In this document: positions 1 through 39,245 of the stretch, piece by piece
Layout: each line of letters opens with the position of its first letter
How positions within the stretch are numbered: position 1 is the stretch's first letter
Source: Armatimonadota bacterium
GTDB taxonomy: Bacteria; Armatimonadota; Fimbriimonadia; Fimbriimonadales; Fimbriimonadaceae
Reading direction: 5' to 3'
DNA: 39,245 nt
Assembly (NCBI GenBank): GCA_025363835.1
Contig: JANYLD010000277.1
Location: 1-39,245 of the forward strand
Position numbers and translations under genes: made by a program
Notes under the pieces: generated by a model
What the model saw: the letters and a program-made list of their open reading frames with translations, nothing else
Database searches by the model: none
Told to the model about the DNA's origin: nothing

Positions 1-20
1 TAAAGCACCGCACTCCATAT
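1..20 (-). repeat. REP-like palindrome, truncated by window edge
   Basis: The first 20 bases are the reverse complement of the start of the REP-like units at 584, 691 and 39127 (ATATGGAGTGCGGTGCTTTA on the minus strand). The unit lies 24 nt before the transposase start and in inverted orientation to the unit just after that gene, so the transposase is bracketed by inverted REP copies. The rest of the unit lies outside the window. Confidence 0.75.
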
Positions 21-32
21 AAGCTCGCGCGC

Positions 33-44
33 TAGAATTTATCG
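33..44 (+). promoter_or_regulatory. Leaderless-type -10 of the transposase gene
   Basis: TAGAAT (33-38) is followed by exactly 6 nt and then the ATG at 45. The same spacing recurs at several other genes in this window and no Shine-Dalgarno site is present. A transcript from this box would start at or next to the start codon. This is inferred from sequence only. Confidence 0.5.
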
Positions 45-572
45 ATGGATCATTGGCCGCATGGACCGTTGCACCTTGTCCATTTACCAGGCGCGTACAT
101 GGTGACGGCCTCGACGCTTCATAAACAAAAGCTCTTCAACAGCGCATCCAAGATGGACTATTTGGGGGCTTCGCTTCTCGAGGTCATGGGCAGCTTTGGG
201 TGGAAGATCCAGGCTTGGGCGGCGTTTTCGAATCACTACCATTTCGTTGGAGTCGCACCGGAAGACCCACAAATAGCGAAGGCCTTGGGGCGACTTCATG
301 GACGGACGTCCCGAGAGCTAAACAAGATGGATGGCGTTATCGGGCGGCAGGTTTGGTTTCAATATCGAGATAACGCTTTAACCTACGAAAAGTCGTACTT
401 GGCACGGCTCTCATACGTTCACCGCAACGCGGCGAAGCACGGGATCGTGAACGATCCGACTCTCTATCGCTGGTGCTCCGCTCGGTGGTTCTCTGAGCGT
501 GCCACCTCTGCCCAGTTCAACACCATCATGAACTTGCCGATTGACACCGTGAACGTCGAGGACGACTTCTAA
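45..572 (+). CDS. REP-associated tyrosine transposase (RAYT, IS200-like Y1 family)
   Basis: This 175-residue protein matches the Y1/TnpA_REP transposase pattern. It has the metal-binding HUH motif in NHYHFVG (about residues 63-69) and a C-terminal segment YLARLSYVHRNAAKHG (about 118-133), which resembles the family's conserved Y-IHRNPVKHG block. The preceding ENxxTYEKSY-like stretch includes candidate catalytic tyrosines. RAYTs are single-strand-specific transposases that act on REP palindromes. That fits the context: palindromic units in opposite orientation lie on both sides (1-20 and from 584), with more at 691, 793 and 39127. The gene appears intact. RAYTs usually do not move themselves; they are domesticated, single-copy, vertically inherited genes. 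The initiation site follows a TAGAAT box by 6 nt. Family assignment is firm; activity is not tested by sequence. Confidence 0.9.
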   Translation: MDHWPHGPLHLVHLPGAYMVTASTLHKQKLFNSASKMDYLGASLLEVMGSFGWKIQAWAAFSNHYHFVGVAPEDPQIAKALGRLHGRTSRELNKMDGVIGRQVWFQYRDNALTYEKSYLARLSYVHRNAAKHGIVNDPTLYRWCSARWFSERATSAQFNTIMNLPIDTVNVEDDF

Positions 573-583
573 AAGGGAGCCCA

Positions 584-684
584 ATATGGAGTGCGGCGTC
601 TTTAGCGCCGCTTTAACCGAGGGCTTTAGCCCGACAGGTCTCCACGGATGCGAACAAGAGGCACAGTTTCCAGTTTGGGCAACC
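584..684 (+). repeat. REP/BIME-like unit, copy 1 (101 bp)
   Basis: The unit holds two consecutive stem-loops, GCGGCG...CGCCGC and GGGCTTTAGCCC, followed by a conserved tail running to GTTTGGGCAACC. It matches the copy at 691-791 at about nine in ten positions over 101 bp. It starts 12 nt after the RAYT stop codon, as expected of REP elements mobilised by that enzyme. Confidence 0.85.
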
Positions 685-690
685 CATCCG

Positions 691-791
691 ATATGGAGTG
701 CGGTGTCTTGAGCGCCGCTTTCTCCGAGGGCTTTAGCCCGACGAGTCTCCACGGATGCGGGCAAGAGGCACTGTTTCCAGTTTGGGCAACC
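691..791 (+). repeat. REP/BIME-like unit, copy 2 (101 bp)
   Basis: This is a direct repeat of 584-684, same length, separated from it by 6 nt. It retains both palindromic stems and the tail. Differences include two adjacent changes between the stems (TAACC to TCTCC), so the copies are diverged rather than freshly duplicated. Confidence 0.85.
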
Positions 792-792
792 T

Positions 793-844
793 TGTCGGGC
801 TAAAGCCCTCGGTCAAAGCGGCGCTAAAGACGCCGCACTCCATA
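793..844 (-). repeat. REP-like core, inverted copy 3
   Basis: This is the reverse complement of the first 50 or so bases of copies 1 and 2: both stems are present but the tail is absent. Together with copy 2 it makes an inverted pair (BIME arrangement). It ends 10 nt before the stop codon of the neighbouring leftward gene. Confidence 0.85.
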
Positions 845-854
845 GGGCTCGGCA

Positions 855-1355
855 TCAATCCGCGGAAGCCGGCCCAGCCGCCTTCGCCGCTCGCAAGCCC
901 TGGTCAAAACGTCCAACCGCGTAGTCGGCCGACGTGTACTCCACGATGTCGACCGGGTGGACGCTGTCGAGCAGAGTGACATCGTCCACAAACTTCTGCC
1001 CGCTCCGCTGAACCGACACCCGCGCCCAAGACGGCCGCCCGACCAAGGCCGCGCCTGAGCCGTCCACCGAATAACTCTGAATGGGGCCATGCTCCTTGTC
1101 CATCAGTTGCAGAGAATCCAAAGCCCACTGTCCCAAAAGGTGCTGAGTCTGCAAGTCGGAGTAGCGCTTTTTAGCCGCCAGTCCGTAAATCTGATTCGTT
1201 TTCGCGGCCGCGCTCGCGGCACCGCGTGAGGAGAGCGCCCCAAGCCCTTCGTAGAAGATGACCCACAGCGCGGCCAAAACCACAATGAGCTTTACCCAGC
1301 GCTGCCACGTCATCGCCGCCGGCCCGTTCGCGCCTGCATCCGCTTCTTTCTCCAC
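855..1355 (-). CDS. Small membrane-anchored protein of unknown function
   Basis: The protein has 166 residues: a short N-terminal arm, one hydrophobic segment at about 20-38 (VKLIVVLAALWVIFYEGLG) and a soluble domain of about 125 residues that would lie outside the membrane. I recognise no family motif. The domain holds a WARVSVQRSGQKFVDDVTLLD stretch with the alternating pattern of beta strands. The start is taken as GTG at 1355 because TATGCT sits exactly 6 nt before it, as at other genes here; an ATG at 1313 would remove 14 residues and also keep the membrane segment. It is divergent from the LCP gene at 1542, with repeats between them. Its 3' end nearly touches a REP-like unit. Confidence 0.7.
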   Translation of the reverse strand: MEKEADAGANGPAAMTWQRWVKLIVVLAALWVIFYEGLGALSSRGAASAAAKTNQIYGLAAKKRYSDLQTQHLLGQWALDSLQLMDKEHGPIQSYSVDGSGAALVGRPSWARVSVQRSGQKFVDDVTLLDSVHPVDIVEYTSADYAVGRFDQGLRAAKAAGPASAD

Positions 1356-1380
1356 CGACTAAGCATAGATGATGAGGTGA
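1356..1380 (-). promoter_or_regulatory. Leaderless-type promoter with CATCATC element
   Basis: On the minus strand, TATGCT (1362-1367) stands 6 nt before the GTG at 1355, and CATCATC abuts it upstream. The same CATCATC-plus-hexamer arrangement faces the other way at the divergent LCP gene (CATCATC, 2 nt, TATACT, 6 nt, GTG). This is seen in the sequence; promoter function is inferred. Confidence 0.5.
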
Positions 1381-1394
1381 ATTGAGGGGGAAGC

Positions 1395-1436
1395 GTTGAG
1401 CGTTGAGCCTTGAGCGTTGAGCCTTGAGCCTTGAGC
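1395..1436 (+). repeat. Heptanucleotide tandem repeat, TTGAGCS family (6 units)
   Basis: Six contiguous 7-nt units alternate between GTTGAGC and CTTGAGC, then decay. The array lies in the divergent promoter interval between 1355 and 1542. The longest open frame of the LCP gene reaches back into it, but that extension is repeat-encoded and not credible as protein. Confidence 0.9.
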
Positions 1437-1454
1437 CTTCGGCCTCCGACTTCA

Positions 1455-1528
1455 CATCATCACATCATCATTCCCCCGAAGCCTGAGAGCCGAGAGCCCT
1501 TCCCCATAACTTCATCACTTCATCATCC
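1455..1528 (+). repeat. CATCATC/CATCAC repeat tracts upstream of the LCP gene
   Basis: Two tracts (1455-1470 and 1512-1528) are built from CATCATCA and CTTCATCA units, with about 40 nt of other sequence between. The second ends 2 nt before the TATACT box. The orientation is sense with the downstream gene, as at five other loci in the window. Confidence 0.8.
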
Positions 1529-1529
1529 G

Positions 1530-1541
1530 TATACTACAAGC
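1530..1541 (+). promoter_or_regulatory. Leaderless-type -10 of the LCP gene
   Basis: TATACT (1530-1535) is followed by 6 nt and GTG at 1542. It is a near-consensus -10 hexamer. No Shine-Dalgarno sequence is present before the GTG. Confidence 0.6.
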
Positions 1542-2939
1542 GTGCGGCGGAAACGACTGCTTTGGGGGATCTTGGCGGTCGTCGTCATTGCCATGTGCGC
1601 CGTTGGCGTTTGGGTGCTGCGTGTGGGCAACGCCCTCGCCGGCAAAGGTGGTGGCGGCTTCACCAAGGTCTATAAAGCCTATGAAGACCCCCGCTCGCTC
1701 TTCCCAGGCAAGAACCGGATCACGGTCCTCGTCCTTGGCAAAGACTACAACCGAGACCGAAAGGGAATGCCCTACACTAAGGGCTCCCGCTCCGACACGA
1801 TGATGTTGATTTCGGTGGACTTTGAAACCCCCAAGATCACCGCCGTAAGCATTCCCCGGGATAGCAAAGTTACCGCGGCAGACGGCGTTACCGACAAGTT
1901 TAATTCCATCATCGTTCGAGGCGGCCCACCGCTCGTCGAGGAGACCATCTCGCAGCACTTTGGGGTGTCGCCCGACTACTATGTCGTCCTTAAACCGGAT
2001 GCCATCCGCTCCATCGTCACCGCGCTTGGAGGCATCGATGTCACCGCCCTCGACGACATGAATTACGACGACAGTTGGGGCCAAATGCACGTGCACATTC
2101 CCAAGGGCCCCAATCACCTCGACGGCCCGGGCGCTGAAGGTTTTGTCCGTTTCAGAGAGACCAAGGCGAGCGAGCGAACCCACAAGGGACCGAATTTAGA
2201 GGAAGGAGACTTCAGGCGCACCGCGCGCCAACAGGAGGCCATCCACGCCATGGTCCAGGCCGCCATGAAGCCGGGCAACCTGTCCAGCGCGCCCAGCATC
2301 ATCGAAACCGGCTTCAAGCAGATTGAAACCGATATGACTCAACCTCAAATTCTTGCCCTATCAAGGATATTCCAGCAGGCGGGTGGCGGCAAGATCGAAG
2401 GCGGCTCGCTTCCCGGACAGGATTCGATGGCGGGCGGTGTCTATTACTGGATTCTCGATGAAAACCGATCCAGAGAAATGCTCGCCTGGCTCATCAATGG
2501 AGACCCCCTCGCCGGCAAAGCTCTCCCCAGGGTCGCCGTTTACAACTCCTCCAGAATTGGCGCCGCCGCCAAGTCCATCGCCTCAATGCTCTATGCCGAG
2601 GGCTACGATGCTTTCAACGCCGGCGGCAAGCCCCCCTTCGCCGACACCTCCCAGATCACATTCCGCACCAGCCTCTTTGAGCAGCAAGCCAACGACCTCG
2701 CCGCCCGCCTCGGCCTGCCTCAAGCGACCAAAAACCCAGGCAACCCGCTCGACACCTGGTCCCCCGAGATAAAAATCACCATAGGAACCGACCTCGCCAC
2801 CAAATTCAAACCGATCGACAACACCACCGAAGTGAACACCGCCCCACCAAAGAGGTCGGGCCGAAGAAGCAATAGACGAGCCTCTCACCCCACCCCGTCC
2901 CCTGACGTCAACGTGGAATCCCAACCCTCCACAGGCTAA
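1542..2939 (+). CDS. LytR-CpsA-Psr (LCP) family protein with LytR_C domain
   Basis: LCP proteins transfer lipid-linked glycopolymers onto cell-wall or surface acceptors. From GTG at 1542 the product has 465 residues: basic RRKR, one transmembrane helix (about 5-25), then the LCP catalytic domain (about 55-215) with ITVLVLGKD, SDTMMLISVD, the arginine motif SIPRD, a KFNS turn and the late FVRFR/RRTARQQEAI helix with conserved arginines. A LytR_C domain follows (about 325-415; RVAVYNSSRIGAAAKSIAS), and the tail is Pro/Ser/Arg-rich and low in complexity. An in-frame TTG at 1431 would add 37 residues made of repeat DNA and is rejected. Family membership is strong; the glycopolymer substrate cannot be told from sequence. 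Confidence 0.9.
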   Translation: MRRKRLLWGILAVVVIAMCAVGVWVLRVGNALAGKGGGGFTKVYKAYEDPRSLFPGKNRITVLVLGKDYNRDRKGMPYTKGSRSDTMMLISVDFETPKITAVSIPRDSKVTAADGVTDKFNSIIVRGGPPLVEETISQHFGVSPDYYVVLKPDAIRSIVTALGGIDVTALDDMNYDDSWGQMHVHIPKGPNHLDGPGAEGFVRFRETKASERTHKGPNLEEGDFRRTARQQEAIHAMVQAAMKPGNLSSAPSIIETGFKQIETDMTQPQILALSRIFQQAGGGKIEGGSLPGQDSMAGGVYYWILDENRSREMLAWLINGDPLAGKALPRVAVYNSSRIGAAAKSIASMLYAEGYDAFNAGGKPPFADTSQITFRTSLFEQQANDLAARLGLPQATKNPGNPLDTWSPEIKITIGTDLATKFKPIDNTTEVNTAPPKRSGRRSNRRASHPTPSPDVNVESQPSTG

Positions 2940-2943
2940 AGGA

Positions 2944-2963
2944 GCGCGGAACTGGTTCCGCGA
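2944..2963. repeat. Perfect 8-bp inverted repeat after the LCP gene
   Basis: CGCGGAAC, a 2-nt loop and GTTCCGCG form a hairpin 5 nt after the stop codon. No T-run follows, so a rho-independent terminator is not well supported. A related partial sequence (CGCGGAACCGGTCCGG) occurs before 6618. Confidence 0.5.
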
Positions 2964-2970
2964 TAGCAGG

Positions 2971-3037
2971 GATTCAGGATTCAGGATTCAAAGATTCCGA
3001 AGATCCGTCGATTTACGATTTACGATTTACGATTTAC
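2971..3037 (+). repeat. Two heptanucleotide arrays: GATTCAG (x3) and GATTTAC (x4)
   Basis: Units of GATTCAG/GATTCAA at 2971-2991 are followed, after a short spacer, by four perfect GATTTAC units (3010-3037). They fill the gap between two convergent genes. The second array overlaps the 3' end of the leftward beta-propeller gene and supplies its stop codon. GATTTAC arrays return (in either orientation) at 32975 and 33928. Confidence 0.9.
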
Positions 3038-3998
3038 GGCCCACGAGGACCGGCGACCACGACGGAGCGCCAACCCCCTCGCGAGGTTCCGGGTCAGGCT
3101 CTGTAATCAAACTCCTCGCCGCCGACCCATCCATCCCACAAATCCAAATACTCGGCGTCCCCATCTCCGAAGGAGACCGTTCAAGGACAATGAAGTGCCC
3201 GTCCGGCGAGAATGAAAATTGTCCGTCGTCATAAGACTCGCTGGGGTCGGCCAGGATCAGTTTCGGCGCCAATTTGGGTCGCCTAGGGTCGAACATAAAC
3301 AGCTTGGACCTCGGTCCGCTCACGGCGCTGTTGCCGATGAAGGCAATGTGCCGGTGGTCCGGCATCCATTTCGGATCTAGGGCCGCACACTTTGGCTGCC
3401 GAAATGCACTCGGTGTGACGTTGACCGCCTTTGATTGTCCGTTCGCGGAGATTTGGAAGAGCTGATAGAACCCGGTGTGCGCCGTGGAGGGCGTGATAGA
3501 CGCGAAAAGGATCTTGCGGCCATCCGGAGACCAGCCAGACACGTTTGGTTTCCCCACGAAGCCGCCTATTCGCGTGAATCGCGCGCCCGTCGCTCGAACA
3601 GTGCAAAGGCTCTTACCCTTCGCAAACGCCAACGTCTTGCCATCGGGCGACCAAACCGGCCCGGCATAAGGCACGTTGGCTCCGAGACGTACGACTTCCT
3701 TAAAGTCTCCCCCTTGGGCGTTCGCCGTGCAAACAAATTCGTCGTGATGGCCAAGCAACCTCGTCGCCATAAAAGCCAACTTCCCATCGGCAGACCAGTC
3801 GGGGCTAGAGAAGGCGTACCCCGGAACATCAACCCGCCTCACTGGCTTCCCAGCGGTATTGGCGATCCACAATTGAGCGTGTGACGTATAGGCGATGTAG
3901 TTCGCGCCGAGCACCTGACGTGCTGGAACGGTCATCACTCGTGTTCCAAGCGTAATGAAACCGAGAACGCTGGCGATCAATCTCACCGATTCAAGCAT
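3027..3998 (-). CDS. Exported WD40-like/TolB-type beta-propeller protein
   Basis: The 323-residue protein starts with a hydrophobic signal-like segment (about 3-20, ending TVPARQ). It is then built of repeated blades with the PD40 signature: WSADGKLAFMA, WSPDGKTLAFAKG, WSPDGRKILFAS, FSPDGHFIVLE. TolB-like propellers of this type usually bind other periplasmic proteins or peptides; the partner is unknown. The start at 3998 is chosen because it begins the signal segment and has TACATT 6 nt upstream; a GTG at 4058 would add 20 residues drawn from a palindromic repeat. The last residues and the TAA stop are encoded by a GATTTAC repeat array (antisense), an oddity discussed in the findings. Confidence 0.8.
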   Translation of the reverse strand: MLESVRLIASVLGFITLGTRVMTVPARQVLGANYIAYTSHAQLWIANTAGKPVRRVDVPGYAFSSPDWSADGKLAFMATRLLGHHDEFVCTANAQGGDFKEVVRLGANVPYAGPVWSPDGKTLAFAKGKSLCTVRATGARFTRIGGFVGKPNVSGWSPDGRKILFASITPSTAHTGFYQLFQISANGQSKAVNVTPSAFRQPKCAALDPKWMPDHRHIAFIGNSAVSGPRSKLFMFDPRRPKLAPKLILADPSESYDDGQFSFSPDGHFIVLERSPSEMGTPSIWICGMDGSAARSLITEPDPEPREGVGAPSWSPVLVGRKS

Positions 3999-4010
3999 GA
4001 GTGCAATGTA
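3999..4010 (-). promoter_or_regulatory. Leaderless-type -10 of the beta-propeller gene
   Basis: On the minus strand TACATT (4005-4010) precedes the ATG at 3998 by 6 nt, with no Shine-Dalgarno site between. Confidence 0.5.
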
Positions 4011-4050
4011 CTCAGATGGCACGCACTTATTCCTGTTCCGGCAATGTTGA

Positions 4051-4077
4051 CCATCCACCCCGCGGAGGGGTGGATGG
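4051..4077. repeat. Palindromic repeat (11-bp arms), copy 1
   Basis: CCATCCACCCC, a 5-nt loop and GGGGTGGATGG form a perfect 11-bp hairpin. A nearly identical copy stands at 4128-4154, both in the divergent gap between the beta-propeller gene and the helicase gene. Confidence 0.85.
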
Positions 4078-4127
4078 ATGTGGTTCTCGTTGGCATAGGG
4101 AGGTGGTTCTGCTCCGAAAAACCTGGA

Positions 4128-4154
4128 CCATCCACCCCGTGGAGGGGTGGATGG
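4128..4154. repeat. Palindromic repeat (11-bp arms), copy 2
   Basis: The arms equal those of copy 1 and the loop differs by one base (GTGGA against GCGGA). The helicase reading frame extends into this hairpin if the first ATG (4147) is used, which argues for the downstream start at 4186. Confidence 0.85.
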
Positions 4155-4169
4155 ATTGGCGTCCGGGGA

Positions 4170-4175
4170 TACAAT
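4170..4175 (+). promoter_or_regulatory. Probable -10 box of the helicase gene
   Basis: TACAAT lies 10 nt before the ATG at 4186. The short leader leaves little space for a ribosome-binding site. No convincing -35 hexamer was seen. Confidence 0.4.
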
Positions 4176-4185
4176 AACTAGAGAA

Positions 4186-6246
4186 ATGTCTACGGCCCGG
4201 CAGCTTATCGAAAAGGCGTTCGAGCGCTTAGAAGCGATGCCCGGCTACGTCCGAAGGAACGACCAGCTCCAGCTCGCCCTCCTTCTTTCGGACCTCATCG
4301 ATGGAAAGTCGACCGGCATCTTCGAGGCCCCCACCGGCCTCGGTAAATCGCTCGCTTCGCTCATCCCCGCCATCGCCCACGGCATTGCAGACAAGACGCG
4401 AGTGGTCATCTCCACGTACACCAATGTGCTTGCGGAGCAGTATTACAAGCGTGACCTACCGCTCGCGCTAAGCCTCTTCGAAGCCGTAGACGTAGCGGCG
4501 CTCAAGACCCAGTTCCTCATCGGGCGTCAGCGCTACGCCTGCAAAGCAGCCCTCGAGCAGGCGGACGGAAGCATCAGCGAGAGGTTCCAGGATGTCGCCG
4601 AGCTTGGCATAGAAACAGAGTTCAACCAAGCCTTCGCCAAAGGGAAGGGCTTGCTCAAGATGTGGCAGACGATCTCTGTTCCGCCCGTTTGCCCAGGGCG
4701 CCTCTGTCCGCAGTACAACGACTGTTACTACTATCGCGCCCGCCGCCAAGCCGAGCGCGCAACGCTTGTGATCACCAACCACAGCGTGGTCATCCAAGAC
4801 GCCATCCTCGCTTCCCAATCCGTGGAAGGCAAGGGTTTGCTGGGCCAATTTGATTTCCTCCTCCTCGACGAAGCCCACGATCTCTACGCGGCAGCAACCG
4901 GGGGGCTCGAATTTGAGCTCAGTGAGAAGAAGCTCAGCATGCTCGCAGGAGTGGTCAATAAGCTGGAAGAGACGCTTATCTCCACAGCAGGCCCGGCTGG
5001 GGACAGCCGAGAATGGATGAAGCATTGCGAGGATTTGAGACAGAAGCTCGATCGACTCAAGGTCGACTTGCTTTCCTATTCCATGGAAGTCGGCCGACCC
5101 GGCATCTTGGCGGCTTCGCCGGCGGAAGTGTGGGACCACCCGGCCGTCAAACAGCACCACTCCGGTCAGAACGTAGATTCCTCGCGCTCGATTGCGGATA
5201 CCGCAGGCTCTTCCCTGGAGGAATTCCTGCAAGCCGCCTATCGGCTCCTAGAGCGGTGGAAGGAGGAAGGGGTCGGCTATGAAACGGTCGAGTCAGCCCG
5301 TAACTACCTCACGTACCTGGACAGTTACGCCCTCGGCTGCCGCTCACTTTTCGATCCCAAAGGAGTCGCGGTCAGCTATTTGGGGATGAACGGCACGGCA
5401 AGCCACCTAAAACAGGACGCCATCGACATCTCCGAGCCGATGCAGTCCCTCCTCTGGGACCGGGGCCCATGGGCATGCATGTCAGCCACTCTCGCTCTGG
5501 ACGGCACTTTCGACCACTTCAAACGCCTGGTCGGCGCCACGCCCGCCTTTGAAGAGATTCTGCCGACCCCCTTCGATTTCAGCACCCAAGCCGCCCTCTA
5601 TCTTCCCGCGGCCGGCTCGATTCCCGATCCAACCATCGCTAGAAAACAGGGTTTGGAGGACGAGTACTACCGAGCCGTCGCCCGCGAGCTTTCGCGAATT
5701 ATTATGGCCATGAACGGCCGCACGCTGGCTCTCTTCCACAGCCGGAAGGAGATGGAAGGAGTGATGGGTTATATGAGCGTCCCCTCAGACTTGCCCATTC
5801 TCATCCAAAGCAGATCCGGCGCGGGCGCGGTCGGACAGAAGTTTGTTGAGGACATCAACTCTTCTCTCTTCGCCCTTCGCTCCTTTTGGACGGGATTCGA
5901 CGCCCCCGGCGAGACGCTTTCCTGCGTCGCCGTGGTCCGCGTGCCGTTCGAAGTCCCCATCGACCCCGCTCCGATCGCCCGCATGGCCTGGCTGCACTGC
6001 CAGGGCCAAGACCCGTTCCAAAGCCACACGCTGCCCGCCGCGAAAATGATGATGCGTCAGGGGGTCGGACGCCTCATCCGGAGAGCCGAGGATCGAGGCA
6101 TCATCGCCCTCCTCGACGCCCGCTTGAAAACTAAGCGATACGGAGAAGAAATCCTCGACAACCTCCCTCCGGACATGCGCACGTTCGAAGAAATCGACCT
6201 CGCAGTGGACTGGATCGGGTTAAGCGACCCTGTTCTCATCGCCTAG
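4186..6246 (+). CDS. DinG/XPD-like ATP-dependent DNA helicase (Fe-S)
   Basis: Superfamily 2 helicases of this type unwind DNA 5' to 3' and act in repair and R-loop or replication-conflict processing. The 686-residue product has Walker A APTGLGKS (about 47-54), four cysteines placed as in the XPD/DinG Fe-S domain (RYAC, PPVC, RLC, NDC; about 119-181), the DEAH box LLLDEAHDLY (about 220-229), MSATLALDG in the second motor domain, and motif VI RQGVGRLIRR near the C-terminus. Start ATG 4186 gives an N-terminus close to the family norm; the earlier ATG lies in a palindrome. Whether it is the DinG orthologue or the related YoaA type is not clear, so I leave the symbol blank. Confidence 0.9.
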   Translation: MSTARQLIEKAFERLEAMPGYVRRNDQLQLALLLSDLIDGKSTGIFEAPTGLGKSLASLIPAIAHGIADKTRVVISTYTNVLAEQYYKRDLPLALSLFEAVDVAALKTQFLIGRQRYACKAALEQADGSISERFQDVAELGIETEFNQAFAKGKGLLKMWQTISVPPVCPGRLCPQYNDCYYYRARRQAERATLVITNHSVVIQDAILASQSVEGKGLLGQFDFLLLDEAHDLYAAATGGLEFELSEKKLSMLAGVVNKLEETLISTAGPAGDSREWMKHCEDLRQKLDRLKVDLLSYSMEVGRPGILAASPAEVWDHPAVKQHHSGQNVDSSRSIADTAGSSLEEFLQAAYRLLERWKEEGVGYETVESARNYLTYLDSYALGCRSLFDPKGVAVSYLGMNGTASHLKQDAIDISEPMQSLLWDRGPWACMSATLALDGTFDHFKRLVGATPAFEEILPTPFDFSTQAALYLPAAGSIPDPTIARKQGLEDEYYRAVARELSRIIMAMNGRTLALFHSRKEMEGVMGYMSVPSDLPILIQSRSGAGAVGQKFVEDINSSLFALRSFWTGFDAPGETLSCVAVVRVPFEVPIDPAPIARMAWLHCQGQDPFQSHTLPAAKMMMRQGVGRLIRRAEDRGIIALLDARLKTKRYGEEILDNLPPDMRTFEEIDLAVDWIGLSDPVLIA

Positions 6247-6262
6247 GTTTGGTCGCGACGCC

Positions 6263-6346
6263 GGGATGCGAGATGCGAGATGGGAGATGCGGGATGCGGG
6301 ATTCGAGATGCGAGATGCGGAATTCGTGATTCGTGATTCGTTATGC
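6263..6346 (+). repeat. Heptanucleotide array, GATGCGA family (12 units)
   Basis: There are twelve 7-nt units of GAGATGC and variants (GGGATGC, GGGATTC, GTGATTC). It begins 17 nt after the helicase stop. The same family forms part of a similar composite at 30327. Confidence 0.9.
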
Positions 6347-6365
6347 GCCAGTCTTCGCTAGAGTT

Positions 6366-6440
6366 GAATCCTGAATCCTGAATCCTGAATCCTGAATCCT
6401 GAATCCTGAATCCTGAATCCTGAATCCTGAATCCTGAATC
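6366..6440 (+). repeat. Heptanucleotide array, GAATCCT (10 perfect units plus partial)
   Basis: Ten identical GAATCCT units are followed by GAATC. Perfect identity suggests recent expansion, so copy number may differ between strains. Downstream is a CGAGCARTC segment also present after the shorter GAATCCT array at 30381. The remaining gap to 6617 holds a TATACT hexamer at 6574-6579 and no other clear feature. Confidence 0.95.
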
Positions 6441-6617
6441 GAGCAGTCGGCAATCAAAAATCGAGCAATCCCGACTCCCGAACTCGCACGAACTTGTGAC
6501 AAAGTCGCTAAAGCGGCCGTCTAAAAAATGAAACAAGAATCAGAACCGTTATCAAGCTAAACGCTAGCTGCCCTATACTAGAGATTGGCGGACGCGGAAC
6601 CGGTCCGGTGAACAACC

Positions 6618-7442
6618 ATGATTATCTGTCCTTGGTGCGGCCAACAAACTAAATCAGACGCCGTCTGCGATTGGTGCAAGCGGCCGCTTGACCGCAAGGT
6701 CGCTCCTCCTCCTGGCGCCCGCAGCGATCTGGACTTTCTAAAAGACGAATCGGAAGTTGACCGCTACGGCATTCTGAAAATAGCTGCAGGCGCAGCCTGC
6801 GCCGTCGCGATCGGCGCCGCCCTTTACTTTGTCCTCTTCCATCAGTCCAACGAAACAGCGGTAGCCCAAACCGGCGGAGCCGCTCAGCAAACTGCAACTC
6901 CTGTGGTCTCCTCCACCACCGTTCCGCCTGCCAGACTTGTCTTCCAGCCGCAGTTCCGCGATCACACCGAGGAGTTCTGGCTAAACAACTTCGATGTCTC
7001 AAACGCCAGGGGTGCAAACTGGACGAACGCGCAGCCTCCAGCTCGGGGCAGCGCAAACGTCCCCGTGAACTTTGCAATGAACTCTCCCGTTAAGTTGCAG
7101 AACGTAGAAATGACCATGATTTCCCTGCCAGGGAACGTGAAACGCGTCGCTGGCCGAGCGGACATCGTCAACACATCGGACAAGAACGTCGTCGACTATC
7201 GCATAGAGCTCGTTTGGGCCGCCAACGACTATTCGATGATGCCCCTTCAAGGAACCCAGGAGGCCCTCCACCAGGTTTACCAGCGAGCCTTGCGGCCAGG
7301 TAAGAAAATGGCGGTTCAACTGGTGTCTCTGAAGATCAAAAACAGGCCGGAAGGCACGCCCAACGCCGTGCGGCTCACCGCATGGCTAGACGGAAGTCCG
7401 GGCACGGGCGTAGACGAGTATCAACTTCAGTTCAGCCACTAG
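6618..7442 (+). CDS. Zinc-ribbon membrane protein of unknown function
   Basis: The 274-residue product starts with a zinc ribbon, CPWC (residues 4-7) and CDWC (17-20), then a linker, one transmembrane helix (about 54-73) and an Ala/Thr/Val-rich stretch. A C-terminal domain of about 170 residues follows, rich in beta-strand patterns (VNFAMNSPVKLQNVEMTMIS; VAGRADIVNTSDKNVVDYRIEL). The last part resembles FxLyD or other Ig-like domains that follow membrane-anchored zinc ribbons in unrelated bacteria, but I cannot assign it. ATG 6618 is chosen because it opens the zinc ribbon. A TATACT hexamer lies 38 nt upstream. The 3' end overlaps the convergent lpxC gene by 11 bp. Confidence 0.75.
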   Translation: MIICPWCGQQTKSDAVCDWCKRPLDRKVAPPPGARSDLDFLKDESEVDRYGILKIAAGAACAVAIGAALYFVLFHQSNETAVAQTGGAAQQTATPVVSSTTVPPARLVFQPQFRDHTEEFWLNNFDVSNARGANWTNAQPPARGSANVPVNFAMNSPVKLQNVEMTMISLPGNVKRVAGRADIVNTSDKNVVDYRIELVWAANDYSMMPLQGTQEALHQVYQRALRPGKKMAVQLVSLKIKNRPEGTPNAVRLTAWLDGSPGTGVDEYQLQFSH

Positions 7443-8238
7443 TGCCAAATACGGCCTGGCGCAACATGGCTGCCGCCTTGACATTCGAGGCATGCCCACT
7501 GCGCTCCGCGCTCACGTTCAACTGCTTCACCGGCACGCCTGACAGGTACAAATCGCCCATCAGGTCGAGAAGCTTATGTCTCGCAGGCTCGTCAGGAAAT
7601 CGGGCCTCGCCCTCGTAACCGTCGTCCCCGAGGATGAGAACACTCTTTTCATCCAGCCCTTTTCCAAGTCCACTGGCGAGCGCTTGGGGGACTTCCTCCC
7701 TCAGCGCGAATGTGCGCGCGGGCGCGACTTGCTGGGCGTAATGGTCGACGACGTCCTCACATTCAAAGATCATGTCCTGAGGCCAACGCTCCCCGGTGTC
7801 ATAGCGGTACGACCAGTGCCCTGACCCTTTGGACACTGCGATCTTGATCGACTCTTGTTGGATGAAGACGCGGCTGAACAGGCCCTCAATTTCCTTATCT
7901 GGCAAGGGCTCGAAGCCGGCATCGGCCATAGCCGCAACATACTCGGCCGAGCTGCCATCCAATGCTGGCAACTCGGGGGCCGAGAGGCTTACCGTTGCAT
8001 CGGTGATCTCCAGCCCGGCAAAGGCGCTCATGAGGTGCTCAATGGTCGATATCTCTCCGAGTCGAGTGCACCTTCGCGTGTCGGTGACGTTTTCAGGGAT
8101 CGCCTGCACGGCGAGAATTCCACGTCTGAAATAGATGCCATTCTCGGCCGGCGCGATAATGAGGTCAACAGGGACTCCGGAATGCAGGCCGTGGCCCGAC
8201 AGCCGCACCTCCCGTCGTAATGTGAGGCGGTTCATCAT
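7432..8238 (-). CDS. lpxC: UDP-3-O-acyl-N-acetylglucosamine deacetylase
   Basis: LpxC is the zinc-dependent, committed step of lipid A synthesis in the cytoplasm. The 268-residue product has SGHGLHSG near the N-terminus, the zinc-site motif [12 protein letters not shown] (about 64-75), [22 protein letters not shown], the catalytic [15 protein letters not shown] block (about 222-236) and SGHASN (about 247-252) with the final histidine. It is shorter than the usual 300 or so residues and is not fused to FabZ. The start codon overlaps the lpxD stop as ATGA (8235-8238), so it is probably translationally coupled as the last gene of the envelope operon. Its 3' end overlaps the convergent zinc-ribbon gene. 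Confidence 0.95.
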
Positions 8239-9239
8239 CGGTCGTTGGCTCGCTTTTCCAATTTCTTGAGGCGGGCGAAGAGCTCAGGCAACTTTAGAGT
8301 CAAAAGCAAAACTTTCTTAGCTTCAAAGCTAGGGCGAGCGGGAAAGCCCATGTATTCTCCCGGCGACTCAATACTTTGCAGCACCGCGGCTCGAGCGGTG
8401 AGTACGACGTCGTTCCCAATCACCATGTGGTCCGCGGACCCCGATTGTCCTCCGGCCATCACCCGGTCTCCAACCTTGGTGCTTCCTGCGATGCCAACCT
8501 GGGAAGCGATCGCACAATGCGACCCGATCTCAACGTTGTGGGCGATCTGGACGAGATTGTCGATCTTGGTCCCTGGACCGACGCGGGTTTCGCCAACCGT
8601 AGCCCGGTCGATCGCAGTAAGAGCTCCGATCTCGCAATCTGACTCGATGACGACGGCGCCGACTTGTGGGACCTTCAATCGCTTCGACCCATCCCAAACA
8701 TATCCAAAGCCGTCCGCGCCCAACACCGCGCCCGCGTGAACGATTACCCTTTCTCCCAGCCGGACCCTCGTGTAAAGGACCGCATGGGGGAAGATAGCGC
8801 ATCCCGCCCCTAGGTCGCAATTCTCGCCGATGTAGGCAAAAGGGTAGACCCGGCAACCAGCTCCAATCCGAGCGCCCCGCTCAATGACCGCATAGGGGCC
8901 AACCTGAGCGCTCGGGTCTACCGTCGCCGTGGGATCGACGATAGCGGTTGCATGAACGCCTGGGTTAAGGCTCAAGGGCTGCTCAGCCCTCTGGAGTAAA
9001 GCAAAGAATGCCGCTCTGGGGTTATCGACGTGAATGAACGGCTTCTTGCCCCTCAGGCTCCTGGGAAGTAGTAGCGCAACTGCGCCGCCTTGCTCGGCGA
9101 TCTCCAAGTAGCTCTCGGACTCTGCAAACGCAATTCCACCCAGCTCTTTGACTTCAGGCGAAACGGGTTCGGATATCTCCAATTCTGCGGGGCCATTGAG
9201 CTCGCCGCCAACCAGAATGGCAACTTCCGCAAGGGTCAC
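8235..9239 (-). CDS. lpxD: UDP-3-O-(3-hydroxyacyl)glucosamine N-acyltransferase
   Basis: LpxD adds the second acyl chain in lipid A synthesis. The product has the uridine-binding N-terminal domain ([15 protein letters not shown]), then a left-handed beta-helix of hexapeptide repeats (about 100-290) with DGFGYVWDG, the catalytic-histidine region [11 protein letters not shown] and [12 protein letters not shown], and a C-terminal helix rich in Leu/Lys. I choose GTG 9239 (334 residues): GGAAGGAG lies about 8 nt upstream, the codon overlaps the previous stop as GTGA, and the first residues align with the start of known LpxD proteins. ATG 9260 would add 7 residues and is the alternative. It is coupled to lpxC by a 4-nt overlap. 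Confidence 0.95.
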
Positions 9240-10237
9240 AGCTTCCGCTCCTTCCGCCATCTCACAAAGTCCAACGTGACATTCGGAACTCCATCCGGGC
9301 TGTCGGAAAGCTGGTATCCGTTGACCGCGCTCCACATCTGCAACTGATCCTTTAAAATTGTCCGCCTCTGGTCGAGGGTCAGTGTTCGCTCTCTCACGTT
9401 TGGCGCCGCTATCGGGGCGGGAACGGCAGGAAGGGTCACCGACTCGGCGGGCTGACCGGGCATATCAACCTTGGCGCTGCTCATCACGAGAGGCGCAAGT
9501 AACTTGAAGGACTTGGCAGCTTCTGCGGTGGCTTCTTGTTCAGCGCGAGCAAAGGCGGCCGCCCGATCCTGTTCAATCTGAAGATTCGCTTCCGTAAGGT
9601 CCGTATCGTATTTCTGGGCAGCTGCAGCGAGCAGGGAAGCGGACTTCGCTTTATAGTCCGCATCGAGCCCAGCGATGTCCTTTCTGAGCTGCACAGCTTG
9701 AGCAAGGCGCCCCTCCACAAACTTTGGCACAGCTGCGGTTGGCGGTATCGACAGCGGGTTGGGGTCCGGAAAGCCGACAAGGGAAGTCAATTGAGCCAGC
9801 TTTGCACCACGCTTCTGCGCATAGGTATCGAATTCTGTACGAATGGCGGCCAGCGCCTCCTCATAAGCCGTTCGCTTGGAAGGCTCCAGAGATTTGATTC
9901 TCGCTTGTCCGGCCCTTTCTACTTCACGGACATAACGCTGGGCCAGCAGCGTTGTTAATTCGCGGACGGCGGCTTGGCGATTGAGCTCCAGCAGAGCGCT
10001 TGCCTGCCGCGCAGACGCACCTTCGACAAGGAGGGTCCGGGGCGCCACAGCAGGAACGCTCAAGGTCTTGGCGGGCAAACCGACCGGTGGGTGCGGCACG
10101 GGGCGAGAAGGGAGCGGAGACCCTGAATAAGAGGCGAGAACGGCCTCGAAGTCGACGTAAACACGCTGGTGCGTGGCCTGACGACATCCGAGGCCGAACA
10201 AGACAACGGCTCCTAAAGCAAGATTACTTTTGCGCAT
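9236..10237 (-). CDS. Coiled-coil lipoprotein, OmpH/Skp-like, in the envelope operon
   Basis: This 333-residue protein has a lipoprotein signal ending in a lipobox (FGLGC, Cys about residue 18). The mature part starts [13 protein letters not shown], which resembles the first strand of OmpH/Skp proteins, followed by long Ala/Glu/Lys/Arg-rich helices that look like coiled coil (about 70-240) and a Pro/Val/Ala linker. The C-terminus is basic (WRKERKL). Position between an OmpH paralogue (14-bp overlap upstream) and lpxD (4-nt overlap downstream) suggests a periplasmic, membrane-tethered role in outer-membrane biogenesis. Function is inferred from context; the OmpH likeness is weak. Confidence 0.75.
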
Positions 10238-10865
10238 TCATGGCCTGGAGGGCCGCGTCAGAAAGGTCATTTGCACCATAGGGCGCCACGCTCTCGTCGA
10301 AAACGATCGAATACCCCTGGGCCTTAGCCACGGTCTGAACGGCGTTCCGAGCCTTGTTTATACTATCGAGCTTCTTCTGATCGCTCCAGTCTTGCAAGGA
10401 ACTCATGAACTCGTTGTACCAACGCTGCTGGGTTTGCTGCATGACCTCCGCGCGGTGAGAGTATTCGCTGAGTTGAGTCTGCTCCTCCGGCGTGAGGTTG
10501 GTCTTGCCGGAAAGCGCTTGATAGTTCTTCGTCGACGCAGTTACGTCCGCCTCGGTCTTCGTAATCGCCGCTTTGTCTGCGTCCGTGGCATTCTCCTTGA
10601 CCGTGAGGTCGTGGAGCTGCTGGGCCTGCTCGGTGGTTAGCACTGCGTTCTGATCGACGAACTCAAGGAGACCTTGCCGGGCGGCCTTCATAGCGGTGAA
10701 GTGCGCGCTGTTAGCTTGACCGTAGGTGCTCTTGTCAACCACCGAGCCGATGTCGACGACGCCCGTCTTATCCGTTGGACCTTGGAAGCCCGAAGCGAGC
10801 ATGATTCCGCCGATTGCGGCCGCGAAGACCCACCCGAGCTGGTCAAATTTACTGCTGATTCCCAT
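10224..10865 (-). CDS. OmpH/Skp-family periplasmic chaperone-like protein, paralogue 2
   Basis: The 213-residue product has an N-terminal signal (hydrophobic about 13-27, ending LASGFQG), then the OmpH first strand (GVVDIGSVV) and long alpha-helical arms with heptad-like Leu/Ala/Gln patterns, closing with the strand YSIVFDESVAPYGANDL. Skp/OmpH trimers hold unfolded outer-membrane proteins on the way to BamA. It shares layout and C-terminal sequence (xESVAPxxxNDxxxxAxxxMNAxK) with the next gene upstream, so the two are tandem duplicates. ATG 10865 lies 4 nt after the previous stop; an ATG at 10883 would overlap it. Confidence 0.85.
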   Translation of the reverse strand: MGISSKFDQLGWVFAAAIGGIMLASGFQGPTDKTGVVDIGSVVDKSTYGQANSAHFTAMKAARQGLLEFVDQNAVLTTEQAQQLHDLTVKENATDADKAAITKTEADVTASTKNYQALSGKTNLTPEEQTQLSEYSHRAEVMQQTQQRWYNEFMSSLQDWSDQKKLDSINKARNAVQTVAKAQGYSIVFDESVAPYGANDLSDAALQAMNAQK

Positions 10866-10869
10866 AAAC

Positions 10870-11499
10870 TTACTTCTTTGCATTCATCACCTTAAGCGCG
10901 TCGGCTGTTATGTCGTTGCTGGAAAACGGGGCAACCGATTCCGTGAAGATCACCGTGTATCCCTGCTTCTTCCCCACCTCTTGAACGGCGGCTTGGGCCC
11001 GGTCAAGAACGTCGTTACGCATCTTCTCTTGGGCTGCGGTCATCTCGTCGTTAAACTCCTTGCCCCAGCGCTGCGACATCGCATCCGTTTGCTGGGCTTG
11101 AGCGTTGAAGGCTTGCAGTTTGCTGACTTCGTCCGAGGTCGGACTTGCTTTGGTCTGCAGAGCTTGGAACGCCTGGTTTGTTGCGATCACGTCGGATTTG
11201 ACTTTGTCCAACTCGGCCTTATCTGCGGGAGTAGGGTCGGCTTTCAAGCTCAGGGTTCTAAACTTGGCCGCCTGATCGGGCGTGATCGTTCGATAGGTTC
11301 GAATGAACTGAATGACGTCTGAACGGGTGTCGCCCATCGCCTTTAGTGCGCCCTGTTTCATCTGCGTGAACTCGCTGTTCTGAAATAGGTATTGAACATC
11401 GGCCACGCCGACTTTGGTTGAGGTGGTCTGGAAACCTCCCGCGAACATGACTCCCGCCATGCCCGCCGCAAGGATCCAGCCTAGCTTTTGGATTTTCAT
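10870..11499 (-). CDS. OmpH/Skp-family periplasmic chaperone-like protein, paralogue 1
   Basis: This 209-residue protein is the upstream twin of 10224-10865. It has a signal segment (LGWILAAGMAGVMFAGG), the OmpH strand VGVADVQYLFQ, helical arms and a closing strand YTVIFTESVAPFSSND. It lies 11 nt downstream of bamA in the same operon, the position skp has in enterobacteria (bamA-skp-lpxD). The two paralogues might form mixed trimers or serve different clients; the sequence does not decide this. Confidence 0.85.
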   Translation of the reverse strand: MKIQKLGWILAAGMAGVMFAGGFQTTSTKVGVADVQYLFQNSEFTQMKQGALKAMGDTRSDVIQFIRTYRTITPDQAAKFRTLSLKADPTPADKAELDKVKSDVIATNQAFQALQTKASPTSDEVSKLQAFNAQAQQTDAMSQRWGKEFNDEMTAAQEKMRNDVLDRAQAAVQEVGKKQGYTVIFTESVAPFSSNDITADALKVMNAKK

Positions 11500-11510
11500 A
11501 AGTGCTTGTT

Positions 11511-13292
11511 TTAGAATGACGTCCCAATAAGGAAGTGCGTACGGCTCTTACCCTTTTCGTTGAAGCCCAAGTCGAGACGAATTGGACCGAGCGGCGTTCG
11601 AAAGCTCACGCCGACGCCGTAGCCAATATGAAGGTCGGGCTTGGTCGACTGAGTGAAGCTTCCCACCGTCCCGTAGCCGCCCCACGCTCCACCGTAATCC
11701 ACGAAGCCAATGACATTCATAGATTTCTGGATCGGATACCGGTACTCGGCCGTGCTCAAGAACATTTGGCTGCCCCAGAAGCGATCTTCGTCGTAGCCGC
11801 GCAACGTGTCGGATCCCCCGGCGAAGAACTGTTCAAAGAACGGCGCCCGGCCGTTGATCTCGCCATAGCGAACCCGCAGGGCAAGAACTCGGCGAGGCTC
11901 GGCCAGATCTTTGAGGCGAGGCGGCTGTTTCGTAAAGTAGCGCCTGTATTCAAGGAACGACTTCACGTACGTCGAATGCCCAAGCAACGAATTGCCAACG
12001 GCTCCGCCGGCCTCCGTGATGTTCGCAAAGCCAGGCTGCGCTTCGGCGTGGATCCAATCACCTCGGGAGGGGTCGATGTCCGTGTCCCGTTTATTTCTCG
12101 TGAGGCCAAGCGTTATCGAGTTGAGGTTGCCGTCCTGCTTGATGAAGTCATTTGGGTTGGTGGCCTGTATGTCGCCAGTTTTGACCGTCTCACTGCGAAG
12201 GCCGAGAGAGAAAGTCGTGTCGTCATTAAACGGCCTCTGGAAGCCGAGCGCTCCGCCGGTTCGGCGTTCGATGTACTGCCTGCCCGCCGTTGGGTTCGCC
12301 GCTCCTCCGAATCCGGTCCCCGTGAACCTATAGATAACGTGGCTGTACAGAGCCGCGCTCATGCTTGTGTCGTGGTGGTCTATAAAGGGATTGCCGTAGT
12401 CGAGGTCGACGCTCGTTCCGCCGCCTTGAGTCGACTGAAGGATGCTTACCCCCACGTTCTGTCCGGTTCCTCTGAAGTTCGGGTCCGATACCTTAACAAA
12501 GCCTGCGAGCGTGCTTCTCGGGTCCAACTGGAGACCGATGTTGAACGTCCCTGTCTTGGTCTCTTTCAGAACCGCGGTGAGGTCCACTTTGCCGGGATCG
12601 CTCCCCGTGTCGTTGCGGCTTTCCACTGACTCAAACCATTGCGTCCCGTAAAGTCTGCGGAGATCGTTTTGCCACTTGGTCAGGTTGAAGGGATCGCCCG
12701 GTTTGGTCTTAATCAGACGCCGGAGAACACTTTCTTTGGTGCGCCCGTCTTTGTCTTCGATATTGATCTTCTCAACGGAGGCCTCGGTAATGGCAACGTT
12801 GAGGGTATTGGGTGATTCTTGGAGCGGAGCAAAGTCTGCGACGAGGGCAAAGAAGCCCTTTTTCTTATACAGATTCTCAATGTTCGTGGTGCTCGGATTT
12901 CGTTGATTGAGGTTGTAGATGTCCCCCGGCTTGAGCGTAATTGCCTTCATGATCTCGTCGGTCGCTATCGCCTTGTTTCCGGTAACCCGGATCTCTTTGA
13001 TCTGCGGGTACTCAGAGACGATTACCGCGACTCGCCAGTCATTGCTCACCGATTCGGCGTGAACGTCCACCGCCTGGAAGAAGCCTAGGTTCTCAATCGC
13101 GAGCTTGTCCTGATCCAAGCTTTCTTGAACGTAGGGCTGCCCGACCTTGGTTCGCATAGCAGCCAGGATCGCTTCACGAGAAACGTGCTGATTGCCTTGA
13201 ACGACGATGTCTTTTATGACGCCCGTTCCTTGGGCTCCTGCCACTACCACCGTGAGTAGCAGCGAAACGATCATCCAGATCCTTAAAACCAA
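11511..13292 (-). CDS. bamA: Outer membrane protein assembly factor BamA (Omp85)
   Basis: BamA inserts beta-barrel proteins into the outer membrane. The product has a signal peptide (WMIVSLLLTVVVAGAQG), three POTRA domains in the first 250 or so residues (IKDIVVQGNQHVSREAILAA; IKEIRVTGNKAIATDEIMKA; VEKINIEDKDGRTKESVLRR), and a 16-strand barrel domain with the SDTLRGYDEDRFWG motif of the L6 loop, GPIRLDLGF and a C-terminal Phe. Three POTRAs are fewer than the five of proteobacteria. I choose TTG 13292 (593 residues) because GGAGGAGG lies 6 nt upstream; the frame could open at TTG 13331 or shorten to ATG 13274. It sits between tamB and the two OmpH genes, consistent with a single envelope operon. 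Confidence 0.95.
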   Translation of the reverse strand: MVLRIWMIVSLLLTVVVAGAQGTGVIKDIVVQGNQHVSREAILAAMRTKVGQPYVQESLDQDKLAIENLGFFQAVDVHAESVSNDWRVAVIVSEYPQIKEIRVTGNKAIATDEIMKAITLKPGDIYNLNQRNPSTTNIENLYKKKGFFALVADFAPLQESPNTLNVAITEASVEKINIEDKDGRTKESVLRRLIKTKPGDPFNLTKWQNDLRRLYGTQWFESVESRNDTGSDPGKVDLTAVLKETKTGTFNIGLQLDPRSTLAGFVKVSDPNFRGTGQNVGVSILQSTQGGGTSVDLDYGNPFIDHHDTSMSAALYSHVIYRFTGTGFGGAANPTAGRQYIERRTGGALGFQRPFNDDTTFSLGLRSETVKTGDIQATNPNDFIKQDGNLNSITLGLTRNKRDTDIDPSRGDWIHAEAQPGFANITEAGGAVGNSLLGHSTYVKSFLEYRRYFTKQPPRLKDLAEPRRVLALRVRYGEINGRAPFFEQFFAGGSDTLRGYDEDRFWGSQMFLSTAEYRYPIQKSMNVIGFVDYGGAWGGYGTVGSFTQSTKPDLHIGYGVGVSFRTPLGPIRLDLGFNEKGKSRTHFLIGTSF

Positions 13293-13492
13293 ACGATTCC
13301 TCCTCCAGCCGAGCAACGCCGCAACGCTCAAGCAGGCGGCTTCCCCGGCAATTTACCTGGGGACCTTTTGAAAAGGTTCCTAGGTGGGCATACGAGAGTG
13401 CAGGTTCGCAAGAATTGCACTACTACGGCCTCGCAATTTTTCTCGCCGCGTCTTTGCCCTAAGCATATGATGCGCGAGCGGCCGTATCGTTT

Positions 13493-16400
13493 TCAAAATC
13501 GGAACCCATACTGCAGTCCCACCTTCCAAGGGCGGTCTTGGTCAATGCCGATATTAAACGAAGTGTTCCGCAGTGCTTTGCCTTTAAAGGGCAGGCGATA
13601 GACGAGCCGAAAGTCGAATTGCTGCTTGGAGCCTGGAAGGGGTTCTGATATCTGCCGCGTCCCCTGCAGGCTCAAAGTTCGGCTCACGTCCTTGGAGAAA
13701 GACAAATAAACCTGGCTCAATGTCCCGTATTCAACGTTCAGATAGTCGAGTCCCAGCCCCTTGGCGAAAGCGTTCGTGATCGGCGATAGCAGAGCGGGGA
13801 CCGCGTAGCCCGCAAGAGCGTTTCTCAAGTCTTTGCTCGCCTCAAATTTGGTGGCACTTCCTGCGAGCGCGGCTATGAGGTCCGCTTGGCCCAGGAGTGC
13901 AAGGATTCGGTCCTGTCCAAGCCCGGGCGGGTCGCTTTCAGCGGTTATGAACGTTTGCCCATTCTGCAGGAGGTCGCCCTTGACGTTCAGGGTGATATCG
14001 TAGTGCTGTGGGATGTCGCCGTATGCAGCAGTCGTAAGGCTCGTACGGCCCACCAGATCGACCATAAGGCTCGCCAACGTATCACCGCTAGGGTCAGTCC
14101 TGTAGCGGAGTTTGACAGTCCCTCCCGGGTCGATGCGAACCGATGAAGTCGGCAACTTGATCGTGCCGCCCATGACGGTCAAGTCAGAGGTGACCGCCGG
14201 AGCGTTCAGCGAGCCGGTCAGGGCGCCGTTTCCGATCATCCTGAGCCTTGCGAGACTGGTCGCGATCGTCGCCGTATCGGTCAGATCCAGCTTCACGTTA
14301 AAGCGCGGATCGATCACGTATTCGGGCGCCGAAGCAGTGGTGACGTCCCAACTGGGCAGTAGGGTGTTCACTCCACTCATCGAAGCGCTGCCCGTTATCT
14401 GCGGAGTTCTAAGCGGCCCTGCCACATTGATGTTCGCGTTGGCAGTGGCAACTAAGCGCCCGTTGTCTCCCCCGTCGTACTTGATTCCAAAATTGTGGAG
14501 GGTCAACCCGCCATCGACCGTCCGATCGAGAAGGGCCTGAACTCCACGGGAACTCAACTCCTTGATCCGATCCGTGACGTCCCCGATGGGCGCCCTGACG
14601 TTAGCGGAGACGGCTCCTCCCTGGGAACTCGTGGCGTCGAAATTGAGGCTGACATTGTCCGAGTCGACGGTTGCCTTCGCAGTCGCGTCGGTCAGGCTCG
14701 TTTGAACCTTCTTGAGGGCGAATGAAGACGCCTGCGCTGTTACCTGGCCGTTCAATTTGGCGCCCCCGACCGGGCCAGTGAGAGCCAGATGCCCGGCGAC
14801 CGTTCCCTTGGTTCTCGCAAGGTCTATTCCTGGGATGTACTCGCTCAAAGACGATAACTCTCTGGACGGCAAGTCAAGGGCAATCGAGAGTGGCTCCCCT
14901 TGAGGCAGAGTCAGAGGGTATTTCAGGGGTAGTTGTGCCGTCAGGTTGCCCTCAAAACCGCGGTAAAAGAGCTTTCCGGACGCTTCAATTCCACCCGCCA
15001 AAGTTCCGTCTGAGCGGGGAGTCGACTCGCTGATATTGATGGTGTCTAGCACCATTCCGAACACGAGCTGTTTGGCCTGACTGGTCGGATCCGTGGCCAA
15101 GGAGGTTCTGCTTGCGTCGAGCGAGGCCTGGACGACCGGACTCCTAGTTGGACCCGAAACGGCAAACGACAAGCCTGCGCGGCCGCTCACGCGTGTGAGA
15201 TTGTCGTCCGCGATGGAGAGGAGAGACAGGTCTACGTTGGTGAGGTCACCGTCGTACTTGACGTCGCCGTTCTCGTCGACGACACCCGAGGATTGGAGCA
15301 CGCCTGCCGGGCCCTGCCAATGGAGCTGAGCAACCGTCCAGAGCGGACCCTTCTTCGTAAACTTCGTATTGACCGCGCCCAGATCGCGACCCTCCAGATT
15401 GAGCCCGGTCAGGTCTAGCGTATTGACGTTAACGTCCGGTTTTTGAAGCGGGCCCGAAATCGAGGCTTGTGCATCGAAAACTCCTTCGACTCTCAAGAGG
15501 CGAGACTCGACGTCGCTGGTGGGCGGGGGGATGTACCTTTGAACCGCACTGTAAATGTCCTGAAGAGGGATGTGATAGGCGGTGAAATCGGCGGAAATGG
15601 ACTTCGCGTCCCGGTCAACCGCAAGGTTGCTGAGGTCCAGGTATCGCTCGAGGGTTCCGATCTGGGCAGAGCCAGAGAAGCCCTTAGGGCTCATCCCCGC
15701 TGTCCACGAGCCGCTGCCGACCAAGGTCTGGTTGATCTCCACGTCGGAAAGATTTCCGCTAGCGTTCGCGTAGCGAACCTCCGCGCCCGAAGTGGTGACA
15801 ACCGCAATCCCGGCAACCTTGCCATCGATGCTCGCCGTTTTATTGAGCTCGGGGGCCAAGTCCGATAGAGAAATGTTGGTGCCGGAGAGCTCGATCCGAG
15901 CTTGCTTGCTTTTTATGTTGCCCGAAGCTGAGGCCGCCAGAGTCCCGCCCGCAAAGTCCGCCCGAATCTCGGGAATCTTAAAATCATTTCCCCGAAGGGC
16001 GAGGGTTGCCCGCCCCTTGCCGATCGGGCGCCCGGCCACAACCAGGCCGTGGGTCTCCAAAGAAGCGTCCACGATAGGGTTTTTCACGGTGCCGCCGAGA
16101 GTCGCCTTGGGCACACTAACGATCCCGGATAATTGGTTACTGAGTTCAGAAACCGGTAAGTTTGCGGCAGAAAAGCTACCGTTCAAAGACCCACTTCCAA
16201 GAGCATAGCTCAGGTTTCCCGAGGCCTGAGCCGCCCCGCGGACTGCCTGCAGGCCTGTCGCCTTCAGAGCAGTTTTGTTAAGGTCCAGGTCGGCAATGAC
16301 GAACGGTATAAAGCGTTGGCCGAAGGTCAGGCCCAATATCTGTGCTTTGCCTCTAAGGTCCGGATTTGTGGGCGTGCCACTAACCTCGCCGCTGAAGCTT

Positions 16401-17389
16401 CCGGTTCCCGTGAGAGACGGCGAGAAGGCGGCCAACGAGATCCCGCGCGCGGCGAGCTTCAGAGCGAGCCGTCCATTGGAGTTCGCGTGCCCGGTCACGG
16501 CAGCCGTCCCAGTTGGCGTGTTGACTGAAAGCGTGGTCAAGTTCAGCCCTGAGTTGGCGTAGGATCCAGCGCCCTCGAACGTGCCTCTGAGCGTCTTGGA
16601 AGCACTCTTCGCCTGAAAGGCGATATTGCCGGAGGCCCGAAAGCTAGCAGTAGGAGCATTGACCGTCCCACTCAAGATGGCAACCCCGTCGCCCGACCCG
16701 GAAAGACCCTGAATGTGAACGGCTCGGCCAAGGGAAGCCAACTCCACTTTGCCTCCCGCAACTTGTCCCATGATCCGTTGGCCGGTGGGGTAATAGGCGA
16801 TCGAGCCCGTGAACGGCGAGCCCTGCCAGATTCCGCTCGCCCCCTCGACTCGGACGAGGCCACTTCCGGCCCGAACTAGACCGTGCGCTGATGTAACGCC
16901 TTGGCCTCCCAGAGTGAGGCGAGCGGCCTGCAAGCTACCGTCGTAGCGAATGCCATCGAGCTTGTCGTAGCTCAACCACCCTTGTCCGCTGGAGTCAGAA
17001 AAGGATAAGTTGGCCGGTATAAACTTGACAATGGACTCCGGGATGTCGCTCTTTGCAGCGATGGATGCGGTCACTGTTCCCGCAAACTGGGCCCCATTGG
17101 TCCATTCGGTCGCGCCCACGAACTTGGCGCTGCCCCCGGCCCGAGTCAACACGAGCGTCCCTGTTGCTCCATTGCCGGTAACCAGTCCATTGAAATCAGC
17201 GGCATCGAAGCGATCCTTTCCGCCATAGATAACGTTTGTGCCGCGAGCATTTAGAGAAGCGGCCATGAGCCAAGGCTTCTTATCGGGAATATAGAGCCGC
17301 ACTGGCCCTCGAGCGATGAATTTGCTCGCCGTGACATTTTTCAGGGCTCCCAACCCTCGTCCCTCAGGCGTCGTCCTGAAATGATTCAC
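13493..17389 (-). pseudogene. tamB: TamB-like translocation/assembly protein, main C-terminal part (frameshifted)
   Basis: TamB/YhdP-type proteins are long beta-groove bridges that span the periplasm, helping barrel assembly or phospholipid transport. This 1298-residue frame consists of many repeated beta-strand blocks with Gly/Asn/Ser turns (SGxISxxK-like) and ends in the DUF490/TamB C-terminal domain (RTLSLQGTRQISEP ... KVGLQYGFRF) with a terminal aromatic residue. It has no signal or anchor of its own. The missing N-terminus is the preceding reading frame at 17398-18060. The -1 frame is open from 17449 downwards, before the GTG used here, and reads on smoothly (LFHRVGQALDLTNAVNHF). I therefore read the two as one gene broken by a single frameshift. 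Reinitiation at GTG 17389, or programmed -1 frameshifting, are the alternatives. Confidence 0.8.
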
Positions 17390-17427
17390 CGCGTTGGTCA
17401 GGTCAAGGGCCTGACCAACGCGGTGAA
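17385..17427. repeat. Perfect 18-bp inverted repeat at the tamB frameshift
   Basis: Arms 17385-17402 and 17410-17427 are exact reverse complements (TTCACCGCGTTGGTCAGG) around a 7-nt loop. The hairpin spans the stop codon of the upstream frame (17398-17400) and the first codon of the downstream frame (17387-17389). No T-run follows on either strand, so it is not a standard terminator. Confidence 0.95.
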
Positions 17428-18060
17428 AGAGATCAGTAGGCCAGAGCCTTTATACCGCTGTACTGCGGCATCCGCTATTCCAACGCCCGGCATCGTCAAT
17501 TGCCCCGACGCCACCCAATCTTGTCCCCACCCCTCCACCATCAGTTGATTGCTGATAGCGCGCTGCTCAAATTGGTTGGCGCCGGAGAGGTCTTCATAAA
17601 CTACGTTCGCACCATCGATGCGGACGCGGTAAGGACGGTTCTGGGTTTGAGGGGTTTGCTCGGGCAGGTACTCCTCAAGAGCGAAATGCCCGTTCTTGAG
17701 GCGTACCAGCCGGCCATTAAAGTTGCGAACGACGGCATCAATCGTATCGTTGCCGCCGAGCCGCAACCCGGTGATTCGCGCCGACGCAGCGTCGGCCAGC
17801 AAACTGCCATTAACGTCCTGCAATCGCGGCTCGATCACGTGCAAGGTCCCACTCTCCCACAGGAAGTTGTAGCTCCGCGCAGTGATGTGAAGAAGAGCGC
17901 CTTTGCGCGCCTGGTACGTGAAATCGATGCCTGTACCGGGAGCGGCCAGCATCCGGAAGCATTCACGCAGGAAGATGTATCCCCTGAAGGCAATCAGCAG
18001 AGGCAAAAGGATGATCGCCACTCGGAAGAGGCGGAAGAAGACTTTTGCGAACCTATCCAT
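17398..18060 (-). pseudogene. tamB: TamB-like protein, N-terminal part (membrane anchor)
   Basis: This 220-residue frame has a basic start, a transmembrane helix (about 12-30, VAIILLPLLIAFRGYIFLR) and then the AsmA/TamB-like opening beta blocks (LHITARSYNFLWESGTLHV; VRIDGANVVYEDLSG). That is the usual N-terminus of a TamB protein: inner-membrane anchor, then periplasmic beta-groove. It ends at a TGA (17398-17400) 8 nt before the next frame. The last 15 or so residues look like out-of-frame sequence. The gene begins 32 nt after lipA, so it should share its transcript. An alternative reading is two separate proteins made by coupled translation. Confidence 0.75.
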
Positions 18061-18092
18061 GCGCGACGGATTTTCTTCCTGTCGTCGCGAGT

Positions 18093-18986
18093 TTAGACGG
18101 CTTGGGCGTCAAGCTGTTGCAAGCGATCGGCCATGATTTTCTTGGAAAACTCGATTGCGTTGTAGGAAGAGCGGATAAACGGCCCGCTCGCGACGAAAAC
18201 AAAGCCCAAGTCCCCGCCGATCTTCTCGTACTCTTTAAACTCATCCGGGTGGATGAAGGTATTAACGGGTAGGTGCTTCATGGTCGGCCTCAGATATTGG
18301 CCGATGGTCACGGCGTCCACTCCAATTTCGCGCAAATCTTCCAGGGTCTTGACCACTTCATCTCGTGTTTCACCAAGTCCGAGCATGATTCCGGACTTGG
18401 TATGGATGGTGGGGTCCAGTTCCTTCACCGTTTTAAGCACGCCCAATGTTCGCTCGTATTTTGCTTGGGGGCGTACCACGGTGTGTAATCGCTCGACGGT
18501 TTCGATGTTGTGATTGTAAATATCCGGTCTCGCGTCGGTCACGTTTTGGATGCACCACCGTTTGCCTTTGAAGTCAGGGGTGAGCACTTCGACGATCGTG
18601 AGGGGGTTCACCTTGCGCAAAGCTTTGATCGTTTCCGCGAATTGCATCGAGCCCTCATCGGCCAGGTCGTCCCTGGCAACGCTGGTGACGACCACGTGTT
18701 TCAGACCCAAATCGTTCGTGACATTGGCAACGTTTTCCGGCTCGTTCGCGTCCACTTGCAGGCCCCTTCCAACTTTGATGGCGCAGAAGCCGCAGCTCCT
18801 CGTGCAGGTGTCTCCCAAGATCATGAAGGTCGCGGTTTTTTTGCTCCAGCACTCCGGCAGGTTCGGACACCGAGCAGACTCGCAGACCGTGTGGAGGTTC
18901 TTGGACCTCATCATTTCCTCAACCTGTTTGATGGTGTCCGGTCGAGGCAGCCGAATGGTGAGCCACTCGGGAAGGCGCTGGGTCAT
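18093..18986 (-). CDS. lipA: Lipoyl synthase
   Basis: LipA inserts two sulfurs into protein-bound octanoyl chains to make lipoyl cofactor, using S-adenosylmethionine radicals. The 297-residue product has the auxiliary Fe-S motif CESARCPNLPEC (about 35-46), the radical-SAM motif CTRSCGFC (about 61-68), the conserved VVVTSVARDDLAD segment, GLGET and the C-terminal RSSYNA that ligates the auxiliary cluster. All expected residues are present and the length is normal. It is the first gene of the leftward cluster leading into tamB-bamA-lpxD-lpxC, an unusual partner for envelope genes. CATACT stands 7 nt before the ATG, so the transcript is probably leaderless. Confidence 0.97.
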   Translation of the reverse strand: MTQRLPEWLTIRLPRPDTIKQVEEMMRSKNLHTVCESARCPNLPECWSKKTATFMILGDTCTRSCGFCAIKVGRGLQVDANEPENVANVTNDLGLKHVVVTSVARDDLADEGSMQFAETIKALRKVNPLTIVEVLTPDFKGKRWCIQNVTDARPDIYNHNIETVERLHTVVRPQAKYERTLGVLKTVKELDPTIHTKSGIMLGLGETRDEVVKTLEDLREIGVDAVTIGQYLRPTMKHLPVNTFIHPDEFKEYEKIGGDLGFVFVASGPFIRSSYNAIEFSKKIMADRLQQLDAQAV

Positions 18987-18999
18987 GCCTTAAAGTATG
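18987..18999 (-). promoter_or_regulatory. Leaderless-type -10 of lipA and likely operon promoter
   Basis: On the minus strand, CATACT (18994-18999) is followed by 7 nt and the lipA ATG (18986). As no other intergenic gap in the cluster exceeds about 200 nt, this is the best candidate promoter for the whole lipA-to-lpxC run. No good -35 hexamer was seen. The rest of the gap to 19229 shows no gene. Confidence 0.45.
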
Positions 19000-19229
19000 A
19001 CATTGGGGCTTCCAATCGGATGAGCCCTCCCGAGTCAGTCAAGAACCGGAAGGATTCGATAGACAGGGCAGATTCCGTACAACGTCATGTCGGCATATGT
19101 TCCTAGATGACTGAAAAAACGCTATTTGGCTCAGTTGTTGGGCACAATTCGTTTCTATTGTGGTCTTAGGGAAAGTTCTGCTTGTCGCTCTTCGGGCGGC
19201 AACGGCATTATCTCCTTGATTGTGAACCT

Positions 19230-20897
19230 ATGAGTGTCGTTGAATCGGATCATCGAACTAGGCCGCGCGCCCTGCCTCAGGCTTTAAGAGCGGCGGTCAA
19301 TTCTGATCGGGCCGTGGTGTGGGGTCTGTGGTTGGCCTGGCTTTTGGCCTGCGTCCCAATAATCTTTGTCCCGGTGCTGCCAGCGGTCGACTATCCCGAC
19401 CATCTTGCCCGGATTTACATCCTCGCCCACGGAATGCAGATTCCAGGTTATGCACAGTTCTATCACCCGCATTGGGCCCTCCTTCCCAATCTGGCATTCG
19501 ACCTTGCAATGGTGCCCCTTGCGAAGATCATGCCCGTAACACTTGCGGGACAGTTGTTCTTGTCCTTCGTGTTTGGCCTCACCATCTACGGGGGAGCGCG
19601 ACTCAATCGAGCGCTGCTCGGGAAGTGGTCCTGGCTAGCTCTGATACCTGCATTGCTGATTTATAATCGCATCCTCGCTTACGGATTCATCAACTTTTTA
19701 TTTGGGCTCGGCCTAATTCTCCTCGCCCTCGCCTTTCACGTGGAGCAAAAGAAGTCGTCAGTGGGGAAGCGACTTGCCATCGAAAGTCTGTTCATGATTG
19801 GGCTCTTCGCTTCGCACCTCGTTGCGCTGGCCCTTTACGTGTTTTGCGCTTTGGCCTATGACCTGAGCGGTTGGATTGCAGAGAAATCGGGAAAGAATGA
19901 AATTTTGAAGGACCTCGCCGTCGTGTGTGCTCCCTTCTTCATTTTGCTCGCCGCCTTTGTGTTCGTTAGCCCAACTACGGGAGAAGCGAGCAAGGCCGAG
20001 TTTAGGCCTTTCCTCCAAAGGCTCCGACTGCTCCACTTAACACTGCAGACTGGTCAGGGGATGTGGGACACGCTATTCGGTTCACTTATTGTCCTCTTTA
20101 TTGGCTGGCTTCTCCTCGCAAAGAAAGTCCGCCTGGCGCCGAGAATGGTCATCTGCCTTGTTGGCCTTACCGCTCTATTCCTCGTTTGTCCAACTGGCTT
20201 TAAGCAGGCAATGAACGTAGACACGCGCATTCCGCTTGTGCTCACGATCGTGGGATTCTCTATGCTCGTCCCCTCCGAAGGCTTTAAGGGCACCGCCGTT
20301 GGCGCATGCCTTCTCGCTCTGCTAGGATTCAGAGCGGCAACGACGGCAATTCACTACAACGCTTGGGACGAGAGACAGGAGGAGGTTTTGGCGGACCTTC
20401 GCCAAGTCCCTGCCGGCTCCATTCTGCTCGTAACGCGGCATAAGGATTCCCACGCCTTTGACGCCGTCGCCTGGAATCCGCCACTGATGCATCTTGGATG
20501 CCTGTTACTTCTGGAGCGTCCGATTTTGTCGGACGACTTGTTCACTATTCCTACCCAGCAACCGCTGCTCAAGAATGGTCCTTACGCCAATATCGACCTT
20601 ACGGCCAAAGTAGGGGGCACGCGAGCTAGAGATATGCAAGATTTTGGAAGGGAAGCTGCCGCGGAAAGCCTGAAGTTGGGGTTGCAGAACACACCCGAAT
20701 ACGTTTTCTATGTTAGGGCGAAGGGTCCCGTGAAGCTGCCACCTGAATTAACGCCGGTCGTCGTGCGGACTGGGTACGCGATTTACAAGGTCAACCCTAT
20801 GGCGCTGGCGAGCGATAACAATTTCACGTTGCCGTCCAACGAGATCAAGGAAGAACACATAGCTGGAGAAATTGAGCGCTGGAGTGGCTCGAATTAG
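19230..20897 (+). CDS. Polytopic membrane protein, possibly GT-C-like
   Basis: This protein of about 555 residues has roughly nine to eleven hydrophobic segments in its first 380 residues. A first external loop carries DYPDHLARIYIL, and a C-terminal soluble part of about 170 residues follows. Acidic residues in the first loop after the first helix are typical of GT-C glycosyltransferases and related lipid-linked sugar enzymes, but here the motif is only suggestive. No specific family is recognised. ATG 19230 is chosen; TTG 19182 would add 16 residues. It is divergent from lipA with a gap of about 240 nt in which I see no gene. Function is not assigned. Confidence 0.75.
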   Translation: MSVVESDHRTRPRALPQALRAAVNSDRAVVWGLWLAWLLACVPIIFVPVLPAVDYPDHLARIYILAHGMQIPGYAQFYHPHWALLPNLAFDLAMVPLAKIMPVTLAGQLFLSFVFGLTIYGGARLNRALLGKWSWLALIPALLIYNRILAYGFINFLFGLGLILLALAFHVEQKKSSVGKRLAIESLFMIGLFASHLVALALYVFCALAYDLSGWIAEKSGKNEILKDLAVVCAPFFILLAAFVFVSPTTGEASKAEFRPFLQRLRLLHLTLQTGQGMWDTLFGSLIVLFIGWLLLAKKVRLAPRMVICLVGLTALFLVCPTGFKQAMNVDTRIPLVLTIVGFSMLVPSEGFKGTAVGACLLALLGFRAATTAIHYNAWDERQEEVLADLRQVPAGSILLVTRHKDSHAFDAVAWNPPLMHLGCLLLLERPILSDDLFTIPTQQPLLKNGPYANIDLTAKVGGTRARDMQDFGREAAAESLKLGLQNTPEYVFYVRAKGPVKLPPELTPVVVRTGYAIYKVNPMALASDNNFTLPSNEIKEEHIAGEIERWSGSN

Positions 20898-21003
20898 ACT
20901 CTAATCGGCAGGCTGAACTGAAAACGTGCAGTGTGAGAGGCCCGTCGATCGAGGGCATGGTTGCGAGTTCCAAAGTCGCCGACTAACCATGTAGAATGTG
21001 CGC

Positions 21004-21432
21004 CTATCGGCCATCAGGCGCTTTTTCCGGGGGAGCTACCCACTGCTTCCAATCTTCCTTGTGCGGCTCTTTTGCGGCTATCTCAGCCTGCAGAAGCTTG
21101 GGATCGTCTGCGGCCATATATCCCAGGTCCTGGTCGGGACCCCATGCACTGCCTTTTGAAACCTTTCTGTGGCGCGAGTGCTTGCGGCGGTGTCGGTTAG
21201 AACTGTACGTGCTATCCGCGGCGTAGGTGTATTCCTCTGCCGACTTCGAACTTGCCCTCTGATTATAAGAGGCGAGAACTGGTTGAGCAACGATCTGAAT
21301 CTCAGGCGCTGGATAGGCGGTTGGGGCAGATTTTGCTACTGTTTGAACTGCTCCGGGTCCGCAGCCGGCCAGTGCGGCGCTCAGCACTAGAGTGCAGATT
21401 CCGGCAGACCAAGTTCTGATTCCGTTCTTCAT
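21004..21432 (-). CDS. Small predicted lipoprotein
   Basis: The 142-residue product has a lipoprotein signal with lipobox LAGC (Cys about residue 24). The mature part is short and probably disordered: Pro/Ala/Ser-rich, with a strongly basic stretch of His, Arg and Lys (NRHRRKHSRHRK) and a Trp/Pro-rich end. The start at 21432 is favoured because AGAGGA lies 5 nt upstream; an ATG at 21450 would add 6 residues. No family is recognised. The flanking gaps (20898-21003 and 21433-21578) show nothing else. Confidence 0.7.
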   Translation of the reverse strand: MKNGIRTWSAGICTLVLSAALAGCGPGAVQTVAKSAPTAYPAPEIQIVAQPVLASYNQRASSKSAEEYTYAADSTYSSNRHRRKHSRHRKVSKGSAWGPDQDLGYMAADDPKLLQAEIAAKEPHKEDWKQWVAPPEKAPDGR

Positions 21433-21578
21433 GTGAGTCCTCTTTGTCATTGGACCCTATCTCGCCTCCGCAGAGAGGATTAACAGGTCCGCCATTTGAG
21501 CGACAGCGCGCGTCGCGTATTTCGCTTGGCTCGCAATAAAATTATCGGCAGGATCGCTGAGAACCCGGAACGCTGGTT

Positions 21579-22433
21579 CTAGGCCGGTGGGGACTTTTCT
21601 ATTGCGGCCCTCTTCTTCACTGTTTGTTTCTTGCCCGTGGCCGACGCCCTGATGGTCGTCACCCTGGTCTGCATGGGGGGTGCAACGTGGGCGATTTGTC
21701 GTACCCAGTACTCGGCCACTTCGAGAGCCACGTCCCCGTTGGCCTCGTTGAGGCGTCTTCCGGCAGCCGTCGTCGTATCTGCGATGCCGAACCCGTGGTC
21801 TCCCGCTACGATGTCCACCATGATCTTTCGGCTAGCATCTTTAAGGTAGTTGTATACAACGCCCAATGGCGCATTCTCCGTATCGGTATTCCCGATAACG
21901 ACCGCCGTTGGCCGCCCCGCGATGGGCAGGTTCGGGTAAAGCCTCTGGCCATCCTCCACAGTCGGAATCACGGGAGTGAGAAGCACCTCGCCAAGAAAGG
22001 TGGCGTTCGCGCCAAACGCTCGATGTGCAACAACCGAGCCGAGCGACTTGCCTGCGATCACAACCCTCTTTGGATCCACCCTCGGGTCTTTGAGCGCTTC
22101 GTTAATGACCGCGTTCATTTGGTCGCTTTCGTCCACTAGCCCTTTGCTCGGCTCCTTCTTGGATGCAAAGTAGCTATAGTCAAATCTCACCGCGACGAGG
22201 CCATCCCGGACAGCCTTGCCCGCCAAGCCCTTAATCACGCTGGCATCCATACCGCCGGTCCGGCCAGAGGCTATGACGACCACGGGGAGTTGGCCTTGAT
22301 TAGGAGGGTAGGAAAAAACTGCCGTAACGTGCTGGCCAGTCCCCCAAGTGACCTGAACTGTCCGGTCTGTTGCCATAACGAGCGTTCCTAGTGACATCCC
22401 TGTAAGGGCGATAAGCATCCGTGCGATGTGCAT
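21579..22433 (-). CDS. Exported alpha/beta hydrolase (KANL3/Tex30-like)
   Basis: The product (284 residues from ATG 22433, 293 from ATG 22460) starts with a signal peptide (MLIALTGMSLGTLVMA). It then has an alpha/beta-hydrolase core: PVVVIASGRTGGMD (oxyanion strand-turn), VAVRFDYSYF, the nucleophile elbow GKSLGS (Ser) and a C-terminal GDHGF with the catalytic His; an acidic residue in VVIGNTDTE is the likely third member. The arrangement, with a GKSMGG-like elbow and late GDHxF, is that of the KANL3/Tex30 family rather than true lipases. The tail is Lys/Ala-rich and low in complexity. The substrate is unknown. Confidence 0.8.
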   Translation of the reverse strand: MHIARMLIALTGMSLGTLVMATDRTVQVTWGTGQHVTAVFSYPPNQGQLPVVVIASGRTGGMDASVIKGLAGKAVRDGLVAVRFDYSYFASKKEPSKGLVDESDQMNAVINEALKDPRVDPKRVVIAGKSLGSVVAHRAFGANATFLGEVLLTPVIPTVEDGQRLYPNLPIAGRPTAVVIGNTDTENAPLGVVYNYLKDASRKIMVDIVAGDHGFGIADTTTAAGRRLNEANGDVALEVAEYWVRQIAHVAPPMQTRVTTIRASATGKKQTVKKRAAIEKSPPA

Positions 22434-22551
22434 GCCCGTATTTTGACCGGTAAGCGGCATGGGCTAATGGTCCCCTTAGGTTTGCGTTGCTGGCAAATCC
22501 GCACAAGACTAGAGCGTTACGGCGGTTTTTCAGCCGCATTGGAGGTTTCCA

Positions 22552-23049
22552 GTGTTTACGTTCGGTGATGTTTTGGGCATCGTCGCCTTACTTGTCGGCG
22601 TTTGTCTTACGGGCTGGGCTACGTTACTCGCCTTCTCACTCCTGTTTCCGGCCCGCGCGGAACAAGCCGCCGCTGCTATTGACCGTTCACCGATGGCGGT
22701 GGGCGTGCGGGGGCTCGTGTTGACGGTGCTGACCGTAATCGTGGCCATTGTGCTCGTGCAAGTGCACAAGCCCGTATTCGTGGCGATTACGTGGCTGCTT
22801 GTCCTCTCGGTGTTGTCCCTTGCCGCTCTTGGCGGAAGCGGACTGGCAATGCTGATGGCGAGACGCATCCAGGCTCATGAACCGCATCTTTCTGCCTACA
22901 CAGCTCTGATGAGAGGCGCCGCTTTGGTGGTCGTTCCAGGAATCCTTCCGGTATTCGGATGGTTTCTCGTGGCTCCCGTCATGTTGATCATGGGTGTTGG
23001 CGCGGGAACCCGGGCGCTTCGCCTTGTTTCTGTCGCTGGGCAGGTCTGA
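22552..23049 (+). CDS. Four-helix membrane protein, unknown
   Basis: The 165-residue protein has four hydrophobic helices (about 8-32, 53-72, 75-102 and 121-150). I recognise no motif. The GTG at 22552 follows GGAGG by 6 nt, a good ribosome-binding site. It is the first gene of an operon: its stop is 2 nt before the GTG of the DUF1800 gene, then DUF1501 follows. The arrangement suggests it serves the same exported system, perhaps as a membrane partner, but that is inference. Confidence 0.75.
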   Translation: MFTFGDVLGIVALLVGVCLTGWATLLAFSLLFPARAEQAAAAIDRSPMAVGVRGLVLTVLTVIVAIVLVQVHKPVFVAITWLLVLSVLSLAALGGSGLAMLMARRIQAHEPHLSAYTALMRGAALVVVPGILPVFGWFLVAPVMLIMGVGAGTRALRLVSVAGQV

Positions 23050-23051
23050 AA

Positions 23052-24458
23052 GTGGATCGGCGCGATGTCCTCAAGCTTGGATTGGCGGGCGCGGGCATAG
23101 CTGCCTTGGGCGGCTGCAGCCCTCTTGCCGCTCGGTATGCCGTCCAAGAGGATCCGGCTCTGCCGCTTCCGCCACGTGACGTTGAGCCGGAGGTGCGCCT
23201 GCTTAACCGCTTGGGTTTTGGCGGGCGTCCGGGCGACATTGCGCGGGTGGCTGCGGCTGGCCAGGGGGCATTTGTTGCAGAGCAGTTGGCCGCAGAACAG
23301 AAGGAAGACGTCCGCTTGGATCTGCTGCTTGCGGGCCTCGACATCTTTAGCATGAAAGGCGACGAGATCGAGGATATCCATAAGGAACAGGTGCTCTTCG
23401 AGCTTCAGCGTGCGGATCTCCTTTGCGCCGTTTACGGACGCAACCAGCTTTTTGAGCGGATGACCGATTTCTGGCTAAATCACTTCAACATCTACGCGCT
23501 CAAGACAGACTCGGCCTTCAGACTGGCGGGAGACACTCGAAAAGTGGTTCGCGCCAACGCGTTAGGGAAGTTCCCGGACGTGCTCCGCGCCTCCGCCCAT
23601 AGCCCAGCGATGCTCGGCTATCTCGACAACACTTCCAATAAGAGCGGGGTGCCGAATGAGAATTATGCCCGCGAGCTGATGGAGCTGCACACGCTTGGGG
23701 TTCATGGTGGCTACACACAGCGAGATGTCATGGAAGTGGCTCGGTGCCTGACCGGATGGACCGTTGAAGACCGTTTTCTCCACCCGCGCGGCCAGTTCCG
23801 GTTTAACCCAGATGTTCATGACGCCGGCTCGAAGGAGGTGCTGGGCCAGACGATTCCGGCCGGTGGTGGGCAAGGGGACGGCGAGAGAGTCCTAGATATT
23901 CTCGCCAAGCACCCGGCCACCGCGAAGCATTTGTCCACCAAGCTATGCCGCGAGTTTCTAGGCAAAGAAGACCCTGCCTGGATCGATCGGATGAGTAGCG
24001 CTTATTTGGCTTCAGGAGGCGACCTGCGCGAAATGCTGCGGCCGCTCTTGACCAGCCAGGATCTTTTGACCGCTCCCCCGATCGCTAAGCGCCCACTTGA
24101 CTTCGTCGCCTCGTCCCTGCGTGCGACGAACGCCAACACGGATTGCGGACAAGCCGTTGTTGACCACGTTACGAGGATGGGCCAAGGTCCTCAGCTCTGG
24201 CCGATGCCTGATGGCTATCCGGAAAAGGCTGCCGCCTGGTCCGGCTCGATGCTAGGGCGGTGGAACTTTGCACTTGCTCTAGCAGGCGGAAAATTGGCCG
24301 GCACCAACATTGGGATGGAAGCCTCCCGGAAGCCGATTGAAGAGATATTAGGCCGTCATGGGGGAGCCGATGATCTGCTGGGCCCCACGGTGAATGGTTT
24401 GAATACGCCCGAGGCGGCCGCGCTATGCCTCGCCTCGCCGGAGTTCCAATGGAGATGA
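23052..24458 (+). CDS. DUF1800 family protein, Tat-exported probable lipoprotein
   Basis: The 468-residue product begins MDRRDVLKLGLAGAGIAALGGC: a twin-arginine signal with a lipobox-like LGGC. The DUF1800 domain follows (LLNRLGFGGRPGD; MTDFWLNHFNIYA; NENYARELMELHTLGV; DVMEVARCLTGWTV; HHD-like pairs). The family has no established activity. DUF1800 genes are regularly next to DUF1501 genes in Planctomycetes and related groups, as here. GTG 23052 is selected because it places the Tat motif at the N-terminus; the open frame starts 93 nt earlier inside the previous gene and that part is not credible. The following ATG is 4 nt after the stop. Confidence 0.9.
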   Translation: MDRRDVLKLGLAGAGIAALGGCSPLAARYAVQEDPALPLPPRDVEPEVRLLNRLGFGGRPGDIARVAAAGQGAFVAEQLAAEQKEDVRLDLLLAGLDIFSMKGDEIEDIHKEQVLFELQRADLLCAVYGRNQLFERMTDFWLNHFNIYALKTDSAFRLAGDTRKVVRANALGKFPDVLRASAHSPAMLGYLDNTSNKSGVPNENYARELMELHTLGVHGGYTQRDVMEVARCLTGWTVEDRFLHPRGQFRFNPDVHDAGSKEVLGQTIPAGGGQGDGERVLDILAKHPATAKHLSTKLCREFLGKEDPAWIDRMSSAYLASGGDLREMLRPLLTSQDLLTAPPIAKRPLDFVASSLRATNANTDCGQAVVDHVTRMGQGPQLWPMPDGYPEKAAAWSGSMLGRWNFALALAGGKLAGTNIGMEASRKPIEEILGRHGGADDLLGPTVNGLNTPEAAALCLASPEFQWR

Positions 24459-24462
24459 TCCG

Positions 24463-25731
24463 ATGAAAGCTGAATGGTGGAGCTGCGATGATTACGCGCA
24501 GTCGCAAAAGATAAGCCGCCGTGGGCTCTTGGTGGGTTCCAGTCTGGCCCTGTACACCTTGGCCCTGAAGCAGTCCGCTCTTGGGCAGATAGCCTTGAGG
24601 ACAGGCAAGCAAAAGGAGGGTGAGACGGTGGTCATCGTCTTCTTGCGAGGAGGCGCGGATGGTTTGAATATTGTTGTTCCGCACGGCGAGGACGCCTATT
24701 ACAAGGCCCGTCCAGCCTTGGCCATCGCCCGTCCAAATGACGCTTCCGCTCACAAGGAAGACCGGACCTTGGATCTCAACGGATTCTTCGGCCTCCACCC
24801 CGCTCTCGCCCCGTTGATGCCGTTGTATGGAGAAGGGCAAATGGCCTTCATCCACGCTATTGGCTCGATGGACGAATCCCACTCCCACTTTGAGGCGATG
24901 TATGCCATGGAGCGAGGCCTCGCCTCCTCCGCGCCAGGCGACGCCAGCGGGTGGCTCGCCCGCCACCTGATCTCCTCTTCTGTGGTGAACGACTCCGCCT
25001 TGAGAGCCGTCGCCATCGGCGGCACGATGCCGGACTCCCTGCGCGGAGCAAGTAATGCGCTCGCTTTGGATTCACTGGATGATTTCAAGCTGCAAGGCGA
25101 TGCCGGCTTCCGAGCCGCCCTGGACAAACTGTATGCGAATGGAGGAGACCCGCTCACTCAGGCTGGCCGGCAGACTCTCAAAGCGCTGGACAAAATTCAA
25201 ACCCTGCCCGCCGGCTCAGCCTCCCCGTACCCGCAGAGCGACATCGGCCAGGGCTTGCGCCAAGTGGCGCAGTTGATCAAGTCCGATGTGGGGCTGGAGG
25301 TCGCTTGCCTAGACAAAAGCGGCTGGGACACCCATGTGACCCAGGGTCGAGGAACAGGAATTCTCGCATCACAGCTCGACGATATCGCCAAAGGCTTGGC
25401 CGCCTTCGCCACTGATCTTGGTGCACGCATGAAGCACGTCACCGTGGTGGCCCAAACGGAGTTTGGCCGCCGTGTGCATGAGAACGACGGCTTCGGCACC
25501 GATCACGGCCACGCCAGCGTGATGCTCCTTCTTGGCGGAGGCACCGTGCCCGGCGTCCACACCAAGTGGCCGGGTCTGAACGACGACCAACTCTCTGGTC
25601 CCGGCGACCTTCAGGTCACCACCGACTACCGCAACGTCCTCGCGGAAATCTTGGCCAAGCGGCTTCAAAACAAAGCCTCGACCCAGGTTTTTCCGGGCCT
25701 GCAGCCGACCTTTCCGGGCTTCACGGCCTAA
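24463..25731 (+). CDS. DUF1501 family protein, Tat-exported
   Basis: This 422-residue protein belongs to DUF1501, a branch of the alkaline phosphatase/sulfatase-like fold. It has a twin-arginine signal (SRRGLLVGSSLALYTLA, after about 18 residues), VVIVFLRGGADGLN, HPALAPLMPLYGEGQMAFIHAIGS, SHFEAMYAMERG and the late metal-site-like segments TEFGRRVHEN and GTDHGHASVMLLLGG. GGAG lies about 9 nt before the ATG, which follows DUF1800 by 4 nt. The two are probably co-translated and exported folded. Substrate unknown; members are often called sulfatase-like, which the sequence does not prove. Confidence 0.92.
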   Translation: MKAEWWSCDDYAQSQKISRRGLLVGSSLALYTLALKQSALGQIALRTGKQKEGETVVIVFLRGGADGLNIVVPHGEDAYYKARPALAIARPNDASAHKEDRTLDLNGFFGLHPALAPLMPLYGEGQMAFIHAIGSMDESHSHFEAMYAMERGLASSAPGDASGWLARHLISSSVVNDSALRAVAIGGTMPDSLRGASNALALDSLDDFKLQGDAGFRAALDKLYANGGDPLTQAGRQTLKALDKIQTLPAGSASPYPQSDIGQGLRQVAQLIKSDVGLEVACLDKSGWDTHVTQGRGTGILASQLDDIAKGLAAFATDLGARMKHVTVVAQTEFGRRVHENDGFGTDHGHASVMLLLGGGTVPGVHTKWPGLNDDQLSGPGDLQVTTDYRNVLAEILAKRLQNKASTQVFPGLQPTFPGFTA

Positions 25732-25769
25732 GAAAAAAGCCAGCGCAGACCACGGTCTGCGCCGGCTTT
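25732..25769 (-). terminator. Terminator of tRNA-Leu (possibly bidirectional)
   Basis: The stem AAAGCCAGCGCAGACC pairs with GGTCTGCGCCGGCTTT (25736-25751 with 25754-25769; one mismatch). On the minus strand the stem is followed by a run of T (complement of 25733-25738), placed right after the tRNA 3' end. The plus strand has only a short T-run, so use by the DUF1501 operon is less certain. Confidence 0.85.
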
Positions 25770-25770
25770 G

Positions 25771-25856
25771 TGGTGCGCGAGAAAGGACTCGAACCTTCAC
25801 TCCTTGTGAGAACTACCACCTCAAGGTAGCGCGTCTACCAATTTCGCCACTCGCGC
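25771..25856 (-). tRNA. tRNA-Leu (anticodon GAG)
   Basis: On the minus strand the sequence starts GCGCGAG, pairing with CTCGCGC at the 3' end. The D arm has TTGGTAGACGC. The anticodon arm is CTACC-TTGAGGT-GGTAG, with anticodon GAG reading CUC/CUU. A long variable arm follows (class II) and then the T loop TTCGAGT. The discriminator is A and the CCA end is encoded (25771-25773). All features fit tRNA-Leu. Confidence 0.97.
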
Positions 25857-25871
25857 TCGTTTCGGACAGCT

Positions 25872-25898
25872 ATTTTACGCCAATTCTAATTCGAGCAA
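25872..25898 (-). promoter_or_regulatory. Possible promoter of tRNA-Leu
   Basis: On the minus strand TAAAAT (25872-25877) lies 15 nt upstream of the mature tRNA 5' end, with TTGCTC (25893-25898) at a 15-nt spacing. The spacing is shorter than ideal, so this is tentative. Confidence 0.35.
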
Positions 25899-25930
25899 TT
25901 GGGCATGCTCTTTAGGCACCCTTTTCCTAG

Positions 25931-25986
25931 CCCTGAGCCCTGAGCCCTGAGCCCTGAGCCCTGAGCCCTGAGCCCTGAGCCCTGAG
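25931..25986 (+). repeat. Heptanucleotide array, CCCTGAG (8 perfect units)
   Basis: Eight identical CCCTGAG units lie between the tRNA and the 3' end of the methyltransferase gene, ending 2 nt before its stop codon region. Identity suggests active expansion or contraction. Confidence 0.95.
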
Positions 25987-25988
25987 CC

Positions 25989-26729
25989 TTATCCCTTAAC
26001 TCCAACATACATTGCCTCGATCTCATCCAGAATCAGCGGACGCTTGCCCCAGTTGCCGGCGGTGCCGCCGTAGACGGCATCCACTCGAAAGCCGGCTTCG
26101 CGCATCATCCGTGTCACTTCCGGGGGAATAAAGAGCCGCTCCCTTACAACCAAGGTGGTCTTGCCCTCTGGCAACTCCCATTCATCTTCATACTCGGCAA
26201 TCATCGTCGCCGGGTCAAAAGCGCCACTGGCGATGTTCTCGTCCTTGAAGCGGCGGATGGGGCCATAGCCGTTCAACGCGGTCAGGAGGAAGCCGCCACC
26301 GGGCCTCAGAGCTTTCGCGGTGCTTGTGAGCACCTTGAGGTCGTGCTCTTCAGGATCGTCCTCGGCCCCAATAAGTCCAAAAGCCCCCTCGCAAACGCAA
26401 AGAGCGGCATCGAATGGCTCTTTGAAGCGAAACGAAGTCGCATCCCCATGAACCCATTCGACCTCCACCCCTGCCTTTATGGCATCAGTTTTTGCCACGT
26501 CCAGCATCCCCGAGGACAAATCTAGCCCAGTCACTTTGAAGCCTCGCCTTGCCAACTCGATCGAGTGCCGCCCAATGCCGCACCCCACGTCCAGAATTCG
26601 AGAGTTCTTGGCCAGAGGAAAGAGGCTCAGAAAGAAATCGACTTCGGCGAGCGTGTTCTGAGTGAACTTGTTCTCTTTGTATCGCGGAGCATGCGCGTCA
26701 AAGAACCGCTGCCAATTGGTCGGGGACAT
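25989..26729 (-). CDS. Class I SAM-dependent methyltransferase
   Basis: The 246-residue protein has the Rossmann-fold motif I RILDVGCGIGRHSIELARRG (about 44-63), motif II VTGLDLSSGML with the acidic residue at the end of strand 2, HGDATSFRF and the post-core AKALRPGGGFLLTALNG. A later lid-like region carries EYEDEWELPEG. It resembles the general methyltransferase_25/31 group; the substrate is not predictable. TACCCT stands 7 nt before the ATG, suggesting a leaderless transcript, with a CATCATC repeat array just upstream. Confidence 0.85.
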   Translation of the reverse strand: MSPTNWQRFFDAHAPRYKENKFTQNTLAEVDFFLSLFPLAKNSRILDVGCGIGRHSIELARRGFKVTGLDLSSGMLDVAKTDAIKAGVEVEWVHGDATSFRFKEPFDAALCVCEGAFGLIGAEDDPEEHDLKVLTSTAKALRPGGGFLLTALNGYGPIRRFKDENIASGAFDPATMIAEYEDEWELPEGKTTLVVRERLFIPPEVTRMMREAGFRVDAVYGGTAGNWGKRPLILDEIEAMYVGVKG

Positions 26730-26742
26730 GGCTGTTAGGGTA
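26730..26742 (-). promoter_or_regulatory. Leaderless-type -10 of the methyltransferase gene
   Basis: On the minus strand TACCCT (26737-26742) is followed by 7 nt and the ATG at 26729. The CATCATC array begins about 12 nt further upstream. Confidence 0.45.
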
Positions 26743-26754
26743 GCACCCGTAGGG

Positions 26755-26800
26755 GATGATGATGTGATGATGTGATGATGTGATGATGTGATGATGTGAT
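26755..26800 (-). repeat. Octanucleotide array, ATCACATC (CATCATCA family, 5 units)
   Basis: Five perfect 8-nt units (GATGTGAT on the plus strand, 26761-26800) are followed by GATGATG. In the sense of the methyltransferase gene it reads as CATCATCA repeats ending CATCATCCCC. Between here and 26880 is a short G/A-rich stretch with imperfect GAGGACGCGGAGG repeats and no gene. Confidence 0.9.
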
Positions 26801-26880
26801 TGGAAGCATCGGGTTTTTCACGCCGAGGACGCGGAGGTTACGGAGGATCGCGGGTCCGGATTTTTGCGAAGGTGAGATGC

Positions 26881-28188
26881 CTAGCCCATGGGAAGCGAGG
26901 GCTGGCTGCGGCGAATGGCCTGGAGGCCGAAGGCGTCTGCTGAAAGGGGTGGCAGCTTGAAGTAAAACGTTGCTCCGAACCCTTCGCCCTGGCTCTCTCC
27001 CCAAAGGGTTCCACCGTGGCGCATGGCAATTCGTTGGGACAAAGTGAGACCGATGCCAGTTCCTGTAAATCGCGTCGAGGAGTGGAGCTTTTGGAACGGC
27101 TTGTACATCATTTCGGAGTACTTCATCTCGAAGCCTGCGCCGTTGTCTTTGACATAGAAGACTTCGTCGCGCTCGCCGACTTCGATGCGGGCTTCTGAAA
27201 TTGTGGACGTGAACTTCCAGGCGTTGGAGATCAGATTGGTCACCATTAGCCTGAGAAGTCTGGGATCGGCAATTACCTCCAGGTTATCAGCCACTTGAAC
27301 GTCCACATGACGTGTTGAATCCGACTCCTTGAAATCAGCGACCACCGCATGTACAAGGGCGGTCAAGTCGACTAGCTCAGGATGGACTTCCACCCTGCTG
27401 ACCCGTACCATGCCGAGCAAGCTGTCAAGTAAGTCGGCAAGGTTGACGCTGGCCCTTTGCACTCGCTGCAGGTAGTCGCGGCCCATGGCATCGAGCTTGT
27501 CGCCATATTCGTTTTCGAGAGCGTGACTAAAGCCGTTGATGCTTCGAAGCGGCGTTCTGAGGTCGTGGGAAACCGCGTAACAAAACTCCTCGAGCTCTTG
27601 GCGCGCGAGTCGAAGTTCCTGGTCACGTAACGTGACCTGCAAGTTCAGCTCTTCGGATAAACCAATCGCTCCGATCTCAGCCTGCTTTCTGTCATCCACG
27701 TCAAGCAGCAAGCCAATCACCCGCTTCGGTCTGCCGCGGCGATCTCGCAAAGCTCGGCCGCAGCAGTGAACCCATCGATAGGAGCCATCGGATTGGCGGG
27801 CGCGTAAATCCAGGCCGAATCGTTCACCGCGCTCCAGATGCTTGAGGAGGGCCAACCGCACCAAAGGCGCATCGGCGGGGTGAATTCTATCGGCAGTCCT
27901 AGCGAAAGACGTGGGTGCGTCGTTTGGCTCGAGGCCAAACATGGCGAAGGCATGCTGATTCCAGGAGACGAAGTCCGTGGAGGGGTCCCAATCCCAGGTT
28001 CCGACCTGAGTGGCTTCGATGATCATGTTGAGTCGCTCGGCGCGGGCCAAAAGCTCCGAGTAGGAAACCTGTCCGTCTCCATCAACGCCGCGCAACGCAG
28101 CCAACTCGGCCTTCAATCGCCGGTTTTCGTCGAGCAACTCACGATTGACATCGCGAAGCTCTCGTTCAATTGTGTCGGTGATTGCCAT
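26881..28188 (-). CDS. PAS-domain sensor histidine kinase
   Basis: The 435-residue product has no membrane helix, so it is probably cytoplasmic. An N-terminal coiled coil (about 5-35) is followed by a PAS/PAC domain (about 50-170; GTWDWDPSTDFVSWNQ, RWVHCCGRALRDRRGRPKRVIG). A second coiled helix leads to the HisKA H-box YAVSHDLRTPLRSINGFSHA (His about 221), an N-box NLISNAWKF, then DNGAGFEMKY and GTGIGLTLSQRIAMRHGG (G boxes). No response regulator gene is adjacent, so its partner is unknown. ATG 28188 is chosen; the open frame extends 41 residues further but that part is repeat-encoded (HHIITPSPHH). A CATCATC tract lies just upstream of the start. Confidence 0.9.
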   Translation of the reverse strand: MAITDTIERELRDVNRELLDENRRLKAELAALRGVDGDGQVSYSELLARAERLNMIIEATQVGTWDWDPSTDFVSWNQHAFAMFGLEPNDAPTSFARTADRIHPADAPLVRLALLKHLERGERFGLDLRARQSDGSYRWVHCCGRALRDRRGRPKRVIGLLLDVDDRKQAEIGAIGLSEELNLQVTLRDQELRLARQELEEFCYAVSHDLRTPLRSINGFSHALENEYGDKLDAMGRDYLQRVQRASVNLADLLDSLLGMVRVSRVEVHPELVDLTALVHAVVADFKESDSTRHVDVQVADNLEVIADPRLLRLMVTNLISNAWKFTSTISEARIEVGERDEVFYVKDNGAGFEMKYSEMMYKPFQKLHSSTRFTGTGIGLTLSQRIAMRHGGTLWGESQGEGFGATFYFKLPPLSADAFGLQAIRRSQPSLPMG

Positions 28189-28196
28189 GCGTTGGG

Positions 28197-28228
28197 GATG
28201 ATGAGGTGATGGTGTGATGATGTGATGT
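28197..28228 (-). repeat. CATCATC repeat tract upstream of the histidine kinase
   Basis: In the sense of the kinase gene the tract reads CACATCATCACACCATCACC and then TCATCATCC, ending 8 nt before the ATG. No separate -10 hexamer is clear, so the repeat itself (CATCAT, 8 nt before ATG) could serve as one. Confidence 0.7.
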
Positions 28229-28422
28229 GGCGGCTTATGGTGCCTTCCGAGGCCGCCATTTCTCGAAGCGACCAATGCAGTATTGCCCTCGAAATTTGGA
28301 CATGGAAGCACGTTTCAAGCGATACTTTTCGCAATCAACAACCACGATTGCCAATCGGGCGACGCCGACCGCAAGAACCGAATGCATGGGCCCGGAGGAG
28401 GGATGCTGGGCGCCTTTCTTCC

Positions 28423-28444
28423 GGATGATGAAGTGATGAAGTGA
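28423..28444 (-). repeat. CATCATC repeat tract in the kinase-aroF gap
   Basis: On the minus strand it reads CACTTCATCACTTCATCATCC. The gap 28189-28648 (about 460 nt) otherwise holds this tract, two others and no convincing gene; a 50-codon frame (28235-28387, minus) follows the tract but shows no family likeness. Confidence 0.65.
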
Positions 28445-28581
28445 CTGCCTCGGAACGAAAGGGACCGGAACCCCAATCCCCAACCCTTCTCACTCTCCGT
28501 CCCGAATTATTCAGGACAACGCGAAGGGGGCTGCGGTGGCCGAAGCCATCTGAACTCTCAGTTCCGGCACCATGCCCCACA

Positions 28582-28616
28582 CATCATCACTTCATCACCC
28601 CACCACATCATCATCC
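28582..28616 (+). repeat. CATCATC repeat tract upstream of DAHP synthase
   Basis: CATCATCACTTCATCACC, a short spacer and CACATCATCATCCCC, in sense orientation with the gene. It ends about 15 nt before a TACCCT hexamer (28632-28637), which is 11 nt before the ATG; an overlapping TTTAAG hexamer is 6 nt before the ATG. Confidence 0.75.
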
Positions 28617-28648
28617 CCGAGCGTCCGCTGGTACCCTTTAAGGCCCAC

Positions 28649-29677
28649 ATGATCATCCTGATGCAGTTCGGGGCCACGCAAGCTCAGATCGATGCGGTTT
28701 GCGACGTTATTAGGCAGCAAGAAGTCGAACCGCTCGTGCTGCCTGGTGAGGACAGGCTGGCTATCGGTATTCCTGCGGCGCTCACGGCTGATCAGCGTGA
28801 CCACATCGAAGCCGCCCTCAGCACGCTTGCCGGCGTCAGTAAGATCACCCAGACCAGCCGCCCCTACAAGCTTGCTTCCCTCGAGTTCCACCGCGAAAAA
28901 ACCACCGTCGAGGTGAAGGGGGTGCAAATTGGTCCTGGGCACTTCGTCGTCATGGGTGGCCCCTGCTCTGTCGAGTCCTACGATCAATTCTATGTATCTG
29001 CAAAGCACGTAAAAGCCGCCGGGGCACGGATTGTTCGAGGCGGTGCCTTCAAGCCTCGAACCTCGCCTTATTCCTTCCAAGGCTTAGCAGAGGAAGGGCT
29101 TAAGATCATGAAGCAGGTCGGAGACGACTTGGGGCTTGTCACCATTAGCGAAGTCATGAGCGGAGACATGGTCGGCTTGGTAGCCACTTACGTCGACATC
29201 TTGCAGATCGGAGCCCGGTCGATGCAGAACTTTCCGCTTTTGATTGAAGCGGCCAAGAGCGGCAAGCCGGTCTTTCTAAAACGGTCGCCCTCGGCCACCA
29301 TTGACGAATTCCTGCTCGCCGCCGAATACGTTCTGAGCTACGGAAATAAGAATGTGATTCTTTGTGAGCGAGGAATCATGCCGCTGGACCGCAGCTACAC
29401 GCGAAACACCCTGGACTTATCCTCGGTACCGGTTCTCAAGGAGCACACGCATTTGCCAGTCATCGTCGATCCTTCCCACGGCACCGGCGTCTCCAAATAC
29501 GTCGCACCGATGGCCAAGGCCGCGATGATGGCCGGCGCGGACGGGCTTATGATCGAAATGCATCCGGACCCAAGCGCTGCCCTGAGCGACGGATCGCAGT
29601 CGCTTACGCCGGAGCAGTTTGCAGCCCTCATGGATGACTTGCGGTCTCTTTCCGGATACTGCGGCTTGAAGATGTAG
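28649..29677 (+). CDS. aroF: 3-deoxy-7-phosphoheptulonate synthase (type I-beta)
   Basis: DAHP synthase condenses phosphoenolpyruvate and erythrose 4-phosphate, the first step of the shikimate pathway. The 342-residue product has an N-terminal ferredoxin-like regulatory domain (about 1-75; MIILMQFGATQAQIDAV), as in the Thermotoga-type enzyme, then the KDPG/DAHP barrel with MGGPCSVES, RGGAFKPRTSPYSFQG, QIGARSMQNF, VFLKRS, CERGI and DPSHGTG, and the late DGLMIEMHPDPSAALSDG. The N-terminal domain suggests feedback control by aromatic amino acids (family knowledge). No other aro gene is adjacent. Confidence 0.95.
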   Translation: MIILMQFGATQAQIDAVCDVIRQQEVEPLVLPGEDRLAIGIPAALTADQRDHIEAALSTLAGVSKITQTSRPYKLASLEFHREKTTVEVKGVQIGPGHFVVMGGPCSVESYDQFYVSAKHVKAAGARIVRGGAFKPRTSPYSFQGLAEEGLKIMKQVGDDLGLVTISEVMSGDMVGLVATYVDILQIGARSMQNFPLLIEAAKSGKPVFLKRSPSATIDEFLLAAEYVLSYGNKNVILCERGIMPLDRSYTRNTLDLSSVPVLKEHTHLPVIVDPSHGTGVSKYVAPMAKAAMMAGADGLMIEMHPDPSAALSDGSQSLTPEQFAALMDDLRSLSGYCGLKM

Positions 29678-29689
29678 GTGGGGTGACGG

Positions 29690-29838
29690 CGCTACCGCGT
29701 TGCGGCTTTACGGCGACGACGTTGCGGTGGTGCATCGTTTGGCCATGCGGCAGCGGCCGAACGCAACCTGCACCCCAGGGCCGCCCTAACGCCCTAACGC
29801 CGCATCTCCAAAACGCCCAGGCGCCGCAACGCCGCTCC
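29690..29838. repeat. Inverted composite of 8-nt units (GGCGTTAC family)
   Basis: The gap after aroF starts with GGCGCTACCGCGTTGCGGC-like units and ends with CGCCCTAACGCCCTAACGCC-like units, which are the same family in reverse complement. About 70 nt of other sequence lies between. A similar inverted layout occurs at 36784-36940. Confidence 0.6.
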
Positions 29839-30267
29839 CTAAATCTTCACCCTAAAGCTAACGATTCCGCTTACCCCCACATTCTCGACTCGGTGAATGT
29901 TGCTGACTCCATTACTGTCGATCGGAATCACCGCCTGAAGTTTGACTTCCTTGCCGAAAGCGTCTTGGTCCAACTCAGCTACAGCTTTCACCTGATCGAC
30001 TGCAGCCTGCGGACCCATCACCTGCGCAGCGCCAATCGCGCGGCGGCTTCCAACGCTTAGAATGGGAACCACTTTGGTGAACGATGACGGCCTGTCTTGG
30101 TGGGTTTCCAGCTTGTTGAACGTAGTGTTGATCTGCGGTCCGAACTTTTGCACGACCAGTCCGATCCCCGCGATTTTTATCAGTGCTCCCACCTGAGAAG
30201 CTCCCAGAGCGCTCAAGGCGAGAACGCTGCCAACCACGGCTATAGCCCTAACTTTCTTCGTGTTCAT
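29839..30267 (-). CDS. Small exported protein, unknown
   Basis: The 142-residue product has a signal segment (about 5-25, VRAIAVVGSVLALSALGAS), then LIKIAGIGLVVQKFGPQIN and a beta-rich C-terminus (KLQAVIPIDSNGVSN; VGVSGIVSFRVKI). No family is recognised. ATG 30267 is chosen because GGAGAT lies 9 nt upstream; the open frame runs 33 residues further into GATGCGA repeats, which is not credible. It is the next gene after the SLH porin on the same strand, but a terminator and repeats separate them. Confidence 0.65.
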   Translation of the reverse strand: MNTKKVRAIAVVGSVLALSALGASQVGALIKIAGIGLVVQKFGPQINTTFNKLETHQDRPSSFTKVVPILSVGSRRAIGAAQVMGPQAAVDQVKAVAELDQDAFGKEVKLQAVIPIDSNGVSNIHRVENVGVSGIVSFRVKI

Positions 30268-30326
30268 ATCTTGCATATCTCCATCTGTAAGGGACGGATG
30301 AACGGCGGCCAGATTTTCGCAGAAAG

Positions 30327-30402
30327 CGAGATGCGGATGCGAGATGCGAGATGCGAGATGCGCCACGCTTCGTCACAGTTGAATCCTGAATCCTGAATCC
30401 TG
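30327..30402 (+). repeat. Composite heptanucleotide repeat (GATGCGA units then GAATCCT units)
   Basis: About five CGAGATG units, a spacer GCGCCACGCTTCGTCACAGTT, then three GAATCCT units and a CGAGCAATC segment. The order, the spacer and the tail match the larger composite at 6263-6470, with fewer units. Confidence 0.85.
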
Positions 30403-30434
30403 ACTCGAGCAATCGAGCAATCGAACAATCCTCC

Positions 30435-30479
30435 CAAAAACGACCAAGGGGCCCCGGCCTCGCGGCTGGGACCCCTTGA
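30435..30479 (-). terminator. Rho-independent terminator of the SLH porin gene
   Basis: On the minus strand a 14-bp stem (AAGGGGTCCCAGCC with GGCCGGGGCCCCTT; one mismatch, one G-T pair) around a GCGA loop is followed within 4 nt by a run of five T (complement of 30436-30440). It begins 20 nt after the porin stop codon. Confidence 0.9.
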
Positions 30480-30498
30480 ATCTGCTGGAACGTCAGGT

Positions 30499-32538
30499 TC
30501 AGAACTTGACGCTGAGCTGGGTGGTGATGAGGCCACCCTTGGCAACGGACTGAGGACCGGTGACTCCAAACGGAAGATTGAAGTTCGGCACCTCTCTTGC
30601 CTTGTAATCACTGACCTGCCACATGAAGCTGAGCTTCGAGTTGTCGCTTAGCGACCAACCGAATCCCAGGTCATACCAGCGCTCAATGATGTCGCCGTTT
30701 GATCCCGTAGGAATCAGCGGGCTGGCTTTGTCGAGCGACCAGCGGACCATCTCCACGCCTAGCGAGAGATTGTAGTTCGTGGCCATCTTGTACTCAAGAC
30801 CGCCCTTGAAGCTGCTGATCTTGTCCTTGCGGGACAGGACGGAGGCAGTCTCCTGCGTACCCGTGTCGGATTCTCCAGAGGCAACGAGTCTGATGTCGTT
30901 GCTGAGGTTCAGGTGAGCTGAACCCTGCACGCCCTGGATGTCCACCGGATTCCACCACAGACCGATGCGGCCCCAGTCGCCGGGAGCGGCGAACAGAGGA
31001 TCGATCTTGCGGAAGCCGACCGAAGCGCCCCATCGACCGGACTCTAGCCCGATGCTGGCGTTAGCGGCCGAATTGTCCTTAGTCTGGCGAGTCTTGGCAT
31101 TGTAGTCAAGGTCCGACTTCGAGTAGCCGGCATTCACTAGGAAGTTACCGAAGCTGAAGTGGCCGTCTACGCCCAAAACAGCAACTCTATTCACAGGACC
31201 CTTCGTGAGGCCGTTGTTGATGTTGTCGCTGTCCAGGAACAGGTAAGCCAAGTTGATTCCACCGTTCTTGAGGATCGGCAGGGTCAAATTGAAGCCCAGT
31301 TCTTGGTTGATGAGAAGCTCGCCGGGGTTCAGACCGATCGGGCGGGTTCCACCAGGGAACACGTTTGCGATGTTGGTCCGACCTGCGCCGATCGGCTGGA
31401 TGTTAACCGAGCCGTTGTTACCAGCGCCAGACTGCTGGGTGGAGGTGCGGCCGCCGAACATGGTCAGCTTGGCGGTGCCGAAGCTGAATCCAAAGATCGC
31501 GCCGTCCATGCTCCACTCGCCGTTATCCCATCGATCATTGGCGAAGTACGGGGTGGTGTCGGGTCGCTGATAGATGTAGGGGCTGATCTTGTAGCCAACC
31601 CGTCCAGCCTCAACGCCGAAGCCAAGTCCGTAAACGCTGGTGTCGAATGCGATCGACGCGTTCTGGACATACATGGTCTCGCCTTGTGTGTCGCTGAAAG
31701 CGGCGCCCGAAGCCGTCAAGGATTGGTTACCGAACGGCTGGGAGGACAAGCCAGTGAAGCTAGGAGAGTTGATGCCGCCGTCGCTAAGCATGTCGCCCAC
31801 GACGGTGGTCAATCGGAATCGCGGGCCAGTCTTCTTCGCAGAAGTCAGCGTGAGAGCCGCTTCGTGAAGGAAGGAAAGGTCGCGAGTGCCACCGACTTCG
31901 ACTCCTGAGTAGGAGCCTCGGCCAACGCCTGTCGGCCGTGCGTCAACGGTAACGCCGTATCGGCCGCCGAAGCGGCTGTCGCCGTAACCGGAGAGGCCAA
32001 CCCAGTCGATGCCGCCGCTGATGTCGACCGGAAGTCGATTCTCGAGGTTCGTAACACGATCCGCGAGGTCTCCGAGATCCTTCTTCATCTGCTGAACGTC
32101 AACGCCGAGAGAAGCAAGCTCCTTCTCGAACGTGGAGGACATCTTCTTGAGGTCGGCGATGTCTTGGCCTTGAGCATTAACCTGGTTCTGGAGTGCGTCC
32201 AGAGCAGTCTTAAGGTTCTGCAGATCGCTCTGCGAGGCCGTGTTCTTCAGCTGATCCTGAATGGCAGCGATCTGGCTGTTGAGGTTGTCGATCATGTTGC
32301 GCAGGTGAACGTAGGTTGCGTGCACTGCGACTGCGAGCTCGTAACGGGTAGCCGGTCGGTTACCTCGGAAAAGCCCGTCCGGATAGCCAACCAGAAGACC
32401 CTCGGACTTCATGCGCTTAAGCGCCTCGTAAGCCCAATGGTTATCCGGAACGTCCGGGAAATTGTCCTGTGCGATCGCCGGGATGACCACGGCGAGGCTC
32501 AGAACTGCGGTAAGCGCTAAACGAAATGTTCGCGTCAT
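30499..32538 (-). CDS. SLH-domain outer-membrane porin-like protein
   Basis: The 679-residue protein has a signal peptide (about 1-24), a single SLH domain (about 27-72; FPDVPDNHWAYEALKRMK, YPDGLFRGNRPATRYELA), a long coiled coil (about 75-175, with heptads such as LNSQIAAIQDQLKNTA) and a large beta-barrel domain ending in the outer-membrane signature QLSVKF with C-terminal Phe. This is the layout of the OmpM/Slp-type proteins that tether the outer membrane to the cell wall in Negativicutes, Deinococcus-Thermus, cyanobacteria and Armatimonadota; SLH binds wall polymer and the barrel forms a pore. ATG 32538 starts the signal peptide; AAGGAG lies 13 nt upstream. It probably is abundant: long structured leader and strong terminator. 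Confidence 0.9.
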   Translation of the reverse strand: MTRTFRLALTAVLSLAVVIPAIAQDNFPDVPDNHWAYEALKRMKSEGLLVGYPDGLFRGNRPATRYELAVAVHATYVHLRNMIDNLNSQIAAIQDQLKNTASQSDLQNLKTALDALQNQVNAQGQDIADLKKMSSTFEKELASLGVDVQQMKKDLGDLADRVTNLENRLPVDISGGIDWVGLSGYGDSRFGGRYGVTVDARPTGVGRGSYSGVEVGGTRDLSFLHEAALTLTSAKKTGPRFRLTTVVGDMLSDGGINSPSFTGLSSQPFGNQSLTASGAAFSDTQGETMYVQNASIAFDTSVYGLGFGVEAGRVGYKISPYIYQRPDTTPYFANDRWDNGEWSMDGAIFGFSFGTAKLTMFGGRTSTQQSGAGNNGSVNIQPIGAGRTNIANVFPGGTRPIGLNPGELLINQELGFNLTLPILKNGGINLAYLFLDSDNINNGLTKGPVNRVAVLGVDGHFSFGNFLVNAGYSKSDLDYNAKTRQTKDNSAANASIGLESGRWGASVGFRKIDPLFAAPGDWGRIGLWWNPVDIQGVQGSAHLNLSNDIRLVASGESDTGTQETASVLSRKDKISSFKGGLEYKMATNYNLSLGVEMVRWSLDKASPLIPTGSNGDIIERWYDLGFGWSLSDNSKLSFMWQVSDYKAREVPNFNLPFGVTGPQSVAKGGLITTQLSVKF

Positions 32539-32720
32539 ATCCGTGTGTGTGCTCCTTGCTTTAGATTTCCGTCGCAAGAGGCATAAGCTCGGATCGAAAG
32601 GCCTTCGTCGAAGGTCCGGGTCCTCACAACTTTCCTTGAGTTCCCTATGAGATCCCAGTCCCCTTTCGGGCGTTTCTCGCCTGGCCGTAGCTTCCTGCAA
32701 TCGGTTTTGGCCCAGTAATG
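32539..32720 (-). promoter_or_regulatory. Long structured 5' leader of the SLH porin gene (candidate cis-RNA)
   Basis: Read on the minus strand, this untranslated stretch is dense in hairpins. They are GGCGAGAAACGCC (32669-32681), CCCGAAAGGG with a GAAA tetraloop (32661-32670) which shares bases with the former, a long hairpin from GGGATCTCA to TGAGGACCC (32618-32656), and CCTTCG-T-CGAAGG (32602-32614). An AAGGAG near 32555 follows. I do not match it to a known riboswitch class. It could be an mRNA-stabilising leader or a sensor. No promoter was pinned down; further upstream to 32970 no gene is seen. Confidence 0.5.
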
Positions 32721-32841
32721 TGCTGTACCGTCACCAATTATGCACAAGCAGCCGCCGAAAAGGACCCCTCTAGCAGGACTTTCCCCCCGTAACCCAGTAA
32801 TTTTTCGGGCACGAGACTATTGTTTTTGCTGTTTAATTGCC

Positions 32842-32857
32842 ATTCCAGGACTGGAAT
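32842..32857. promoter_or_regulatory. 16-bp dyad, candidate operator
   Basis: ATTCCAG, 2 nt, CTGGAAT is a perfect 7-bp dyad lying in the divergent gap between the porin and the GT25 gene. It has the form of a dimeric repressor site; nothing links it to a particular regulator. Confidence 0.3.
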
Positions 32858-32974
32858 AGAGGTCTCTTGGAGTGCCAACCGGCTCTTCGGTTCCGCTCGA
32901 CACAGCCGGGATCAACTCCCAACCGCTGGTATGGACGGGGCGAGTTGTGGAAAAGGTGCGAGCGATTTGCGAGC

Positions 32975-33009
32975 GTAAATCGTAAATCGTAAATGGTAAA
33001 TCGTAAATC
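32975..33009 (-). repeat. Heptanucleotide array, GATTTAC family (5 units)
   Basis: Five GTAAATC units (one with a G for the last C) are the reverse complement of the GATTTAC family seen at 3010 and 33928. A GGGCGTTACCGCGTTAGGGCG tract of the GGCGTTAC family follows at about 33037-33056. Confidence 0.9.
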
Positions 33010-33195
33010 GACGGAGGGAGGGAGGGGAGGCGTTGGGCGTTACCGCGTTAGGGCGTTTGGACGGTCACGCCGGCTTGCATTCCACCTGTACTCGCAACTC
33101 CGCGTTTCGTCCGCCGATTGGAACTGGGACGGGTGGGACTTAACCGCCAGGCAAGCAGACGGCTTATTTGCATGTATTCTGAGCGGGCACGCGAC

Positions 33196-33752
33196 ATGAA
33201 GGGCTACGTTATTACAGTCTGCGATATAGGCGATTCGGTCGCTGCGGCGGAACGGTGCATCGAAAGTGGCAGGCAATATGGAGTCGACGTTTGCAAGTTC
33301 GAAGCTGCTGATCCGTCCTCATTTCAGGCCGAAATGGAATCCAACGGCCTGTTTCCGGGCCAATTCAAACCACTTTCGCGGACTATCGATGCGTGGTTGC
33401 CTGTTTTGTGTCGCACTTTCTAGTGTGGCGGCAGATTTTGCTGTCGGCACAGCCCGGCATCGTGCTTGAGCACGATGCGGTATTCGTGGCTCAACTGCCC
33501 TTACTTGAGGGTAAAGGCGACATTGTCAATCTCGGTAAGCCGTCTTACGGGCGATTCAAAAGAAAGTGGCGGAAGGGCGTTTACCCGTTTTTTTCTAAGA
33601 AATCCATACACATCGGCGGGTCGCATGCCTATTGTGTTACGCCATCCGGGGCCGAGGCGCTGATGGCCTCTGCCCGCGCTGTAGGCGCTATGCCATCAGA
33701 CCTTTTTATATCTGTCGAGCGGTTTCCGATGTTGACGGAAGTTTATCCGTAG
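33196..33752 (+). pseudogene. Glycosyltransferase family 25 (LPS core type), single frameshift
   Basis: Two overlapping frames make one GT25-like protein. The first (33196-33423) starts MKGYVITVCDIGDSVAAAER, the usual opening strand, and includes YGVDVCKFEAADP. The second (open before 33393 to 33752) continues with VVACFVSHFLVWRQIL (GCxLSH-like block), the metal-site variant LEHDAVF (ExD-type), NLGKPSYG, HAYCVTPSGAEALM and LFISVERFP. The join needs a one-base shift near 33387-33396. The joined protein of about 185 residues would match the short GT25 form. Either the gene is broken or the assembly lost one base. GT25 enzymes add sugars to LPS core. TATTCT lies 15 nt before the ATG. Confidence 0.75.
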
Positions 33753-33927
33753 CCTCATCGCTCGGGACGATTTCACCACAATCCAGCTTGAGGCAGGTTG
33801 CAGACCTAAACATGGGCACTCCGACAAGTACAGAATCCTTACAGACCGGACGGGCGATCAAGCGGCGTTATCTTATGCATGAGGCGAGCAGACGCCCTGA
33901 ACCGGACGGTCCTACCTCCGCTCTATC

Positions 33928-33948
33928 GATTTACCATTTACGATTTAC
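33928..33948 (+). repeat. Heptanucleotide array, GATTTAC family (3 units)
   Basis: GATTTAC, CATTTAC and GATTTAC lie about 27 nt upstream of the serS -10 box. The rest of the gap 33753-33927 shows no gene. Confidence 0.8.
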
Positions 33949-33974
33949 CGACCCTACAAGCAAGCCAAGCAAGT

Positions 33975-33987
33975 TAAACTCCGCTGA
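33975..33987 (+). promoter_or_regulatory. Leaderless-type -10 of serS
   Basis: TAAACT (33975-33980) is followed by 7 nt and the ATG at 33988, with no Shine-Dalgarno site. I see no T-box-like leader between. Confidence 0.5.
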
Positions 33988-35262
33988 ATGATCGACCGCC
34001 AACTGATCCGCAAAGACCCCGAATCCCTTAAGAAAGCCATCGCGCGCAAAGGCATTGATGCGCCCATCGATGAGGCTCTTAGGATCGATGAGGCGTGGCG
34101 GCGGGTTAAGACCGAGCTCGATGACGCCAACGCGGAGAGCAACCGGATCAGTAAGTCGATCGGCCAGCTCATGGCTCAGGGCAAGAAGAACGAAGCTGAA
34201 ACTGCAAAGGCTCAAGCCAAGGCATTCAAGGACAAGATTCCCGAATTAGAGACCCAAGCCCGCTCTTTGGAAGAGCGGTTGGAGGGGCTCGAGCTGGAAA
34301 TTCCCAACCCGCCCCATGAGTCCGTGCCGAACGGCATGACCCCTGAGGATAACGTTGACATCCGGACTTGGGGAGACAAGCCAACGTTTGCCTATGAGCC
34401 GAAACCGCACTGGGAGATTGCTGACAGGCTCAAGCTCGTCGATTTCGAGCGGGGAGTCAAGATCAGTGGCAGTGGCTTCATTCTCTACACGGGCATGGGA
34501 GCCCGACTGCAACGCGCCCTTTTTAACTGGATGATCGACCACCAGACACTCACCCGGGGTTACACGGAGATTTATCCTCCTTACGTCGTCCTGCGCGAGA
34601 GCCTAGTCGGCACTGGAAACCTGCCCAAGTTTGAGGACGATCTCTATAAGACCACCGACGGTCTCTATCTCATCCCCACAGCTGAAGTCCCCGTCACTAA
34701 CATTTACCGCGACGAGATTCTAAATGGCGACGATCTCACCATCAGCCTCGCGGCCTTCACCGGTTGCTTCCGAAAAGAAGCAGGGGCGGCGGGAAAGGAT
34801 ACACGCGGACTCCTCCGCATTCATGAATTTGACAAGGTCGAGATGGTCAAGTTCACCAAGCCAGAAGACAGCTATGGCGAGCTGGAGAAGCTGGTCGTAG
34901 ACGCGGAAAGCGTTCTCCAAGCACTCGGCCTTCACTACCGAGTGATCGAACTTTGCGCCGGGGACATGGGCTTCAAGGGAGCTAAAGCCTACGACATAGA
35001 AGTCTGGGCCCCTGGTGTGGGCCGATACCTGGAAATCTCTAGTTGCACCAACTTCGAAGCCTTCCAAGCTCGCCGCGCCAATATCCGCTTCCGACGGACC
35101 GCCGGTGAAAAGCCCGAATACGTGCATATTCTGAACGGCAGCGGCCTCGCCTGCCCCCGGTTATTTGCAGCCATTTTGGAGACGTTTCAACAGCCGGACG
35201 GCAGCGTGAGGATTCCGGAAATCCTGCAGTCTTACGTTCGCGCAAGCGAATTAAGAGCTTAA
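33988..35262 (+). CDS. serS: Seryl-tRNA synthetase
   Basis: SerS charges tRNA-Ser (and tRNA-Sec). The 424-residue protein has the N-terminal antiparallel coiled-coil arm that holds the tRNA variable arm (about 28-105), then the class II catalytic core: motif 1 region around [20 protein letters not shown], motif 2 [21 protein letters not shown] with the conserved arginine, [15 protein letters not shown] and motif 3 with [16 protein letters not shown]. The length is normal and no key block is missing. It is followed by rpoN on the same strand after a 126-nt gap. Confidence 0.97.
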
Positions 35263-35315
35263 GAACTCCCTCGCTCCGGCCCGTCACCCTTTGCCTGTTA
35301 CCTGTAACGGAGTGT

Positions 35316-35340
35316 CTCCCACGCAAATTTGCTGGGGGAG
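35316..35340. promoter_or_regulatory. Hairpin with nested palindrome upstream of rpoN
   Basis: CTCCC and GGGAG arms enclose the palindrome GCAAATTTGC (35323-35332) in the serS-rpoN gap, about 50 nt before the rpoN start. It may be an operator or a weak terminator without a T-run; the function is open. Confidence 0.3.
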
Positions 35341-35388
35341 CTAAGTGGCTCTACTTACCGATGATTTGAAGCGGTGGAGAAGTAAGGC

Positions 35389-36771
35389 GTGACCCAAAGA
35401 CTTGGCCAATATCAAAGAGTAGAAACAACTACGACGATCCGCGTCGACCCGCGCGTTGTGTTGGGCAGCCAGTTGCTTCAACTGGGCCAGGTGGAACTGG
35501 AGCAGGCGATCGAGACGGAACTCAACGAGAATCCGGCTCTGGAGCGTCTGCAGGATGATGTAGAACCTCTTTCCGAAGAATTCATTCTGCGCTCCGTCGC
35601 GCCGCACGAATTAAGGCCTTGCAGCGAGGATTTTGAATTCCAGCGAAGCCTCCCCAACGATGAGGACCCGCCCGATTGGACCGACCTCGCCGCCTCCCAA
35701 ACCTCGCTCCACGAGCACTTAAGAGCCCAGTTTTTACCCGCCATGCCTCGGGGCTACCGTGCTCTTGGCGAATACATGGTGGAATGCGTCAACGAAAAAG
35801 GTTACTTAACCGTTGAGCTTGAAGAGATCGCGCTGGCAAGCGGCTCATCGCTTCAAGAAACACAAGGCGCCCTGAAGATATTGCAGTCTTGCGAGCCTGC
35901 CGGTGTTGGAGCTAGAAACCTCCAAGAGTGTCTTCTGCTCCAACTGCGCGATGCAGACACGTTCGAAAAGAAGCTCGCCCGCAGGATCATCAAAGACTCC
36001 ATGGACGATTTCGTCGCCCGCAAGACAATGCCGATTGCGCGGAAGTACCGAGTCTTGCCGGGAGTTGTTGAAGCCGCCTTCGAGGAGATCCTTTCCCTCA
36101 ACCCTTTTCCTTGCGAGAACTACTCAGCCAACCATGGCGGCCACCATTCGCCTCGTTCCGTCGGTATTACTCCTGATCTGAAGCTGACCCGGACGGATCA
36201 GGGGTGGAGCGTCGAAGTTCTCGGGCCTGATCCCACCTCGCTCCGCATTAGCCGAGCGTACAGCCGGCGCCTCAAAGAGCTCGAAGCTCAGCGTAACGCT
36301 CCAAAAGACGAGAAGCGCCATATTGGGGCTGCGGTCCAGCGCGCTAACGATTTCATCACCTGCGTGGAGCAGCGCGGCCAGACCATGAAGAGGATCGGCG
36401 AATACCTAATCCAGCATCAATCCGGCTTTGTCGCGACGGGCCAATACCAATTTCTACAGTCTCTGACCCGGTGCAAGATGGCGGGCGACCTCTCGCTTCA
36501 CGAGAGCACCGTGAGCCGCGCGACGATGGACAAGTTCGTCCAGATCGCCAACGGCGAGATCATTGCGTTCGACATCTTCTTCAAGCCCGCTCTGCGGATT
36601 CAAAAGATGATCGAGGAGATTCTCGCGACCGAGAACCCGTCCAGCCCTCTTTCAGACGAGACTATCGCGAAGCTGCTTGCCAAGAAGGGGGTGATCGTCG
36701 CACGTCGAACGGTCAACAAATATCGGGATCGGACCAAGCTGCTTTCCTCTAGAAAGCGGCGCTCCGCTTGA
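35389..36771 (+). CDS. rpoN: RNA polymerase sigma-54 factor
   Basis: RpoN directs RNA polymerase to -24/-12 promoters that need an AAA+ activator. The 460-residue protein has region I (about 20-50; LGSQLLQLGQVELEQAIETE, the Gln/Leu-rich activator-response segment), an acidic region II, the core-binding domain (YMVECVNEKGYLTVELEEIA; CEPAGVGARNLQECL), and the DNA-binding end with the helix-turn-helix and the RpoN box ARRTVNKYRD. All parts are present. GTG 35389 has GGAG about 10 nt upstream. Its presence implies bacterial enhancer-binding proteins elsewhere; none is encoded here. Confidence 0.96.
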   Translation: MTQRLGQYQRVETTTTIRVDPRVVLGSQLLQLGQVELEQAIETELNENPALERLQDDVEPLSEEFILRSVAPHELRPCSEDFEFQRSLPNDEDPPDWTDLAASQTSLHEHLRAQFLPAMPRGYRALGEYMVECVNEKGYLTVELEEIALASGSSLQETQGALKILQSCEPAGVGARNLQECLLLQLRDADTFEKKLARRIIKDSMDDFVARKTMPIARKYRVLPGVVEAAFEEILSLNPFPCENYSANHGGHHSPRSVGITPDLKLTRTDQGWSVEVLGPDPTSLRISRAYSRRLKELEAQRNAPKDEKRHIGAAVQRANDFITCVEQRGQTMKRIGEYLIQHQSGFVATGQYQFLQSLTRCKMAGDLSLHESTVSRATMDKFVQIANGEIIAFDIFFKPALRIQKMIEEILATENPSSPLSDETIAKLLAKKGVIVARRTVNKYRDRTKLLSSRKRRSA

Positions 36772-36783
36772 GGGGGAATGCTC

Positions 36784-36831
36784 GGCGTTACGGCGTTACG
36801 GCGTTACCGCGTTACGGCGTTACGGCTTTAC
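36784..36831 (+). repeat. Octanucleotide array, GGCGTTAC (6 units)
   Basis: Six 8-nt units, GGCGTTAC with two variants (CGCGTTAC, GGCTTTAC), begin 12 nt after the rpoN stop. An imperfect reverse-complement set (GCCGTAATGCCCTAGTGCCG and on) at about 36893-36940 faces it, so the whole could fold back. Confidence 0.9.
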
Positions 36832-36944
36832 GGCCTTGAGCTAGTTTTGGTTGGGTAAACCGCAACCAAGCTGCGGAAAGTCGCAAGCCGGAAGCGCCGT
36901 AATGCCCTAGTGCCGCAACGCCGTAAGCCCAACGCCCTTTGAAG

Positions 36945-36956
36945 TAAAACAAGAGC
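36945..36956 (+). promoter_or_regulatory. Possible leaderless-type -10
   Basis: TAAAAC (36945-36950) is followed by 6 nt and the ATG at 36957. The hexamer is weaker than the others in this window and AGAG near the ATG could act as a weak ribosome site. Confidence 0.35.
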
Positions 36957-37388
36957 ATGGGACAGGGCCCGTTTGCTTCTTGGGAAGAAGTTGAGGCTTT
37001 AGCGAAAGGCTTCGAAGCGCAGACCTTGCTTGGTGAGCACGACTGGACCCACCGAGACCACCTGTCAACCGCGGCTTACTTCTGCATCACCGATCCCGAA
37101 TGCGCTTCAGAACGCATGCGATCCGGCATTCAGGCGCTCAACAAGGCCCGAGGCGTGGAAACCACCCCAACTGGCGGTTACCATGACACTCTCACCATCG
37201 CATGGACGCGGATGATCGCCTGCCATGTGCGCGGCTTAGATGGCTTGGAACACTATGAGAAAGTCAACTCCGTGATCGAGACCTTCCAGGATAAGAAGAC
37301 GACTCTCCGCTACTATTCGCGGGACCGAATTATGAGTTTGGAGGCGCGCTGCGGATGGGTTGAGCCCGATTTAGAGCCGCTCCCTTAA
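36957..37388 (+). CDS. Conserved protein of unknown function (WTHRDH...GYHDT type)
   Basis: This 143-residue soluble protein has blocks that look strongly conserved: HDWTHRDHLSTAAYF (about 28-42), GGYHDTLTIAWTRMI (about 73-87), YYSRDRIMS and ARCGWVEPDLEPLP at the end. Histidine, Asp and Tyr spacing suggests a metal or substrate site. I have seen the general pattern in unannotated proteins of many phyla but know no function for it. Its TAA stop shares the TTAA sequence with the stop of the convergent hydrolase gene. Confidence 0.75.
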   Translation: MGQGPFASWEEVEALAKGFEAQTLLGEHDWTHRDHLSTAAYFCITDPECASERMRSGIQALNKARGVETTPTGGYHDTLTIAWTRMIACHVRGLDGLEHYEKVNSVIETFQDKKTTLRYYSRDRIMSLEARCGWVEPDLEPLP

Positions 37389-38251
37389 TCGGCCAGGGCC
37401 ATAAGTCGGCGCAAGTATACGTCAGGCATGGTCGACGCCCCTTGGGCGTGCTGCGCCCCTGGAATGATCCACGTATCAGCCCCTGAAGCCTTGGCCAAGT
37501 CCATGGCATAAGACTTTTTCATCAGGCGGTCATCGGCACAATGCACCACGAGCGCCGTCTTCCCGTGCCAAAGCTTGGCCGCTTCCACCGGGTTAACGGT
37601 TGAAGGATCGATGCAGGCCATTCGAGCAGCCATCTTCTTCACCGGCCAAAAGATCAAGTGGCCACCCGGTATGCGTGCATCGAACCAGTTGTCTACCACG
37701 TCGTCCAGCCGAGCGAACGCGCCTTCGGTCACAATGGCGTCAAAGAGGTCTGGCGCTTTGGCGGTCGCCAGCCAAGCGGCGGAGCCGCCCATGGAGACGC
37801 CGATCAATACCACGCGTGGCGGAGAAGGATATTTGGCGCGAGCCCAGCGAGTGGCATCGACGATGATCTGTGATTCCTTCGTCCCAAAGCCGCAGCAGTT
37901 ATCCGGGCTGTCGCCATGTGCGCAGAGTTCGGGCAAAACAACCTCGTAGCCTTTCGCCACGAGCTCGTTCCCAAGCTCGGACCAATGCCCAACGCCGCCG
38001 CCGTAGCCGTGGACCATCACATAGAGCGTGTTGCCCTTCGGCTTGCCCGCGAGGAGCCCCGGAGAAACCCAAATGGGCTCCTTTTCATCCAGGAGCGCTC
38101 GTTTGAACAGCCTGAGTGTCGGTGGTTTGGTCCGCAGCGGGCTGACATAGAGTTTGGCGAGACCCAAGCAAACCAGCAGGTATCCACAGCCCAAGACGGA
38201 CACAAAGGTGAGGGCTCTACGCCAACGTGGCTTCCGCGGCTTCGACTGCAT
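37385..38251 (-). CDS. Membrane-anchored alpha/beta hydrolase
   Basis: The 288-residue protein has a basic start and an N-terminal membrane segment (about 14-32, LTFVSVLGCGYLLVCLGLA), then the hydrolase core: VMVHGYGGGVGHW (oxyanion loop), VVLPELCAHGDS, the nucleophile elbow GVSMGGS (Ser), then VVHCADDRLM (acid) and IPGAQHAQG (His). A complete triad is thus visible. It resembles the group of serine aminopeptidase S33/BEM46-like proteins. The gene overlaps folD by 35 bp on the same strand, so they are co-transcribed, perhaps by chance. The substrate is unknown. Confidence 0.85.
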   Translation of the reverse strand: MQSKPRKPRWRRALTFVSVLGCGYLLVCLGLAKLYVSPLRTKPPTLRLFKRALLDEKEPIWVSPGLLAGKPKGNTLYVMVHGYGGGVGHWSELGNELVAKGYEVVLPELCAHGDSPDNCCGFGTKESQIIVDATRWARAKYPSPPRVVLIGVSMGGSAAWLATAKAPDLFDAIVTEGAFARLDDVVDNWFDARIPGGHLIFWPVKKMAARMACIDPSTVNPVEAAKLWHGKTALVVHCADDRLMKKSYAMDLAKASGADTWIIPGAQHAQGASTMPDVYLRRLMALAD

Positions 38252-39071
38252 TGCTTAAAAGGCTGGCTACCGTCATCGGGCCCACGCCGCCGGGAACGGG
38301 AGTGATCCACGAGGCGACCTCTGCGGCCCCTTCAAAATGCACATCACCCACGTCGCCCTTGCGGCCTTCAACCTTGTTGTAGCCGGCGTCAATGACAACC
38401 GCCCCCGGCTTGATCCAGTTCCCCTTGATCATTTCAGGCCTACCAACCGCTGCCACCAAGATGTCCGCGTCGCGGCAAAGGTCCTGCAGGTTCTGGGTCC
38501 TGGAGTGGGCGATGGTGACAGTTGCGTTCTTCTGGAGCAGCATGAGCGCCATCGGTTTGCCGAGGATCACGCTTCGGCCAATCACGACTGCGCGCTTGCC
38601 TTCCACTGGAATCTCGTAGTGGTCGATGATCTTGGTGATCCCCAAGGGCGTGGCGCAACGAAAGCCAGGGAGGTCTGAAACCAGCCGGCCGAGAGACTGC
38701 GGCGTGATCCCGTCCACATCCTTTGCCGCCCCGAGCGTCATGAGGGCTTCCGGCTCGTCGAGATGCTTCGGCAGTGGGTGCTGAATCAGAACGCCGTGGA
38801 CACGCTTGTCCGCATTGAGCTTCAGGATTCTCTCCAAAAGTTCGTCTTGAGAGGTGGCGTCCGAAATCTCAAAGCTCTCCCCTTCAATCCCAATCGCCTC
38901 CGCCCACTTCCGCTTCATGTTCACGTAGGCGATGCTGCTCGGGTCTTGAATGGCGACGAGCACGTCCAGCCTCGGTATGACGCCGCGAGCCCGCAAAGCA
39001 TCCACCCGAATCTTCAACTCCGCCCGAACCGCCTGGGACAAGGCTTTGCCATCAAGAATTTGCGCGCTCAG
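38217..39071 (-). CDS. folD: Bifunctional methylenetetrahydrofolate dehydrogenase/cyclohydrolase
   Basis: FolD interconverts methylene-, methenyl- and formyl-tetrahydrofolate for purine and formyl-Met synthesis. The product has the substrate-site lysine and tyrosine region (VAIQDPSSIAYVNMKRKWAE), GVLIQHPLPKHLDE, PQSLGRL, the Rossmann motif VIGRSVILGKPMALML and the final VPGGVGPMTVASLL. I choose CTG 39071 (284 residues, the normal length): AAGGAG stands exactly 6 nt upstream and the residues that follow (SAQILDGKALS) match the family's usual N-terminus. The first ATG/GTG/TTG codon in frame is TTG 39041, which would delete that conserved stretch. Confidence 0.93.
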   Translation of the reverse strand: MSAQILDGKALSQAVRAELKIRVDALRARGVIPRLDVLVAIQDPSSIAYVNMKRKWAEAIGIEGESFEISDATSQDELLERILKLNADKRVHGVLIQHPLPKHLDEPEALMTLGAAKDVDGITPQSLGRLVSDLPGFRCATPLGITKIIDHYEIPVEGKRAVVIGRSVILGKPMALMLLQKNATVTIAHSRTQNLQDLCRDADILVAAVGRPEMIKGNWIKPGAVVIDAGYNKVEGRKGDVGDVHFEGAAEVASWITPVPGGVGPMTVASLLSNAVEAAEATLA

Positions 39072-39126
39072 AAATTTCTCCTTAAACAGTAACGGGGAAC
39101 CGCTAAATTACCCGAGCAAATCCGAT

Positions 39127-39178
39127 TTTGGAGTGCGGTGCTTTAGCGCCGCTTTGACCGAGGGCTTTAGCCCGACAA
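39127..39178 (+). repeat. REP-like core, direct copy at right end
   Basis: GGAGTGCGGTGCTTTAGCGC, then GCTTTGACCGAGGGCTTTAG, then CCCGACA: both stems of the units at 584 and 691 are present, without the tail. It shows that the family is dispersed over at least 38 kb. Confidence 0.85.
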
Positions 39179-39223
39179 TGTTGAGTTGTCTAGAGCTCAG
39201 CGAAAAAAACAGAGGCGGCGTAA

Positions 39224-39245
39224 CTTGTCGGGCTAAAGCCCTCGG
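39224..39245 (-). repeat. REP-like core, inverted copy cut by window end
   Basis: CTTGTCGGGCTAAAGCCCTC followed by GG is the reverse complement of the second stem region. It pairs with the direct copy at 39127-39178 across a 45-nt spacer, making another inverted pair. Confidence 0.8.

Follow-up and report, generated by a model that had tools for sequence, protein, structure and literature searches.

The gene for TamB in a member of the Armatimonadota is broken between two reading frames at a perfect 18-bp hairpin, and its sequence and relatives suggest that the lesion is probably the footprint of one template-switch (quasipalindrome) event during replication. The window, meaning the whole 39,245-nt stretch that was analyzed, is contig 292 of a 3.7-Mb draft genome that is 89% complete and divided among 419 contigs. 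Its lipA-like gene most resembles records from the Armatimonadota, mainly the Fimbriimonadales and Fimbriimonadaceae. On the minus strand, this radical SAM gene is followed by tamB, bamA/Omp85, two ompH/skp-like genes, an ORF with no Pfam match, a hexapeptide transferase gene (lpxD-like) and lpxC, and these assignments mark the neighborhood as an outer-membrane assembly cluster (Table 1).

Table 1. Features of the split tamB gene and its neighbors in the window
Feature	Position	Strand	Remarks
Upstream neighbor, a lipA-like (lipoyl synthase) radical SAM gene	18093..18986	-	adjoins tamB in 20 of 29 relatives
N-terminal part of tamB: membrane anchor with the beginning of the periplasmic domain	17401..18060	-	220 codons; TGA 17400-17398
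Upstream arm TTCACCGCGTTGGTCAGG	17410..17427	-	putative template-switch copy; within 17411-17430, the stretch with no homologous counterpart in relatives
Loop CCCTTGA	17403..17409	-	7 nt, between the arms
Downstream arm CCTGACCAACGCGGTGAA	17385..17402	-	conserved TamB coding sequence (D-L-T-N-A-V); putative copy source
tamB main open frame	13493..17449	-	open for 1318 codons from 17449; GTG 17389 is its first start codon
bamA/Omp85 gene, downstream neighbor	11511..13331	-	adjoins tamB in 17 of 29 relatives

The identity of the split gene is established by a C-terminal TamB domain (PF04357) in the main frame, which scores 48.4 bits against a cut-off of 22.4 (1.1e-12). A preliminary description of this DNA had placed the N-terminal anchor frame (17398-18060, 220 aa) and the main frame (13493-17389, 1298 codons) in different reading frames, and this is correct: continuity between anchor and body fails at 17400, where the first frame meets its stop codon. 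The description was also right that the main frame stays open back to 17449 and is TamB-like ahead of its GTG; homology to TamB begins at about 17410. Both frames are thus open over 17449-17400, and they part at the upstream arm of the hairpin rather than at the GTG. Together they account for a protein of ~1520 residues, and the remaining 1518 codons carry no further lesion.

The inverted repeat itself is as first described, with 18 of 18 bp paired around the loop. Its two arms differ in their relation to the TamB family. The downstream arm codes for LDLTNAV, which is conserved and lies in the family register, while the upstream arm is not conserved. We estimated how often such a structure would occur by chance using 300 second-order Markov versions of tamB, scanned for perfect arms with loops of at most 30 nt. 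The longest arm among them was 12 bp, seen once, and extrapolating an approximately fourfold drop per bp gives an expectation for an 18-bp arm of ~2e-6 per gene. A perfect inverted repeat beyond chance expectation therefore lies at the site of the mutation, as template switching predicts. Searching the genome with the arms returned the site itself as the sole match. We rejected a mobile palindromic or interspersed repeat on these grounds, since the arms have no further genomic copies.

Relatives provide the intact form of the gene. The main frame found a match in 59 of the 61 genomes searched, its own included; a protein scan of the genome-contig set with the same query gave no match. With few exceptions, the loci that were read have tamB as a single uninterrupted ORF of ~1500 codons; the split is therefore not characteristic of the family. 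The exceptions are one locus at a contig end and three with a single in-frame TGA in an otherwise open gene (L012 codon 565, L022 codon 1068 and L017 codon 354). These TGAs fall at differing, unrelated positions and may be genuine nonsense mutations, variants of a strain, or errors. The preliminary description had asked whether close relatives carry an intact tamB and a less perfect repeat. In the distant relatives compared here the gene is intact, and none of the 29 loci scanned has arms of at least 11 bp at the join; the few arms of 11-13 bp in these loci all lie away from it.

To place the break against the family, we built a TamB profile from 27 relatives; the relatives compared are 25-38% identical. 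This one profile matches both halves of the split gene, with 174 and 206 bits, at the adjacent positions 10-214 and 220-503, and the main-frame homology continues beyond. The N-terminal part, 38% identical to its closest relative, matches up to residue 210 (nt 17431, position 214), and the main-frame match resumes at nt 17410 (position 220). Between them, 5 residues (15 nt) are expected and 20 nt are present, limits that are good to a few residues because the last residues before the gap align less confidently. The upstream arm coincides with this block, which is alone in matching the family (27 relatives, all distant) in neither frame. A wider spacing count is independent of these block limits. 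The span across the join is 31 residues in 20 of the 27 relatives and 30 in the other 7 (93 or 90 nt), compared to 98 nt in the split gene, a net gain of 5 nt (8 nt relative to the shorter relatives). The comparison of 98 nt with 93 or 90 nt argues that a block was exchanged, and because of the net gain a single lost base fits poorly. The single frameshift first proposed at the hairpin thus stands as to its place, but the change is a net +5-nt block, equivalent in frame to -1, and not the plain loss of one base.

On the most parsimonious reading of this sequence, the downstream arm was copied in inverted form into the place of former coding sequence, giving rise to the upstream arm. DNA polymerase, while copying tamB, would have switched onto the nearby downstream arm in inverted orientation for ~18 nt and then switched back, making two switches with the neighboring arm copied in between. 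A footprint of this kind defines template-switch mutations (PMC7202029; PMC8604942; PMC8794818). Such an event would exchange ~15 nt of the earlier coding sequence for ~20 nt, leaving a perfect 18-bp hairpin and a shifted frame. If the nascent strand itself served as template, synthesis would have run from low to high coordinates. We infer the direction of copying, and also that the change arose in a single event and that it occurred in the cell. The changed block equals the inverted sequence of its neighbor and is absent from the relatives, which are distant, as expected of this process. Quasipalindrome templating, one of several explanations first offered, is therefore the best supported, given that the relatives' genes are intact without such a repeat and that the upstream arm fills the non-homologous block. 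In the context of hairpin repair, a search for SbcD gave one weak, below-cut-off match in this genome and scattered matches among relatives. Because the rest of tamB is intact, the change would be very recent, a minor or strain-confined variant, or made in vitro. A null allele generated by template switching also faces an objection, as this is the sole TamB domain in the assembly. Its fixed loss should come at a cost, barring paralogues that were overlooked or that fall in the ~11% of the genome left unassembled.

The main alternative is that the organism's tamB is intact and the block is an artefact, created when the polymerase switched in library preparation or through a consensus error in a low-coverage part of a metagenome assembly. 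We regard this as distinctly less probable than template switching in the cell, though a serious competitor. The genome is an incomplete draft in many contigs, function is expected of a single-copy gene that is otherwise free of lesions, and the isolated TGA codons in three relatives suggest that errors or strain variants do occur in such drafts. However, foldbacks are uncommon in this assembly. In a 1.08-Mb sample of the genome, perfectly paired arms of at least 15 bp with loops of at most 30 nt occur 13 times, and only 2 of these inverted repeats fall in ORFs of at least 300 codons (0.72 Mb): the tamB repeat and another, in a Pnkp-like gene, which is explained by a repeat family. We rejected a general foldback problem, since widespread foldbacks are not seen in this sample, and with the controls taken together, a mobile palindrome and a general assembly foldback both fail to explain tamB. 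The k-mers usually used for assembly exceed 18 bp, making confusion of the assembly graph by arms of this length unlikely, and the other genes with Pfam matches in the window look full length. Assembly error had been named as the plain alternative from the start. In its simplest form, a one-base error, it is disfavored by the +5 spacing; an origin of the whole block in vitro or in assembly keeps the lesser probability given above.

The Pnkp-like gene owes its hairpin to a palindromic repeat of the GATCCGAG / CTCGGATC type, an interspersed family with 56 genomic matches. The copy lies in frame in this kinase-phosphatase gene (L199:5280-5337; G000 contig 79, ORF 4407-7307) and adds ~25-40 residues that most relatives do not have. 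Another copy lies inside an ORF at L227:7990-8047. A 720-codon ORF contains, at L237:2095-2126, a perfect inverted repeat of 14 bp with a 4-nt loop, possibly a further template-switch site at which the frame was kept. A second palindromic family, CCGAGGGCTTTAGCCCGACAA and its complement, occurs at 692-844 and 39158-39245 of the window and at L179:16545-16640; as the contig ends inside a copy, this repeat probably broke the assembly. The window also contains an inverted repeat with self-palindromic arms, CCATCCACCCCGCGGAGGGGTGGATGG, at 4051-4154 in the gap ahead of a helicase gene at 4147.

It is improbable that the inverted repeat is older and was carried by an intact gene, whose frame was then broken beside it by an independent small indel or an error in base calling. 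Small indels are the commonest sequence error and a hairpin could promote one, but for a one- or two-base error the intact ancestor must have had 33 or 32 residues over this span, whereas all 27 relatives have 30 or 31. It would also take a coincidence to place the break precisely on the upstream arm, which has no match in the family.

Functional recoding is less probable still. Here, -1 frameshifting driven by the hairpin, a short hop, or coupled reinitiation at GTG 17389 would yield a full-length or two-part TamB. The hairpin is strong as a predicted RNA fold (-45 kcal/mol, z = -6.6), both frames are open over 17449-17400, matching ACC codons flank the stop (a hop from ACC 17403 to ACC 17398 skips 2 nt), and the assembly holds no second TamB copy. 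Against this, none of 16 in-frame heptamers fits X XXY YYZ, in agreement with the first impression that no classic slippery heptamer is present, and the hairpin begins inside the recoding zone, not at a distance of 5-9 nt past a slippery site. No Shine-Dalgarno sequence precedes GTG 17389, a weak test given that, by this strict criterion, ATG 18060 of tamB is likewise without one, and a reinitiated product would have no membrane anchor. The two-frame arrangement is also not conserved, as relatives use one frame. Taken together, these points speak against the frameshifting and reinitiation raised in the preliminary description. That the hairpin is tolerated by a non-classical route, an ACC-ACC hop or hairpin-driven bypass, and that the only TamB is made from two frames, is the least credible proposal of all.

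Experiments in E. coli have established template switching that perfects an inverted repeat (PMC7202029), and tamB resembles the quasipalindrome mutations studied there, at the thyA hotspot and in lacZ QP reporters, in that a repeat within a coding gene appears to have been perfected by copying of the other arm. It differs from them in that an imperfect ancestral repeat is only presumed, the arm and the replaced block are long, and the case is known from one draft contig rather than a mutant lineage. Short spacers favor template switching (PMC8604942), and lengthening of a stem by insertion in one arm is a recorded footprint of the process (PMC8794818). In both the multinucleotide switches of yeast genes (PMC8604942) and those of rRNA hairpins (PMC8794818), one arm is copied inverted from the other, and tamB shares the insertion in one half of the stem recorded in this work. 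Those cases were polarized on a phylogeny with close relatives, whereas the tamB case is unpolarized and breaks a reading frame. On this reading the lesion is a clear case, though not an unusual one, of a type of mutation already known, and it calls for no new mechanism. As an example it is readable: template switching would have exchanged a block in a large envelope gene of an uncultured lineage, and family spacing alone, without reads, can tell such an event from a one-base error.

In its single N-terminal anchor, length, C-terminal TamB domain and adjoining bamA/Omp85 gene, the protein resembles the AsmA-like lipid-transport family that includes TamB (PF04357), but here the reading frame is interrupted after residue 220. 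Since the protein would end there, TamB is predicted to be non-functional in the strain represented by this contig; the downstream 1298-residue part, even if translated, would be without a membrane anchor. The assembled genome contains no second TamB domain, and searches of it for AsmA (PF05170) and YhdP (PF13116) gave no match. Because the TamB, YhdP and YdbH proteins of E. coli are redundant with one another but essential as a group (PMC8593681), fixed loss of tamB would be surprising. If the lesion is real in the population, it would make this diderm, in which no further TamB, YhdP or AsmA protein is recognized, a natural tamB null, and would bear on the essentiality of TamB outside the Proteobacteria.
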